Shown here in pieces: positions 1 through 64,000 of a DNA stretch of 64,000 nt. The notes under the pieces were generated by a model that saw nothing but the letters and a program-made list of their open reading frames with translations, searched no databases and was not told the origin of the DNA. The stretch comes from an uncultured Subdoligranulum sp. Its GTDB lineage: Bacteria > Bacillota > Clostridia > Oscillospirales > Ruminococcaceae. Within the stretch, counting starts at the first letter, position 1. The number at the start of each line of letters is the position of its first letter. The stretch covers positions 1 to 64,000 of the forward strand of contig CALZZE010000003.1 in NCBI GenBank assembly GCA_945830575.1, written 5' to 3'. A program made the translations under genes and the position numbers.

Positions 1-15
1 GTGTATAAGAGACAG
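1..15 (+). other. Residual Tn5/Nextera mosaic-end adapter
   Basis: GTGTATAAGAGACAG equals the last 15 nt of the 19-bp mosaic end AGATGTGTATAAGAGACAG, at the first base of the window. Confidence 0.93.
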
Positions 16-18
16 CCC

Positions 19-1401
19 TTATTGAGAATGTTTTTCCGCCAGCCGTGCGGCGTTCTCCCGCACCTGCTTTCGGCCAAGGGGATACACCAGCCACAGCACG
101 GCGGCCACCGCCGCAAAGCCCATGGCGGGGGCCACACAGGCGATGGTGAAGATGCGCCCCGTCACTGCCGGGTCAAAGGCGGTGGCCTCGCTGTAGCCCG
201 CCAGCCCCAGCAGCGCGCCGGTCAGCCCGGAGGAAAACGCCTGCCCCAGCTTGCGGGAAAAGGAATACACCGCGTAGATGGTTCCGTCCGACCGGCGTCC
301 GGTGCGCAGCTCCGCGTCATCAATGACATCGGTGATCATGGCCCAGATAACGGTGTTGAAAAAGCCCACGCCCATCAGCGCCAGCGTGAAGAACACCACA
401 AACCCGTAGGCCCCGGCGGGGCGCACCCACCAGCAGGCCAGCAGCACCAGCGAGCTGCCCAGACAGGCCGCTGCCGACAGGCTGCGCTTGCCGAACCGTT
501 TGGACAGCGCCCCGGCGGTGGGCGCGCACACCGCCAGAATGGCGGCGTTTCCGGCCAGTGCCGCCGTGCTCTGGGCGGCCACGTTGCCGTAGTAGTTGGG
601 GAACACATAGTTGGCCATGCCGTTGAGCATCAGCATGGAAAGCAGCAGCAGAATGGCCGCCAGCAAAATGCCGATGAGCGCCCGGCTGGTGGCCAGTTCG
701 CCCAGCAGCTTCAGCGGACTGCCCCGCTCGCTGACGGGCAGCGTCACCCGTTCCCGTACCAGCGCGAAACAGGCCAGATAGCTTGCCACCGCCGCAATGC
801 TGAACACCCCGGCAATGACCGTCATCCGCGGACCGGACAGCACCTGCCGTCCGTTCACCGTCACGTAAGCCAGCAGCGGCGTGCCCGCGCCGATCACCAT
901 ACCCGCCAGCGTGCTGCCGATGGTACGCCAGGTGGACAGCTGGGTGCGCTGGGCCGGGTCATCGGTGATGGCGGAGGCCATGGAGCCGTAAGGAATGTTG
1001 ATGGCTGTGTAAAACACCGACCCCCACAACAGATAGGTGACGAACATCCACACCAGCCGCACCCCGTAGGGAGCCGCCGCCAGCCAGGACTGGTAAATGA
1101 GGAAGGAGGACACCGCCACCGGCCCGCAGATGCGCAGCAGCCATGGCCGGAACCGCCCGTGGCGGGTGGGGCGGACGGTGTCCACCCAGCGGCCCATGCC
1201 CACATCGGTGAAGGCGTCCACAAAGCGGGCCAGCATCATCAGCAGGCCCACGGTGCCGGGGGACACGCCCATCACATCGGTGTAAAATTTCATCATAAAG
1301 GTGGAGGACAGGATAAAGGTAAAATCGTTGCCCAGATCACCGAACATATAGCCCACCCGGTCGGCAAAGCCGAAGGGGCGCTGGGAGGAATTTGCAGCCA
1401 A
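19..1401 (-). CDS. MFS/GPH-family (MelB-like) sugar:cation symporter
   Basis: 460 aa, polytopic; DRVGYMFGDLGNDFTF...FYTDVMGVSPGTVGLLMMLARFVDAFTDVGMGRWVD typical of GPH transporters. Confidence 0.88.
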   Translation of the reverse strand: MAANSSQRPFGFADRVGYMFGDLGNDFTFILSSTFMMKFYTDVMGVSPGTVGLLMMLARFVDAFTDVGMGRWVDTVRPTRHGRFRPWLLRICGPVAVSSFLIYQSWLAAAPYGVRLVWMFVTYLLWGSVFYTAINIPYGSMASAITDDPAQRTQLSTWRTIGSTLAGMVIGAGTPLLAYVTVNGRQVLSGPRMTVIAGVFSIAAVASYLACFALVRERVTLPVSERGSPLKLLGELATSRALIGILLAAILLLLSMLMLNGMANYVFPNYYGNVAAQSTAALAGNAAILAVCAPTAGALSKRFGKRSLSAAACLGSSLVLLACWWVRPAGAYGFVVFFTLALMGVGFFNTVIWAMITDVIDDAELRTGRRSDGTIYAVYSFSRKLGQAFSSGLTGALLGLAGYSEATAFDPAVTGRIFTIACVAPAMGFAAVAAVLWLVYPLGRKQVRENAARLAEKHSQ

Positions 1402-1471
1402 AAGCGGGCATCTCCTTTCCGGGAAACCGTGTCCCGGAATGAGTATGCCCGCTGTGCAGTGCTCTCATGCA

Positions 1472-2185
1472 TTAGTTTATGTACAATTTGACCCCGCCGT
1501 TGGCGTGGAGCAGGTGGCTGGGCAGCGGGTCCTGCGCCGTGACGGTGCCATCCTGCGCGCCGCCCATCACCTCGGCGTGCAGCCCGGCCTGCAGCAGCTT
1601 GTCCTTGGCCTGCTGTACACTCAGCCCGATGACCCGCGGCACCGCCCGGAAGGGGTCTGCCTGGGGCCGCACCACCACCAGCCGCACCAGCTGCCCGGCG
1701 GTGAGCTGCGTGCCCGGCTCCGGGTCGCAGCGCACCACTGTGTAGGCGTCCACCGTGTTGTCGCTGATAAACTCCACCGTCACCGCCAGCCCCTCCTGCC
1801 GCAGCAGGTCGGTGGCCTCCCGCTGGGGCATCCGCCGCACCTCCGGCAGCGTGACAAGTTTAGGGCCTTCGCTCACCGTCAGGGTCAGCTGCTGGCCCTC
1901 CTTGACGGTGCGCCCCGCCCGGGGCGTCTGGGCACAGACGGTGCCCGCCGCCTCGTCGCCGCTGCGGTATTCCAGCACCACGGTCAGCCCGGCGTGCTCC
2001 ATCTCGGCGGCCGCCTCCGTTTCGCTGCGCCCCACCAGATTCGGGATGGTCACATCGGCGCGGGTGGAAAACAGCTCGTTGGTGCTCTGGGCCAACACCT
2101 GCCGGATGACCGCCGCCGCCCCCAGCACCGACAAAAGCGCCAGCACCGCCATGACCCGCAGCGGAGTGATCTTCCATTTTCGCAT
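1472..2185 (-). CDS. Membrane-anchored PASTA-domain protein
   Basis: One N-terminal TM then repeated PASTA-like units (VTIPNLVGRSETEAAAEMEHAGLTV..., VTLPEVRRMPQREATDLLRQEGL..., RVIGLSVQQAKDKLLQAGL); RBS upstream of the ATG. Confidence 0.85.
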   Translation of the reverse strand: MRKWKITPLRVMAVLALLSVLGAAAVIRQVLAQSTNELFSTRADVTIPNLVGRSETEAAAEMEHAGLTVVLEYRSGDEAAGTVCAQTPRAGRTVKEGQQLTLTVSEGPKLVTLPEVRRMPQREATDLLRQEGLAVTVEFISDNTVDAYTVVRCDPEPGTQLTAGQLVRLVVVRPQADPFRAVPRVIGLSVQQAKDKLLQAGLHAEVMGGAQDGTVTAQDPLPSHLLHANGGVKLYIN

Positions 2186-2288
2186 CTGCTCACCGCCTTT
2201 TCCATCAGTATACCCCCTGCGCCGCGGCAGAGCAATAGACATTTTGAAAATTTTGTGGTATCATGGTGTACCAAAGGAGGGGATTGCG

Positions 2289-3125
2289 TTGGGCAAACGG
2301 GAACGGGTCTTGCAGCTGCTGCTGTCGGAGATCAAAACGGTCAGCGATGACAAGGTCACGGTCTATGCGGCGCAGGCGTCCTTTTTCACCATCATTTCGG
2401 CGGTGCCGTTTCTGTCGCTGCTGCTGGCGGCCTTCTCGCTGGTTCTGCCGGATATCGCCTTCCGGGTTCTGCCGGACGCGCCCCTTTCCCCGGAACTGTT
2501 CAGCATCCTCGGCCCCATTTTAGAGGACCTGCAAAGCGCCCCGCGCATCTCGCTGCTTTCCTTCTCCGCCATTTTTACGCTGTGGAGTGCCTCCAAGGGC
2601 ACCTCGGCGCTGCGGGAGGGGCTGGAGATCATCTACCGGGCGGACGCGCCGGAGGGCTTTCTCTCCCAGCGTCTGCGGTCGCTGGGCAACACGCTGGCCT
2701 TTATTGCGCTCATTTTGTGCAGTGTGGTGCTGCTGCTGTTCGGGGATTTTCTGGACAATCTCATTCCGTTTTTCAGCATTTCCGGCTTTTTGCTGTACTG
2801 GCGAACGCCGTTTCTGGTGCTGTTCATGTGCGTGGTGTTCACCGCCATGTACACCGCCACCGCCAGCCGTATCCCCCGTCTGCGGGGCCTTCACCGGCAG
2901 GCGCTGCCCCACGTGCCGGGAGCGGTGTTCGCCGCCATGGGCTGGGTGGTGTTTTCCAAGGGGTATGCGCTGTATATCCGCTATTTCCCCAATGCCTCCG
3001 CCGTCTACGGCAGTCTGGGGGCGCTGTGCCTCATCATGCTGTGGCTGTATTTCTGCATGGTGATTCTGCTGCTGGGCGCCGAGGTGAACAAGCTGGTATA
3101 CGCCCTGCGCAGCTCCCGGCATTGA
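2289..3125 (+). CDS. YihY/BrkB-family inner membrane protein
   Basis: TTG start preceded by AAAGGAGG; VYAAQASFFTIISAVPFLSLLLA...YGSLGALCLIMLWLYFCMVILLLGAEVN. Confidence 0.88.
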   Translation: MGKRERVLQLLLSEIKTVSDDKVTVYAAQASFFTIISAVPFLSLLLAAFSLVLPDIAFRVLPDAPLSPELFSILGPILEDLQSAPRISLLSFSAIFTLWSASKGTSALREGLEIIYRADAPEGFLSQRLRSLGNTLAFIALILCSVVLLLFGDFLDNLIPFFSISGFLLYWRTPFLVLFMCVVFTAMYTATASRIPRLRGLHRQALPHVPGAVFAAMGWVVFSKGYALYIRYFPNASAVYGSLGALCLIMLWLYFCMVILLLGAEVNKLVYALRSSRH

Positions 3126-3186
3126 GCGTTTCCTGTCCGCACCTCCTGCTGTCACGGCGCATAGCCTGTTGCAGGAGGTGTTTTGT

Positions 3187-3792
3187 ATGCCCACGGGAAC
3201 CATTCAGATCTACACCTCGGTGGCGCAGCAGGCTGCGCCATTGCAGGGGGTACAGCTGACGATCTTTGACGAGGGCGGCGTGCCGCTGGCAAGCCTGCTC
3301 TCGGATGAAAGCGGCGCAGCGGGGCCGGTCTCGGCCTTTGCGCCGGACAAAAGCTACAGTCTTGACGTGAACAATTCCACGGTGCGGCCCTACGCGCTGT
3401 ACCGCATCACCGCCTCGCTGGACGGCTGGCAGACGCTGACGCTGTCCGGCGTGCAGGTCTTTGACGGGGAACAGACCATCGCCCGGCTGGAACTGCTGCC
3501 CGCCCAGCCCGCGCTGCTCCGCGCCGGCAGCGAGACCGCCGACCAGACCGTGACGCTGCCGCCCCATCCGCTGTTTGTGGGGGGCGGCGGCAGCGGCCCC
3601 GCGCCCACCGGCGGCTGTCCGGTGCCGTTCGTGCTCAACGAGGTGGTCATTCCCAAAAAAATCACGGTGCATCTGGGCAAGCCCAGCGCCAACGTGCGCA
3701 ACGTGACGGTGAGTTTTCAGGACTACATCGCCAACGTGGCCTCCGGTGAGATTTACCCCAGCTGGGGGCCGAAAAGTGGCAAACCACTTTGA
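3187..3792 (+). pseudogene. N-terminal part of a SleC-like spore cortex-lytic / peptidoglycan-binding protein, interrupted by the element
   Basis: RBS AGGAGGTG before the ATG; ...KKITVHLGKPSANVRNVTVSFQDYIANVASGEIYPSW then unrelated GPKSGKPL*; continuation is found in frame at 63496. Confidence 0.85.
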
Positions 3793-4103
3793 ATAATAAC
3801 GATATACCGTTATGTGACTCAAAAACCCGCAAATCCGTTTTCAACCCCTCGTCAGGAAATGGATGGAACGATGTGACAATTTATCCGAAAAACCGTCCCC
3901 GAAAAACAAGATGTGACGTTGTTGTCCGTCAAAAGCGGAAGGCGGTTCTTTTGGGTTATGAGGCCTTTGCGAGCGAACATCTCATGGATGCAAGCCTGCG
4001 AAAAAAATTTCGCTGGATACCGCATATGTATTGATAGAAGCGATTCCCGATGAGCGGCGGCCCGGAAAAAATCGTGAGCAAAACATACCGACAGTGTGTA
4101 AAT

Positions 4104-4424
4104 ATGGAACGCGAAGAAACAAAGAAAATCGCCGGTGGGATGGCCGAGCTGCCGGACGAGGAATTGGATCGGGTTGTCGGCGGAAAAGATACACATTACG
4201 TATTAATGGATCAAAAAATGGTTGGCCCCTTTGGTAAGTATCCGATCAATGTGATTAAAGTATATAAGTGGGAGACTGATGCTGCTTTTTATTATGCGGC
4301 AAAACGCAAAATGTTACAGAAATTTTCAAAAAATTCAGATTTTTCCCGCAACCGGAATGGATTGCTATTTCGCGGGTGCAATGCTATAATACCCTCAAAT
4401 GGAAAGGCAGGGAGGACACCATGA
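4104..4424 (+). CDS. Double-glycine-leader peptide, putative RiPP/secreted peptide precursor
   Basis: MEREETKKIAGGMAELPDEELDRVVGG|KDTHYVLMDQ...; leader resembles those at 42.5 kb and 50.3 kb; no clear RBS. Confidence 0.5.
   Translation: MEREETKKIAGGMAELPDEELDRVVGGKDTHYVLMDQKMVGPFGKYPINVIKVYKWETDAAFYYAAKRKMLQKFSKNSDFSRNRNGLLFRGCNAIIPSNGKAGRTP
4362..4390 (+). promoter_or_regulatory. Sigma-A type promoter for the 4421 gene
   Basis: TTGCTA-N17-TATAAT with extended TG. Confidence 0.65.
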
Positions 4425-5173
4425 ACAAAACAAACCGTGCCGCCGTTATTCTTGCGCTGCTGGCGGGAATCTGTATCGGCGGCGCAGCCGCAGCGGTTTC
4501 TCATGCGATGCCGGGGAAGGCTTCCCCCACGGTGCAGTCCCTGTACCAGCAGGCGATTGAGGACGCCGTTGTGGCCGGGGAGGAGGAAATCTATCCGCTG
4601 GTGGAGATCACCGAGGACAGTGATTTGGTGACGTGGAATGAGAAAAAGGACAAGGTCCTGATGATGACCTTTCACGACACGCCGGACAGCTATCCGGCGG
4701 GAGAGAGCGTACCCGTTCAAGGATACTCTGTCTGGGTCTTTTCGGGAAAGGAGTTTCTCTCCCGATACCCTGCTTTGGGAAAAGCAGAGGACTGGAATTT
4801 GCGCATGAACCAGCTCATCGGCCTGCCTGCGGACAGCGGGATGACCCATGTCAGCGCCATGTGGGTATCCCCGGAGGATTTGATACGCCCGGCTTATGTG
4901 ACGGATGTGACCGGCCAGATGCGCAATTCTTTCTCTGAGGATACGCCGGAGGACCCGGACTATATTGCGTGGTTCAACGCCAACGCCGTGTATTCTTACT
5001 GCGAAAATACCTATCCCTGGACCAGACTTGGGTATACCTACGACTGGGCGGAGAACGGCGAGGAATATGGCCTTTCGGAATTCCTCCTCACCGATGGGGC
5101 CGAAGTGACCGTGGAATTCACCAGGACTCTGGAGGAGTTTCTCCGCTGGGCCGGGGAGGAAACCAAATCGTAA
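4421..5173 (+). CDS. Exported protein of unknown function
   Basis: Signal peptide MNKTNRAAVILALLAGICIGGAAAA; RBS GGGAGG; truncated paralogue at 59660. Confidence 0.75.
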   Translation: MNKTNRAAVILALLAGICIGGAAAAVSHAMPGKASPTVQSLYQQAIEDAVVAGEEEIYPLVEITEDSDLVTWNEKKDKVLMMTFHDTPDSYPAGESVPVQGYSVWVFSGKEFLSRYPALGKAEDWNLRMNQLIGLPADSGMTHVSAMWVSPEDLIRPAYVTDVTGQMRNSFSEDTPEDPDYIAWFNANAVYSYCENTYPWTRLGYTYDWAENGEEYGLSEFLLTDGAEVTVEFTRTLEEFLRWAGEETKS

Positions 5174-5294
5174 AGGCAGCACGGCATACCGATGGCAAGG
5201 GTTCCCGTCATGATTGCCCTTTTCCGACAGGCCGGGCCGTCCTGCGGGATGTCCGCTTTTGTAAAATTTTGGCGAAATAGAGAAAATTCCGGGA

Positions 5295-5331
5295 AAGTGT
5301 CCCGGTCTTGTCCTATTTCTATTCGTATAAT
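5295..5331 (+). promoter_or_regulatory. 11-bp-period direct-repeat promoter (motif 1)
   Basis: AAGTGTCCC-GG-TCTTGTCCT-N11-TATAAT. Confidence 0.7.
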
Positions 5332-5364
5332 AAGACAATAACCGTCAGAAAGGACAGATGAACC

Positions 5365-5769
5365 ATGCAGGAACAAAAAACTTCTTCTCTTCGGCTGAAC
5401 AAGGGCGATGTGGTGTACCAGCAGTGGGACACCGATGTGGAATGCATGTATGACATCCGCTGCGGCAGCATCGGCCTGTTTGAAAGCTACGGCACGCCGG
5501 ACCAGACGCTGCTGGCAGAGCTGGTCATGGAGGATTTTTTTGGCGAAATGGACATGATCGAAGGGACGCCCCGTTCCCACACTGCGGTGGCGCTGGAGGA
5601 TGGCACCGAGCTGATCCCCATCACGGCGGAAACCTTCCGGTCTTATTTTTCCACCCGTCCGGCCAAGGTGCTGCTGATTATGCAGAATCTCAGCCGCCGC
5701 ACCCGTGAACTGACCAAACGGTACATCGGCCTCTGCCGGAAAATCTACAACGACCATCAGAAACAGTGA
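5365..5769 (+). CDS. Cyclic-nucleotide-binding-like domain protein without a DNA-binding domain
   Basis: LNKGDVVYQQWDTDVECMYDIRCGSIGLFESYG...FFGEMDMIEGTPRSHTAVAL. Confidence 0.75.
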   Translation: MQEQKTSSLRLNKGDVVYQQWDTDVECMYDIRCGSIGLFESYGTPDQTLLAELVMEDFFGEMDMIEGTPRSHTAVALEDGTELIPITAETFRSYFSTRPAKVLLIMQNLSRRTRELTKRYIGLCRKIYNDHQKQ

Positions 5770-5780
5770 GGGGCGGTTCT

Positions 5781-6290
5781 ATGAAAAGCGAAAACATCAT
5801 CACGCTGCACCGCGGGGAAGTGCTCTACCATCAGGGAGATTACCGCTCCACCATGTTCGAGTTGATTCAGGGACAGGTGAACATTGTTGTGGAGTACGGC
5901 AAGGGAAGTGAACTCCGCATTGCCACGCTGGAGGAGGGACAGTGCTTCGGCGTTTCCGGCGTGCTGGAGTGCTATCCCCGCATCGCCACGGCGGTGGCCG
6001 CGCAGGAGGAAACCGTGGTGAAGGAAATCACCGCAGAGGATTTTGCAGGCTATTTTCTGGAAAATCAGGACAAGGTGTACGACATCATGCGCCACATGGG
6101 TGCCCTGCTGCGCCAGATGGACAGTGATTACGCCCGTCTGTCCCGTGCGGAGGCGGAAAAACGTCTGGAGGAGATACCGCGTCCCGACCATGTCCGCGCC
6201 GCGCTGCTGCGTCTGGCGGCGGAGTGGGATGCCATCTGTGATGCCATGGCCCGCGCCGGCGCGATGGACATGGCGGGTAAAATCCGCTGA
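5781..6290 (+). CDS. Cyclic-nucleotide-binding domain protein
   Basis: ITLHRGEVLYHQGDYRSTMFELIQGQVNIVVEYG...GQCFGVSGVLECYPRIATAVA; close paralogue at 40796-41308. Confidence 0.82.
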   Translation: MKSENIITLHRGEVLYHQGDYRSTMFELIQGQVNIVVEYGKGSELRIATLEEGQCFGVSGVLECYPRIATAVAAQEETVVKEITAEDFAGYFLENQDKVYDIMRHMGALLRQMDSDYARLSRAEAEKRLEEIPRPDHVRAALLRLAAEWDAICDAMARAGAMDMAGKIR

Positions 6291-6322
6291 TTTCAATAGG
6301 GTGGATGCCCCGCAGGACTGCC

Positions 6323-6384
6323 AGACTGTCAAAAAAATCCAATCACAACGAGAAGCCCTGCCGCAATGCGGCAGGGCCACTTTT
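6323..6384. repeat. Dispersed intergenic repeat copy AGACTGTCAAAAAA...CAATCACAACGAGAA
   Basis: Shares its core with 35274 and 40429; contains the GC hairpin CCCTGCCGCAATGCGGCAGGG. Confidence 0.7.
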
Positions 6385-9344
6385 TATTGCGCAGGCCGGG
6401 GCGGGGGGCCTTTCCTGGGGATGGCCACGCCCTCCCGGTCGCAGAGCAGCTTGATGTCCCGCAGCATCTCCCGCTGCAGGCGGATGCGGTTCTCCTCGCG
6501 GCACAGCGCGTCTACGCGCAATACGGTGCCCGCGCCGGACAGCTCCACCACATCGCAGTAATACGGCCCGCTGACGATTTCGGGGTGGGCCTTGCGGATG
6601 ACGGGGAACTCCGCCTGGAGCAGCTGCTCCACCCGGCTCAGGTCCTCGGCGGCATCCAGCGTGAAGGTGCAGCTGACGGTGGAGTATTCCTGCGTCATGT
6701 TGATGAGCTTTTTGATTTGGGAGTTGTTGATGATCTGGATGTCACCGGCCAGATTTTCCACCTTGGTGCTGCGCAGGCCAATCTCCAGCACCACGCCGCG
6801 CCAGCCGTCCACCGAGACCATGTCGCCCACCCGGAAGTCTCCCTCAAACACCAGGAACACACCGGCCAGAATATCCGCTGTCAGATTCTGCGCGCCGAAC
6901 ACCAGCATGGCGGACAGGAAGCCTGCCGACGCCACCAGCGTGCTGGCCTTGACGCCCATCAGGCTGAGAGCGTAAAACACCGTGATGATGAAGGAGATAT
7001 ACTTGATGGCGCTGCAAAGCTGGCGGGCCAGCGTTTCGCTGCGGGAGCCAAGGTTGCGGCCCACCATGAACACGACCTTGCGCACCACCCAGCTGAAACT
7101 GAACACCACAATGAACAGCAGCAGCCCGGCCGTGACCGCGAAGATATTGAAGGAGCGTTCCCACTGGCCGCTCAGCAGATAGGCCATCAGCGAATCGCCC
7201 TGAGACCCGGCATTGAGCACCAGCAGGGCGCTGAGCAGCACGGTACCGATGAACAGCGCGCCCACTGCGGTGGCGTACTTGTCCTCCGGGGTGCGGTCCT
7301 CCCAGCGGATGCTGCCGTCGCTGGTCTTGCGGCCCATCACCGGGCCGTTGACGCGATGCCCGTTGGCGGTGGTGGTGGCGGTGTCAAAGCGGATGCGGGG
7401 TGCCCGCAGCGCCTGCAACAGCGGCACGGTGGTTCGGGGACCCCGGTGCAGCGTGCAGGCCATCAGCATCAGCAAAAACAGCAGTACAGCGGAGAAAAGC
7501 AGCCTGCGCACCTGTGCGGCGCCCGCGTTGATTACCGATTCCATGGGAATGACGCTCACCAGCCACATGGAATCGCTGCGTTTCACGTTCATGTAGACTT
7601 TCTCGGCCAAAAGCGTCTGGGAGCCGGCGTAGCCGTCCCGCAGACAGCCTTCGCTCAACCCCAAATCCAGCGGGGAGGCACCGCTCAGCCCCTTCCAACC
7701 AAGTACGTCGTCCGAGAGGAGCGTGCCGGTCTCCACGTCAAAAGCCAGTGCAGAACCGCCGCCCAGATCGGCTTGCAGCAGCGTCGCGTCCAGTGACAGA
7801 CGGCTGCGCCGTTCCTGTAACATTTGCAGCGGGAAGGTGAGGCGCACGATGCCGGCGCCGTCCTGACGGCGTACCACAATGTAGCAGCTGTTGTCGTCCA
7901 CCTCGGTGGCCAGATGCACCTTGCTGCCGGACATCACATCCAGACAGGCGGCGCTGCTGGGGTCATCGGGGTCATCCTGTAACGTGTAGTCCCGGTAAGG
8001 GGTGCTGCTGGCCACGGCGGTGCCGTTGCCGTCAAAGATGTCAATGGCCAGACAGTGCAGCCGCTCGGCCAGCGCCTCCAGCCGCTCGCCCTCCAGCAGA
8101 GCGGGCTGCAGGGCCAGCGCCGCAGCCAGCATATCGCCGTCCGTGTAGCCGATGGAATAGAATTTCTCCGTCACGGTGTCGGACTGGGACTGGTTTTCCC
8201 CAAGCTGCAGCTCCACCGACTTCAGGCCGTTCTCCGCCTTCAGATTTTGCTGGGAGATGGAATTGAGCGTCTGGATGTAGGTCATGGAGCCGCCCAACAG
8301 CAGCAGCACGCCCAGGGCCAGAGCCGTAATCCGGGGGGCCAGCGTCATGTCCAGCGAAAAGCCTGCGGGGAGTCTGACAAAAAGATGGGGTGTGCGCACG
8401 GTGGTGCGGTCGGTGAGCAAAATCAGCGCGTAGAGCAGCACCGCCAGCATCGCCACAACAAGCGCCAGCAGGGACAGCTTCACGGCATTGAGCATGCGGA
8501 AAACCACATCCATCATATACATCGCGGCCACGACCCGTCCGCCGTCCTCCATGGTTCGCACGCGAACCAGATAGAATTCCTGCCCCAGAAGCACCAGATC
8601 CGAACTGCCGGACTCGATACTCAGCAGGCGGGAGGCCGACCGGCCATCCATCGAGCTGTCATCAAAGCCCTGATACCGGCCGTTGGTGTCCACCACAAAG
8701 ACAAAGCCGCTCTGGTTGATGGTGATGTCTCCCATCACGCTGCGCCAGTTGATGCTCTCCGCCAGACCAAGGCCTGCATCGCCGGTGTTGGAAAAGCCCA
8801 GCACCACCGAGCCGAACTGACAGGCGGCGGAATAATAGGAACCCTTGCTGGTGTGGACCACCGTTTCGGACTGGGCAAGCGTCTGCCGCTGGGCCAGTGT
8901 CACATCCGACGGCATGGCCTCGCCCACGGTCACGTTGCCGTCAGCGTCCAGCAGCCAGACCTGTTCGGTGCTGCTGGCCATATCGACCAGTTCTTTCGTG
9001 GTGGGGGGCGTCTGCGGGTCCACCCAGAAATCCAGCACCGCGCCAAGCGCCGAGGTGTGGGTCAGCCGGATGGATTCATCCAGCTGCTGCTCCTCGCTGT
9101 TTTTGCTGCGGGCGGTCTCATAGCGCAGCTGCCCCGCGTCCAGCGCAGCATCCATGTACAGGGAAAGCTCCTCGTACATCACGCTGATGTGATCCGTCAT
9201 GGGGCCGATGCTCACCAGCAGCAGAGCCAGCAGCGAGAGCCACACCGTCACCCGCGCCCGTCTGGGCAGCCGGCGCCGTTTCGGCTTTCGGTCGACTTTG
9301 GGAGGAGTAGCACCCTCCTGCTTTCCGAGAAAGAAAAACTTCAT
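6384..9344 (-). CDS. Mechanosensitive channel (MscS-like) with long extracytoplasmic sensory N-terminus
   Basis: C-terminal MscS core: SAGFLSAMLVFGAQNLTADILAGVFLVFEGDFRVGDMVSVDGWRGVVLEIGLRSTKVEN; about 700-aa N-terminus with several TM segments and Cache-like regions. Confidence 0.85.
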   Translation of the reverse strand: MKFFFLGKQEGATPPKVDRKPKRRRLPRRARVTVWLSLLALLLVSIGPMTDHISVMYEELSLYMDAALDAGQLRYETARSKNSEEQQLDESIRLTHTSALGAVLDFWVDPQTPPTTKELVDMASSTEQVWLLDADGNVTVGEAMPSDVTLAQRQTLAQSETVVHTSKGSYYSAACQFGSVVLGFSNTGDAGLGLAESINWRSVMGDITINQSGFVFVVDTNGRYQGFDDSSMDGRSASRLLSIESGSSDLVLLGQEFYLVRVRTMEDGGRVVAAMYMMDVVFRMLNAVKLSLLALVVAMLAVLLYALILLTDRTTVRTPHLFVRLPAGFSLDMTLAPRITALALGVLLLLGGSMTYIQTLNSISQQNLKAENGLKSVELQLGENQSQSDTVTEKFYSIGYTDGDMLAAALALQPALLEGERLEALAERLHCLAIDIFDGNGTAVASSTPYRDYTLQDDPDDPSSAACLDVMSGSKVHLATEVDDNSCYIVVRRQDGAGIVRLTFPLQMLQERRSRLSLDATLLQADLGGGSALAFDVETGTLLSDDVLGWKGLSGASPLDLGLSEGCLRDGYAGSQTLLAEKVYMNVKRSDSMWLVSVIPMESVINAGAAQVRRLLFSAVLLFLLMLMACTLHRGPRTTVPLLQALRAPRIRFDTATTTANGHRVNGPVMGRKTSDGSIRWEDRTPEDKYATAVGALFIGTVLLSALLVLNAGSQGDSLMAYLLSGQWERSFNIFAVTAGLLLFIVVFSFSWVVRKVVFMVGRNLGSRSETLARQLCSAIKYISFIITVFYALSLMGVKASTLVASAGFLSAMLVFGAQNLTADILAGVFLVFEGDFRVGDMVSVDGWRGVVLEIGLRSTKVENLAGDIQIINNSQIKKLINMTQEYSTVSCTFTLDAAEDLSRVEQLLQAEFPVIRKAHPEIVSGPYYCDVVELSGAGTVLRVDALCREENRIRLQREMLRDIKLLCDREGVAIPRKGPPPRPAQ

Positions 9345-9431
9345 ATGACACATCCTCCGCTGATTGTATAGTATAGATTATACATGGACAGGCAGAAAAC
9401 AGCAACTCAGAAAAACCACAAAAACGTGAAA

Positions 9432-9468
9432 ATTTGTCTCAAAGTTGTACCAGTCACTTTGGTATCAT
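9432..9468 (+). promoter_or_regulatory. 11-bp-period direct-repeat promoter (motif 1)
   Basis: ATTTGTCTC-AA-AGTTGTACC-N11-TATCAT. Confidence 0.65.
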
Positions 9469-9569
9469 GAGGATACAGCGCTCCCGTGCCGCAGGCCGGG
9501 GAAAAAGCCAACGCAGGGGCAACCGTAGGAATAACGGCGTATTTGCGCCGAAAAAAGGAGGAACTTTCC

Positions 9570-9989
9570 TTGGAATACATACTCAACTACAAAAAACTGA
9601 CCGAAACCGCCAAAGTGCCCACCCGCCGCTCCCCCTATGCGGTGGGGTACACGGTGTATGCCGACATCCCTGAGGAAACGGTGGAGATCCCCGCAAAGGG
9701 AATGCAGGCGGTGCACACCGGCATTGCGATGCGTCTGCCGCCCTACACCTTCGGAGGAATCTATGCCCTGCCGGAGCTGGCCTACCAGAAACGGCTGTAC
9801 CCCGGCAACTCGGTGGGAATTCTGGAGGAGGATTACAACGGGGAACTGTTCATCCTGCTGCGCAACGATTCCGACCAGCCGCAGACAGTGTCCCACGGCG
9901 AGGCCATCGCCCAGCTGGTGGTGCAGGGGTATGTTCCCACCCGCCTGAAAGAGGTGGACAGCTTCGTCTTTGTCGATGATGACGACTGA
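9570..9989 (+). CDS. dUTPase-like fold protein
   Basis: TTG start after AAAGGAGGAA; RSPYAVGYTVYAD and VGILEEDYNGEL resemble dUTPase motifs 1 and 3. Confidence 0.7.
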   Translation: MEYILNYKKLTETAKVPTRRSPYAVGYTVYADIPEETVEIPAKGMQAVHTGIAMRLPPYTFGGIYALPELAYQKRLYPGNSVGILEEDYNGELFILLRNDSDQPQTVSHGEAIAQLVVQGYVPTRLKEVDSFVFVDDDD

Positions 9990-10076
9990 GCCGCCGCCGG
10001 AATCCGCCTGATTTCCCGGCCTGTCCCCAGGTGACCGGCCGGGACTTTTTTGCGATTTTTTCCCAAAACGTGGCGT

Positions 10077-10113
10077 TTTTGTGCCTGTTTTGCCCCAGAA
10101 GGGCTGATATAAT
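10077..10113 (+). promoter_or_regulatory. 11-bp-period direct-repeat promoter (motif 1) ahead of the sigma factor
   Basis: TTTTGTGCC-TG-TTTTGCCCC-N11-TATAAT. Confidence 0.75.
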
Positions 10114-10145
10114 AGAGGCAAACAAGCGTCAGGAGGGCGGACAGA

Positions 10146-10655
10146 ATGGACGAGCAATGGGTGGAACGGCTGGTAGAGGAGAACCGAAGTGCCCTGCTGG
10201 CATACTTTAGGCGCCATGTGTCCGGTCGGGAGGACGCGGAGGACCTGCTGCAGGAGGTGTTTCTCTCCTGCTACCGTCACCGGGAAAGCTTTGACCCGGC
10301 CCGATGCAGCGAGAAAGCCTGGCTGTATGTTATCGCCAAAAACCGTCTGCGGCAGTATTACCGGGACACAAAACAGACCGTCAGTCTGGATGAAATGTCG
10401 GAAAATGGCGCCGAGCCGGCGGACAGCACCGCACAGGAGGCCGCCGGTCTGATGGAATGCCGTGACGCGGTGGCAAGGCTGCTGCTGACGCTGGACGAGC
10501 GCAGCCGAACCGTGCTGGTGCTGCGGTATTTCGAGGGACTGGATTCCCAGCAGGTGGCCGAGCGCATGGGGCTGTCACCGGTGAATGTCCGGGTCATCCA
10601 GAGCCGGGCGCTGAACGCCCTGCGGGAGCAGGCGGAACAGATGCATCTGCGCTGA
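10146..10655 (+). CDS. Sigma-70 family (ECF-like) RNA polymerase sigma factor
   Basis: EDAEDLLQEVFLSCYRHRESFD...AWLYVIAKNRLRQYYRD (region 2) and VLVLRYFEGLDSQQVAERMGLSPVNVRVIQSRALNALRE (region 4). Confidence 0.9.
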   Translation: MDEQWVERLVEENRSALLAYFRRHVSGREDAEDLLQEVFLSCYRHRESFDPARCSEKAWLYVIAKNRLRQYYRDTKQTVSLDEMSENGAEPADSTAQEAAGLMECRDAVARLLLTLDERSRTVLVLRYFEGLDSQQVAERMGLSPVNVRVIQSRALNALREQAEQMHLR

Positions 10656-10771
10656 ACAGGGAACACCAACAGCCGCACCGCTGCGGCTGTTTTCCTATGC
10701 CGCTTGACTTGTGCGTATAAAAGCGATACAATAAAAATCACGATTTTCTGGCAGGAAGGAGCGTCTTTCTC

Positions 10772-12055
10772 ATGAGAGACATTATCTGCGAGTCAACGAT
10801 GTTTTACGGGGTGGACGAGCATCGAATCAACACCTACCGCATCCTGTTCCGCATGAAGGACGCCGTGAACGGCCGCCTGTTACAGCTGGCCGCCGCACAG
10901 ACGCTCAAGCGGTACCCTTACTATGCGGTGCGCTGCGTCAGCGACGGGAAGGAATATCTGCTGGAACCCAACAACGAGCCGTTTGCGGTGCGCCGCACCC
11001 CCGACCCGCTGCCGCTGGGCGGCGAGGAATCCGGCGGGTATCTGCTGGCAGTGACCTATTGGGAGGACAAAATCTGGCTCGACGGATTCCACGGTCTGAC
11101 GGACGGCACCGGCGCGCTGAATTTTGGCCGCACACTGCTGTACTATTACTGCCGGGAGGCCTATGACCCGAACCTGCCCTCCGATGGCGTGCGGGTCAAC
11201 GAGGATGGCCCCATCCCGGCGGAGGAGTGGGACAACCCCTACACCAGAATCATGAGCGGGGAGACCGTTCTGCCCGATGAAACGGACATTCTCATTCAAA
11301 CCAGGCCGGATACCTCCCGCAAGCCGCTGAGCTTCTTCGAGGACCCCCGCCTGACCTTCACCGAGCCCTATTATTATGACCTGCGCATCCCGGAGCGGGA
11401 GCTGATGCAGTATTGCCGGGCGCAGGACGGCACCCCCGGCGTGGTGCTGTCGCTGCTGATGGCCCGCGCCATCGACCGGCTGAATCCGGACAGCGACCGT
11501 CCCATCGTCACCGGCATGGCGATCAACCTGCGCCCTGCGCTGGGCGCGCCGCTGTACAAAGGCTCCACGCTGGGGCTGGCTCTGCTGCCCTATGCCGGAC
11601 GTATCAAGCAAAAGCCCTTTGACGTGCAGGCCACCATCTGCCGGGGGCGGCTGCTGCTGGCCTCCGACCATGAACGGCTGCAGGCTGGCGTGAAGGCTTC
11701 CACCCAGTTGTACCGGGCCATCGACGCCCAACCCACGCTGGAGAAAAAGAAGGAGCTGGTGCGTAATGTGGTGGCCCGCTACCACGGCAGCGCCACCTTC
11801 AATCTGAGTTATGTCGGCCCGGCCAAGCTGGCTGCCATGGACCCCTACGTGGAGGAGCTGCAAATGCAAAACGACAGCCCCGGCATTACGGTGGAGGTGG
11901 TGGCGGCACACGGCAGCTTCTTTTTGGAAATCGTGCAGGACTGGAAGGAGACCCTGTACGTGGATGCCTTCTGCGAGGAGCTGACCGCCCACGGCATCGG
12001 CTATGAACTGCTTTCCCATGGCGAGCATCACGTACCGGCCATTCAGCTGCCGTGA
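10772..12055 (+). CDS. Condensation/acyltransferase superfamily protein (CoA-dependent acyltransferase fold)
   Basis: HGLTDGTGALNFGRTLL carries an HxxxDG-like motif; 427 aa; sigma-A promoter TTGACT-N17-TACAAT. Confidence 0.7.
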   Translation: MRDIICESTMFYGVDEHRINTYRILFRMKDAVNGRLLQLAAAQTLKRYPYYAVRCVSDGKEYLLEPNNEPFAVRRTPDPLPLGGEESGGYLLAVTYWEDKIWLDGFHGLTDGTGALNFGRTLLYYYCREAYDPNLPSDGVRVNEDGPIPAEEWDNPYTRIMSGETVLPDETDILIQTRPDTSRKPLSFFEDPRLTFTEPYYYDLRIPERELMQYCRAQDGTPGVVLSLLMARAIDRLNPDSDRPIVTGMAINLRPALGAPLYKGSTLGLALLPYAGRIKQKPFDVQATICRGRLLLASDHERLQAGVKASTQLYRAIDAQPTLEKKKELVRNVVARYHGSATFNLSYVGPAKLAAMDPYVEELQMQNDSPGITVEVVAAHGSFFLEIVQDWKETLYVDAFCEELTAHGIGYELLSHGEHHVPAIQLP

Positions 12056-12071
12056 ATAGGCGAATCACCGC

Positions 12072-12929
12072 TTATCTGCCGGTTTCCGGGGTCTGGCTCT
12101 TTTGCTGTACGAAGTTTTCCAGTGCGCCGGTTTCCCGCTCGGCCCAGGAATACTGGGTCATAAACTCCCCGTTGTAGCTCCGCATGGCCTCCGGGTCGGA
12201 TTTCATCAGGCGGTAATAGTCGCAGTCCAGAAGCTCGGTGTTCACCGCGATGTTGTTGTACCGCTTGGAGACGACCCCGTTGGCCCCGGCCTGCTGCAGT
12301 GCCTCCATCATGGAGGAAAGAATTTTTTGCATATACTGGCACTTTTTGGTGTCATACGGCTCGTCCTCAAACAGGACGGCCGCCAGCTCCCGCACGGTGC
12401 AGGCCGCACCGCTGCGGTACACCAGATAGGCAAAGGCCTCCTTGGCCTTGCTGCGGGAAAAATGCAGTGTCTGCCCGTTGGGCGCGAACACATCAAAGTT
12501 GCCAAGGCAGCGCACCCGCAGCAACGCCGGTACGCGGGGATAGCGCAGGTCTGACAGTTCCTTCTCGATTTTGGCCCTGTTCACCGGCTTGAGAATGTAG
12601 CCGCTGGCGTGCAGCGCCATGGCATCCCCGGTATACTGGTCGTACCCGGTGACGAAAATCAGGTTGACGGCAGGGTTTTGCGAGCGCAGCGCCTCCGCAA
12701 GCTCCACGCCGCTCAGCCCCCGCATCTGGATGTCCAGAAAGGCAACGTCCACCGGATTGTCCCGCACATAAGCCATCACCTTCTCCGGCTTGGCAAAGGC
12801 CATGATCTGGGCCTGGGGGCGGACGCTTTTGATGGTGCGTACCAGCAATTCAAGAGCCAGCGGCTCATCATCCACCGCGACAACGCGCAGCGGGGTGTTG
12901 TCCGTGGTGGCAGTATCAGGCAGATTCAT
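12072..12929 (-). CDS. Response regulator of SAPR type (REC + SARP-like winged helix, BTAD-like)
   Basis: RVVAVDDEPLALELL...VAFLDIQM...ILKPV (REC), then LLRVRCLGNFDVFAPNGQTLHFSRSKAKEAFAYLVYRSGAACTVRELAAVLFEDEP (SARP-like wHTH). Confidence 0.85.
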   Translation of the reverse strand: MNLPDTATTDNTPLRVVAVDDEPLALELLVRTIKSVRPQAQIMAFAKPEKVMAYVRDNPVDVAFLDIQMRGLSGVELAEALRSQNPAVNLIFVTGYDQYTGDAMALHASGYILKPVNRAKIEKELSDLRYPRVPALLRVRCLGNFDVFAPNGQTLHFSRSKAKEAFAYLVYRSGAACTVRELAAVLFEDEPYDTKKCQYMQKILSSMMEALQQAGANGVVSKRYNNIAVNTELLDCDYYRLMKSDPEAMRSYNGEFMTQYSWAERETGALENFVQQKSQTPETGR

Positions 12930-12959
12930 CTGAATACCTCCCGTTGATGTTTTGTATTT

Positions 12960-12996
12960 ATTATAGCAGACAGAATAGTACAACATAGTGACAAAA
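12960..12996 (-). promoter_or_regulatory. 11-bp-period direct-repeat promoter (motif 1) of the response regulator gene
   Basis: Reverse strand: TTTTGTCAC-TA-TGTTGTACT-N11-TATAAT. Confidence 0.7.
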
Positions 12997-13080
12997 TGCG
13001 GGGGCTTGGGCGATTCCGGAAAAAATCTTTTTGCAGAGGTCCCAGTCTTGCTCACCATTCCATGCCGGAGGCGGTTGCCA

Positions 13081-14891
13081 TGAAACAGAAACTATTGTCC
13101 ATGCTGCCCGCAGCGGCGGTGGTTGCCCTGCTGGCCCTTGTGGTGGCCGTGCGCAGCGCGACCACCAGCCAGTCCATCCGCAGCTTTGTGGTCGGGCCGG
13201 ACTACTCCGCCGAGTACAGCACCGACGGGCAGCACTGGTACCCGCTGACCGCGGCGGACAGCGCCCCTGATGCCAATGATGACGTTCTGTATCTGCGGGG
13301 ACATTTTCTGCGGGATTGCCCGGAGGGCGTGCCGCTGAGCTTTTACCTTAACCACCTGTTTTTTACCATGGAGGTGAACGGCGAGATCGTCATTTCCTAC
13401 CTGCCGGACGGGGACGGCCCCTTCCCGGAGGGAGACCTGTGCGGTTCCCAGTGGTACAGCGTGCTTTCCCCCGGCATCACCACGGCGGATGAGGTGACCT
13501 TCACGCTGGTGGACACCCACAGCGTTGGCAGCCGGGTGGCCTACCGGGATTTTTTGAAGTATATGTTTGTCGGCAGGCTGGAGAATGTCAAGAGCTATCT
13601 GACGCCGATGTGGCAGGGCTGGCGGGTGATGGGCATTGTGCTCATTGCCAGCGGCGTGGCGCTGCTGGGTATGGCACTGGCGGCGATGTTTGCCAACCTG
13701 CCGCTGGACAGATGGCTGGGACGGCTGAGCATCGTGACGCTGTTCGCGGGAATCTGGCTGCTGTTTGACACCATCGATGTGCAGCTGTGGAGCGACCGCA
13801 TCGTGATGAACACGGCGCTGGTGCTGGTCAGCCGGATGGGCGTTGCCTTTGGGCTGGGGCTGTGCATCAATGTTTCGGTGGAGGCGGCATCCCTGCGATG
13901 GCAGAAAACCGCCCGGATCGCCTCCGGCGTTTTAGGGGCCGGCACCGGGCTGCTGGCGTTGCTGGTGGTCTGCAATGTGATGACGCTGTGCGGCGCGGAG
14001 CCCTGGTGGAGCGCGCTGTGGACGCTGTGCGGTCTGGTGATGATGGGCTGCCTGGCGGCGGCGCTGCGCCGGAAGGTGACGGTGGATGCCGTTGCCCTGT
14101 CGCTGCTGCTGCTGAGCTGGCTGGCGGACCTGCTCAATACGGTGTGGCTGTGGTGGCCGGACGGTGTGGCCGCCAAGGTGTGCATGGCGCTGGTTCTGCT
14201 GGTGGAGATGCTGGTGGGCATGCACGGCGTTTTCAAAAATTATGAGGCGGCCAGCCGGGCCATGGAGATGGAACGGGAGCTGCAAAGCAGCCGGATGCGC
14301 ATCACGCTCAGCCAGATTCAGCCGCATTTCCTGTACAACTCGCTGACGGTGATTCAGTCCCTCTGCGGCATCGACCCGGCGGCGGCAGAAAATGCCGTAA
14401 ACGAATTTGCGGAATATCTGCGGGGCAACATGAACTCGCTGACACAGGAAAAGCCCATCTCCTTTTCCAAAGAGCTGGACCACACCAGACACTATCTGGC
14501 GCTGGAGCAGCTGCGCTTTGGTGACCAGCTGCAGGTGGAATACGACCTTGGCCCCACCGGGTTCCAGCTGCCTGCACTCAGCCTGCAGCCTCTGGTGGAA
14601 AACGCCATCCGCCACGGTGTACGCGCCAAGACCGATGACGCAGGCACGGTGCGCATCGTCACACGGGAAACGCCGGTATTTTACGAGGCGGTGGTCATTG
14701 ATGATGGCCCCGGCTTTGACCCGTCCGCTGTGCCGCAGGACGGCACCCATGTGGGCATCACGAATGTGCGCCGCCGGATGCAGATGATGTGCGGCGGCGA
14801 GCTGGTGATCGAATCCGCGCCGGGCGCGGGCACGCAGGCGACGCTGCGCGTCCCCAAACAGGCCGCTATGCCGGAAGAATCTGCTATTTGA
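13081..14891 (+). CDS. LytS/YehU-type membrane sensor histidine kinase
   Basis: LSQIQPHFLYNSLTVIQSLC (H box), LQPLVENAIRHGV (N box), GITNVRRRMQMM; multi-TM N-terminus; divergent from the regulator gene. Confidence 0.9.
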
Positions 14892-14910
14892 GAAATTTTT
14901 TGAAAAATTC

Positions 14911-14940
14911 TGTAACACATCCCCCTTCTGCTGCATATAT
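14911..14940 (+). promoter_or_regulatory. TGTAACA promoter motif (motif 2)
   Basis: TGTAACA-N15-GCATATAT upstream of 14975. Confidence 0.65.
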
Positions 14941-14974
14941 CTTTATAGAGAGACTTGAGGAAAAAGGTGATGGT

Positions 14975-15178
14975 ATGATGACAGAACGGGACGTGGAACG
15001 AATGCTGGAAACCGCTGCGGAAAGCAGCGGGATGCCGGGCTGGAATGACCGGCTGCAATGGCTGGTGGACGCCACGCTGGCGGGCTGCCGTGGGGGTCTG
15101 GCGCTGGAGGATGCGTTTCTGGACGAGGTCGCGGCGGGAAAGGGCATCCCCGACTTCCCAAAGGCCACGAAGCTATAA
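14975..15178 (+). CDS. Small protein, possible leader-peptide-type precursor
   Basis: MMTERDVERMLETAAES...GLALEDAFLDEVAAGKGIPDFPKATKL; RBS and motif 2 upstream. Confidence 0.6.
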   Translation: MMTERDVERMLETAAESSGMPGWNDRLQWLVDATLAGCRGGLALEDAFLDEVAAGKGIPDFPKATKL

Positions 15179-15196
15179 TATATAAAGCAAAAAGAA

Positions 15197-15228
15197 CCCC
15201 CTGCCGTGCATCTTTGCACGGCAGGGGG
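15197..15228. terminator. Bidirectional rho-independent terminator
   Basis: CCCCCTGCCGTGCATCTTTGCACGGCAGGGGG perfect hairpin between convergent genes. Confidence 0.85.
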
Positions 15229-15246
15229 CAATTTTGTCAGGAGACG

Positions 15247-18200
15247 TTATTTGCGGCGGCGCTTGCGGATCACGAGGAGAACAAGGCCCGCCAGAGAAAT
15301 GCCCAGCAGCGTCACCCACAGCAGCAGGGGGCTGTCATCGCTGGTACGGGGGATGGCTCCAGTCGCCTTGGCTGTGGGGGTGTCGTCCACGCCCCAGGTG
15401 CCGTTGCGGATGGCCTCCCCGATTTCGGGATGCTCGCTGTGAGGGGCGGCGCTCCAGCCTGCCGCGAAGGGGGACAGGCTGCTCACCGTCACCTGCACCT
15501 CCCGCTCGGAAATCACCGTCACGGCGGGGAACTCAATGCTGCCCGCATCGCCCTCCATGCTGTCGATGGTGCGCATGTGCGCGACCACGATGGCCTGCTG
15601 CCGGGCGTTCACGCCCTCAGGCAGGGTCAGCGTCACCGTCACAGGCTCGGCCAGTTCGCCGTCCACGGGCTGCCACTGGCCGTTGTTCTGCCGCATTTGC
15701 AGCTGGACGCTGTACAGGGCGCTGCCCTCCAGCGCCAGACGGCCGGCCAGCGCGTCGTGCAGAGCGGTCTGTGCCTGCTGGACGGTCATGCCCTCCGGCA
15801 AATCGTCGTCACGCAGGCCGGACTGGGCCTGTACGCGGGAATCGCTGGTCTGGGCGGCGGTGACGTCCTCAAACACAGCGGTGAGAGTGCGGGAGGCGGT
15901 GAGGGTCAGCGTCAGCGGGGCATCGGCGCTCACGATCGCGCCGTTTTCCTGCCAGCCCACAAACCGCTTGCCTGCGGCGGGCGTGACCGAGAGGGTCAGC
16001 ACTGCGTCGTCCGGGGCGGTGGAAACCGTGCCGTCGCTGATGGTCTGCGTGTCGGAGACACCCTCCACCTGCACGGTGCCCTGTGCAGGGTCAGCGTTGA
16101 GGGTGAGCAGATGGCTGCCCGCGTCCTCAAACACCGCCGTGAAGGTGCGGTGGTCCTCCGCGCAGTCGGTGCACTGGATATGGAGGGGATTGTCGGTGGA
16201 AACGATGACACCGTTTTCCTGCCAGCCCGCAAAGCGGAAACCGTCTGCGGCGGTGGCGGTCAGGTCGGTGGAGGCTCCCTGAATCAGACCCTTATCTCCG
16301 GCAGTGGTGCCGGTGAGGGGACGGGCCACCTCGGTGCCGATGTGCTGGAAGGCCGGGTCCTTGTCCGGGTTTTCCAGCATCAGGGTGCCATGGGCTGTTA
16401 CGCTGTCGATGCCGCCATCCGCATCGGTGGTGAGGTACAGCAGCAGATAGCGGTGGTCTGCCATGGCTGCCGTCACATCCAGCGTGGTTGTGTATCTATG
16501 CTCGCTCCATTGATTGTCGCCCAGGTCGTTGCTGTCTGTCAGCTGCCTGTCGCTGCCCAGTGCGGAGAAATCCAGCACGAGCTGGGGTGTTTCGCTGGAA
16601 TCCGGTTCACCGTCCCCGTCATAGGCGATCTGCATCAGCTTGAGATCAGCGAACTTCACCGGTACTGTGGATTCATTGGTAATGGTCAGGTCCACCAGCC
16701 TGCGGTCTCCGTAGGAGAACAACTCGCCCGACAGGGTCAGCATCGGCTGATCCATCTGTACCTGAGCGCTGCCGTAGGGAACCGTGTCTTCATCCGCCAG
16801 TGCCGCCGGGAATGTTTCGTTATAGGACGCCTGCACATGGATGGTGTGTGCCCCGTTTGTCCAGCAATTCAAAGCGGTGAAGGTGGTCAGCGTGAGCCAC
16901 TGGCTTTCACCGGGAGCCAGCGCCGGGGACAAACCATAGGCCACCGTGCCGTATTGTCCGGATTCATTGTTCAGATGGATGAGATCCCCATGTTCATCCT
17001 GCGCCTTCAGCCATACCTGATCCTCGGTCTGGCCGCCGTTGTTGGTGATGAGAACCTGCAGCTCCACGCCTGTCTGACCGCGCTTGACCACCGCCATCGG
17101 CAGATATACCTCCTCGGCGGTCAGATCACGGTCAAGCTCCTTGTGCCACTGGCGCACATCACACTGGCTCACTGTGCCGGTGGCATCCGCCGTCACATCG
17201 GCGTTGTACACAAGGCTCAGTCCGCTCAGGCTGTTCAGATTGCTGCCCGGATGGGTCAGCACCGCGAACCCGCCCACCGTGCTGGTATCAGACAGCTGGT
17301 ATTCCTGCGCGGTGTGGATGGTGAAGGGCAGATTTTCCGTATCATAGAAGAACTGGTTTTTCACCACGTTGGCGGCGTTGCCCTGTTCATCCACGCGATG
17401 CACCAGCGTGATGAGATTGCCGCAGTGATTGGTGCTTTCCGGCAGTACCGACAGGGCATAGCTACCCTGCCCGGAGCCAATGTGCAGCTCGGTGCCATCG
17501 GTATTTTTGGCGGTTTCAGCGGTCAAAGTGCCATCCTCGTTCATTACCACCCGCACCAGCCGCCCGGCGCTGACCAGATACAGGCAGTTGCCGGAAACAT
17601 ACACATGCTCCAGCAGGTTCTGGCTTTCCGTTTCGCTGAGGATGCCGGTGTCGATGGGCAGTGCACACTCCATGCCCCGTACACCCTTGCCATTGCTGTC
17701 ATAGGCGCGCAGGCGCAGGCCGGTACCACTCCAGCTCACCCGCAGCAGACAGGGCTGGCCTTCGCCCACAAGCCCGGTGCTGAGCATGGAATTTTTGATG
17801 GTGCCGATGCGTGTGATGCCGGCCTCATCGCCGTTCCAGCGGCGCAGGGTGCCGGTATTGGCCTTGGAGGTGAAGGCTTTGCTTTCGATCCACATGGGAT
17901 TGCAGAGATTGCCCACACCCGCCGCCTGCGGGCTGTGGCAGTAGGTGCCGTCCGGTTCCCGCACCTGCTGGTCAAACAGGACCTCGCCGGTGCTCAGATT
18001 CAGTGTGATGCCCCGCACGCCGGTGGTGGCGGCGCGCTGCTCCAGCGTGTCGCCCTTGTCAAAATCGCCGGTGATGAGGGTGATGTACACATTGTCCTGG
18101 CTGGCGGCATCGGTGTTCTGGGTGGCATTGGCGGTCACGGCGTAGCTGAACACATCCGGGGTGTTCAGCACGTGCACATCGCCCTCCAAAGAGCCGTCTT

Positions 18201-20721
18201 TCGTGTCCATTTCCTGCCACACAAGGCGGGGCTTGCCGCCCACCGAGGCAAGCCGGAACACCGCCGCCTCGTTCGCGGTACGCACGATCTGCAGCTGGTT
18301 GTCTGCCAGCACATCCTCGGCTGCGGTGGAGGCACCGTTTGCATTGGCGCTCAGCAGCACCGGGCCGGCATCGGCGGTGTAGCTGCTGGTGCCCGGTGAA
18401 GCCTCCGAGAGGGCATCAAGGTCAAGACTGACCGTGCCGTCTTCGTTCTGAGGCAGGGCGGCCAGCGCAAAGGCGGCGCGGGACCGGCCCCAGCTGTCGT
18501 ACAGCGTGGTGTCCTTGGCAAGGTACCAGGTTTTGGATGCCGTAAAGAGCAGCGCCACGACCCGCACCGTTCCCGAAAGCGTGGCGCCCAGCCGCAGATG
18601 GGGATAGCTGTGGGTGGGATCCTCGTCCGCAGCGTACAAGGTGTTTGTCAGGTTCAGCGAGCCGTACAGTTCACCCTGCAGCGCGGCCACGCCTTTGATG
18701 CCGATGCCGGCGTAAAGGGACAGGGCCAGACCCACCGACAACGCCAGATCGCCGATGAAGCCGCGCTCCGGGGAGAACAGGATGGACATCTGATTGAACA
18801 GGTTTGCAAATTCTTCGGTCTGCTCGTATCCGGCGGGAACCTTGGTGGCAACGCCGAAGGAACCGTTCACCCCGCCGCTGGCACCCAGTTCAAAACCGGC
18901 ATACACCGGCATCAGCCCAAAGACCAGATACCCTGTCTGGTTGTATTTCCCGGAGAAGGAGAACGCGCCGGACAGCACACCCTCCAAACGGCCGGTGTCA
19001 CGGTTGTAGCCGCCCAGCACGCCCAGCATCCCCGAAAGTGTGCAGGATGCGCCGTGGCTGGACATCAGCTTGAAAAAGGAACCGTCCTTCATGCGGGCTC
19101 TGCCGTTGAGGTAGGCGTCCACCTTCTTGTTCCACAGCTTATTGACAGATTGCAGATAATTCTCCGCTTTCTTCTGCTGGTTGGGGTCCAGCGGTTTGGT
19201 ATCCACACCGAATTCTTCCGGCACATACAGGGTATCGCCGCCCAGACTGATGGCCAGAAAATAGGTGCCATTGGGCAGCATCATCAGGGTGGCGGGCACC
19301 TTGGGGAGGGTAGCGTTGATGGAGCTGTCATCCAAAAAGGTGCCGGTGTTCTTGATGGTCACGCTGGAGGTGGAGGTTCCGCCCGCTGCAACGCCACCGA
19401 ACAGAGTCAGCTGGAAATTCCGGGCGGTGGGCCTGCTCACGATGGCATTGCGCACCGACACCCGGCTCAGCGGTACGGTCAGCCCGGCAAAGCGCAGGCT
19501 CAGTTCATCGCCGCCCCGCAGCAGGCCGATGCCGCGCTGGTTCCACTTGGCGGTCTGGGTGTATAGGCGGGTGTTTTCATCCGGCCCGGCCAATTCGGCC
19601 AGGCCGTTGCCCACGCTGGAAACCACCCGCAGCTCGTCATCCCCAAGGGGAGAGCCGGACTCCTTCTTGTCGCCCTTGGCGGCCAGCGTCAGGGCGTCAG
19701 TGCCCGTTGGCCAGCTGGTCACATTGGGGTTGCGGGACAGCAGGATGGTCAGTTTGCTGTCGGCGCTGTCCTCCGCCTTGGGCACCAGATCAAGGGAAAC
19801 ATCACCCCGGATGATGTCGGCGCCGCTGAGGTCGGCGGAACGGATGTAATAAGGCTCGTCATCGCTGATGGGTTTCAGCTGGATGGTCATCATGCTTTTG
19901 GTTTCCAGCTGGATCTCCGGGTAGGTCTGGGTCTGGTAGCCGTCGGCCTGCACGTCCATTTTGCAGTAGGAGACATTTTGCAGGTTGTCAATGACGGCGA
20001 TGCCCTCAGCGCCGGAAATGCCCTGTGAGCCTTCGCCGGTTATGTGGGTGGAAATGATGCCGTTGTCGCGCTTCACCGTGACCGTTGCGCCGCGCAGCTG
20101 GCTGCCGTTTTCATCCAGCACCTGCACCACCATGCAGCTGTCATCCACCACCAACACGGTGCCCTCGGCGGAGACCGAATTGGTGCGGGCGCTGGCGGCG
20201 GGAGAGAGGAGCTCTACCTTGCTCCAGTCATTGGGGACCAGCGTCAGGGGCAGCTCCGGCGGCTCTGCATCTTCGGACAGAGTGGCCGGGGCGTTCCTCA
20301 GGGCGGAAATGGCCTGCGCCTGCTCGTCTGCCAGCTGCGCAAATTCCATCAGTTCATCGGGGGCTACCTTGCTGGGCTGCCGCATGATTTCTCCCAGCTC
20401 GCGCATCAGCTCGTTGATGTCCTCCATCCCCTCCACAGGGGCGTTGGGATTTTCCTCCACATAGGACATCCCTTCCGGCAGGGAGAACCCAACGGCATCC
20501 TCCTCATCTGGCAGAGAGAGAACAGCGGCAGAAACAGGATTCTCCTCCGGGATCGGTTCCGCAGGCTCCTTTGAAGGCGTTTCGCTTTCCTCTGTCTGGG
20601 CTGTTTCCGGCGTGGCAAATTCCTCCGCCAATGCCGCCAATCCGCCGGTGGACTGTATCAGCATCGCTGCGGCCAGCAGTGCGCTGACCCAGCGAAGAAA
20701 GGGGTTTTTCATCCTGTTCAC
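15247..20721 (-). CDS. Very large cell-surface protein with LPXTG-like C-terminus
   Basis: 1824 aa; N-terminal signal; two InlB-type repeat-like units (FAGWQENGVIVST..., FVGWQENGAIVSA...); AIPRTSDDSPLLLWVTLLGISLAGLVLLVIRKRRRK. Confidence 0.85.
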   Translation of the reverse strand: MNRMKNPFLRWVSALLAAAMLIQSTGGLAALAEEFATPETAQTEESETPSKEPAEPIPEENPVSAAVLSLPDEEDAVGFSLPEGMSYVEENPNAPVEGMEDINELMRELGEIMRQPSKVAPDELMEFAQLADEQAQAISALRNAPATLSEDAEPPELPLTLVPNDWSKVELLSPAASARTNSVSAEGTVLVVDDSCMVVQVLDENGSQLRGATVTVKRDNGIISTHITGEGSQGISGAEGIAVIDNLQNVSYCKMDVQADGYQTQTYPEIQLETKSMMTIQLKPISDDEPYYIRSADLSGADIIRGDVSLDLVPKAEDSADSKLTILLSRNPNVTSWPTGTDALTLAAKGDKKESGSPLGDDELRVVSSVGNGLAELAGPDENTRLYTQTAKWNQRGIGLLRGGDELSLRFAGLTVPLSRVSVRNAIVSRPTARNFQLTLFGGVAAGGTSTSSVTIKNTGTFLDDSSINATLPKVPATLMMLPNGTYFLAISLGGDTLYVPEEFGVDTKPLDPNQQKKAENYLQSVNKLWNKKVDAYLNGRARMKDGSFFKLMSSHGASCTLSGMLGVLGGYNRDTGRLEGVLSGAFSFSGKYNQTGYLVFGLMPVYAGFELGASGGVNGSFGVATKVPAGYEQTEEFANLFNQMSILFSPERGFIGDLALSVGLALSLYAGIGIKGVAALQGELYGSLNLTNTLYAADEDPTHSYPHLRLGATLSGTVRVVALLFTASKTWYLAKDTTLYDSWGRSRAAFALAALPQNEDGTVSLDLDALSEASPGTSSYTADAGPVLLSANANGASTAAEDVLADNQLQIVRTANEAAVFRLASVGGKPRLVWQEMDTKDGSLEGDVHVLNTPDVFSYAVTANATQNTDAASQDNVYITLITGDFDKGDTLEQRAATTGVRGITLNLSTGEVLFDQQVREPDGTYCHSPQAAGVGNLCNPMWIESKAFTSKANTGTLRRWNGDEAGITRIGTIKNSMLSTGLVGEGQPCLLRVSWSGTGLRLRAYDSNGKGVRGMECALPIDTGILSETESQNLLEHVYVSGNCLYLVSAGRLVRVVMNEDGTLTAETAKNTDGTELHIGSGQGSYALSVLPESTNHCGNLITLVHRVDEQGNAANVVKNQFFYDTENLPFTIHTAQEYQLSDTSTVGGFAVLTHPGSNLNSLSGLSLVYNADVTADATGTVSQCDVRQWHKELDRDLTAEEVYLPMAVVKRGQTGVELQVLITNNGGQTEDQVWLKAQDEHGDLIHLNNESGQYGTVAYGLSPALAPGESQWLTLTTFTALNCWTNGAHTIHVQASYNETFPAALADEDTVPYGSAQVQMDQPMLTLSGELFSYGDRRLVDLTITNESTVPVKFADLKLMQIAYDGDGEPDSSETPQLVLDFSALGSDRQLTDSNDLGDNQWSEHRYTTTLDVTAAMADHRYLLLYLTTDADGGIDSVTAHGTLMLENPDKDPAFQHIGTEVARPLTGTTAGDKGLIQGASTDLTATAADGFRFAGWQENGVIVSTDNPLHIQCTDCAEDHRTFTAVFEDAGSHLLTLNADPAQGTVQVEGVSDTQTISDGTVSTAPDDAVLTLSVTPAAGKRFVGWQENGAIVSADAPLTLTLTASRTLTAVFEDVTAAQTSDSRVQAQSGLRDDDLPEGMTVQQAQTALHDALAGRLALEGSALYSVQLQMRQNNGQWQPVDGELAEPVTVTLTLPEGVNARQQAIVVAHMRTIDSMEGDAGSIEFPAVTVISEREVQVTVSSLSPFAAGWSAAPHSEHPEIGEAIRNGTWGVDDTPTAKATGAIPRTSDDSPLLLWVTLLGISLAGLVLLVIRKRRRK

Positions 20722-20744
20722 CTCATGATTCCAGATTCTTAATT

Positions 20745-20781
20745 AGCATACAACACTTCATGGGACAAAAGTGGGACAGAA
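20745..20781 (-). promoter_or_regulatory. 11-bp-period direct-repeat promoter (motif 1) for the large surface protein
   Basis: Reverse strand: TTCTGTCCC-AC-TTTTGTCCC-N11-TATGCT. Confidence 0.7.
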
Positions 20782-20801
20782 TTCGGCGTTTTTTGTCGCA
20801 A

Positions 20802-22925
20802 TCAGGAAATTTTTACTTCTTTCGCCTGAGATTCGGCGCTTTCCGGCAATGCATTCAGACCGACACACAGCATGGACAGGTCGTCAAACTGTTCCATCGG
20901 TCCGGCAAAACGGTCCACATCTTTCTTGACCGTTTCACAGAGTCTCTGAACATCCAGATCCGGATGCGCCGCCAGACAGGCCAGCAAACGGCCTTCACCG
21001 TACAGCTGCTGGTCGCTGTTATGGGCCTCCGTCACACCATCGGTGTACAGAAACAGCACATCCCCCGGCTCCAGAACCAGTTCATTGCAGCGGTAGCGAA
21101 TGCCGTCCATGCCGCCCAACACAAAACCCGGTTTTGTGCGCAGATAGGACAGCTCGCCATCTTTCCGGCGAAGCAGCGGCGGGTTATGCCCGGCGTTTGC
21201 GTAGCGCACCCGTCCGGTGGAGAGGTCCAGAACGCCCATCCAGGCGGTCACAAACATATCGGCCTCGTTGCCTTCACACAATCGGTGGTTGGCCTGCGTG
21301 AACACCTGCTCCACCGGCAGCCCGCTTTCAGCGCTGCTTTTCAGGAAGGCTTTGGCGGTCATCATGAACATGGCGGCGGGGATTCCCTTGCCGGACACAT
21401 CCGCAATGAGAAACGCCAGCCGGTTTTCCTCCAGCAAATAGAAATCGTAAAAATCGCCGCCCACCTCCCTGGCCGTATCCATGCTGGCATAGATGCTGAA
21501 CTCCGACCGGTGCGGGAAAGGCGGAAAGGTGGACGGCAGCGCCGCGTGCTGGATCTGGCGGGCAAGCTCCAGCTCCTGATCCACACGGGCGGCGGCCTCG
21601 GCGATGTAGTGCTTTAGGGTGTCCACCGTTTGGTTGATGTCATCGGACAGCTGCACAAATTCCAGACAGGTGCGGACATCCGCCTTCTCCTCCAGCTCAC
21701 CGGCGGTGATTTTTGCCAGAGAGGCGTTGAGTTTCCGCATGTTCTCCACCACGACCTTCCGGACAGTGACGGTGATCTGCGCAAACAGGAACGCATACAC
21801 CAGAATCTCCACAAAAATCAGCAGGCAGGAGCCCACATCCCTTGAGAACATGGCCTCGCTGTAGGGCAGAAGTGCCAGGATGAGGTACCCGTCCGCATGG
21901 GTGTAGGCCCAGTAGCAGTCCACGCCGTCAATTTCGCTGCGGTAGGTGGTGCTTTGCTGATACCTTCCCGCGTTGTCGGGGCGCAGCATCAGGAGATTTT
22001 CGCCGGTGTGTCCGCTCCCGCCGCTGACGATAGTGCCGTTCTCATCGCAGACGATGAAGTACCCCTCCTCCCAGATATGCCGGTTGCTGGCCGTGTCGGC
22101 AATGGCGGTGCGCCTGTCCTCCGCAGAGGCGGTCTGCGCCGCAGTCTCCGACACGGCGGTGCGCATGTCCTGAAGGTTGGTGAGCAGAAGATCATCCACG
22201 GCGCTCTGGGTGGCGGTGGTGAGCATGGTCCAGGTGAACCATTCTGTGATCAGCAGGGAGCTAAACACAATGACAAACAGCCAGAACTGAAAGGTCTCGT
22301 TGATGCTCCGCTGTTCTTTGGAGCGGATGGTCGGGCGGTACGGTCCGGGATGCCCGGCCAGTCGCACCAAAAGCTGTGTCAGCAGCATACTGCCGCAGCT
22401 CACGGGGAGTATCAGCGGCAGGCAACTGCGTACAAACTCAAAAACGTTGGCGTCGGCGGCGTTGGTAAAAAACACAAGGCTCAGATGCAGCACGGCCACC
22501 ACGTTCGGCACCAGCAGGGAATAGCCGGGGCCGGGGCGGCGGTCCTCCAACAGGCAGCGCCGTACCAAAGCCCCGATGACGCCGGAAAGAAGCAGCGTGA
22601 ACACCCCGGCCAGATGGGCGTACTCCGCCGGAACCAGACAATACAACAGAACTGAACCGAGACAACCGGCAATCAGCCCCGCAGGCGCGCCGAAAAACAG
22701 CCCTGCCGCCAGCGGGAGGGTTTCATGGGGCGTCAGCAATAACGCGGGGGTCAGCGAGGCTTCCAGCAGAACAAGGCTGCCGAAGGCCACGCCAATCACA
22801 CCCTGCCGCACCACATCCGGCAGGCGGGCAAAAGGAGATTTTTGTTCAGCAAGAACAAGGAGGACCGACGCCAGCGCGGGCAGCAGAACGGCAAGGAGCA
22901 GCTGAGGTATCATAGAATACTCCAT
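20802..22925 (-). CDS. Membrane SpoIIE/RsbU-type PP2C phosphatase with 5TM-LYT-like N-terminus
   Basis: AREVGGDFYDFYLLEENRLAFLIADVSGKGIPAAMFMM...FLYTDGVTEAHN; HAMP-like linker. Confidence 0.88.
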   Translation of the reverse strand: MEYSMIPQLLLAVLLPALASVLLVLAEQKSPFARLPDVVRQGVIGVAFGSLVLLEASLTPALLLTPHETLPLAAGLFFGAPAGLIAGCLGSVLLYCLVPAEYAHLAGVFTLLLSGVIGALVRRCLLEDRRPGPGYSLLVPNVVAVLHLSLVFFTNAADANVFEFVRSCLPLILPVSCGSMLLTQLLVRLAGHPGPYRPTIRSKEQRSINETFQFWLFVIVFSSLLITEWFTWTMLTTATQSAVDDLLLTNLQDMRTAVSETAAQTASAEDRRTAIADTASNRHIWEEGYFIVCDENGTIVSGGSGHTGENLLMLRPDNAGRYQQSTTYRSEIDGVDCYWAYTHADGYLILALLPYSEAMFSRDVGSCLLIFVEILVYAFLFAQITVTVRKVVVENMRKLNASLAKITAGELEEKADVRTCLEFVQLSDDINQTVDTLKHYIAEAAARVDQELELARQIQHAALPSTFPPFPHRSEFSIYASMDTAREVGGDFYDFYLLEENRLAFLIADVSGKGIPAAMFMMTAKAFLKSSAESGLPVEQVFTQANHRLCEGNEADMFVTAWMGVLDLSTGRVRYANAGHNPPLLRRKDGELSYLRTKPGFVLGGMDGIRYRCNELVLEPGDVLFLYTDGVTEAHNSDQQLYGEGRLLACLAAHPDLDVQRLCETVKKDVDRFAGPMEQFDDLSMLCVGLNALPESAESQAKEVKIS

Positions 22926-22970
22926 TCTTCAGGATTCAGCAGCAGGAAAATATTTGCACGGTGGACATAA

Positions 22971-23142
22971 GGCAACACCGCACAATTCACGGCTTACGCC
23001 TTACGCACCGCTCCGACGAACGATGCGCACCATCTGCGTTGCAAAAATGCTCGATAATACACAAAGTATTATCTGCGCTTTTTGCTTAGCAGCTGGCACA
23101 CCTCGTCCGCCGTATCGGCACGTAGAATTATGCGGTGCCGCC
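22971..23142. repeat. MITE-like 172-bp element, copy 1
   Basis: Terminal inverted repeats GGCAACACCGCACAATTC / GAATTATGCGGTGCCGCC; near identical to 45271-45442; flanked by ATAA on both sides. Confidence 0.82.
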
Positions 23143-23196
23143 ATAAAAAACAGCACAGCCCCGCAAAAGGCTGTGCTGCCGACGATGCAAGTCCTC

Positions 23197-23634
23197 TTAC
23201 AGGCTGGGACGCTGGCCCTCATACTCCGCGCTGCCAAAGCCCAGAACGGCCAGACAGATGGGGGCGAAGAAGTAGGTCAGCACACCGAACCCAGTGCCCT
23301 TGCCGAAGGCGTGGGCCAAACGGATGTACAGTTTCATGGTCAGCACGAGACTCACCACGGACATCACGATGACAACCAGGCTGAGGAAAAGCGGGGATTC
23401 CTCGTTGGTGGGGATGCTCACGCAGAACGAGGCAATCAGCTGCAGCCAGAAGAACTTGCTGTCCCACAGCAGGCCGTACAAATTGAAGCTGTTGTAGATG
23501 GGAACGAGGCCCTTCCAGCCAGGCATCCCCATTTTCTGGAAAATGCGGTACATGCCGATGAGGTTCAGCAGCGTGATCGCCACACGCAGAGCCACGGAAA
23601 AGACCGCCAGCCCCCCTGCAAGAATGAGTTCCAT
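23197..23634 (-). CDS. Small membrane protein (DUF5684-like)
   Basis: MYRIFQKMGMPGWKGLVPIYNSFNLYGLLWDSKFFWLQL...RLAHAFGKGTGFGVLTYFFAPICLAVLGFGSAEY. Confidence 0.75.
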   Translation of the reverse strand: MELILAGGLAVFSVALRVAITLLNLIGMYRIFQKMGMPGWKGLVPIYNSFNLYGLLWDSKFFWLQLIASFCVSIPTNEESPLFLSLVVIVMSVVSLVLTMKLYIRLAHAFGKGTGFGVLTYFFAPICLAVLGFGSAEYEGQRPSL

Positions 23635-23680
23635 AACAAAATACCTCCCTGTTTGACAGTGATTGAAAGATTTCCTGTCA

Positions 23681-23717
23681 AGTATACCACATGGAATGGG
23701 ACAACAGTGGTACAGAA
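23681..23717 (-). promoter_or_regulatory. 11-bp-period direct-repeat promoter (motif 1), leftward
   Basis: Reverse strand: TTCTGTACC-AC-TGTTGTCCC-N11-TATACT. Confidence 0.7.
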
Positions 23718-23753
23718 TCGACGTTTTTTTCAAAAAAATTCAAAAAATCTGCG

Positions 23754-23790
23754 TTTTGTGTCAATTTTGTCCGATTTTCTGTGGTATACT
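23754..23790 (+). promoter_or_regulatory. 11-bp-period direct-repeat promoter (motif 1), rightward
   Basis: TTTTGTGTC-AA-TTTTGTCCG-N11-TATACT. Confidence 0.7.
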
Positions 23791-23815
23791 TGGTAAAAAA
23801 CGAGGAGGCGGGACA

Positions 23816-26041
23816 ATGCGTTTCATCAACCGGGTCATTGCGTTGCTGCTGGCTTTGGGAATGGCGGTGTCGCTGGCGGGGTGCAGTAAAGAGGAAATGA
23901 TGGGTTCCCTTGCCGGTCTTATGGAAAAAGCGACCGGCCCCATTCAGCCGGACAAAACGCTGGACGGCAGCGCCTGGCGAAACTCGGACATCATCGGCGC
24001 GGTCACAGAGACCACGCAGGTCAGCTTAAAGGATGACTTCCACACCGCCGTCAACCGGGACTGGATGCTGACGGCGGACACCTCGGAGTACGGGCGGGCG
24101 TCCCGGTTTGTGGATGCGCAGGTGGCGTTGAATGAGCAGATGCTCAGCCTGTTCCAGCCGGGGGACAACACCTGTGATGAGGAAATCCTGCCCCAAAGCG
24201 AGGCCGACCATCTGAAAGACCTGCTGCTCACCATGACGGAGCTGGGCGGCGGCCATGCCGTCCGCAATCAGCAGGGCGTGGAACCGCTGCGCCGCTACCT
24301 GCAGGCGGTGGAGGACATCCAGACGCTGGACGGCCTGACCGCCTACCTGTGCGGGGAGGGCGGCCCCCGGCTGTTGCAGGAAACGCTGATGAATGGAAAG
24401 GTGGAGGCGCCTCTTGACAGCCGGGATGTGTACACCGTCCATCTGAACGCGATGAGCCATCTGGTGCTGGAGGACCCTGAGGAGTATCGTTCCATCACCT
24501 CCTTCGGGGAACGCCTGCTGGAGGTGCGCCAGAACGCGGTGCGCACCGTGCTGGGGCGGCTGGGGTATTCCGATGCGCAGGCCGGGGAATGGTTCCGGCG
24601 CTGCCTGTGGCTGGAGGTCAGCCTTGTGCGCTGCCTGCCCACCCAAAGCGAAACGAACAACAAAAACTACGAAACCCACATCAACAACCCGTACACGCGG
24701 GAGGAACTGGCGGCCCGGCAGGGGAGCTTCCCACTCACCACGCTGCTGGACGGCGCCGGTCTGGGCGGCTCGGACAGCTACCTTCTCTATGAGCCGCTGT
24801 ATCTGGACACCCTCGCGAAGCTGTATACCGACAGCCGGGTGGAGGACTTCAAGGCGTATTTCATCGTACATACCGTGCTGGAGGCGCTGCCTTTGCTGGA
24901 TGACGCCTGCGGTGAGCTGGAGGAAACCATCAGCGCGGTGATGAACGGAACTTCGCAGTCAAGGGAGCAGACCACCGGGGATGAGGAGGAGCCGCTGCCG
25001 CCGGTACCCACCGACACCCTGCCGGAGGAGCAGGATACACCGCTGGAGGAGACCGTGTCCGGGTACGTCACGCCCTATCTGCCGGGCGTGGTGCAGGAAT
25101 TGTATGTGGCGCGGTTCTGCACCGCCGAGGAAAAACGCCAGCTCACCGCCATGATCGATGACATTGTGGCCTGCTATGAGGAGATGCTGGCCGGGGAGGA
25201 CTGGCTTGGCGAGGAGACCCGGCAGCAGGCCATCGAAAAGCTGCGGGCCATCAAGGCGCGGGTGCTGTACCCGGATGAACTGACGGATTATTCCGGCCTG
25301 ACGCTGCGCAGCGCCGCCGAGGGCGGCAGCCTTCTGGACGCGGTGGCGGACATCCGGGCGTTTGAAACGCAGCACGCCGGGGACAAGGTGAACCGCCCCA
25401 TCGACCGGGCGGACTGGGATATGACCGAGATTCCCACCACCGCCGCAAACGCCTGCTATCTATTCAACAGCAACGTCATCAACATTCTGGCAGGTACGCT
25501 GGCAGGGAACGCGCTGTATGACCCGGAGGCGCCCGTGGAGCAGAACATGGCCATGCTGGGGGTCATTGTGGGGCATGAGATCAGCCACGGATTTGATATC
25601 AACGGTTACTATTTCGACAAGGACGGCCTGCCCAACAGCTGGTGGACCAGCGAGGATGAGCTGGCTTTCCGGGAACGGGCGGACCGGCTGGCCAACTATT
25701 ACAGCACACTGTCGGTGCTGCCCAATATGTCCGGTGGGTACAATGGCAAAAAGGTGCAGAGCGAGGCCATCGCGGACATGGGCGGCGTGAAGGCGATGCT
25801 GCTCATGGCGGAAAAAATGCCGGATTTTGACTATGAATTGTTTTTCACCAGCTACGCCTCGCTGTGGCGCAGCCAGTGCGACTATTTTTCGGAAATGCAG
25901 AATATGGACGATGAGCATCCCCTGGATTTCCTGCGCACCAACGTGACCCTACAGCAGTTTGAGGAATTTTACCAGACCTTTGACATCGGACCGGGGGACG
26001 GCATGTACCTTGCCCCGGAAAACCGCGTTGCGGTGTGGTAA
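23816..26041 (+). CDS. M13 (neprilysin/PepO)-family metallopeptidase, lipoprotein
   Basis: Lipobox SLAGC; VIVGHEISHGFD zinc motif; SEAIADMGGVKAML. Confidence 0.9.
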   Translation: MRFINRVIALLLALGMAVSLAGCSKEEMMGSLAGLMEKATGPIQPDKTLDGSAWRNSDIIGAVTETTQVSLKDDFHTAVNRDWMLTADTSEYGRASRFVDAQVALNEQMLSLFQPGDNTCDEEILPQSEADHLKDLLLTMTELGGGHAVRNQQGVEPLRRYLQAVEDIQTLDGLTAYLCGEGGPRLLQETLMNGKVEAPLDSRDVYTVHLNAMSHLVLEDPEEYRSITSFGERLLEVRQNAVRTVLGRLGYSDAQAGEWFRRCLWLEVSLVRCLPTQSETNNKNYETHINNPYTREELAARQGSFPLTTLLDGAGLGGSDSYLLYEPLYLDTLAKLYTDSRVEDFKAYFIVHTVLEALPLLDDACGELEETISAVMNGTSQSREQTTGDEEEPLPPVPTDTLPEEQDTPLEETVSGYVTPYLPGVVQELYVARFCTAEEKRQLTAMIDDIVACYEEMLAGEDWLGEETRQQAIEKLRAIKARVLYPDELTDYSGLTLRSAAEGGSLLDAVADIRAFETQHAGDKVNRPIDRADWDMTEIPTTAANACYLFNSNVINILAGTLAGNALYDPEAPVEQNMAMLGVIVGHEISHGFDINGYYFDKDGLPNSWWTSEDELAFRERADRLANYYSTLSVLPNMSGGYNGKKVQSEAIADMGGVKAMLLMAEKMPDFDYELFFTSYASLWRSQCDYFSEMQNMDDEHPLDFLRTNVTLQQFEEFYQTFDIGPGDGMYLAPENRVAVW

Positions 26042-26054
26042 GGAGGGAACCATC

Positions 26055-26864
26055 ATGAGCGAAACCATCATTTCCATGCAGGGCATCACCAAAAGCTACG
26101 GCAAGCATCAGGTGCTGCATGATGTCAATCTGGACATTCAGAAGGGCGATATTTTCGGCCTCATCGGCCGCAACGGCGCAGGCAAGACCACGCTGTTCAA
26201 GGTGATTCTGGGCCTGTCGGACTACAAGGGCAAGCTGACCATTGCGGGCAGCGGGAATCTGAGCGCCGGTCGGCGCAAGATCGGATTTCTGGTGGGCTCC
26301 AACTTTTTCGGGAGCATGACCGCCCGGGAAAATCTGGAATACTACCGGGTGATGAAGGGCCTGAAAGAAAAGCGGGAAATCGACCTCGTACTGAAAATCG
26401 TGGGGCTGGATAAGGCCAAAGGCCCCTACAGTCGGTTTTCCATGGGCATGAAGCAGCGTCTCGGCATCGCCAACGCCATGCTGGGCGGGCCAGAAATTCT
26501 GATTCTGGACGAACCCACCAACGGTCTGGACCCGCAGGGCATCGCGGATGTGCGGGCGCTCATCCAGCGTCTCAACGAGGAATTTGGCATGACGGTCATT
26601 GTGTCCTCCCACATTCTGGGGGAATTGCAAAACACCGCCCACAAGTTCGGCATCATCAACGAGGGCACGCTGGCGCGGGTCATCACACAGGAGGACCTGA
26701 TCTCCCAACAGCGGGCGGTGCGTCTGCGGGTGGATGATGTGGACAGGGCCAAGGCGGCGCTGGCCGCTGCCGGGGTGCAGGTGCTGGACGAGGTGACCGA
26801 GCAGCGCAGTCTGGAGGATTTCTATTTCAGCCTTGTGGGCGGTAAGGGGGGCAACGCGCAATGA
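26055..26864 (+). CDS. ABC transporter ATP-binding protein
   Basis: Walker A GRNGAGKTTLF, signature-region RFSMGMKQRL, Walker B ILILDEPTNGLDP. Confidence 0.93.
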   Translation: MSETIISMQGITKSYGKHQVLHDVNLDIQKGDIFGLIGRNGAGKTTLFKVILGLSDYKGKLTIAGSGNLSAGRRKIGFLVGSNFFGSMTARENLEYYRVMKGLKEKREIDLVLKIVGLDKAKGPYSRFSMGMKQRLGIANAMLGGPEILILDEPTNGLDPQGIADVRALIQRLNEEFGMTVIVSSHILGELQNTAHKFGIINEGTLARVITQEDLISQQRAVRLRVDDVDRAKAALAAAGVQVLDEVTEQRSLEDFYFSLVGGKGGNAQ

Positions 26865-27616
26865 AACAGTATTTTATGGCGGATTACCGCCGTGCCATGA
26901 CCTGCCGGTCCCATCTGGTGGAAATCGTGCTGATGGCGGTGGCTGTGATTCTGATGGCGGTGTGGGGCAGGTTTACCATCGACGGCAACTGGAACGCGGT
27001 GTCTTATCTGAGCGCCATCTCGTTTCCCCTGTCCTTTATGGCCATGTTCCTGGGCCTGTTTGACATTCTGGCGGTGTTCTCGGAGGATTTCAAGGCCAAG
27101 ACCATGCAGGTAGCCATCGGCCGGGGCGTCAGCCGGACACAGGTGGTCCTCACTAAGCTGCTGGATGTGGCGATGGTGCTGCTCACCGATTTGATGCTGT
27201 TTTTTGTGCTGACGGTGGGGCTGTCCTGGGTGATTGGCGCGCCGCTGACCGGCAGCCGTCTGGTCCAGCATGTCATTGATTTTCTGGTGCAGTGGTTGGA
27301 CGGCATCGGCTATACCGCTGTAGTGCTGTCGCTTTTGTTCCACCTGCAAAGCATGCTGGTGCCGATTCTGCTGTATCTGATTCTTTCGGGCCGGGCGGTG
27401 TACGCCATTCTGCGGCTGTTCACCTTCTGGGGGCCGGAGTGGCTGCAAAAGCTGCATCTGGACAATTACACGCTGGACGCATTTCTGGACACGCTGCGCA
27501 CCCATCTGGTGCTGGGGCAGTTGAATCCGGGGGCGCTCGTGGGCATTGCGGTGTATCTGGTGCTGGGCACAGTGGCGGCCGTGCTGGTGTTCCGCAAACA
27601 GGAACTGGAATTCTGA
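26861..27616 (+). CDS. ABC transporter permease
   Basis: Overlaps the upstream ATPase gene by 4 bp; six or so hydrophobic segments. Confidence 0.82.
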   Translation: MKQYFMADYRRAMTCRSHLVEIVLMAVAVILMAVWGRFTIDGNWNAVSYLSAISFPLSFMAMFLGLFDILAVFSEDFKAKTMQVAIGRGVSRTQVVLTKLLDVAMVLLTDLMLFFVLTVGLSWVIGAPLTGSRLVQHVIDFLVQWLDGIGYTAVVLSLLFHLQSMLVPILLYLILSGRAVYAILRLFTFWGPEWLQKLHLDNYTLDAFLDTLRTHLVLGQLNPGALVGIAVYLVLGTVAAVLVFRKQELEF

Positions 27617-27627
27617 ACCTTCAGATA

Positions 27628-27681
27628 CAAAAAACACTGCGGAAAGAACCCCCATTCGGGTCCTTTCCGCAGTGTTTTGTT
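27628..27681. terminator. Bidirectional terminator
   Basis: AAAACACTGCGGAAAGAACCCCCATTCGGGTCCTTTCCGCAGTGTTTT hairpin between convergent genes. Confidence 0.85.
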
Positions 27682-27686
27682 AGCGG

Positions 27687-28994
27687 CTATTCGTAGCGCA
27701 GTGCCTCGATGGGGTCCATCTTGGCCGCTTTGTTGGCCGGATAGTAGCCGAAGAAGATGCCGATGGCCATGCTGAAACCCACCGCAATGAGGATGGCCGC
27801 CGGGTCGGGCCGGGCGGGAGCCTGCATCAGCTTGCTGAGGACCGCGCCAAGGGCGGTACCCAGCAGCATGCCGATGATGCCGCCGATGGAGCACAGAACG
27901 ATGGATTCCGTGATGAACTGCATCCGGATGGCGGAGTTGGGCGCGCCCAGCGCCTTGCGGGTGCCGATTTCGCGGGTGCGCTCGGTGACGGACACCAGCA
28001 TGATGTTCATGACGCCGATGCCGCCCACCAGCAGCGAGATGGCCGCGATGGCGGAGATGCCCAGCGAAACGGTGCTCATCATATTCTTGTATTCCTGGAT
28101 AAAGCTGGAAATGCTGCTGGTCGTCACCGTCCAGGTGTCGTTGTGGGTGTAGTAGGAGGAGAAATAGCTGCCCACGGTATCCAGAAATTTGGTCACATCC
28201 GTACCGGCGGAAGCCACCACGATAAAGCTGCTATAGCCTGCCGACGAACCGCTGATGGTCTGGGCCACGTCCATCGGCAGATAGATGTCGGTGGTGATGT
28301 CATCATCGCTGGTGCCGCCAAAGCCGCCATAGAAGTTGGTGTCGGTGTATTTCAGTACGCCCTCCACGTAAAAAGAGTACAGCGTCTCGTTGATTTCCAG
28401 CGTGATGCGCTGCCCCAGCGCCTCCAGAATGGAGCAGCCCATTGCCTGCTGGACGAATTTCTCCGACACCACGCAGACCATGCGGCCCTCGTCCCGGCTG
28501 TCATCCAGCCAGCGGCCCGCCAACAGCGGGGTGGTGCGGGAAAGCCCGCTGTAATAATCGCCGTTGGTTCCCTGCACGTTGGCTTTGATGGTCACGTTGG
28601 GGTTGCCGTACTTGGCGATGGTGCCGGTGCCAATCACCGTGCTAAGCTCCACATGGTCCACCTTGTCCGGAAAGGCGGCCTGAAATTCCCGGATCATCTG
28701 GTCGGTGATGAGATCGTCCTTGCCGGGGCGCGTCTCCATGAACTGCCGCAGGAACACGCCGTCCGCCGTACCGTCTGCGGAGTCGGCGGTTTTGTGGGTC
28801 AGCACCACATTGATGTTGTTGGTGCCCAGCCCGGAGAAGGAGTCCGTCATGTAGCCGGACATGGAGTTGCCCACCGTCTCGATGGCAATGACGGCGGCGA
28901 TGCCGATGATGATGCCCAGCATGGTGAGCAGACTGCGCATTTTGTTGCTGCGGATGCTGGCCCATGCCATCTGGAAATTCTCAATCAGTCCCAC
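27687..28994 (-). CDS. MacB-like ABC permease (FtsX family)
   Basis: [30 protein letters not shown]...[28 protein letters not shown]. Confidence 0.92.
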
Positions 28995-29889
28995 AGCAGC
29001 CCGCCCCCTTTCGCTCATCCACCACAAGGCCGTCCTTCAAGGTGATGACCCGCTGGCATTCCTCCGCCAGCGCCGGGTTGTGGGTGATGAGTACAATGGT
29101 TTTGTTGTATTTCTCGTGCATATCGTGGAAGATGTCCATGACAAGGCGGCTGGTCTCGCTGTCCAGTGCGCCGGTGGGCTCGTCCGCCAGAATCAGCGCC
29201 GGTTCGTTCACCATGGCGCGGGCGATGGCCACACGCTGCTTCTGGCCACCGGACAGCTCGTTGGGCTGGTGCTTGTACCGGTCGCCCATGCCCACCCGTT
29301 CCAGCCATTCCTTGGCGCGGCGGGTGCGCTCGGCAGGTTTGACGCCGGCGTACAGCATGGGGATCTCCACATTTTTGAGGGCGCTCTGCCGGGCAATCAG
29401 GTTGTAGGTCTGGAACACGAACCCGATTTTCTGGTTGCGGATGCGGGCCAGCTCGTCATCAGCGGCCTCGTGGACGTTTACCCCGTCCAGCAGGTAGCTG
29501 CCCTGGGTGGGGCGGTCCAGCACACCGATGATGTTCATGAGGGTGGATTTTCCGGAGCCGGACTCGCCCACCACCGCCACAAACTCGCCGGGGTAGACGT
29601 CCAAATCGATGCCGTGCAGAATTTCCAGCTCGTTGGGCTGACCAATGTAAAAGCTCTTACGGATGCCCCGCATGGAGATGAGCGGTTCCGCAGAGGGCTG
29701 CGGCTGGGTTTCGGCGGGAGCGGGCTGCTCCTGCGGCTCCGATTGGGCTTCGGCAGGCTCTGCCCGATGGACCTTTTCAAAATGCAGGGTGCGGCCGGTG
29801 GGCTGTTCCGGCTGGGAGGCCGGGTCGGGGGTGGTGGCCTCCCCGAACATGGCGGCCACGCTGGCGGCGATCTCTTGTTTCTTCTCCAT
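28981..29889 (-). CDS. MacB-like ABC ATPase
   Basis: [28 protein letters not shown]...[33 protein letters not shown]; unusual Pro/Gln/Glu-rich N-terminus. Confidence 0.92.
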
Positions 29890-29891
29890 GC

Positions 29892-31778
29892 TTATTCTTC
29901 CTCGATGGTGAAGGCGATGGCCGCCTCCTGAGGCTCTCCGTTGCCGGAGCTGTTGGAGCTGCCCGGCATGGACAGAGCGCTGCTGCTCTCGATGCCCTCG
30001 TTCAGGTTGGCGCTGGAACGGATCACGTCCCCGACGTGCAGCCCCGCGCCGCTGATCTCCACATAGTAGTCGTTGGAATCGCCCACTGCCACAGGTACCT
30101 GCTCAAAGGTCATGGCGATGCCCTCGCCGCCGGTGCAGCGCAGCACATAGTAGCTGCCGTCATCGTTGATGTCCACCGCGTCCATCGGCACAGTGAACAC
30201 ATCGTTCTTTTCGCTGATGACGATCTCCACCTTGGCCTGTGTGCCGATGAGCAGCGCCGCATCGGAGGCATTCACCGACACGGTGGCGCCGAAGGTGCCC
30301 TTCTCGTTGGCTACGGGGTCGATGCGCACCAGCGTACCGTGGATGATCTCGCCGCTGGCGGCGTCGCTGGTGATGCGGCAGGCCATGCCCTCGCTCACGT
30401 TGGGCACGCTGTTGGCGGGGATGGTGACCTCCACGGTGAGCTGGTCGGTGTTCTGGATGGTAGCCACCGCTCCGCTGCACACCGAGCCGACGGTGGCATT
30501 CAGCGAGGTGATGGTGCCGTCCATGGTGGCGGTGAGGGTGCAGCTGTTCAGCGTGTCGCGCAGCGTCTCCAGCGTGCTGGGGGTGCGGGAGGACTGGCTC
30601 AGCCGGGTGGCAGCGTCCTCCACACTCTGGGCGCGGGTCTTGAGGGAGGAGTAGTTTTTCTCGTTGTCGTAGGCGTCGTGGGCGCTCTTGAGGGCCTTTT
30701 CGGCGCTCTCGGTGGTCTTTTTGGCGCTCTCAAGGGTGGTTTCCGCAGAGGTTAAAGCCACCTGAGCCGATTCGAGAGCGGATTTATAGGATGCAATTTT
30801 GCTTTCTGCGGTGTTATAAGCCGTTTCCACCGCGCTGTAACCTGTCAGTCCAAGCTCAGGAATCGCACAGGAATTCTGTGCCGTGGTCAAATCACTTTGT
30901 GCCGCACTCAAGGCGAGCTTTGCGGCGTCCAATTCACTTTCTGCCGTATCATACAGACCTTGTTTTTTCGTAAAGTTGGATAGTGCCTGAGAACGCACAG
31001 CCGAGTCTTCTAAATCCTCTACTGCCGTCAGGGCGGCGCTGGCAGTGTCCAATTCGATGCGGGCAGTATCCACCGCATTCTGGGCTTTGGTGACGGCATC
31101 AGTTTTCTCGTCAACCACTTTCTGTGCCTGCTGTACTTGTGCTGTGGCCGTGGGATAGTATTGGTCCAGTTTTGCCTTTGCAGAAGTGGCCTCATTATAG
31201 TCGTTCTGTGCATTGTCTCTGCTGGACTTTGCCGCGTTGTAATTATCCTGCGCCTTTTTCTGGTTTTCCTGCGCTTCGTACAGCTGCTTGTCGGCGGCGT
31301 CGATGTTGGCCTGCAAGTCAATGAGGGTATTCTCATGCTTGACTTGCTCCACCGTCAGATCGTCAGCGGCGCGGGCATAGCTGGTCTGGGCGGATTTCAG
31401 CGTGTCGCTGTAGCTCAGCTCCGCCTGCTCGATCTGCTTGAGCAGGTCGGTGGTGTCCAGCGTGGCGATCACATCGCCCTTTTTCACCTCATCGCCCACC
31501 TTCACGTTGACGGTGGCCACCTTGTACAGCTTGGCCGCGTCCGCCACCGTGACCGAGGCGTCCTGCCCGGCCTTGACGGTTCCGTTGACCGTCACGCTGT
31601 CGGTGAGGGTGGTCTTTTCCAGCGTAGTGGTGCGGACAAACGTGTATGCCAGCCCCTCCGCGCTTTTCATCACAATGCGCATCACAATAAATGCCGCAAC
31701 AGCAATGACCAACAGCACCACCAGCACAATGGATAGCACCTTGTGGCGCAAGAACCAGTTTTTGGACTTCGTTTGCAT
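29892..31778 (-). CDS. MacA/HlyD-like membrane fusion protein
   Basis: Single N-terminal TM, long coiled coil, VKVGDEVKKGDVIATLD biotinyl-lipoyl-like motif; operon with MacB-like genes. Confidence 0.88.
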   Translation of the reverse strand: MQTKSKNWFLRHKVLSIVLVVLLVIAVAAFIVMRIVMKSAEGLAYTFVRTTTLEKTTLTDSVTVNGTVKAGQDASVTVADAAKLYKVATVNVKVGDEVKKGDVIATLDTTDLLKQIEQAELSYSDTLKSAQTSYARAADDLTVEQVKHENTLIDLQANIDAADKQLYEAQENQKKAQDNYNAAKSSRDNAQNDYNEATSAKAKLDQYYPTATAQVQQAQKVVDEKTDAVTKAQNAVDTARIELDTASAALTAVEDLEDSAVRSQALSNFTKKQGLYDTAESELDAAKLALSAAQSDLTTAQNSCAIPELGLTGYSAVETAYNTAESKIASYKSALESAQVALTSAETTLESAKKTTESAEKALKSAHDAYDNEKNYSSLKTRAQSVEDAATRLSQSSRTPSTLETLRDTLNSCTLTATMDGTITSLNATVGSVCSGAVATIQNTDQLTVEVTIPANSVPNVSEGMACRITSDAASGEIIHGTLVRIDPVANEKGTFGATVSVNASDAALLIGTQAKVEIVISEKNDVFTVPMDAVDINDDGSYYVLRCTGGEGIAMTFEQVPVAVGDSNDYYVEISGAGLHVGDVIRSSANLNEGIESSSALSMPGSSNSSGNGEPQEAAIAFTIEEE

Positions 31779-31908
31779 GGCAGAGTTCCCCTTTTTACCT
31801 GTAATTTTGACAGTATACCAGACAGATATGCCCAAAATGTGAAATTTCAGGAATCAACACATTCTATCCGATTATATCATAAGAACTGTCACAACACTGA
31901 CACAAAAA

Positions 31909-31932
31909 TGCGGGCTGCAACACGCAGCCCGC
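31909..31932. terminator. Hairpin terminator
   Basis: TGCGGGCTGCAACACGCAGCCCGCA followed by an A/T-rich tract. Confidence 0.65.
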
Positions 31933-31990
31933 AAAATTTTACAATTTCATGCACCTTTCTTCCTGCAAAATGCCCCTCCGACGGCGCACG

Positions 31991-34900
31991 TTACTGAGAA
32001 GAAAGGACCGTGCTGCGCAGGCGCATCCGGCCGGATTCCCACGCGCAGGAGCCTGTCACATACAGGCGGTCGTTGCAGACCGCCGCAGACGGGTATTGCA
32101 GCGGCGCACGGCTGACCTGCCTGCCAAAGGCGGTAAAGCCTGTGTCGTTTAGCTGCCAGCAGTCGGCGGATTCGGTGATGGGCTTTGTGCTGTACTCGGC
32201 CACCTGATTCACGCCCACCAGCGTCAGCTTGCCGTTCAGCGCCACCATGGCAAAGGTGGTGGTACCGGCGGGCAGGGTACCCGTCAGGTCGGTCAAGACA
32301 GCGCCGCCCGTAAACTCAATTTTACACAGACAGGGCGTTTGCGACCCAGTCTCGCTGAAAATCTCCACGTTGTCAGGGGCCAGATACAGGGTGTTGCCAA
32401 TCGCCAGCAGCTGCAATTTTTCGGTCGGGAAGGCAGACTTCTCGGGCGGGGAAACCAGCGTGACCTGATCAGAATCCCACTGCCGCACGGACAGCGCGTT
32501 GGAGGGGACGCTCCCGGTGTTGTCCTTCCCGACCACCAGAATCTTTCCGTTCATGCGCACCAGACTGGCGTTTTCGGGCAGCTTGCTGGCCGGTGTCAGG
32601 GGTTCCCATGTATCGGACGCGGGATGGTAGCGGAGCAGGGAAACCCCGTCATCATTCGTGGCGCAGACCATCAGCGAATCGCCGTCCGCGGCGGCGGACA
32701 CATAGGTCATGCTCTGGGGCAGGCTGGCGCACGGAGACCAACCGTTGTTGACAGGGTCATAACACCACAGGTCCTGATAGGCGCAGGCGGCATCCCCGGC
32801 GGTGTCGGCGGTGTTCCAGCGGAGGTTGGTCTGGTCCTGCGGGAACAGGTACAGCTTGCCGTTCAATTCCACCATCGGGCCGGGCATGCTTTGCTTGTTC
32901 CATGCGGCGGGCAGTTCGTGGGAGGATTCAAACAGCGGCGTGTCGGTCTGGCCGGGAAGTTCCAGTTCCAACACGTTCTGCCCGGTCTTGCCGTTGCTGC
33001 CGGTCACCCGCACAGTGACCAGGCCGGAGGTGAGCCCGGACGGAATCGGAACGGTGATGGAGTTGGCGTGCCATGTGTCAGGTGCGACAGGCGTGACGTC
33101 AATGTCGTTCAGCGTGACCGTTCCCTTGTCGGTTCCGAACCACGCGCCGGTGATGATGATGCTATCTCCAGATTCGGATACGTTGGCGCACTCCACCACC
33201 GGGGTATACTGCGCCGTGTCGCCCAGCAGCGAAAGGTCCAGCATGCCGCCGCTGGTGCAGTGGGCCAGTGCTTCACTCTGGGTGGTGCAGCCTTTCAGGA
33301 TGCGCACCCGCTCCCGGGCAAGCTCGGCGTAATCGGTGCGTGTCATGTCCCGGTCGGTGCCTGCGGGCAGGCCCTGCGCTTTGGCAACCACCGCCGCCGC
33401 GCCGGTCACCATGGGGGCAGCCATACTGGTGCCGCTATTAATGCCGTAGCAGGCGGTGTTCTGTTCTTCGCCGTAGCCAAGACAGTCCAGATAGAGGGCG
33501 AGGTCATCATACGTCATGTAGGCGGGGAATTGGAGACGCAGATAGATCGATCCATCCGCTTCTGTCAAATCCGACAGAGGGAAGGAAAACGTGTTCCAGC
33601 AGCTGTCTTTCACGAAGTAGGAATTCATGTCGACGCAGCGGGCGTTAACCCAACTCCATTTGCCATCGGTTCCTTTTGCCGCACCAGAGACATCCAGCGT
33701 GGTATATTCGATGACGGACGGATTGCTGGTGACATAGTATCGAAAACTCATATGAGTGGTTTCGGTCAGGCCCTCCACAGGAATTTTCAGGTACACATTG
33801 TAGGAGGAAGATTCTTTGGGACCATCCACAGTCGGTATGGTGGTCACTTCCTTCTGAAAGATCTCAGCGCCGGTGAAGGCTTTCCCGTCACCGTCAAAAT
33901 CAATGTTCTGCTCCGTGGGGGAGAGGGTGGTGCCTGTCCCCGAAGGCGCGCCGCTGTCCAACAGCGTTTTGCCGTTGGGGATGCTCTGGACGGAGGCGGG
34001 ATACTGTGCATTTTTGTCAAAATCCGCCAGATACATGGTCCGGCCGCTTTCCTTCACGCCATCCTTGGACAGTGTGGACAGGATGTCCTGCCCGGGGGCG
34101 TACAGGTCGGTGGTGCCGTCACCCCAGTTGCTCATGGCGCTGGGGGTGCCGTCGCGGGCGGAGGAATTCACCACAATGGCGTAGGGGTTGCCCTTCAGGC
34201 CGGCGGCCAGCCGGGGCGTCTGGTCGGTGTCCCGGCTCGCATTGCCAGAGGAAAACACCGAAATAACGCCCTTTTCGCCCAGCTGCGTCACCAAATCGTC
34301 CAGCTCGCCGTACAGCTCCTGGTCGCCCCAGGAGTTGTTGATGGCCACCAGATTCAGCCCGTTGTCCACGGCGGCGGACAGATATTGATAGGCCTTGCGC
34401 ACATTGGCCAGCGTATCCAGACCCTGGGTGTCGCAGATGCGCACAGGCAGGATTTTCACGCCGTTGGCTACGCCGGAGGTGCCGAAGCCGTTCCACTCGG
34501 CGGCAATGATGCCGGACACATGGGTGCCATGGCCAAAGGTATCAAACATTTTGGTGACGTCCGTTTCCAGCGGATTGTAGCCGTTGGCGCCGCCGGCGGG
34601 GTTGTAGCGGTCGGCATTGGACAGGAGTACATCGTCCAGATCAGGGTTGGCAAGGTCCGCGCCGGTGTCCAGCACGGCCACCACGCCCACGGCGTTTTCG
34701 GTGTTCGGTTGGTTCCAATTCGGAGAATTGATTTGGAAACCGTTCTGGAAGGAAACGCCCTTGGGGAGGGTCTGGTCATTGTTGGTATGCTCCCACTGAT
34801 AACGGGTCAGGTCCTTGATAAAGCTGCCGGGCGCCGGGGCGGGTGTTGCCGTCGGTGCGGCCGTTGGCGCGGCGTCAGGCTCCGGCTCCGGGGTGGGGCT

Positions 34901-35191
34901 GGGCGTGACCAGCGGCGTGGCGGTAGGCCTTGGGGTGGCCGTGGGCGCACGGGTTGGACGCACCGTGGCCGTGGGCGCTGCGGTAGGGGTTGGCTCCGCT
35001 GTGGCGCTGGCGGTCGGGGTGGGCGCGGCGGTGGCCGCAGGCGCACTGTCCGTGGGCGCGGGGGTCTGCTGTGTGGTCGTGGGGGTCTCCGCTGCCCGGC
35101 CTGGCCGGGTCAGGAAAAACGCGCCCGCACCCACAATCACGGCGGTGGACAGCAGCGCAGCCAGCCATGCAATCAGAGGGGAGTGTTTCAT
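31991..35191 (-). CDS. Subtilisin-like (S8) serine protease with IPT-like and kelch-like C-terminal regions
   Basis: VVAVLDTGADLANPDL, FGHGTHVSGIIAAEW, GINSGTSMAAPMVTGAAA; Thr/Pro/Ala-rich stalk after the N-terminal TM. Confidence 0.9.
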   Translation of the reverse strand: MKHSPLIAWLAALLSTAVIVGAGAFFLTRPGRAAETPTTTQQTPAPTDSAPAATAAPTPTASATAEPTPTAAPTATVRPTRAPTATPRPTATPLVTPSPTPEPEPDAAPTAAPTATPAPAPGSFIKDLTRYQWEHTNNDQTLPKGVSFQNGFQINSPNWNQPNTENAVGVVAVLDTGADLANPDLDDVLLSNADRYNPAGGANGYNPLETDVTKMFDTFGHGTHVSGIIAAEWNGFGTSGVANGVKILPVRICDTQGLDTLANVRKAYQYLSAAVDNGLNLVAINNSWGDQELYGELDDLVTQLGEKGVISVFSSGNASRDTDQTPRLAAGLKGNPYAIVVNSSARDGTPSAMSNWGDGTTDLYAPGQDILSTLSKDGVKESGRTMYLADFDKNAQYPASVQSIPNGKTLLDSGAPSGTGTTLSPTEQNIDFDGDGKAFTGAEIFQKEVTTIPTVDGPKESSSYNVYLKIPVEGLTETTHMSFRYYVTSNPSVIEYTTLDVSGAAKGTDGKWSWVNARCVDMNSYFVKDSCWNTFSFPLSDLTEADGSIYLRLQFPAYMTYDDLALYLDCLGYGEEQNTACYGINSGTSMAAPMVTGAAAVVAKAQGLPAGTDRDMTRTDYAELARERVRILKGCTTQSEALAHCTSGGMLDLSLLGDTAQYTPVVECANVSESGDSIIITGAWFGTDKGTVTLNDIDVTPVAPDTWHANSITVPIPSGLTSGLVTVRVTGSNGKTGQNVLELELPGQTDTPLFESSHELPAAWNKQSMPGPMVELNGKLYLFPQDQTNLRWNTADTAGDAACAYQDLWCYDPVNNGWSPCASLPQSMTYVSAAADGDSLMVCATNDDGVSLLRYHPASDTWEPLTPASKLPENASLVRMNGKILVVGKDNTGSVPSNALSVRQWDSDQVTLVSPPEKSAFPTEKLQLLAIGNTLYLAPDNVEIFSETGSQTPCLCKIEFTGGAVLTDLTGTLPAGTTTFAMVALNGKLTLVGVNQVAEYSTKPITESADCWQLNDTGFTAFGRQVSRAPLQYPSAAVCNDRLYVTGSCAWESGRMRLRSTVLSSQ
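34806..35070 (-). repeat. Low-complexity PT/AP stalk-coding tract
   Basis: PTPTASATAEPTPTAAPTATVRPTRAPTATPRPTATPLVTPSPTPEPEPDAAPTAAPTATPAPAPG. Confidence 0.8.
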
Positions 35192-35273
35192 GGGTGGTAC
35201 TCCTTCGACAGGGAATTTGTTTTTTCTATTGTATCCTGTGTTTTCCGGATTGGCAAGAGGAAATTTCTCTTGC

Positions 35274-35361
35274 AGACTGTCAAAAAAGTCCAATCACAAC
35301 GAGAAACCTTACCATCATTCGTAGGGGCGGGACATGCCCCGCCCGCGAAAGGCGGCCTTAC
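35274..35361. repeat. Dispersed intergenic repeat copy 2
   Basis: AGACTGTCAAAAAAGTCCAATCACAACGAGAAACCTTACCATCATTCGTAGGGGCGGGAC...GGCGGCCTTACAAC. Confidence 0.72.
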
Positions 35362-35418
35362 AACTGGTAAAATGATGGCACGATGCGGTTCCCGCAGACA
35401 GGAAGGATGTGATCGCCC

Positions 35419-36084
35419 GTGGCGCAGACAACGGACAGGACACTCGCCGCGCAAAAGAGGGCCGAGGCCCGGAGGGCCAGAAAGCTGGCCCGGATGGAAA
35501 ACCAGTGGGCGCAGGGCTCGCTGCTGGTGTTCACGGCGGTCATCATGCCCTTCACAAACTTTTTTGTCGTCTCCGATCTGGTGCGGCAGATCACCGTGCC
35601 GGAGTACATCATGGAGGTCATCGGGGATACGCCGCTGTATTTCGGGCTGTACCTGGCCGTCAGCGACCAGTGCATCCTCACCTCACTGCGGTACGATGCG
35701 CTGGAAAAGGTCAAGGCGCTGGACCCCACCCTGAAAACCGGCTACATCATGGCCATGGGCGTGGGCAATTACTACGACCTGGCCGCGGCGGACATTTTCA
35801 GCGTGGAGAGCACCTTTGTCACCACGGACATGGTCAACGCGCTGCATCTGCGGGGCAAGCAGGTTCATGCATGGACCATCGACGAACCGGCCAACGCGGA
35901 GCGGATGATCCGCCTCGGGGTGGACAACCTCATCACCGGCGACCCGGAAATGGTTCGTGAGGTCATTCAGAAGAGCGAACAGCTGGGGTGGTTCTCTTAC
36001 CTGAGCGATGAAAAATGGACGGAACTGGCCGAGGAAATGGGGGTGAATATGGAAGAGTACGCGTCCCTGCTGGATGCCGCGTAA
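35419..36084 (+). pseudogene. Truncated glycerophosphodiester phosphodiesterase-like protein
   Basis: C-terminal ...LRGKQVHAWTIDEPANAERMIRLGVDNLITGDPEMV is GDPD-like; N-terminal catalytic IAHRG region absent. Confidence 0.7.
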
Positions 36085-36105
36085 AAAAATCACGAAACCG
36101 GGCGG

Positions 36106-36142
36106 TTTTGTACCTGTTTTGTCCCATAACGGGTGGTATAAT
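36106..36142 (+). promoter_or_regulatory. 11-bp-period direct-repeat promoter (motif 1)
   Basis: TTTTGTACC-TG-TTTTGTCCC-N11-TATAAT, the clearest copy. Confidence 0.78.
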
Positions 36143-36165
36143 GGGGGACACGGAGGAAATCTGCC

Positions 36166-39100
36166 ATGAATCACACCAAAACAACCACCCGTTTGCTGCC
36201 GCTGCTGCTGGCGCTGGCCCTGCTGCTGTGGGCGGCGCCCGCATCGGCGGAGGCTACCCCGGAGACCGCCGCGCAGACCACCTTTGAGGCGGCGCCGGAA
36301 TCCGACAGTGACCTGAATTATCTCAACGACGGCTGGGCGGCCCTGTCTGCCAGAGCGCGGACAGGCCTGCCCCCCTCCTTTGACCTGCGCCAGAGCGGCC
36401 GGGTGAGCGCCGTGCGCGACCAGAACCCCTTCGGCACCTGCTGGACCTTTGCGGTGATGGGCGCGATGGAATCCAACCTGCGCACCCAGGGCGTCACCGG
36501 GGTGGACCTGTCCGAGGCGCAGCTGGCGTATTTCTGCGGGGCCGGCCTGTACCGGCTGGAATCTCTGGAAAGCTATCTGGAGGATGAGCTGAACACCAAC
36601 GCCTTCGACCTGTTCAATGACCCCGCCGCCCGCCTGACCTTCGGCTTCACCGAGGGCGGCAACGATGACATCGCGGTGGGGGCGCTGTCCGCATGGGTGG
36701 GGCCGATCTCCGAGGAAAAAATGCCCTACGCCGATGTGCTGACCGTCTGCGGCGAGGACACCGACAGTGAACAGTTCAAAACCGGCGCGGCCACGCTGGT
36801 GGAATGGTGGGACAGCGACCCTTCGCTGGAATTCGGCGCGGAGTACCATTTGCAGGACGCGCTGTACTTCGGCAAGGGGATGCTCACCGATGGCGGGCGG
36901 GACACCGTCAAGCGGCTGTTACAGGAGTGCGGCGCGCTGTCCATCGGGTACAACAGCTACAACAGCGACGTCTGTGTCAACAACCTGACCGTCACCACCC
37001 AGAACCACGCCGTGCTGCTGGTGGGCTGGGACGATGATTTCGCCGTGGAAAATTTCCCGGAATACTGCCGCCCGACCCAACCCGGCGCGTGGCTGGTGCG
37101 CAACAACTACGGCACCCTCTGGGGGGACGCCGGGTATTTCTGGATCTCCTACGAGGACACTTCTTTAAGCATGGAGCCGGTGTATCTGATGCAGAGCGCC
37201 GACAACTACGACCACAACTACCAGTATGACCGCCTTGGCTGGAAGAGCAGCCTGTCCGCCGAGCTGAACGCCGGGGACGCCTCCGGCGCGGCGTACATGG
37301 CCAACATCTTTGAGACGGAGGGCGCTGACGAGGGCGAGCTGCTGGAGGCGGTGTCCTTCTACACCACCGATGTGAATGTGGAGTACACCATCTCGGTCTA
37401 CACCGGCGTGGAGGCGGGCCGCCCCACCGGCGGCACGCTGGCGGCCAGCCAGTCCGGCACCCAGCTCTATCCCGGCTACCACACCGTCCGGCTGGAACAG
37501 CCGGTCGCGCTGTCCCACGGGGAACGGTTCAGCGTGGTCGTCCGGGTCAGCAACCCGGCGGGCGGCTACGCCTATCCCATCGCGGTGGAGAGCGCCCGCT
37601 CCGAGGAAAAGCCCTACCTGCTGGGCATCACGCCCAGCGTCGGCTTTGTGAGCGCTGTGGACGAGAACGGGCTCCCCGCCGAGTGGTGCGAGGTGGTGGA
37701 GGCCCAGCAGGAACAGGGCGTCTGGCCCACCGCGGTGTGCATCAAGGCGTTCACCACTGACCGGTACGGCCCGGTGCGGTTCTCCTCGCTGAGCGATACC
37801 GTGGCGGAGGGCACCACCGTGACGCTGCATGCCGCCGGGGCGGATGCCATCCGCTACACGCTGGACGGCGCGGAGCAGACCATTTCCGGCAGCAGCGGCG
37901 AGGTCACGCTGCACTTTGGAGCGGATGACACCGTCACGCTGCTGGCGCAGGCGGTGTACGGCGGCACCCTCAGTGAGGAACTTGGGTACACCTACCACAA
38001 GGCCGCCGTGGATGTGGTGGATGTGTACGGCACCGTGGACGGCGGAAAGAGCCGGTACGCGGCGGAAAAAAAGACCGAAAACGGCGAAACCAGCTACCTT
38101 CTGTCCCTGCCTGTGGGAGCCACAATGGCGCAGCTGCAGGTGTGCGGCGGGGACACGGTGCGCATTGACGATACCACCACCCTGCCCGCCGGAACATGGT
38201 CGGGTGAGGTGACACTGGAAGCGGATGAGGACGGCTCACGCCACCGCCTGCTGACGGTGACTGTTTCCAAGGACGGGTACAACGATACGACGTTCGATGT
38301 GTTCCTGTACAGCCCCGGCCCGGAGGAATACGCGGCCTTTGACTGTAAGAACGAGACCATGACCGTCCGGGCCGGGTATCTTTTGGAATACGGCAAGACG
38401 GATTATTCATCGGATGTTGACGAGGAACCGTTTGCCGATGTAACCTACGACTCCTCCGACTTTGATGCAGAGGAGCTGGCCGGGGAGGCGCTGACGGTCT
38501 ACCGGTATCTCGGTATGGTGGACGGCAAACACAACTGGGAGCCGCTGGTGTACGAAAACGGCGAGCCCGTCACCGTCACGGTGCCGGAGCGCCGCACCCT
38601 GCCGATGCTCCAGCCGGACTACGCCGCGTGGGATGGGGAGCATCCCGTGGCCGTCACCGCCAAGATGGACGCCGACCAGTACGACCTGCGCTGGGCTGAG
38701 ACCGAGAGCGGCTGTACCGCCGCGTCGGGATACCACTACTTTGTCAGAACGCCGCCCACCGTCAAGCCGGGGGACGTGCTGTACCTGCATCTGCCCGCCA
38801 CGGCGGAGGAATTTGCCTCCCCCGTTGCCAGACTGGAACTGCCCGCCGCGCCGGGGACTGTCACCGTGACGGGCATTGGGGATGCCACCGGCGACAGCGT
38901 CATGCTGTATCTGGAGCTTCCTGAATGCGGCGAGGGGGAATGGCCTTGGGACACGGAGGTTCCCGACTACCAGGTGGAGTACACCACCGGCGATGGAAAC
39001 TGGTACAACGCCATGCTGTTTACCGAGGAGGGCACCGGCAAAACCTACACCCTCATCACCGGGCTGGAGCCGGAAACGACCTACCACGTGCAGCTGCGCA

Positions 39101-40368
39101 TCGCCGCGCAGACGGGCGAACCCGAAAGCCCCACCAGCCTGCAAACGGGGCGCTGGCCCGGCCCGGTCACGACAGTCGACGTCACCACCGGAAAGGGCTG
39201 CCGCCTGCCGTACTACTTCACCTACAACGGGTTCCGGGTGGACGAGCTGACCCAGTATTTCCTGCTCACCGAGGGGGAAACCCTCACGGTGGAGCCGGAC
39301 TGGGAAACGCTGGAGCAGAACTATGTGTTCCCGGCGGGGGACTACCCTGAGGCGGTGGAGGTCACGCTGGAAGGTGATGTGCCCAGCGTGGAGGAGCTGT
39401 CCTGCGAGATCACCTACCTCACCGGCCGCATGCCGGAGGAACTGACCTACAAGGTCAGCTATTACGATGAAAACGGCCGCTGGCTGGAGAATCTGCGGTT
39501 CACCTTCCTCACCTCCGGCGCAGTGACCTACGACATGCTGCCCACGCCGGAGGGTACCGTTCTGGACGTGGACCGCAACCGCGGCACCGACACGGCCACC
39601 CGGCTTGTCATTGACGAAAAAGGTCGTATGTACGCCGAAACGCCATGGGTCAAATGCCGGGTGAAGGCGGGCACATCCACCGGCTGGGGCAGCGTGGCGT
39701 TTCAGGGCCGCGGGCAGACGCTGTACAACAGCGACCTGACCACCGAGCTGCGCAGCGCGGGGGCTGCCTCGGTCACCGAGGTAGCCAATACCATGGGCGC
39801 CGTCCTGCAAACCCGCATGGGGGACACGCTGCAAACGGAAAATCTGCGTGTGTACGAGGGAATTGCCCAGTGCGTGCTGAACGGCAAGGTCTGCGTGGAT
39901 CTGCAGCAGCTGCCCGACGCCGCCGGAGAGGTCATCGTCACGCTGCGGCTCAAAGACGCGCAGGGCAAGCCCCTCAAGGTGGACTGGACGCAGTACACCC
40001 CGCTGGTGACCCACATGTACGCCAAGGACGAAAACGGCCACAAGGCCGGGGAGGTGGAGTTTCTGGAGGTGGTGAGCGCCAAAGACGATGTGGTGCAGGT
40101 CAAAACCAGCAGCCTGTCCCCGCTGGCGGTGACATGGACCAAAGCGCCGCTGCAGCCCGCCGCGCCCACCGCCGCGCCCCAGCCGGAAACGGAGCCTGCC
40201 CCCACCGCCGCGCCCCAGCCGGAAACGGAGCCTGCCCCCACCGCCGCGCCGGTGGTGAAGAAGGCCGCCATCCCCCGCACCGGCGATGCACAGACCCCGG
40301 CGGTGTGGGTCTGCCTGCTGGCTGTCAGCGCCGCCGGATTCGCCGCCCTGCGCCGCAAAAAACAGTAA
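36166..40368 (+). CDS. Large surface-anchored papain-like (C1) peptidase
   Basis: SFDLRQSGRVSAVRDQNPFGTCWTFAVMGAMES; NHAVLLVGWDDDF; C-terminal AAIPRTGDAQTPAVWVCLLAVSAAGFAALRRKKQ. Confidence 0.9.
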   Translation: MNHTKTTTRLLPLLLALALLLWAAPASAEATPETAAQTTFEAAPESDSDLNYLNDGWAALSARARTGLPPSFDLRQSGRVSAVRDQNPFGTCWTFAVMGAMESNLRTQGVTGVDLSEAQLAYFCGAGLYRLESLESYLEDELNTNAFDLFNDPAARLTFGFTEGGNDDIAVGALSAWVGPISEEKMPYADVLTVCGEDTDSEQFKTGAATLVEWWDSDPSLEFGAEYHLQDALYFGKGMLTDGGRDTVKRLLQECGALSIGYNSYNSDVCVNNLTVTTQNHAVLLVGWDDDFAVENFPEYCRPTQPGAWLVRNNYGTLWGDAGYFWISYEDTSLSMEPVYLMQSADNYDHNYQYDRLGWKSSLSAELNAGDASGAAYMANIFETEGADEGELLEAVSFYTTDVNVEYTISVYTGVEAGRPTGGTLAASQSGTQLYPGYHTVRLEQPVALSHGERFSVVVRVSNPAGGYAYPIAVESARSEEKPYLLGITPSVGFVSAVDENGLPAEWCEVVEAQQEQGVWPTAVCIKAFTTDRYGPVRFSSLSDTVAEGTTVTLHAAGADAIRYTLDGAEQTISGSSGEVTLHFGADDTVTLLAQAVYGGTLSEELGYTYHKAAVDVVDVYGTVDGGKSRYAAEKKTENGETSYLLSLPVGATMAQLQVCGGDTVRIDDTTTLPAGTWSGEVTLEADEDGSRHRLLTVTVSKDGYNDTTFDVFLYSPGPEEYAAFDCKNETMTVRAGYLLEYGKTDYSSDVDEEPFADVTYDSSDFDAEELAGEALTVYRYLGMVDGKHNWEPLVYENGEPVTVTVPERRTLPMLQPDYAAWDGEHPVAVTAKMDADQYDLRWAETESGCTAASGYHYFVRTPPTVKPGDVLYLHLPATAEEFASPVARLELPAAPGTVTVTGIGDATGDSVMLYLELPECGEGEWPWDTEVPDYQVEYTTGDGNWYNAMLFTEEGTGKTYTLITGLEPETTYHVQLRIAAQTGEPESPTSLQTGRWPGPVTTVDVTTGKGCRLPYYFTYNGFRVDELTQYFLLTEGETLTVEPDWETLEQNYVFPAGDYPEAVEVTLEGDVPSVEELSCEITYLTGRMPEELTYKVSYYDENGRWLENLRFTFLTSGAVTYDMLPTPEGTVLDVDRNRGTDTATRLVIDEKGRMYAETPWVKCRVKAGTSTGWGSVAFQGRGQTLYNSDLTTELRSAGAASVTEVANTMGAVLQTRMGDTLQTENLRVYEGIAQCVLNGKVCVDLQQLPDAAGEVIVTLRLKDAQGKPLKVDWTQYTPLVTHMYAKDENGHKAGEVEFLEVVSAKDDVVQVKTSSLSPLAVTWTKAPLQPAAPTAAPQPETEPAPTAAPQPETEPAPTAAPVVKKAAIPRTGDAQTPAVWVCLLAVSAAGFAALRRKKQ

Positions 40369-40428
40369 ACGCCCGCCGCCCGCCCCTGTTCCGGGGCGGG
40401 CGGTATTTTTCAGCGGCTCAGCCGCTTC

Positions 40429-40537
40429 AGACTGTCAAAAAAGGTCAATCATCACGAAAAACGTTGCCATCATTCGTAGGGGCGGGACAGCCCGTAAGGG
40501 TGCCCTGCAGTCCCGCCCGAAAAAGGTGGCCTTACAA
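40429..40537. repeat. Dispersed intergenic repeat copy 3
   Basis: AGACTGTCAAAAAAGGTCAATCATCACGAAAAACGTTGCCATCATTCGTAGGGGCGGGAC...GGTGGCCTTACAAC. Confidence 0.72.
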
Positions 40538-40755
40538 CGATGTTTCTTGTTTGGCTGCCTACCACGGGGCGTTGCGGGTTTTGGCGCGTGGGGCCACATT
40601 TGAGCGTTAGCGAAAATGGGGAGCGCCAAATGCAGGCCGTGCGCGGCCTGCAACTGCACGAGCGTCCCGGCCTTGCCGGGTGGCGGGCATAAAGCCCGCC
40701 AAGCGGAGGACGCCGCCCCCTACAAACGCAAACTAAGGTTTTTCGACAAGCTGAA

Positions 40756-40781
40756 CAGCCGCCGCGCGGCGGCTGTTTTTA
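40756..40781. terminator. Rho-independent terminator hairpin
   Basis: CAGCCGCCGCGCGGCGGCTGTTTTT. Confidence 0.75.
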
Positions 40782-40795
40782 CACGATCCGAAGAG

Positions 40796-41308
40796 TCAGT
40801 GGATCTTGCCGGCCATGTCCAGCGCGGTCTCCCGGCTCATGGCGTCACAGGCGGCGTCCCACTGGGCCGCCAGACGCAGCAGCGCCGCCCGCAGAGGGCT
40901 GGGACGCTTGACGGTGTCCAGCGCGTTTTGCTGCGCGGCGCGGGACAGCCGGGCATAGTCTTTGTCCATCTGCCGCAGCAGTGCGCCCATGTGGCGCATG
41001 ATCTGCAGCACCTTTTCCTGATTTTCCAAAAAGTAAAAGGCAAATTCCTCGGCGGAGATTTTCTGAACGACCACCACATCCTCGGCCGCCACGGCGGTGG
41101 CAATGCGCGGGGTGCATTCCAGAATGCCCGACACGCCAAAGCACTGTCCCTGCTCCATGGCGGCGATGCGGGTCTCGGTCTTTTTGCCCTCGTCCGCCAC
41201 AATGTCCAGACGGCCCTGTACCACCTCAAACATGGAGGAACCGTACTCCCCCTGCCGGAACAGCACCTCTCCCCGGTGCAGTGTGATGAGATTCTTTTGC
41301 TGTTTCAT
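40796..41308 (-). CDS. Cyclic-nucleotide-binding domain protein (paralogue of 5781-6290)
   Basis: ITLHRGEVLFRQGEYGSSMFEVVQGRLDIVADEGKK...GQCFGVSGILECTPRIATAVAAED...RHMGALLRQMDKDYARLSRA. Confidence 0.85.
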   Translation of the reverse strand: MKQQKNLITLHRGEVLFRQGEYGSSMFEVVQGRLDIVADEGKKTETRIAAMEQGQCFGVSGILECTPRIATAVAAEDVVVVQKISAEEFAFYFLENQEKVLQIMRHMGALLRQMDKDYARLSRAAQQNALDTVKRPSPLRAALLRLAAQWDAACDAMSRETALDMAGKIH

Positions 41309-41348
41309 CGGTACGCCTCCCTCACTGTGCCTTCTGGCTCTCCTTTCT

Positions 41349-42062
41349 TCAGGGAACATAGGAACGGACCAGCCCGACAACCTCACCGTTCTGGATGGTG
41401 ACGGTGGTGTTATTCGGCGTGAGGTCATCGGGAAGCTGCGCTTCGGGCTGGAGGAAATCGCCCACATACCAGGTCTCGGGTTCTTTCTCAAGGTCAGAGG
41501 CATCCAGATAGGTGAATTCTTCGCTGACCGGCAGGGTGACGGTGCCCAGCGCCCGCCAGGATTTGTAATCGTCAAAACCCGCAAGGTAATAGACCGTCTC
41601 ATCGTCGGTCGCCAGGTCATAGCCGCCCTGCTCCAGACCGCCGTTGAGAACTACCAGACCGGAGTCGGTGCACTCCACCGATTCCAGCAGCACATCCTCG
41701 CCGTTCAGTTCAATGACATCGCCCGGCGCCAGCACGGACACATCCACCATGTCATACAGGTCATATTCGTAGAGGGTGAGGGTCATCTGGGCCTTCCCAC
41801 TGTCGTCCAGAAAGATGCCGTCGGGCGCCACCGCAGCGCCCACCGTGCAGTCGCCAAGGTTGGCAATGTCCACAGACAGAGGCAACGGGCGAATGACCCG
41901 GCCCAGCTCCACCTTGCCGGTGCTTTGGCTGGACGCCTCGCTCTGGGTCACGGCGGGGGCAGAGCTGGCAGCGGCCTGTGAGCTGGCAGCGGCCCCGGAG
42001 CAGCCGGTCGCAGCAGCGGCCACCAGCAGAATTGCGGATAAATAGAGTAGGGTAAGTTTCAT
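41349..42062 (-). CDS. Lipoprotein of unknown function
   Basis: Lipobox AAAATGCSG; Ser/Ala-rich linker; motif 2 upstream. Confidence 0.72.
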   Translation of the reverse strand: MKLTLLYLSAILLVAAAATGCSGAAASSQAAASSAPAVTQSEASSQSTGKVELGRVIRPLPLSVDIANLGDCTVGAAVAPDGIFLDDSGKAQMTLTLYEYDLYDMVDVSVLAPGDVIELNGEDVLLESVECTDSGLVVLNGGLEQGGYDLATDDETVYYLAGFDDYKSWRALGTVTLPVSEEFTYLDASDLEKEPETWYVGDFLQPEAQLPDDLTPNNTTVTIQNGEVVGLVRSYVP

Positions 42063-42100
42063 GATGTTCTCTCCTTGTTGTAAAAGCTTGTTACGCCTTT

Positions 42101-42129
42101 ATATATGCACCAGCCGACGGTTTGTTACA
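42101..42129 (-). promoter_or_regulatory. TGTAACA promoter motif (motif 2)
   Basis: Reverse strand: TGTAACA-AACCGTCGGCTGGT-GCATATAT. Confidence 0.75.
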
Positions 42130-42189
42130 GATTTTTCTGTTTTTTTTCATCGGCCGCCTTTGGCTCCCGGTCCACGCCCCGATCGTAAA

Positions 42190-42267
42190 GGAAACACCGC
42201 ATAATTCCGCTTGCCATACGGCGAGCGAGGTGCGCCAGATGTTACCTGTGAATTGTGCGGTATTGCC
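42190..42267. repeat. Internally deleted MITE-like element, copy 3 (78 bp)
   Basis: GGAAACACCGCATAATTC ... GAATTGTGCGGTATTGCC keeps both terminal inverted repeats. Confidence 0.75.
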
Positions 42268-42340
42268 ATAAGTACTTCAAAAAGGGAAAGCGCCACGCTC
42301 TCCCTTCAGGGGTGATCAAAGGTCAGTGTATTTGCGCCGT

Positions 42341-42706
42341 TCAGCGGACGAGGCCCGGATCACCTGGAACGCTGGTGTGTTCCCGAACGTATACCCAGCC
42401 TCCATTCGGGTTCATTTCCAGACTGCCTTCAAAGTACCAGCTTTCATCGCAGGGGTCGCAGTAGTAGCGTCCCCAGCTGCCCGTGTGCACAGGGCGGTGG
42501 CAAGTCGGGCACAGATATTTTTTGTTGTCGTCGGTGCCCTTCCACTCATAAACGGCATAGACGTGCCGGATGCCTCCCCATGTGACCTCCTTGCGAAGAA
42601 GAACGGAGTACTCCTTGAGGCCGCCTGTCACCTTGTCCATCTCTTCATCGGGCAGGGCCTGCGCTTCGGTGGCTTCGGCGGTGGGCAGCTTCTTTTCGTT
42701 TTCCAT
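42341..42706 (-). CDS. Double-glycine-leader peptide with Cys4 zinc-ribbon-like core
   Basis: MENEKKLPTAEATEAQALPDEEMDKVTGG|LKEYSV...YLCPTCHRPVHTGSWGRYYCDPCDESWYFEG. Confidence 0.72.
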   Translation of the reverse strand: MENEKKLPTAEATEAQALPDEEMDKVTGGLKEYSVLLRKEVTWGGIRHVYAVYEWKGTDDNKKYLCPTCHRPVHTGSWGRYYCDPCDESWYFEGSLEMNPNGGWVYVREHTSVPGDPGLVR

Positions 42707-42738
42707 AGTTATGTTCCTTTCCTTCAGAATCATTTCAC

Positions 42739-43026
42739 TCACGCAATGGGGAAGATCAGCATCTCTCCAACGATGTCACCATTGTTTTTTTGTGTGACAG
42801 CATACATATTTGTGGGTATCTCTGCATTGATCATATGAAAGCGATGATTGATTTTCCAGACGCCCTCGCCCAGAACCGGAACCAGGACAAGCTGCCCGAT
42901 CTCGTACTTGTACGGCAGCTTGATGTCCCAATCCTCATCGGAGACTCCGCCGGTTACGTCCTTCAGAAGGGACTCGTCCAGTTCCTGCGGGCCGTCAGGG
43001 GTCAAAAACAGCTTTTTGTTTTCCAT
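42739..43026 (-). CDS. Double-glycine-leader peptide
   Basis: MENKKLFLTPDGPQELDESLLKDVTGG|VSDEDWDIKLPYKYEIGQLVLV...; RBS AAAGGAG; operon with 42341-42706. Confidence 0.7.
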   Translation of the reverse strand: MENKKLFLTPDGPQELDESLLKDVTGGVSDEDWDIKLPYKYEIGQLVLVPVLGEGVWKINHRFHMINAEIPTNMYAVTQKNNGDIVGEMLIFPIA

Positions 43027-43060
43027 GGTGTTGTCTCCTTTCCTGACCGTTCTATCTGTA

Positions 43061-43088
43061 TATATGCGCCAAACGACAGGATGTTACA
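43061..43088 (-). promoter_or_regulatory. TGTAACA promoter motif (motif 2)
   Basis: Reverse strand: TGTAACA-TCCTGTCGTTTGGC-GCATATA. Confidence 0.75.
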
Positions 43089-43119
43089 GGTTTTGAAAAA
43101 ATTTTCTCACAGGCGGCAT

Positions 43120-43680
43120 TTACGCCTGCGGGTTTCCCCCGCCGTTCTGTGCGGCGCGCCGGGCGGCCAGCCAGTCGCAGAGCCTGTTCAGAGCCCAAAC
43201 CGTCAGCACCGCCAGCGCCGCGCCCAGCACTGCGCCGAACAGCACATCGGTGGGGAAGTGCACAAACAGATACATTCTGCTGAAGCCAATCAGCGCCGCC
43301 ACCGCCAGCAGCACCGCGCCGGGCTTTTTGAAGTACATCCACACCGAAGCTGCCGCCGCGAAGGCCCATGCGGTGTGGGTGGAGGGGCAGGAGTAGCTGG
43401 AGGGGCGCTTGACGAGCAGCTCCACCGTCTGGTCCAGATGGCAGGGCCGGGGCCGGGCAATCAGGTCCTTGAGAACGTACTGCCCCACCAGAAATACCAG
43501 CCCGTAGGACAGCAGCACCGCCACACCGCAGCGCCGGGTTTTGGGGAACAGGCACAGCGCCACGCCCACCACCAGCCAGATCTGGCCGTAGCTGCCCATG
43601 ATGTTGGTCAGTCCCAGAATCAGCGCGTCCATCACCGGGCCGCGCAGGGTCTGAATGGCGTACAAAATTGAGAAATCCAT
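43120..43680 (-). CDS. PAP2-family phosphatase
   Basis: KDLIARPRPC, SYSCPSTHTAWAFA, FVHFPTDVLFG. Confidence 0.9.
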   Translation of the reverse strand: MDFSILYAIQTLRGPVMDALILGLTNIMGSYGQIWLVVGVALCLFPKTRRCGVAVLLSYGLVFLVGQYVLKDLIARPRPCHLDQTVELLVKRPSSYSCPSTHTAWAFAAAASVWMYFKKPGAVLLAVAALIGFSRMYLFVHFPTDVLFGAVLGAALAVLTVWALNRLCDWLAARRAAQNGGGNPQA

Positions 43681-43762
43681 GGTACTCTCTCCTTATCAAA
43701 TAGGTTTGCCGGAATAACACAGGCAGAGAGCGCCCCATCGGGCGGTTCCCCGTCCGTTCCTT

Positions 43763-45070
43763 TCACATCAGGGAAAGCTCTGCATAGGCCTCGCCCATCA
43801 GGCGGTGCTGCAAGCCGCCTGCGCCGTCCTCCGGCACCAGCAGGTCAAATTCCACCTGCCGCTGGAACACCATCACGATGTCGCTGCCGCCGAACAGGAA
43901 GTAGCCCATGGGGTCGCCGCGTTTGACCTTGGCACCCACCTGCACGGACTCCTCCCAGTTGCAGGAGCAGATCTGCGACATGCCGATGGGCAGAATGGCC
44001 ACCAGACCGTATTCCGTGTCCAGAATTACACAGTCGCGGGTTTCGATCATCTGCCAGCCGGGAATGGTATCCTCCAGCACATAGCGGCCGATGTCGGCGT
44101 CCCACACCGTCACACCGCCTGCGGCGTTGGTGCCGGGAATCTTGCGCACCTCCACCACCGTGCCGTCAATGGGGAAGTGGTAGCGGTGGTAGTCGTTCAC
44201 ATCCAAAAAGGTATGGGTCAGCGTGCCGCCCGCGAAGGCGTCCGCGTAGGCGCTGTCCTCGCCAATCAGCTGACGGATGGAGGTGAAATTGGCGGACTTG
44301 ATCTGCACGCCCTCCCGCTGGACCAGATCGCCGTTTTCATCAATGTTCCAGACGCCCTGCGGCTTGGAATCTGCGGGGGCCACCAGCGCGCAGTCCGCAA
44401 TGGGACGCACGGTGGGGTCGGACAGGCGGCGGGCAAAGAAATCGTTGAAGCTGTGCCACTGCCCGGCATCCTCATACCATCCGGCATCCAGACCAAAGCT
44501 CTCGTCCTGCCGGAACAGTTCCAGATATTCCTCCGACCAGCTTTCCGGCGTGGACAGGTAGCTGCCCCAGCTTTCAGCGTAGGTACGGCACCAGCTGGCA
44601 ATCGGCTCGTGGTATTGCAGGGACGGATAGTAGTATCCCCGCCCCTCCAGCTCCTCCAGCGGCTGGTCCACCAGAAACCAGAAATAGTCCACCGACTGGT
44701 CGATATGGTCGTACAGGGTGGGGTAGTCCCCGTCCTTCAGCACATTCCACGGCATACAGGTGGCCGCCCAATCCAGAAAATCATACAGCTGGTCGATGCT
44801 CTGCGCCGGGTTGGTGTCGGGATCCGGGTTGATTGCCGCCGCTGCGGCCAGCGATTTTTCCATCAGGGCCATCAGTTCCGGGTCTGCGTCCAGCAGGGCC
44901 TTCAGCTCCTCGGTCATGGCCGCGTGGGCCGGCGTTTGCTGCTGAACGGTCTGACTGGCGGCGGAGGACACCGCCTCGCCGGCCGGTGCGCCGCAGGCGG
45001 TGAACAACAGCATCGCCGCCGTTAAAAGGGTGATGCATGCAATGGGCACACGGCGGTTCGTTATTTTCAT
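43763..45070 (-). CDS. Phosphatidylserine decarboxylase-family lipoprotein
   Basis: DVNDYHRYHFPIDGTVVEVRKIPG; PMGYFLFGGSDIVMVFQ; lipobox LLFTACG. Confidence 0.82.
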   Translation of the reverse strand: MKITNRRVPIACITLLTAAMLLFTACGAPAGEAVSSAASQTVQQQTPAHAAMTEELKALLDADPELMALMEKSLAAAAAINPDPDTNPAQSIDQLYDFLDWAATCMPWNVLKDGDYPTLYDHIDQSVDYFWFLVDQPLEELEGRGYYYPSLQYHEPIASWCRTYAESWGSYLSTPESWSEEYLELFRQDESFGLDAGWYEDAGQWHSFNDFFARRLSDPTVRPIADCALVAPADSKPQGVWNIDENGDLVQREGVQIKSANFTSIRQLIGEDSAYADAFAGGTLTHTFLDVNDYHRYHFPIDGTVVEVRKIPGTNAAGGVTVWDADIGRYVLEDTIPGWQMIETRDCVILDTEYGLVAILPIGMSQICSCNWEESVQVGAKVKRGDPMGYFLFGGSDIVMVFQRQVEFDLLVPEDGAGGLQHRLMGEAYAELSLM

Positions 45071-45120
45071 AGATGGTTTTCCTCGTCTTTCTGTCTGTTG
45101 GAATAATCTGCCTAAATACA

Positions 45121-45149
45121 AATATGCGGCACACGACAGTTTGTTACAG
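45121..45149 (-). promoter_or_regulatory. TGTAACA promoter motif (motif 2)
   Basis: Reverse strand: TGTAACA-AACTGTCGTGTGCC-GCATATTT. Confidence 0.75.
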
Positions 45150-45270
45150 ATTTTTTCACTTTTTTACAAATCAGAACCATTTTAACGATACCGCATAACA
45201 AATAAAATGTCAATCCGGTTTGCCAGCTTGAAAAAAAGAAAGCAATGATTTATAATGGGCTGAAAGCTAA

Positions 45271-45442
45271 GGCAATACCGCACAATTCACGGCTAACGCC
45301 TTACGCACCGCTCCGACGGCTGCGGCGCGCCATCCGCGTCGCAAAAATGCTCGATAATACACAAAGTATTATCTGCGCTTTTTGCTTAGCATCTGGCACA
45401 CCTCGCTCGACGTATCGGCACGTAGAATTATGCGGTGTTGCC
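45271..45442. repeat. MITE-like 172-bp element, copy 2
   Basis: GGCAATACCGCACAATTC ... GAATTATGCGGTGTTGCC; same length as copy 1. Confidence 0.82.
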
Positions 45443-45474
45443 CTGAAATGATTGTAAGGAAAGGCAGTTTGCGT

Positions 45475-46449
45475 ATGAAAACATTGAGGATTCCCTCCGG
45501 CGTCACCGCCGTAAAGTTCTCCTGGAGCCGTATTCTCCCGATGATCCTGCTGGCGGCGCTGCTGTCCGGGTGCGGGGCGCAGGCGCAGCCGGCGGAGCCT
45601 TCCCCGCAGCCGGTGCAGGAGCTGCCAGCCGATGCGGTGGTCAGCTATCTGGGGCCGGCCGGCACCTACACGGAGCAGGCGGCGGAGCTTCTGTTTTCTC
45701 AAAGCGCGCAGCTGCAGCCCCGCGCAACGGTGGCGGAGACCCTGGACGATGTGATGGAGGGCCGCGCCGATTACGCGGTGATCCCGCAGGAAAACACCAT
45801 CGGCGGCCCGGTCTATGACTATCTGGACGAGGTGCTGAACAGGGAGGGCCTGTCTGTGCACGGAGAGGTGGAGCTTCCCATCCGGCAGGCGCTGCTGGCG
45901 CCGGAGGGCACCGCCCTTGCGGACATCCGCACCGTCTATTCCCACAAGCAGGGCATCGCGCAGGGCAGCGCGTGGCTGAAGGAGCACCTGCCCGATGCGG
46001 AGGTGGTGGAGGTTTCCAGCACGGCGGAGGGCGCCCGCCTTGCGGCGGAAGAGGCCGACGGCTCGGCAGCGGCCGTTGCCTCCACGCAGGCCGCCAAGGT
46101 GTACGGGCTGTCGGTGCTGGCCGAGAGCATCCAGCAGAACGACAACAATGTGACCCGCTTTTATCTGGTCTCCACCCGGCCGGGCGCCGACACGGGGGAC
46201 AGAATGGTGTTTTCCGCTGCGGGGCCTGCCGACGCTCTGCCCGGCCTGCTGCAGTCCATGGAGGAACACGGCCTGACGCTGGTGGCCCTGCATGACCGCA
46301 CCGCCAAAACCACACTGGGCAGCTACGTATGGCTGGTGGAATGCAGCGGCGGCGGAAAAGCGGAATTTGCGCAGCTGGAAACCGAAACCCCCGGCCTGAC
46401 GCTGCGGTATCTTGGCGCGTTTCAGAAAAAAATGTTGGAGACCTCTTGA
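45475..46449 (+). CDS. Prephenate dehydratase-family lipoprotein
   Basis: VSYLGPAGTYTEQAA, YAVIPQENTIGG, NVTRFYLVS; ACT-like tail; N-terminal ILPMILLAALLSGCGAQ lipobox. Confidence 0.85.
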   Translation: MKTLRIPSGVTAVKFSWSRILPMILLAALLSGCGAQAQPAEPSPQPVQELPADAVVSYLGPAGTYTEQAAELLFSQSAQLQPRATVAETLDDVMEGRADYAVIPQENTIGGPVYDYLDEVLNREGLSVHGEVELPIRQALLAPEGTALADIRTVYSHKQGIAQGSAWLKEHLPDAEVVEVSSTAEGARLAAEEADGSAAAVASTQAAKVYGLSVLAESIQQNDNNVTRFYLVSTRPGADTGDRMVFSAAGPADALPGLLQSMEEHGLTLVALHDRTAKTTLGSYVWLVECSGGGKAEFAQLETETPGLTLRYLGAFQKKMLETS

Positions 46450-46469
46450 CTTTATCGATTTAACGCGCT

Positions 46470-46765
46470 AAACTGCAACTACACCGATGAGGAAGAGTGA
46501 GTAAGCGCCGCACCCAACGGCACAGAGAGCCGCGGCAGGTGGAAAGCGGTACGCAGGGCAGCGCTTAATGGACTTCCGAGGGCGACCCGAACGCCAGCGC
46601 CAGTAGGGGAGACGGAGCGGCACTCCGTTACCAAATGTCAGCGTATGTTTGTACGCGTTGAGTGGGCGCAGTCCGCGCCAAGCCGGGTGGTACCGCAGAA
46701 GTGAATTTTCGCTCCTGTCCCAGCAACGAACCGTTGCAGGACGGGAGTTTTTTGTGCCCCTTTCC
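46470..46765 (+). ncRNA. T-box leader, probable Trp specifier (UGG)
   Basis: GGGTGGTACCGCAGAAG T-box core at 46684-46700 followed by a terminator-like stem CTCCTGTCC...GGACGGGAG-T6; CTTAATGGACTTCC in the stem I region; promoter TTGACT-N17-TAAACT upstream. Confidence 0.82.
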
Positions 46766-46790
46766 CGCGCACACAAGAAAGGAGCCTACC

Positions 46791-47312
46791 ATGAGCCAGC
46801 ACGAAATCCCCTACAAAATCTACCTGCAGGAATCCGAAATGCCCACCCGGTGGTACAATCTGCGCGCCGACATGAAGAACAAGCCCGCGCCGCTGCTCAA
46901 CCCGGCGACCCTCCAGCCCTGCAAGCCGGAGGAACTGGAGGCGGTGTTCTGCGCGGACCTCGTCCGGCAGGAACTGGACGACACCACGCTGTTTTTTGAC
47001 ATCCCGCAGGAGGTGCGGGAGTATTACCGCACCTACCGGCCCAGCCCGCTGGTGCGCGCCTACAATCTGGAGAAAAAGCTGGGCACCCCCGCAAAAATCT
47101 ACTACAAGTTTGAGGGCAACAATACCTCCGGCAGCCACAAGCTGAACAGCGCCATCGCGCAGGCCTACTACGCCAAAAAGCAGGGCCTGACCGGCACCAG
47201 CTACTTCGATATGGTGGCCTACGAGAAATTCCACAACGGCGAGATGAGCGACTACTTCCCCACCGACGCCGACCTGCAGACCGGCTTTGACGGTCTGCCC
47301 GCACAGCCGTAA
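46791..47312 (+). pseudogene. Tryptophan synthase beta-like (TrpB2) gene with large in-frame internal deletion
   Basis: N-terminal IPYKIYLQESEMPTRWYNLRAD...KFEGNNTSGSHKLNSAIAQAYYAKKQGL joined to C-terminal TGTSYFDMVAYEKFHNGEMSDYFPTDADLQTGFDGLP; only 174 aa. Confidence 0.78.
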
Positions 47313-47317
47313 ATACA

Positions 47318-47350
47318 GGAACCCCCCGGCGCGCGCCGGGGGGTTCCGCT
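47318..47350. terminator. Terminator hairpin
   Basis: GGAACCCCCCGGCGCGCGCCGGGGGGTTCC. Confidence 0.85.
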
Positions 47351-47353
47351 GTC

Positions 47354-48442
47354 TTATGGATGACTCTCCTGCCGGCTGTCGTTTGTCCGGGATTTCAGCG
47401 TCTTTTCGTTCAGGAAAAGAGAGAGGATATACAGAATCGTAATGGAGAAGGAGGACAGAAACAGCAAAACCCTTCTGAGACTGTAGACCGAAGCGGCAAC
47501 CATCAGCAGCAGGCCAATGACGACGACCATACAGTAGGCATATCCCTTGGAAAAAGCCGTGAACAGGTTTCTTCTTCCCCAGAACAGGTAAAATCCGCCC
47601 AACCCGCTCACTATCTGGCACAAAGAAAACAACAGCAGAACCACCTGCAGGACGGGCAGATACGTCTGATCATCGGGACTGACCGTGGAGACCAGCTGTA
47701 CCTGCTGGAGCAGACTGTTAAATCCGGTCACAAAGAAACCGCAGCTGGACAGAAGAAGCCCGGTGCGGGCAAGCCGGTTCAGCTTGTGGGTCCTGTCCAT
47801 GCGCTGGAACAGCTGGTCGTGGGTGACGCTGAGCAGGGGTGTCCCGTCCGCGTTCACGATAGACAGCGCGGCAATTCGGCCGCGGATTCCCGGATCGGAA
47901 ACGGACTGCTCAGAGCTTTCCAAAAACAGCATCGTGGCAGCTTCCCAGAGAAATACCGTTCCCACAATGTCCACCGCTTCCTCGAACAGCGCGGCGGTAA
48001 ACCCGGACCCGAACCAGCCCTGCTCATTGGCCAGCGCCATGACGCCAAGGATAAAAAATCCAATCAAAACAAACAGCGCGGAAAGGAACAGCACCCGTCT
48101 GGTAAGCAGCCGTTTGGAGATTTGCTTCATTTCCACGGAATCCTTGAAGGAATGGACCAGCTCGGCAGGGGAATGACCCTGAAGGTCATTGATTGCAAGC
48201 TCTATGTGAAAACGATACGGGACGGGAAATTTTGCAATGGTTTCCTGCAACGCATCAAACAAATCCGGCTTGAACGGCGCGTGGAAGCCTTCTGCGGCGG
48301 GAGCCTCCACAAGCTCATCAGCGGTTTCGTAATGAAACCGAACAGAAACCAGATGGTTTTCCCTGTCAATGGGATAGTATCGTTCCAGCACGCGGATGTC
48401 CTGCTGGTTGATGTCATATTTCTTTGGATGGGAATGCTTCAT
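47354..48442 (-). CDS. Membrane protein of unknown function
   Basis: 362 aa with several TM helices; sigma-A promoter TTGACC-N17-TATACT upstream. Confidence 0.72.
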   Translation of the reverse strand: MKHSHPKKYDINQQDIRVLERYYPIDRENHLVSVRFHYETADELVEAPAAEGFHAPFKPDLFDALQETIAKFPVPYRFHIELAINDLQGHSPAELVHSFKDSVEMKQISKRLLTRRVLFLSALFVLIGFFILGVMALANEQGWFGSGFTAALFEEAVDIVGTVFLWEAATMLFLESSEQSVSDPGIRGRIAALSIVNADGTPLLSVTHDQLFQRMDRTHKLNRLARTGLLLSSCGFFVTGFNSLLQQVQLVSTVSPDDQTYLPVLQVVLLLFSLCQIVSGLGGFYLFWGRRNLFTAFSKGYAYCMVVVIGLLLMVAASVYSLRRVLLFLSSFSITILYILSLFLNEKTLKSRTNDSRQESHP

Positions 48443-48518
48443 CGGTACTCTCCTGAACACTGGCGGCTGTCGGGAACCGCTCCTCTTTCGTACAGTATAC
48501 AGGAAAATGTGTGTCAGG

Positions 48519-48893
48519 TCAAATTTTCATAGTTACATCACTCTGAGAATCCCGGCGGTACTGGGAGGGCGTGATGCCCTCGGATTTTTTGAACACCTTG
48601 GTGAACACCCGGTAATCCCCATAGCCGGACTGCTCCGCCACCTCCGCAACGGACAAAGAGGTGGAGAGCAGTAATTTTTTTGCCTTTTCCATGCGGATGC
48701 TGGTCAGGTAGGCCAGAAAATTCACCCCGATCTCGCTTTTGAACAGCTGGCTGATGTACTGGGGATTCAGATGGAACTGCTCCGCCAGCACCGACAGGCT
48801 GAGTTCCTCCGCCAGATGCTCCTGCAAATACCGGGTGATGCCGGTGATGGTCCGCTCCTCCTGTTTTCCGGCTCCGCCGAGACGGAAAAAACA
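48519..48893 (-). pseudogene. AraC-family regulator fragment (C-terminal HTH domain only)
   Basis: SVLAEQFHLNPQYISQLFKSEIGVNFLAYLTSIRMEKAKKLL...VAEQSGYGDYRVFTKVFKKSEGITPSQYRR; stop codon shortly upstream. Confidence 0.78.
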
Positions 48894-48919
48894 GATTTTC
48901 CAGCGTTACACCGCACAAA

Positions 48920-49075
48920 TCATAGGTCCACCGATTCCGCACCGGGGGCCGGCTCAAAATGCGGGCGGCCCTCCCGCAGGCAGGTCAGGATGCGGGCGAT
49001 GGGGACCTGCGTGGGGCAGGCGGCCTCGCAGGGGGCGGCGCAGTCGGCGCAAACATCGGCCTGGGGCAGGCGAAG
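48920..49075 (-). pseudogene. C-terminal 4Fe-4S-binding fragment
   Basis: ADVCADCAAPCEAACPTQVPIARILTCLREGRPHF near the end of an open frame. Confidence 0.55.
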
Positions 49076-49189
49076 GGCGGCATTGCGGCGTTTGCGGCGG
49101 AATACGCGCAGGCCACGCAGGACCCGCGGGCGGTGCAGATTTTGCAGGATTACCGAAAGAAAATCCGCCGCGCCCAACACAACATCGAG

Positions 49190-50155
49190 ACGGGCGGCGG
49201 CGCCGCGCAGTTGGGAGGTCTGGTGGGCTTCACCGGACTGACCGGCGGCGTCAAAACGCTGCTGATGGCCGGACGCACCCTGAACGAAGAAGCGTTTGTC
49301 AGCACAGCGCTGTCCCTTGCGGAGCTGCTTTGCAGCGTCCCGGTGGACAGCATCACGGCGTGTGATTTTTACGGCGGTGCGGCGGGGCTTTTGTATCTGT
49401 TGTGTACCGCGCCGAAACTGCGGGCCATGCCGAACCACCCGCAGCGAACCGAAGCACTTTGCCAGCGGCTGCTGGCCCTGCAAACGCTGGACACCAAACA
49501 GGGCATCCGCACGTGGGACACCCTTGGCAAACAGCGCCCCATCAGCGGGCTGGGCCACGGCATTGCGGGCGTTGGGCTGGCACTGGCCGCCGCATGGCGA
49601 CTGTATCCGTCGGAGGAACTGTACGCGGCCATGCGGGACGCCTTCCTGCTGGAGGGGCAGCTGTACCATGACGCCATGGGGACCTGGCCGGATTTCCGGG
49701 ATTCCTCGGTGCCGTCCGGCGCCATGAACGGTTACTGTTCCGGCGCGCCGGGCATGGGCGCGGTCTATCTGAGGCTGCATCAGCTGGGCATCACCGAATT
49801 TGACGGTGACATGGAAAAGGCCATCCGGTCAGTGACCGCAGCGCCGCTGATGTCCCGCGACCACTGCTGCTGCGGCAACGGCGCAACGGTGGAATTTCTG
49901 CTGGACGCGGGCCGGGCGCTGAACCGTCCTGAACTGACCGAAACCGCGAAGGAGCGCCTGACCGCCATGGTACAGCGCAAAGCCGCCAAGGGGCAGTTCA
50001 CCTTCCTGCCCGCCGATTATGAAAACTACAGCCCCTTCGGACTGCTGAACGGAATCGGCGGTCTGGGTCATCTGCTGCTGAAAGCGCAGGGCCTTGCGGC
50101 GGGAAGCCTGTTTTTTGAAAAAAGCTGTAACAAAATGGCGAGTTGTGTGTATTAG
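49190..50155 (+). pseudogene. LanM/LanC-type cyclase C-terminal domain (truncated)
   Basis: ISGLGHGIAGVGLALAAA, SGAMNGYCSGAPGMGAVYLR, SRDHCCCGNGATVEFLLDAGR (zinc Cys/Cys-His pattern); no dehydratase domain upstream. Confidence 0.75.
50126..50155 (+). promoter_or_regulatory. TGTAACA promoter motif (motif 2), overlapping the end of the LanM fragment
   Basis: TGTAACA-AAATGGCGAGTTGT-GTGTATTA. Confidence 0.55.
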
Positions 50156-50202
50156 ATTATAGAACCCGACACAAACACACAAACAACAGGGAGGTATCCG
50201 AT

Positions 50203-50457
50203 ATGAAAACCTTACAGGAGCTGTACAACGAAGTGATGAACAGCGATGCGCTGAAAACCGAGTTTCTGACGCTGACGACGCCGGAGCAGGTCGTGGCCTT
50301 TGCCGAAAAGAACGGCTGCCCCGCTACGCTGGAGGAAATCAAGAGCTTTTTTGAGGAACAGTCTGCCGCAGCGGGGGAACTGTCCGATGAAAAATTGGCC
50401 ATGGTAGCTGGCGGCGCCGTGTTTACACCTGAATTTTACACTCCGATACAGGCCTGA
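50203..50457 (+). CDS. Nif11-type RiPP leader peptide
   Basis: MKTLQELYNEVMNSDALKTEFLTLTTPEQVVAFAEKNGCPATLEEIKSFFEEQSAAAGELSDEKLAMVAGG|AVFTPEFYTPIQA; RBS GGGAGG. Confidence 0.85.
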   Translation: MKTLQELYNEVMNSDALKTEFLTLTTPEQVVAFAEKNGCPATLEEIKSFFEEQSAAAGELSDEKLAMVAGGAVFTPEFYTPIQA

Positions 50458-50497
50458 GCCGATGCACCCGGAACAATCCAAAGGGAGGGAACCAAAC

Positions 50498-50893
50498 ATG
50501 AAAACCTTACAGGAGCTGTAGACCGAGGTCATGAACAGCGACGCGCTGAAAACCGAGTTTCTGGCGCTGGCGACGCCGGAGCAGGTCGTGGCCTTTGCCG
50601 AAAAGAACGGCTGCATCGCCACGGTGGAGGAAATCAAGACCTTTTTGGAGTAAAAGTCTGCCGCAGCCGGGGAGCTGTCCGATGAGGAGCTGGCTCAGGT
50701 GGCTGGCGGCAAGAGCGCTACAAAGCAAGAAGCAATCCTCTCCGCCTGCACGCTGGGAGCGTACTGCTTATACAGGGCCCAATTCAGCTATATGAATGGA
50801 AAATGCGGCACAGACATCCAGGGCGAAGGCATGCTGTGCGAGCTGGAAAAAAAGGAAGAGAAAAAGGCAGAGGCCGGAGAGGTCCGCTGGTAA
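50498..50893 (+). pseudogene. Second Nif11-type RiPP precursor with two in-frame stops
   Basis: Same frame as 50203 copy but TAG at 50519 and TAA at 50651; core ...VAGGKSATKQEAILSACTLGAYCLYRAQFSYMNGKCGTDIQGEGMLCE. Confidence 0.82.
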
Positions 50894-50948
50894 TATACGG
50901 GGAACGATTGATTTTCTCTCCATGGGCAAAAAGAGGGTCGGGGACACG

Positions 50949-52194
50949 ATGAACTATTACAACAAGATGGTATCCGGTGGGGAACTGGAAGGACTGGATT
51001 ATCTGCCCACCCTGCCGCAGCTGCTGCGGTTTGCGGGCAGCCGCTACGCGGAGGAGGCGGCCATCGGCAGCCGGGAAAGTACCTATACTTATGCACAGCT
51101 GGTTTCCCGCGTAAAGCGCCGCGTGGCCTGGCTGAACACGCTGGGCCTTGCCCCCGGCGCACACATTGCGGTGCTGGCTCCCAACGACCTCAACGCCATG
51201 GAGCTGTTTCTGACCATTCCGTCGGCGGGCTTCACCGTCATGATGCTGCCCGCCTCCCTTGGCGGGGCGGCGCTGACCGGTATCGTGCAGCGGTATGACG
51301 TTGCCTGCCTGCTTGCCGCCGACGGTGCGGAGACCGCCGGTGTGCCCTGCCCGGTGTACGGCACCGGCGCCCTTGCCCCCGCCGAGGCCGACTTTGCCCC
51401 GGTACGCAAGGAAACCCCGCGGCCATCTTTCTCACCGGCGGCACCTCCGGGCGGCCCAAGGGCGCGGTGCTTTCCCACGGGGCTCTGCTGCTGGGCATCG
51501 CACGGCTCAGGGGCAAAGCGTTCCTGGGCAATCTGCGCCTGATCATCAGCGGTGCCGCGCCGGTGCCGCCCCGCCTGATGCAGGCCTGCTGGGAGTATGC
51601 CATTCAGGTCTGCCCCGGCTACGGCCTGACCGAGTGCGCCAACCTGACCGCAGGCAACGCCGATGCCGCTGAGTTTCCTGAGGCTGTCGGCCCGGCCTAT
51701 CCCGGGCAGCAGGTCAGGGTGGTGGACGGCGAGCTGTGCATCAAGGGCGATAACGTGATGCTGGGCTACTACGGCGAGCCGGAGCTGACCGCCAAGGTGC
51801 TGGTGGACGGCTGGTTCCACACCGGCGACCTCGCGGAACTGAGGGAATACAAGGGCGAACCATTCCTCGTCATCACGGGGCGGGTCGACAACCTGATTTT
51901 GCTGGGCAACGGCGAAAATGTCTCGCCGGAGGCGCTGGAGGCCCGATTCTATCAGGAGCCGCTGGTCAAGGACTGTCTGGTGAAACCTATGATCGTCAAC
52001 GGCAACGAGGTGCTCGGCATTGAAATTCTGCCGTTTGCCCCGGCGCTGGCGGGCTGCTCTGAGGAGGAAACCCGGCAGAAATTGCAGGAGGTGGTGGACA
52101 GAATCAACCGGACGCTGCCCACCTGCCAGCAAATCGCAAAGCTAATGGGGATTTCAAGCGCTCCCCCGCCATGAAAATTCTGCGGAACCAGTAA
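50949..52194 (+). pseudogene. AMP-binding acyl-CoA/ACP ligase, degraded
   Basis: N-part TYTYAQLVSRVKRRVAWLNTLGLAPGAHIAVLAPN; AAIFLTGGTSGRPKGAVLSHGA in a shifted frame; GYGLTECANLT...GWFHTGDLAE; C-terminal FKRSPAMKILRNQ again shifted; central region missing. Confidence 0.8.
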
Positions 52195-52204
52195 AGGAGA
52201 AACG

Positions 52205-52438
52205 ATGGAAACCTTTGAGCAACTGAAAACCGTCTTTGCGCAGGTCATGCCCCAGACGGACATTTCCCATGTTACGCCGGAAAGCTCCATCACCGGGGAC
52301 CTTGGCGTGGACTCCCTGCACATGGTTCTGCTGGCCATTGCGCTGGAGGACGCGTTCAAGGTACGGTTTGAGGGAATCCCGCCGTTCAAAACGGTGGGGG
52401 ACATCGTGGCCTTTCTGGACAAAAACCGCACCGTATGA
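52205..52438 (+). CDS. Acyl carrier protein
   Basis: METFEQLKTVFAQVMPQTDISHVTPESSITGDLGVDSLHMVLLAIALEDAF; DSL phosphopantetheine motif. Confidence 0.9.
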   Translation: METFEQLKTVFAQVMPQTDISHVTPESSITGDLGVDSLHMVLLAIALEDAFKVRFEGIPPFKTVGDIVAFLDKNRTV

Positions 52439-52451
52439 GGAGCCGGACGCC

Positions 52452-53120
52452 ATGCTGCAAATGGAAGAACTGATTTTTCTGCAATACATGCTGCTGCCCG
52501 CCGAATGGCACTGCCCGCTGTCCGATTATTTTATGCGGATGGTACAGGCTGGAGCGGGCCGGGCGTACCGCCTGTGCGCGGACGGAGCCCCGGTCAGCTA
52601 TGCGGTGGTTCTGCGGGAGGGCGTGGGCTGGCGGATGCCCTATCTCTTTACCCACCCGGAGCAGCGGCGCAAGGGCTATGCCCGGCAGATGATTCGACAG
52701 CTGGCGGAACAGCTGGACGGCTATCTGCGGGCGCATATCATCCAGACACACCCGTATTATGACGCCATGATGGCCTGTCTGCAATCGCTGGGGTTTGTGG
52801 TGAACGATGCAAGCTGTGTGTACAGTGTGGAGGTGGACGGGCGTTTCTGGGCGCGCATGGAGGAGCTGAACCTTGTGCGTGTGAAGGAGTTCCTGCTGCG
52901 CGGCGGTCTGACCTGCATGCCGCTGTGCGCTACACTGGAGGCCATGCGGAAGGACCCGCAGATTCACAAAATGAAGCTGACCATCAGCGACGGAAACCAG
53001 CGTTCGTATCAGTTTGTCATGGAGATTCTGAAAGGCCTTTCCATCGAAGAAACGAGAAATGTCAGTCTCGCCGTCACGGCGGCGATGCTCAAACAGACCG
53101 GCGGGGAAATGAAACGATAG
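52452..53120 (+). CDS. GNAT-family N-acetyltransferase-like protein
   Basis: YLFTHPEQRRKGYARQMIRQLAEQLD acetyl-CoA-binding-like motif. Confidence 0.75.
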   Translation: MLQMEELIFLQYMLLPAEWHCPLSDYFMRMVQAGAGRAYRLCADGAPVSYAVVLREGVGWRMPYLFTHPEQRRKGYARQMIRQLAEQLDGYLRAHIIQTHPYYDAMMACLQSLGFVVNDASCVYSVEVDGRFWARMEELNLVRVKEFLLRGGLTCMPLCATLEAMRKDPQIHKMKLTISDGNQRSYQFVMEILKGLSIEETRNVSLAVTAAMLKQTGGEMKR

Positions 53121-53224
53121 CGGCCGGAACTGGCATACGCAAACCGGGCTCCGCTTCCTGATGAAATAAAATAGAGAATAAAGCAACCTGCCGACAAAGG
53201 AAGTCGGCAGGCTTTTTTGGGCCG

Positions 53225-53410
53225 TTATGCGTCCAGACAGGATTGCGCCATCAGCGCCACGGCGATTTTCAGGCCGGTGGTCAGGCTGCGCAGGTCCACC
53301 CATTCCTGCCGGGTGTGGGCCAGACCGCCGGATACCGTGCCGATGGTGTTGGCCGGGATGCCCAGAGAAAGCGGAATGTTGCTGTCGGCGGAATTGGGGG
53401 TGTGATCCGG
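53225..53410 (-). pseudogene. C-terminal fragment of an M20-family peptidase
   Basis: PDHTPNSADSNIPLSLGIPANTIGTVSGGLAHTRQEWVDLRSLTTGLKIAVALM. Confidence 0.7.
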
Positions 53411-53655
53411 CTCAAATTGCAGTATGGTCTGAACACAGAGGCATAGTCCCTCATCAAATCAAGTTCCCCCATGCCGATTTTCTCATTCCGATCGTTACAC
53501 GAACCAATGAGATAGTCCATAAAGGATGATGCACTCAAATTTTCCGCCCATCGGGTGATCTGTGGACATTTTCAAATCCGTTATTTTCCACAAAGAGCCG
53601 GACTTGAATTTGTGGAATGCCACAAGGAAACGCCCCGACACGGGAATTCAACGCA

Positions 53656-53692
53656 GAGTGTCTCAATTTTGTGCCTATCGCTGTAGTATACT
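53656..53692 (+). promoter_or_regulatory. 11-bp-period direct-repeat promoter (motif 1)
   Basis: GAGTGTCTC-AA-TTTTGTGCC-N11-TATACT. Confidence 0.65.
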
Positions 53693-53770
53693 ATAAATTG
53701 GAAATGAATGGCCAATGCATCACCTGCACCAACGAATTCGTCCGCGAAACAAAGGAAAGAAGGAAGAACC

Positions 53771-55108
53771 ATGAAAAAAGTAATAGCGTTGTTTCTGGCA
53801 GCGGTTCTGATGCTGTCCAGCACAGCCTGTTCCGCAAAGCCGGAATCCACCGAGACGGCGCCCTCAAGCGCCTCCGCAACGGCCGAGCCTGTGCCCACCA
53901 CTCCAACAGAAAATGCGGGGGAGACAACGTCGGAGGAAAAACCGGAGATCGACGAGGCCGAACTGCCTTACGAGTACCAGACAGCCGATGGCCTTCTGCG
54001 TATCACCCTGCCGAATCATCGTTGGGGGCAGCTGTATTCCGATGAACATGATGTGCTGTTCTCCGATGGCAGCTGCGCTATTGCGGTTGATCTCTACAGG
54101 GCGAAGGATACACTGCCGCCCATTCCGTCAGCCGACAATACGCACAAACTGATTTTTACCTCCGCAATCAGCGCCGACGAGTATGTGCTGTATCTGATCG
54201 GGTATGCCACGGAGGAAACAGATTTCCCGGATCTTGCAGCTGCCATCAACTCCATCACGGTGGATAAAACGCGCATCACAAAGGTTTGGCCGGAGGAGGC
54301 GCCTCCCGCACCGGCCTACAGCGTCCGCGACACCAACTACACCGCCTGGGTCAGTGCCAACATCCTGAATGTCCGCACCGGTTCTGGAACGGACAGTTCG
54401 TTGATCTGCCAAGTTCCTCTGGATACAAAACTCACGGTCACCGGGGAGGTTCTGAAAGGGAATGACTATATTGGCTGGTCCCGTGTCCGCCTGTCAAACG
54501 GTACGGTGGGGTATGTGTCCTCGCAGTTCCTGACCACCACGCAGCCTGCGCCGAAACCAACCAGAACCGGAAACTCCAAGACGCTTTACAGCAGCCACGG
54601 CACGGTTTACACGGTGTATGAGTATTCCGACTATTATTGGAGAACAGAATCCGGCACGGCCTTCTGGCCGGCCACCTTCAGCACCTGGGAGAGTGCGTCC
54701 GGGCAGGTTCTCTACGATTACGACCCCACCGAGCCCGAACAAGAGGAGATTCGGCTCACGAACGATTCGATGCGGCTGTACAACGCAGATGGCTCCTTTG
54801 CTCAGACGGTCTATTTTGCCACCGACGGCGAGTGGTACAATTCCAGCTGGGTGAAATTTTACCCGTCACGCGACGGCACATGGTACTGCGGCGGCGCAGT
54901 GTTTTACGATTACGACCCCTCCCCGGCCGTCATGCCTCCGGTGGACTGGCAAGAAAACTTCGAGGCTTCTCTGTGGGGTCATGATGCCATGATCGCGGTG
55001 GACTATACGCTGCTGTATGAAGGTACCTACGAAGTGCTTTGCAAAGACCCGGTATCCGGCGCAACGAAAACGGTGATTGTGGATTCTTACACCGGTAGTT
55101 GGGAATAA
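53771..55108 (+). CDS. Lipoprotein with SH3-type domain
   Basis: Lipobox LSSTACSA; WVSANILNVRTGSGTDSSLICQVPLDTKLTVTGEVL...WSRVRLSNGTVGYVSSQFL. Confidence 0.82.
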   Translation: MKKVIALFLAAVLMLSSTACSAKPESTETAPSSASATAEPVPTTPTENAGETTSEEKPEIDEAELPYEYQTADGLLRITLPNHRWGQLYSDEHDVLFSDGSCAIAVDLYRAKDTLPPIPSADNTHKLIFTSAISADEYVLYLIGYATEETDFPDLAAAINSITVDKTRITKVWPEEAPPAPAYSVRDTNYTAWVSANILNVRTGSGTDSSLICQVPLDTKLTVTGEVLKGNDYIGWSRVRLSNGTVGYVSSQFLTTTQPAPKPTRTGNSKTLYSSHGTVYTVYEYSDYYWRTESGTAFWPATFSTWESASGQVLYDYDPTEPEQEEIRLTNDSMRLYNADGSFAQTVYFATDGEWYNSSWVKFYPSRDGTWYCGGAVFYDYDPSPAVMPPVDWQENFEASLWGHDAMIAVDYTLLYEGTYEVLCKDPVSGATKTVIVDSYTGSWE

Positions 55109-55157
55109 AGGTGGCACCGCATCCTTCTGCGTACCGAAACTGAATCACTGTGCCCTG

Positions 55158-55190
55158 AGAGGGATCCCTCAGGGCGCTTTTTTCATTATT
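55158..55190. terminator. Rho-independent terminator
   Basis: GCCCTGAGAGGGATCCCTCAGGGCGCTTTTTT. Confidence 0.8.
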
Positions 55191-55287
55191 TTGACCGGCA
55201 GGGACTCAAAATCCAATTTATGGGACGGCCTGCCGACCTGGTCCTGAGAGGTGGTTTTTCCAGCAAAATCAAAAGAAAAAGGACAAG

Positions 55288-55332
55288 AGGCCCTCACACC
55301 CCGAAAAATGGGGCGTGAGGGCCTCTTGCTGC
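55288..55332. terminator. Terminator hairpin
   Basis: AAGAGGCCCTCACACCCCGAAAAATGGGGCGTGAGGGCCTCTT. Confidence 0.75.
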
Positions 55333-55384
55333 AAGTGGACCACTTCATAGTTCAGCCGGGTGCCCTGCCGGTCGCCCCGGTAGG

Positions 55385-55478
55385 TGACGCCGCCGCTGAG
55401 AACCAGCTGGGGGGCCGCGTTGACGCTGGCGTCAACGCGCATGTGGGTGATATCGTTGCGGACAATTTGAATGGGCAT
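55385..55478 (-). pseudogene. N-terminal fragment of a macrodomain (ADP-ribose-processing) protein
   Basis: MPIQIVRNDITHMRVDASVNAA resembles the canonical macrodomain start; remainder absent. Confidence 0.6.
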
Positions 55479-55517
55479 AGGCTCCCTACCTGCGTGCGCG
55501 GCCGGGTTTGATCCTCT

Positions 55518-58500
55518 TTACCATAGGACGAAGCTGCGGCGGCTGTTGATGCCGTTTTGCAGCAGGGTCATGGCCTGCTCCAAGGTGGCGCAGCCCGCAT
55601 CCTGCAGGGCAAAGCTCAGGCAGGTGTCGTCAGGGGTTTCCTGCGTGGCCTCGGTCTCGGAAACGGTCTTTCCGGGGGAGAGGGGCGCAAACCGGGCCTC
55701 CAGCGTGCGGCTGGCGGTGAGGGTCAGCGTCAGGGTGGGCTCGGTGCCCAGCAGGGTGTTGTTTTCGTACCAGCCGGAGAACTGGAAGCCGTCGTATGGC
55801 TCCGCGGACAGGGTCAGTTCTGTGCCGTCCAGCGCGGAGGCCTGCAGCGTTCCGCCGGTGCGGTCGATGGACAGCAGGGAGCCGTCCACCGTCACGGCAC
55901 CGTCGTCCTGGGGGATGGATTCGCCCTCGACGGTGGATTCTGTAGGCTCCACGGTCAGGGTATGTGCGGTGTCGTCCTCAAACACAGCGGTGTACACCAC
56001 GTGGTCACCGGGGGCGGGATCGGGCCGGAAAGTCCAGTTGGCGGCGGTGGAAACCTCCTTGCCGCTGCTGTCCACCCAGCGGACAAAGCGGTACCCTTCG
56101 TTGGCGGTGGCTTTTAAGGTGATTTCTCCGCCCTCATTGGCCACATAGCCCTTGTCACCCTCGGTGGTGCCGGTGAGCTGACGCTCCACGGCGGTGCCCA
56201 CATGGGTGTACACGTCCGGGGTGGGGGTTTCCAGAATGACTTTGGTGCGCTGGATCAGCGAGGCCTTCTGTGCATCAGTGAGTGTGGTGCTGGTCAGATA
56301 CAGGGCAATGTAATCCGCGTCTCCCCACTGGCCGGTCAAATCCACCGACAGATTGTAGCTGTGGTTCAGCCACACGCCGCCCGTCTGGCTGGCATCGGTC
56401 ACCGACCCACTCAAACCGGAAAAATCCTTCAGAACAAAAGGATTATTTTTGCCGTTTTGCACGACCAGCTGCAGCCCCTCAAAGGAGGCCGGATTCATGG
56501 ACAGGTTGGTGATGGTCACATGACCGGTGATTTTCTGCTGGCCATTTGCATCAACGGGATAGCTCAAATCCACGTCCATGGTCAGGGCGGGGTCGCTGGC
56601 TACCGAGAGGGTGGTCAGCGGCACCCAGTCATTCTCGTTGGTACGGCTGTTGGTGTTGTTATTCACGCAGGCACTCAGCGTGATGGTGTGGGCGCCCTGC
56701 TCCCATTCGTTTGGAATGCGCAGCCAGAACCCCAGAGTCGAGGCCATGCCGGGGGCAATGACGTGGTCTACAGCATATACTTCGGGAAGTACCCCGCCGC
56801 CTTCGGGGAGGAAGAGAATCGAACGGTTTTGCTCGTCCTTGGCACTCAGAAGCAGATGCTCCACGTTGCGGCCGCTGGTGGTGTTGCGCACCGTCGCCTC
56901 AACGTAGAAATAGGAGTCATTTTTCGAAATCAAGTCCTTGCGCGGCGAGATGCTCTCCACCTGAACGCCGTCGGTCAGCGTATGCGTCCAGGAATAGACG
57001 TCACAGCTGCGCACGTTGGACTGGGAATCCGCGTTGGGAACGGTGTACAGAAGCTGGACGGATTCCACAGCATTTTTGCTGCCGTTATAGTGGGCCGTGG
57101 CGCAGAACGAGCTGATGGGCTTGACGGTTTCATTGGAATTGGGATCCACCAGCTGATAGGTTTCCGGCTCGGTCACCCGCAGGCGGCCGGTGGATTTGGT
57201 GAAGAAGAAGTTGGAAACGGTGTAGCCGGTCAGTGTCTGGACATAATCGACGGTATTGTTTTCGCCGGTGACGGTCTCCAGCTTCGTGTCGGGGGTCAGC
57301 TGAATCAGGCAGCCGTAGGTATCGTCGTTGCTTCCGGGGGCAATGACCAGCTGGCAGGCTTCGCTGCCGCCGATGCCGTCAAAAACGTCGCCCTCCAGAT
57401 ACTGGCCGCTTTCACTCAGCCAGTGGGCTTCGCTGATGGAGCCATTGTAAGTGCTGTACATGAAGAAGTGGCTGCCGATGATAAAGTAGACAAATCCCTC
57501 GCTGACGCAGGAGGCGGAAATCATGGGGCCGGTCCAGGTCAGGGGTGTGCTCAGCGGGAGGGTGATGTTTTCCTGCGTGGCTTTGCCGTAGCAGTCAAAG
57601 CCGCGCAGCATCAGGGAGCTTCCGTTGGCGCGGACAAGGAAATACATGGCCTTGCCCGGCTCCACCTTGCCGGTCAGCAGCAAATTGCCGCTGTTGGCGC
57701 TGGTGCGGTATTGCTCCTTCGTTTGGTTGTTGTACCAGCAAAGGCCCAGACCTTTCTGGTACCACACAGGCACACAGTGGCCGTCGGTGCCGGTCACCAT
57801 GGGATTCTGAATCTCGTTTTCCTTTTCCTTGGGAACCAGGAAACTCTCTGTGGATTTGTGGCCGGATACGTCCCAGGTCAGGCCGAACATGCGGGTGGAG
57901 TTGGCGCGGGCCGTGTACTCGGTGGTGCCGTCATAGTCGGCAGTGACCAGCGCGATGTACACACAATTGACGTCCTCTTCGTCCACCATGACGGCATAAC
58001 GCACGACGTCGAGAGGGGCGCCCTGCGCAGACTTCGGCGAGACGATGTGAATGTCGTTGACGTTGTTGCTGCCGACCTCCTGATACACCAGACGGGGCTT
58101 GCCGCCCACCGAGGCGATGCGGAACAGATACTCGGTGTTATTTACGTTGACCAGCTGCATTTGCGTGTCGCCCTGCACATCGTCCAGAATCAGGCTGCTG
58201 CCCGCCATGCGGCTGGCCAACAGCGGACTGGCATTGGAGGCGTAGGAGCCTTCGGTCGTATCCGTTTCCGACACGGCGCTCAAATCCATCGATACAGGGG
58301 TGGGGGAGTTCGATTGCGGCTGGGAGGAGGGGCGCAGCGGTTCCCACACATTGTAGGGCCACTTGCCCCCAATCGTGTAGGAGACGGAGAAGAACAGGGC
58401 GGTGGCCGATAGAGTCAACCCGGCCTGGAAAGCGCCTGTGACATGGGGGAAGTCTCTTCCCGGGGGCGGCGGCAAGGGCGGCGTCCAGCGCTTCGCGGGT

Positions 58501-59085
58501 ATCGTCTGCCGTGAGGAGCAGCGCGTCCAAATCGACGCTGCTTACCCCGGTTTCGTAGGTCAGGGCCTGGCCCAAATCGTCCCAGCCTTGCTCATACTCG
58601 CTCATGTCCAGTTGTTCGGCGTCCTTGTTGGGGGTAAGCGGCAGGATCTCAATGCCGTCCTCCTGCTCGCTGCCGCCCTCCAGATTGAAGGTGACGGCAG
58701 GGCTGCCGCTCTCGTCCTGAGTAATGGTATAGCTGCCTTGCTCCCCGGGCAAAAGCTCGCCAAGGTCGTGGGTTTCGCCGTCGGCGGCTGCGCTGCCGGT
58801 TTCGGAATCGGCAGGCTCCTCCCTGTCTGTACCCGGCTCGGAGGAGGGGGTTTCCGGTTCCTCAGAAGGGGGCGTTTCCGGCTCGGGGGAGGGAGGTATT
58901 ACCGGCTCCTCGGAGGTAGATTCGGCGGGCGGAGTGGCGGACGGTTCCGGGTCAGGGGGTTCCCTGCTTTCCATGGAGATGGCGTCAGTGACACCCTCCG
59001 CGCACACGGCCAGCGAGCTGCCGGGGCCGCACAGCATGACGGCAGCCAGTACACCGGCAGCCCACCGTTTGAGCGTAGCTTTCAT
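55518..59085 (-). pseudogene. Truncated, frameshifted paralogue of the 15247-20721 surface protein
   Basis: Signal and Pro/Glu-rich N-terminus (58450-59085) in one frame, body (55518-58475) in another; shares FRIASVGGKPRLVYQE and TGTTEGDKGY with the paralogue; no anchor tail. Confidence 0.8.
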
Positions 59086-59659
59086 AGTCAGGTTCCTTCT
59101 TTTTGCGGGAATTTGTCCCGGTCTTGTGCATAATTAACGTATTGATGTTGAAAAAATTATACGGGAAGGGGACGCAATCTGTCAAGAAAATTGTAACACT
59201 TGAGACGGATTTTGCGCACGGGCACAAAAAACCGGCCGCCTCCTGCCGGAGACAGCCGCGCGGCCGAAGCCGAGAACGGCCAGGCAGAAGAGTTTGCTTT
59301 CCCACACTCCATTTACTTTCCAACGTTTCGGGAGGCGTTTTTCTGTCAGATTTGACAAATCCGGCACAAAATGCGCCGGGTCCGGATACTGACGGGGTCA
59401 TTATATCATAGGGATAGGGACAAAATATTGACAAAACTCGTCATCTTTTGGGGACGGGGCGCGTTTCAGGGACCCTCCTGCACCGGGCGGCAAAATGTTA
59501 CAGCATTTTCCAGGAATTTTTCACTTTCTCCGAAAATGTTCAAAAATCGACCGTACAGCGGGCATGTTCTGTGTCCTGCAAGGGGGTGGAGAGTTCCCAA
59601 TCCGCCCGGTTTGTGCCATACTGTACAAAGCAGGAAGGCACAAAGGGGGGGAAAACGCG

Positions 59660-59734
59660 ATGAAACGAACGAAGGGGATTTCCCTGTTGGCCGCGCTGCT
59701 GGCTGGGGTGTGTCTCGGCGGCGCGGCAGCTGAC
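59660..59734 (+). pseudogene. 5' fragment of a paralogue of the 4421-5173 exported protein
   Basis: MKRTKGISLLAALLAGVCLGGAAAD versus MNKTNRAAVILALLAGICIGGAAAA. Confidence 0.6.
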
Positions 59735-59739
59735 CCGGT

Positions 59740-59829
59740 GGCGCACGGATCCCACCAGCAGCTCCCGCTGCTCCTGCTGATGTTCGTCGGCAAAGCGCTC
59801 CGCTGCGTTTGGGATTTGTTCGTTCATGG
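59740..59829 (-). pseudogene. 5' fragment of an unidentified gene (MNEQIPNAAERFADEHQQEQRELL)
   Basis: RBS AGGAGTGG then ATG; frame soon runs into the convergent 59660 fragment. Confidence 0.45.
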
Positions 59830-60135
59830 ATCCCCACTCCTTTTTCTGTCTGACATCGCTATACCACAAACGCCGCAGACGTTCCAGCCTGCGGCGCTGT
59901 TTTGTTCCGCTTCCTGCTGGCAAAAGGGAACTCGATGTTATTTATGAAGCAGAACCTTGAAAACAGAACGATCTTCCTTCCCCGGCAGGATACAGCGGGG
60001 CTGACAATACGCGGCGTGACAGGCGCAGGAACCAACCGGGAAGGGAGCAAAGCGACGGAATCTCCAATGGACAGGCAAAAAGATGCCCGAAACTCATATA
60101 CTGTGTTGTACCATATCACGCCGGGAGGAGGCTCT

Positions 60136-60261
60136 ATGAACACGACATCTTTTGAAGTCACTGAAAAATTTCAGTCGGAAAGCGAAAAAGAACGGAAAGA
60201 AAATTTTTGTCGAATCATCGAACAATATATTAGCGAAAAATTGGAACACCCCACGGATTGA
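60136..60261 (+). CDS. 41-aa small protein upstream of the recombinases
   Basis: MNTTSFEVTEKFQSESEKERKENFCRIIEQYISEKLEHPTD; RBS GGGAGGAGG. Confidence 0.6.
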   Translation: MNTTSFEVTEKFQSESEKERKENFCRIIEQYISEKLEHPTD

Positions 60262-60344
60262 CCTGCTCCATTTCCTGACATTGTAAAATGTTGGCACGAA
60301 GCGTATGATTGATTTGAGCGATTGGAGCAGAAGAAAGGAGCGAT

Positions 60345-61910
60345 ATGAGAGCTGCAATTTATTGCCGTTTAAGCAAGGAAGACCGGGTGACAAACGGCGA
60401 ATCAGAGAGCATTCAGAATCAAAAATCCATGTTGATTCAATACGCGATTGAGAAAGGACTGGATATTTATCAGATTTATTCCGACGAGGATTATTCCGGT
60501 GTGGACCGTTCCCGTCCGGCCTTCAACGCCATGATCCAGGATGCCAGCGAACATAAATTTGATGTGGTCATTGCCAAAACCCAGTCCCGGTTTACCCGCG
60601 ATATGGAACTGGTGGAGCGTTACCTGCACGGCAAATTCCCGGAGTGGGGCATTCGTTTCATTGCGGTGGTGGACCACGCAGACACGGCTGACCAGTATAA
60701 CAAAAAGGCACGGCAGATCAACGGCCTGATCAACGAATGGTATCTGGAGGATCTGTCTGAAAACGTTCGTTCCGTGATGCGGCACAAGCAGCTTACCGGG
60801 CAGTTTATCGGGTCTTTCGCGCCCTACGGGTATGCCAAGGACCCGAACGATCACAATCATCTGGTGATCGACCCGGAGGCCGCCGTTGTGGTCAGACGGA
60901 TTTTTCAGATGGCGATACAGGGCCATGGCTACCGGTCCATCGTCTCGACTCTGAATTCGGAAGGCGTGCCGAATCCGACCATGTACAAAAGAATGCATGG
61001 TGACAACATTTTCAGCCCTCATGATAAAGGGCAGACGCAGGGCTTGTGGAGTGTGGGAACCATCTATCTGATCCTGCACAGGGAAATTTATATCGGCAAT
61101 CTTGTGCAGGGCAAGCAGCACCGGATCAGTTACAAATCCAAAAAAATCAAAGTTCTGCCAAAGTCGCAGTGGATCGTGGTGCCCGATACCCATGAGCCGA
61201 TCATTTCCAAAGAGGATTTCGAGATGGTGCAGATGATGCGGTCCTCCGGTCATGCGAGTCAGCTTGGAACCATGACCAGACCGCTGTGCGGGTTGGTCCG
61301 CTGTGCCTGCTGCGGCAGTGTGATGAGCCTCAATGGAAGGGCCAGAGAAACCAAGGAGGGCGGCCCCTTCCGGGAATTCCGCTGTCCCCTGCACATCCGG
61401 GCGCCCCATCTTTGCAGATCAAACTGCATCTCGATGCTCGCGGTGGAAAAAATGGTCCAGGAAAAAGTGCAGGAGCTGGTCAGGGAAAATCTGGAACCGG
61501 ATTCTCCCGCCATGAGGCAAATTGAAGAGCAATGGATGGAACACCGGGGAAACGGGCGGGAGGAACTGGAAAGGGTCCAGGAGGAGATCCGCCAAAGGGA
61601 AAACATTCTGAAAAACCTGTACCAGGACCGCTGCAACGGTGTGCTGGATCAGTCTCAGTTCAAGGAGCTGCAGTGGGCCTATACGAATGAGAAAAATGCG
61701 TTGGAACAGCGTTTACAGAAACTGGAAAGGGCGCTTGCGGATACGAGATCCCAGGAGGAGCACCGCAAGGCTTTTCAGGAGAAGGTGCGCTCCATTGGTC
61801 AGGTGGAGACGATGTCACGGGAACTGGCGTTTCAGCTGATGGAAGCTGTCCGCGTATGGCCCAAGGAAAAAAAGAAGCCGCGCAAGGTGGAGATCATTTG
61901 GAGGTTTTAA
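60345..61910 (+). CDS. Large serine recombinase 1
   Basis: AAIYCRLSKEDR...SESIQNQKSML...DEDYSGVDRSRPAFNAM; recombinase and zinc-ribbon (CACC...C) regions; coiled coil. Confidence 0.95.
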   Translation: MRAAIYCRLSKEDRVTNGESESIQNQKSMLIQYAIEKGLDIYQIYSDEDYSGVDRSRPAFNAMIQDASEHKFDVVIAKTQSRFTRDMELVERYLHGKFPEWGIRFIAVVDHADTADQYNKKARQINGLINEWYLEDLSENVRSVMRHKQLTGQFIGSFAPYGYAKDPNDHNHLVIDPEAAVVVRRIFQMAIQGHGYRSIVSTLNSEGVPNPTMYKRMHGDNIFSPHDKGQTQGLWSVGTIYLILHREIYIGNLVQGKQHRISYKSKKIKVLPKSQWIVVPDTHEPIISKEDFEMVQMMRSSGHASQLGTMTRPLCGLVRCACCGSVMSLNGRARETKEGGPFREFRCPLHIRAPHLCRSNCISMLAVEKMVQEKVQELVRENLEPDSPAMRQIEEQWMEHRGNGREELERVQEEIRQRENILKNLYQDRCNGVLDQSQFKELQWAYTNEKNALEQRLQKLERALADTRSQEEHRKAFQEKVRSIGQVETMSRELAFQLMEAVRVWPKEKKKPRKVEIIWRF

Positions 61911-61911
61911 G

Positions 61912-63450
61912 ATGAAAGCAGCCATTTATTGCCGCCTGAGCGATGAAGATGAACGGATCGTCGATGAATCGGAGAGCATCCAGAACCAGAAAGCCATGCT
62001 GCTGCACTTTGCACTGGAGCAGGGCTATGACGTGGTGGGCATTTATGTGGACGAAAACTGGTCCGGTGCGGACCGTAACCGTCCGGCCTTCAACCAGATG
62101 CTGCGTGCGGCGGAAAAGCGGGAGTTTGAAATTCTGCTGGTGAAAACGCAGGCACGGTTCTCGCGGGACGCAGAGCTGACCGAGCTTTGCCTGCACCGGA
62201 AATTCCCGGAATGGGGCATCCGGTTCCTCTCCCTTGTGGACCATGCGGACACAGACAACGCCGCCAACAAAAAAACACGCCAGATCAACGCGCTGGTGGA
62301 TGAGTGGTATCTGGAGGACATATCCCGCAATGTGAGGGCCTCTCTGGAAACCATGCGGCAGCAGGGCAAAAATGTGGCCTCGCTGGCGCTGTACGGGTAT
62401 CTCAAGGATCCGCAGGACCGGCATCACCTGATTCCTGACCCGGCAGCATCACAGGTGGTACGGGCCATTTTTCACATGGCCAGCAAGGGGATGGGGGCTT
62501 CCAACATCGCATTGATTTTGAACACCCAGAACATTCCCTGCCCCAGTCAATACCGGCAGTTCCGGGACGACAAGCTGCATACCATGGAAAAACGGATGTG
62601 GAATGACGTTTCGGTGACCAACATCCTGAAAAATCCTACCTATACAGGAGATATGGTGCAGGGGCGCATCCGCAGCAGCGGTTACAAGACGCAAAAGCGG
62701 GTCCGTGTCCCGAAAGAAGAATGGGCCGTGGTACCCAACACCCATGAGGCGTTGGTGGAGAAAGAGGTGTTCGAGAAAATCCAGCAGCAGATGGCAGAGC
62801 GCCGGGTCCAGTCCCAGCGCCCTCCCAAAATACGGCCGCTTTCCGGGCTGGTCAAATGCGGCGTTTGCGGCGGCAACATGATTTTTTCCGGCAATGACCG
62901 GGTCTGCGCGGCGGATGGCTACCCCGGCGGCATCATGCGTTGCAGCCGCAACCGGAGCAACCCGATGGAATGTCAGCCCAACAAAATCCGGCTGTACCTG
63001 CTGGAGGAGGAGGTACAAAAGCGGATCCGCGGCTTTCTCAAGCATTACTATCTTCCAAGCGAAGTACCTCCTTTGCCGAGGGGGAAGGAGAACGAGACCA
63101 TCGGGAAGAAACGGCGTCAGCTGGAAACGGAACTGCAGCGGTGCACAACGCTGGCAAAGCAGTTGTATCTGGAAAAGTGTCAGGGCCGTTTGAGTACCGA
63201 GGCCTTCATGCAGAAGAATGCCGAGCTGAGCCGGCAACAGGCAGCTGCCCAGATGGAGCTGAATCAGCTGCCCCGCGACTGCTCCGTCCGCCTGATGAAC
63301 AACGAGGAAAAACAGCAGAAATTGCTGCGTATGAGGGTGCTGAAGGATTCCCTGATCCTGGACAGGGAACTGTGCCGTTCTGTGATCCGTGAGATTATTG
63401 TCCATCCGGCGCCGCCCACCGGCAAAATCGAGATACATTGGAAATTCTGA
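61912..63450 (+). CDS. Large serine recombinase 2
   Basis: AAIYCRLSDEDER...SESIQNQKAML...DENWSGADRNRPAFNQM; CGVCGG zinc ribbon; starts 1 nt after recombinase 1. Confidence 0.95.
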   Translation: MKAAIYCRLSDEDERIVDESESIQNQKAMLLHFALEQGYDVVGIYVDENWSGADRNRPAFNQMLRAAEKREFEILLVKTQARFSRDAELTELCLHRKFPEWGIRFLSLVDHADTDNAANKKTRQINALVDEWYLEDISRNVRASLETMRQQGKNVASLALYGYLKDPQDRHHLIPDPAASQVVRAIFHMASKGMGASNIALILNTQNIPCPSQYRQFRDDKLHTMEKRMWNDVSVTNILKNPTYTGDMVQGRIRSSGYKTQKRVRVPKEEWAVVPNTHEALVEKEVFEKIQQQMAERRVQSQRPPKIRPLSGLVKCGVCGGNMIFSGNDRVCAADGYPGGIMRCSRNRSNPMECQPNKIRLYLLEEEVQKRIRGFLKHYYLPSEVPPLPRGKENETIGKKRRQLETELQRCTTLAKQLYLEKCQGRLSTEAFMQKNAELSRQQAAAQMELNQLPRDCSVRLMNNEEKQQKLLRMRVLKDSLILDRELCRSVIREIIVHPAPPTGKIEIHWKF

Positions 63451-63495
63451 AGGGGAGTGAAAACACCTCAAACAGGTGCCGTCTGTATTCACGGG

Positions 63496-64000
63496 TGGCC
63501 GGAACAGGCCATCCGTGCCAACATTCTGGCGCAGATTTCTCTGGCGCTCAACCGGGTGTGGACCGAGTGGTACCCCAGCCGGGGATACAGCTTCAACATC
63601 AGCGGCAGCCCCGGCTATGACCAGATCTACACCAGCGGCCGCACCGTGTTTGCCGTGATGGAGCGCATCACCGCCGAGCTGTTCTCCACCTACGTGCGCC
63701 GCACCGGCGACGCGGAGCCGTATTTCACCGAATACTGCGACGGCAAGACGGTGACCTGCCCCGGCATGAAACAGTGGGGCACCGTGGACCGGGCCAACGA
63801 GGGCATGAACGCCCTGCAAATTCTGCGGTACTACTACGGCAGCCGGGTGCAGCTGGTCACCACCAACAAAATCGCCGCCATCCCGGAAAGCTACCCCGGC
63901 AGCCCGCTGCGGCGGGGCTCCACCGGCACGGCGGTGAACACGCTGCAAAAGCAGTTGGCCCGCATCGCCAAGGATTATCCCAGCTTTGGCAAGCCGGACG
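63496..64000 (+). pseudogene. C-terminal part of the interrupted SleC-like protein, continues beyond window
   Basis: WPEQAIRANILAQISLALNRVWTEWYPSRGYSFNISGSPGYDQIYTSGRTVFAVMERI...YCDGKTVTCPGMKQWGT...SYPGSPLRRGSTGTAVNTLQKQLARIAKDYPSFGKPD. Confidence 0.85.

Follow-up and report, generated by a model that had tools for sequence, protein, structure and literature searches.

A predicted lipid-anchored prephenate dehydratase from an uncultured Subdoligranulum sp. and its exported relatives in gut bacteria

Exported AroQ gamma chorismate mutases carry out a shikimate-pathway step outside the cytoplasm (reviewed in PMC10520331), and exported CM-CDT and CDT-CM fusions, described from nine proteobacterial species, coexist with cytosolic AroQ-PheA and are reportedly free of feedback regulation (PMC10520331). 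Among enzymes of the prephenate dehydratase (PDT) type, EqPdt, a secreted powdery mildew effector, is a PDT-ACT protein that is active on prephenate and works outside its producer cell; a Thr-to-Ala exchange in its TRF motif abolished activity (PMC11980547). GqqA of Komagataeibacter europaeus (7am0) is a PDT homologue that reportedly keeps PDT activity (PMC8192741). Within ACT domains, GALV and ESRP have been named as ligand-binding motifs (PMC10845154). Literature searches under the terms exported, secreted, periplasmic, lipoprotein and rumen returned no description of a bacterial exported PDT of the PheA type.

The protein described here belongs to an exported branch of this known enzyme family, previously undescribed as far as we searched. 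Its gene lies in the window, by which we mean the whole 64,000-nucleotide stretch of Subdoligranulum DNA that was analysed. The open reading frame runs from ATG 45475 to the stop codon at 46447-46449, exactly where the original prediction had placed a PDT with a lipoprotein signal peptide. The features of the locus are:

45228..45256, plus strand: promoter-like site TTGAAA-17-TATAAT, 11/12 (consensus match only)
45268..45450, no strand assigned: dispersed repeat of ~178 bp, MITE-like, with 18-bp imperfect terminal inverted repeats (genome search)
45456..45464, plus strand: ribosome-binding-like (SD-like) sequence AAGGAAAGG, 10 nt 5' of the ATG (by eye)
45475..46449, plus strand: coding sequence of the predicted exported PDT, 324 aa (ORF reading, translation, Pfam and NCBIfam matches)
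45475..45570, plus strand: putative lipoprotein signal peptide, residues 1-32 (sequence features, family comparison, host LspA and Lgt)
45571-45573, plus strand: predicted acylated Cys33 (lipobox LLSG/C33)
45640..46179, plus strand: PDT catalytic domain, residues 56-235 (Pfam match, motif comparison)
46201..46434, plus strand: ACT-like C-terminal domain, residues 243-320 (fold model, motif comparison)

ATG 45475 is the likely gene start, because the longer frame opened by an alternative upstream TTG (45382) would begin inside the dispersed repeat, and because AAGGAAAGG precedes the ATG at 10 nt. The repeat, which separates the promoter-like site from the PDT gene, has 53 matches in the same genome and copies in congeners; a second copy lies in the window at 22968-23148. 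By consensus match, the window contains 5 such promoter-like sites, against 0.4 expected.

The N-terminus of the protein, MKTLRIPSGVTAVKFSWSRILPMILLAALLSGC, combines four basic residues, a hydrophobic stretch and the lipobox LLSG/C33, and is followed by a linker and the PDT domain. The features of a bacterial lipoprotein (n-region, hydrophobic region and a lipobox with its cysteine) are present, and Lgt and LspA are both encoded in the host genome; we infer that the protein would be lipidated at Cys33. Export segments recur throughout the family, for which 85 rows were compiled (84 distinct; 2 rows cut at contig ends). In each of the 83 rows whose N-terminus is complete, the protein begins with a hydrophobic export segment, and a simple regular expression finds a strict lipobox in 60 of these 83, most of the others having a looser lipobox, a type I signal or a membrane anchor. 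No lipobox occurs in the 27 cytosolic PDTs used as controls. A translation start after the signal region, the weak point foreseen in the original prediction, is therefore unlikely.

Several relatives carry the PDT domain fused to another enzyme. In four Lachnospiraceae members (L063, L079, L081 and L099; three of the four tested against Pfam), it stands behind a histidine acid phosphatase (His_Phos_2, branch 2) that has its own signal peptide. We take the RHNIRAP and HDSNIG motifs of this phosphatase domain to resemble those of the glucose-1-phosphatase Agp. In Lachnospiraceae MC2017 (L088), a lipoprotein GH3 glycosidase is fused to the PDT. Since export signals are family-wide, fusions stand behind export signals and cytosolic controls are free of lipoboxes, the predicted extracytoplasmic location of the family is well supported at the level of sequence. 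The signal peptide and lipobox of the original prediction are thus real features, and its exported, lipid-anchored PDT is a prediction strongly supported by the protein, the family and the fusions to secreted enzymes.

The PDT domain, described from the outset as complete-looking, is indeed nearly full-length: Pfam PDT (PF00800), the sole Pfam match, covers residues 56-235 with an E value of 3.5e-57 and profile positions 1-179 of 181. Its catalytic-domain residues are E106 and N107, S156-H157-Q159-Q163, and T227-R228-F229. Residues E159, N160, S208, Q211, Q215, T278, R279 and F280 of E. coli PheA have identical counterparts, N160, S208, Q215 and T278 corresponding to N107, S156, Q163 and T227, and the TRF motif to T227-R228-F229. 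Across the family, N107, S156, H157, Q159, Q163, T183 and T227-R228-F229 are invariant (84/84 members), and near the active-site motifs Q105, I109-G110, Y116, S182 and Y230 are family-specific residues in place of the typical PDT ones. The NCBIfam equivalog NF008865 (PRK11898, prephenate dehydratase) matches as far as the C-terminus with 205 bits, against a cut-off of 219; the protein is related to this curated equivalog yet lies outside it.

The fold model (pLDDT 88.5) predicts an ACT-like C-terminus, in which GALV reads DALP and ESRP reads HDRT, so that the membership feature of GALV plus ESRP is absent. Across the exported family the ESRP position reads HDRP, with a new invariant His273. 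We note that GALV and ESRP are a regulatory feature and not one that defines PDT catalysis. Given that the catalytic residues are kept and GALV and ESRP altered, the enzyme is predicted from its residues to be likely active, and probably free of the usual phenylalanine feedback inhibition. A disulfide between family cysteines 70 and 290 (present in 76/84 and 80/84 members, usually together) was also considered; the window PDT has C290 only and lacks C70.

To survey the wider family, an alignment of five members served as the query of a pattern scan over 84,980 species genomes; the scan yielded 298 relatives, of which the best 80 were kept. These best 80 of 298 come from Clostridia, Erysipelotrichia, Coriobacteriia, Spirochaetia and one Riflebacteria MAG, and 52 of the 80 have ruminant-gut or related isolate labels. 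Record names suggest that some genomes apparently hold two copies (L070 and L103 in RUG12488; L098 and L102 in RUI013). Elsewhere the exported PDT is rare: the order sample of 393 genomes added a single carrier (E <= 1e-75), and 398 other genomes drawn from across the phylum gave none (E <= 1e-70). No family member was found on viral contigs, plasmids or phages; the plasmid and phage PDT matches are of the cytosolic type, at <40% identity.

A maximum-likelihood tree of 84 exported sequences and 33 cytosolic PDTs, with outgroups from the bacterial family of the window only, separates all 84 exported PDTs from those 33 by a single branch (support 100); many inner branches are weak. The Actinomycetota sequences form one group within Bacillota, adjoining the subclade of the window, and the Spirochaetota sequences fall at three positions; both placements indicate horizontal spread of the family. 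Pairwise dN/dS of close family pairs is mostly 0.05-0.2, pointing to purifying selection; the value for the window PDT against its nearest relative is 0.26, above most pairs.

The same genome encodes a cytosolic AroQ-PheA (CM, PDT and ACT) on another contig. The window PDT is thus an extra copy beside the ordinary enzyme, and it is not needed for ordinary phenylalanine synthesis. Within the genus the exported copy occurs in 1/35 genomes, the other 34 giving cytosolic-type matches only, of at most ~165 bits versus 501. It occurs in 5/199 genomes of the bacterial-family sample, and all of the other four carriers have a second, cytosolic-type PDT.

When the neighbourhoods of 84 loci were clustered, no conserved gene neighbour emerged, the largest recurring non-PDT cluster being found in 6 loci, and there was none of the conserved kind that would point to phenylpyruvate uptake. 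On the minus strand at 43763-45121 lies a divergent, phosphatidylserine-decarboxylase-like gene with a lipobox-like LLFTAC, which was not found near other members of the exported family. A PAP2 phosphatase follows at 43120-43680 (minus strand); in L037, among the nearest relatives, a homologue with 70% identity is encoded ~1.9 kb away from the PDT gene. Downstream, a TrpB-like (trpB_rel) gene at 46791-47312 lacks ~852 bp (284 codons, in frame) that are present in at least ten congeners; the junction has a 5-7 bp overlap and reflects a deletion or an assembly effect. Directly 5' of this truncated gene, a T-box leader (RF00230) at 46478-46725 scores 69.4 bits (E 3.3e-15), below the gathering cut-off of 93. 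Around the PDT gene there are also double-glycine-leader RiPP precursor-like ORFs, a LanC-like cyclase and a Nif11-like leader peptide (42341-43026, minus strand; 48959-50155 and 50206-50457, plus strand). Similar leader ORFs lie near the PDT elsewhere only in L038, L040, L046 and L076. With 5/84 loci, all in the subclade of the window, the RiPP leaders were considered and not counted as a component of the system.

We lean towards a lipid-anchored, feedback-insensitive PDT that would convert extracytoplasmic prephenate, as an extra, horizontally spread gut-family copy capturing prephenate that has been released. The protein would sit lipid-anchored on the outer face of the cytoplasmic membrane, and prephenate (possibly arogenate) would be decarboxylated and dehydrated outside the cytoplasm to phenylpyruvate (or phenylalanine). 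Catalysis would use the active site typical of PDTs and escape the usual feedback by phenylalanine, and the probable use would be the capture of prephenate from neighbours or lysed cells. We infer the origin of the substrate and the benefit of export, and prephenate turnover is likewise a prediction. A CM_2 search of the same genome found no exported chorismate mutase, its one CM_2 domain being that of AroQ-PheA, so that the prephenate would have to be supplied by other cells or by leakage. Across 13 genomes with family members, the best CM_2 matches fall in frames as large as cytosolic AroQ-PheA, except in one genome, where the frame is AroQ-shikimate dehydrogenase-like. Several points count against this explanation: no exported chorismate mutase was found in the same genome, no conserved neighbour suggests phenylpyruvate uptake, residues near the active-site motifs are family-specific, and the literature searched makes no mention of "extracellular prephenate".

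The original prediction had spoken of sensing or processing of extracellular ligands. Of the two, processing is favoured, because none of the residues linked to catalysis in E. coli varies among the 84 family members. Sensing is less favoured. On this view the protein would no longer be primarily an enzyme, and would recognise an aromatic compound, as a sensor or a solute receptor, through its binding-protein-like PDT fold and rewritten ACT-like domain. In its favour, the fold of PDTs belongs to the binding-protein type, His273 in the ACT-like motif is new and invariant, and lipid-anchored binding proteins are common in Bacillota. The best PDB matches of the fold model are PDTs and GqqA (7am0, top); the model also matches periplasmic binding proteins and sensor domains, weakly. 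Since the catalytic residues do not vary, no transporter, kinase, regulator or other signalling gene is a conserved neighbour and the fusion partners are enzymes, we consider a mainly sensing role unlikely. The family-specific residues near the active-site motifs, from Q105 to Y230, could mean that the substrate is another cyclohexadienyl compound (e.g. arogenate or a plant- or microbe-derived prephenate derivative) and not prephenate, which the unchanged core catalytic residues make improbable.

The likeness to GqqA raises the further possibility of an extracellular quorum-quenching acylase acting on acyl-homoserine lactones (AHL) or related signals, with PDT activity secondary. GqqA, the top structural match, is a PDT homologue with AHL acylase activity, and its docking residues Y16, S17 and T174 (PMC8192741) appear, by motif position, to correspond to Y65, T66 and probably T227. 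These positions are, however, common to PDTs in general, the protein is 24% identical to GqqA, and GqqA reportedly keeps only 2/4 of the E. coli catalytic positions that the exported family retains; an acylase is accordingly very improbable. That the protein is instead cytosolic or a decaying duplicate, its signal a misread start, could be argued from its presence in 1/35 congeners, the repeat inserted in the 5' region of the gene and the dN/dS of 0.26. The frame is open, however, with all catalytic residues present, the family is under purifying selection, and export signals are found family-wide, including fusions behind them; we give decay or a cytosolic location hardly any credence.

The preferred reading, an exported PDT that would process prephenate, points to a role for a shikimate-pathway intermediate outside the cell that has not been described before. 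Tentatively, and with more doubt than confidence, we raise the idea that prephenate or a relative circulates in the gut, above all the ruminant gut, as a public metabolite, for which exported, sometimes hydrolase-fused and horizontally spread PDTs of several phyla may compete, or which they may turn into growth factors or signals derived from phenylpyruvate. Textbooks treat phenylalanine biosynthesis as cytosolic. A conserved, widely transferred exported version with intact catalytic residues and altered feedback motifs would imply that prephenate, or something close to it, is present outside cells in the gut, which the papers searched do not describe, and the question of why bacteria export shikimate enzymes becomes testable in cultured gut isolates. 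For annotation, exported PDTs would simply be named "prephenate dehydratase", and metabolic models would assign them to phenylalanine biosynthesis.

Compared with the known systems, the AroQ gamma chorismate mutases share the extracytoplasmic step and differ in enzyme and fold, and none was found in the same genome by the CM_2 search. GqqA is the closest structural match, but it hydrolyses AHLs and is the sole PDT of its genome, and no export signal is mentioned in what was consulted on it (PMC8192741). EqPdt, unlike the window PDT, is fungal, has no signal peptide (unconventional secretion) and acts inside plant cells together with a chorismate mutase effector (PMC11980547). With the cytosolic PheA type (PF00800 plus ACT; PDB 2qmx, 3mwb, 2qmw and 4lub), the window PDT shares the PDT-ACT domain order, the catalytic residues and the fold; it adds an export signal, an altered GALV/ESRP and a clade separate from the 33 PDTs of the same bacterial family. 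Periplasmic PheC and the exported CM-CDT fusions place an exported prephenate dehydratase beside a cytosolic AroQ-PheA, as here (PMC10520331), but PheC-type dehydratases derive from solute-binding proteins, whereas the window PDT does not (Pfam PDT only; best fold matches PDTs). In contrast to the CM-CDT fusions, it is the PheA-type PDT itself that is predicted to be exported here; it has no attached chorismate mutase and is found in other phyla, among Gram-positive and other gut bacteria, and in a much larger number of species.
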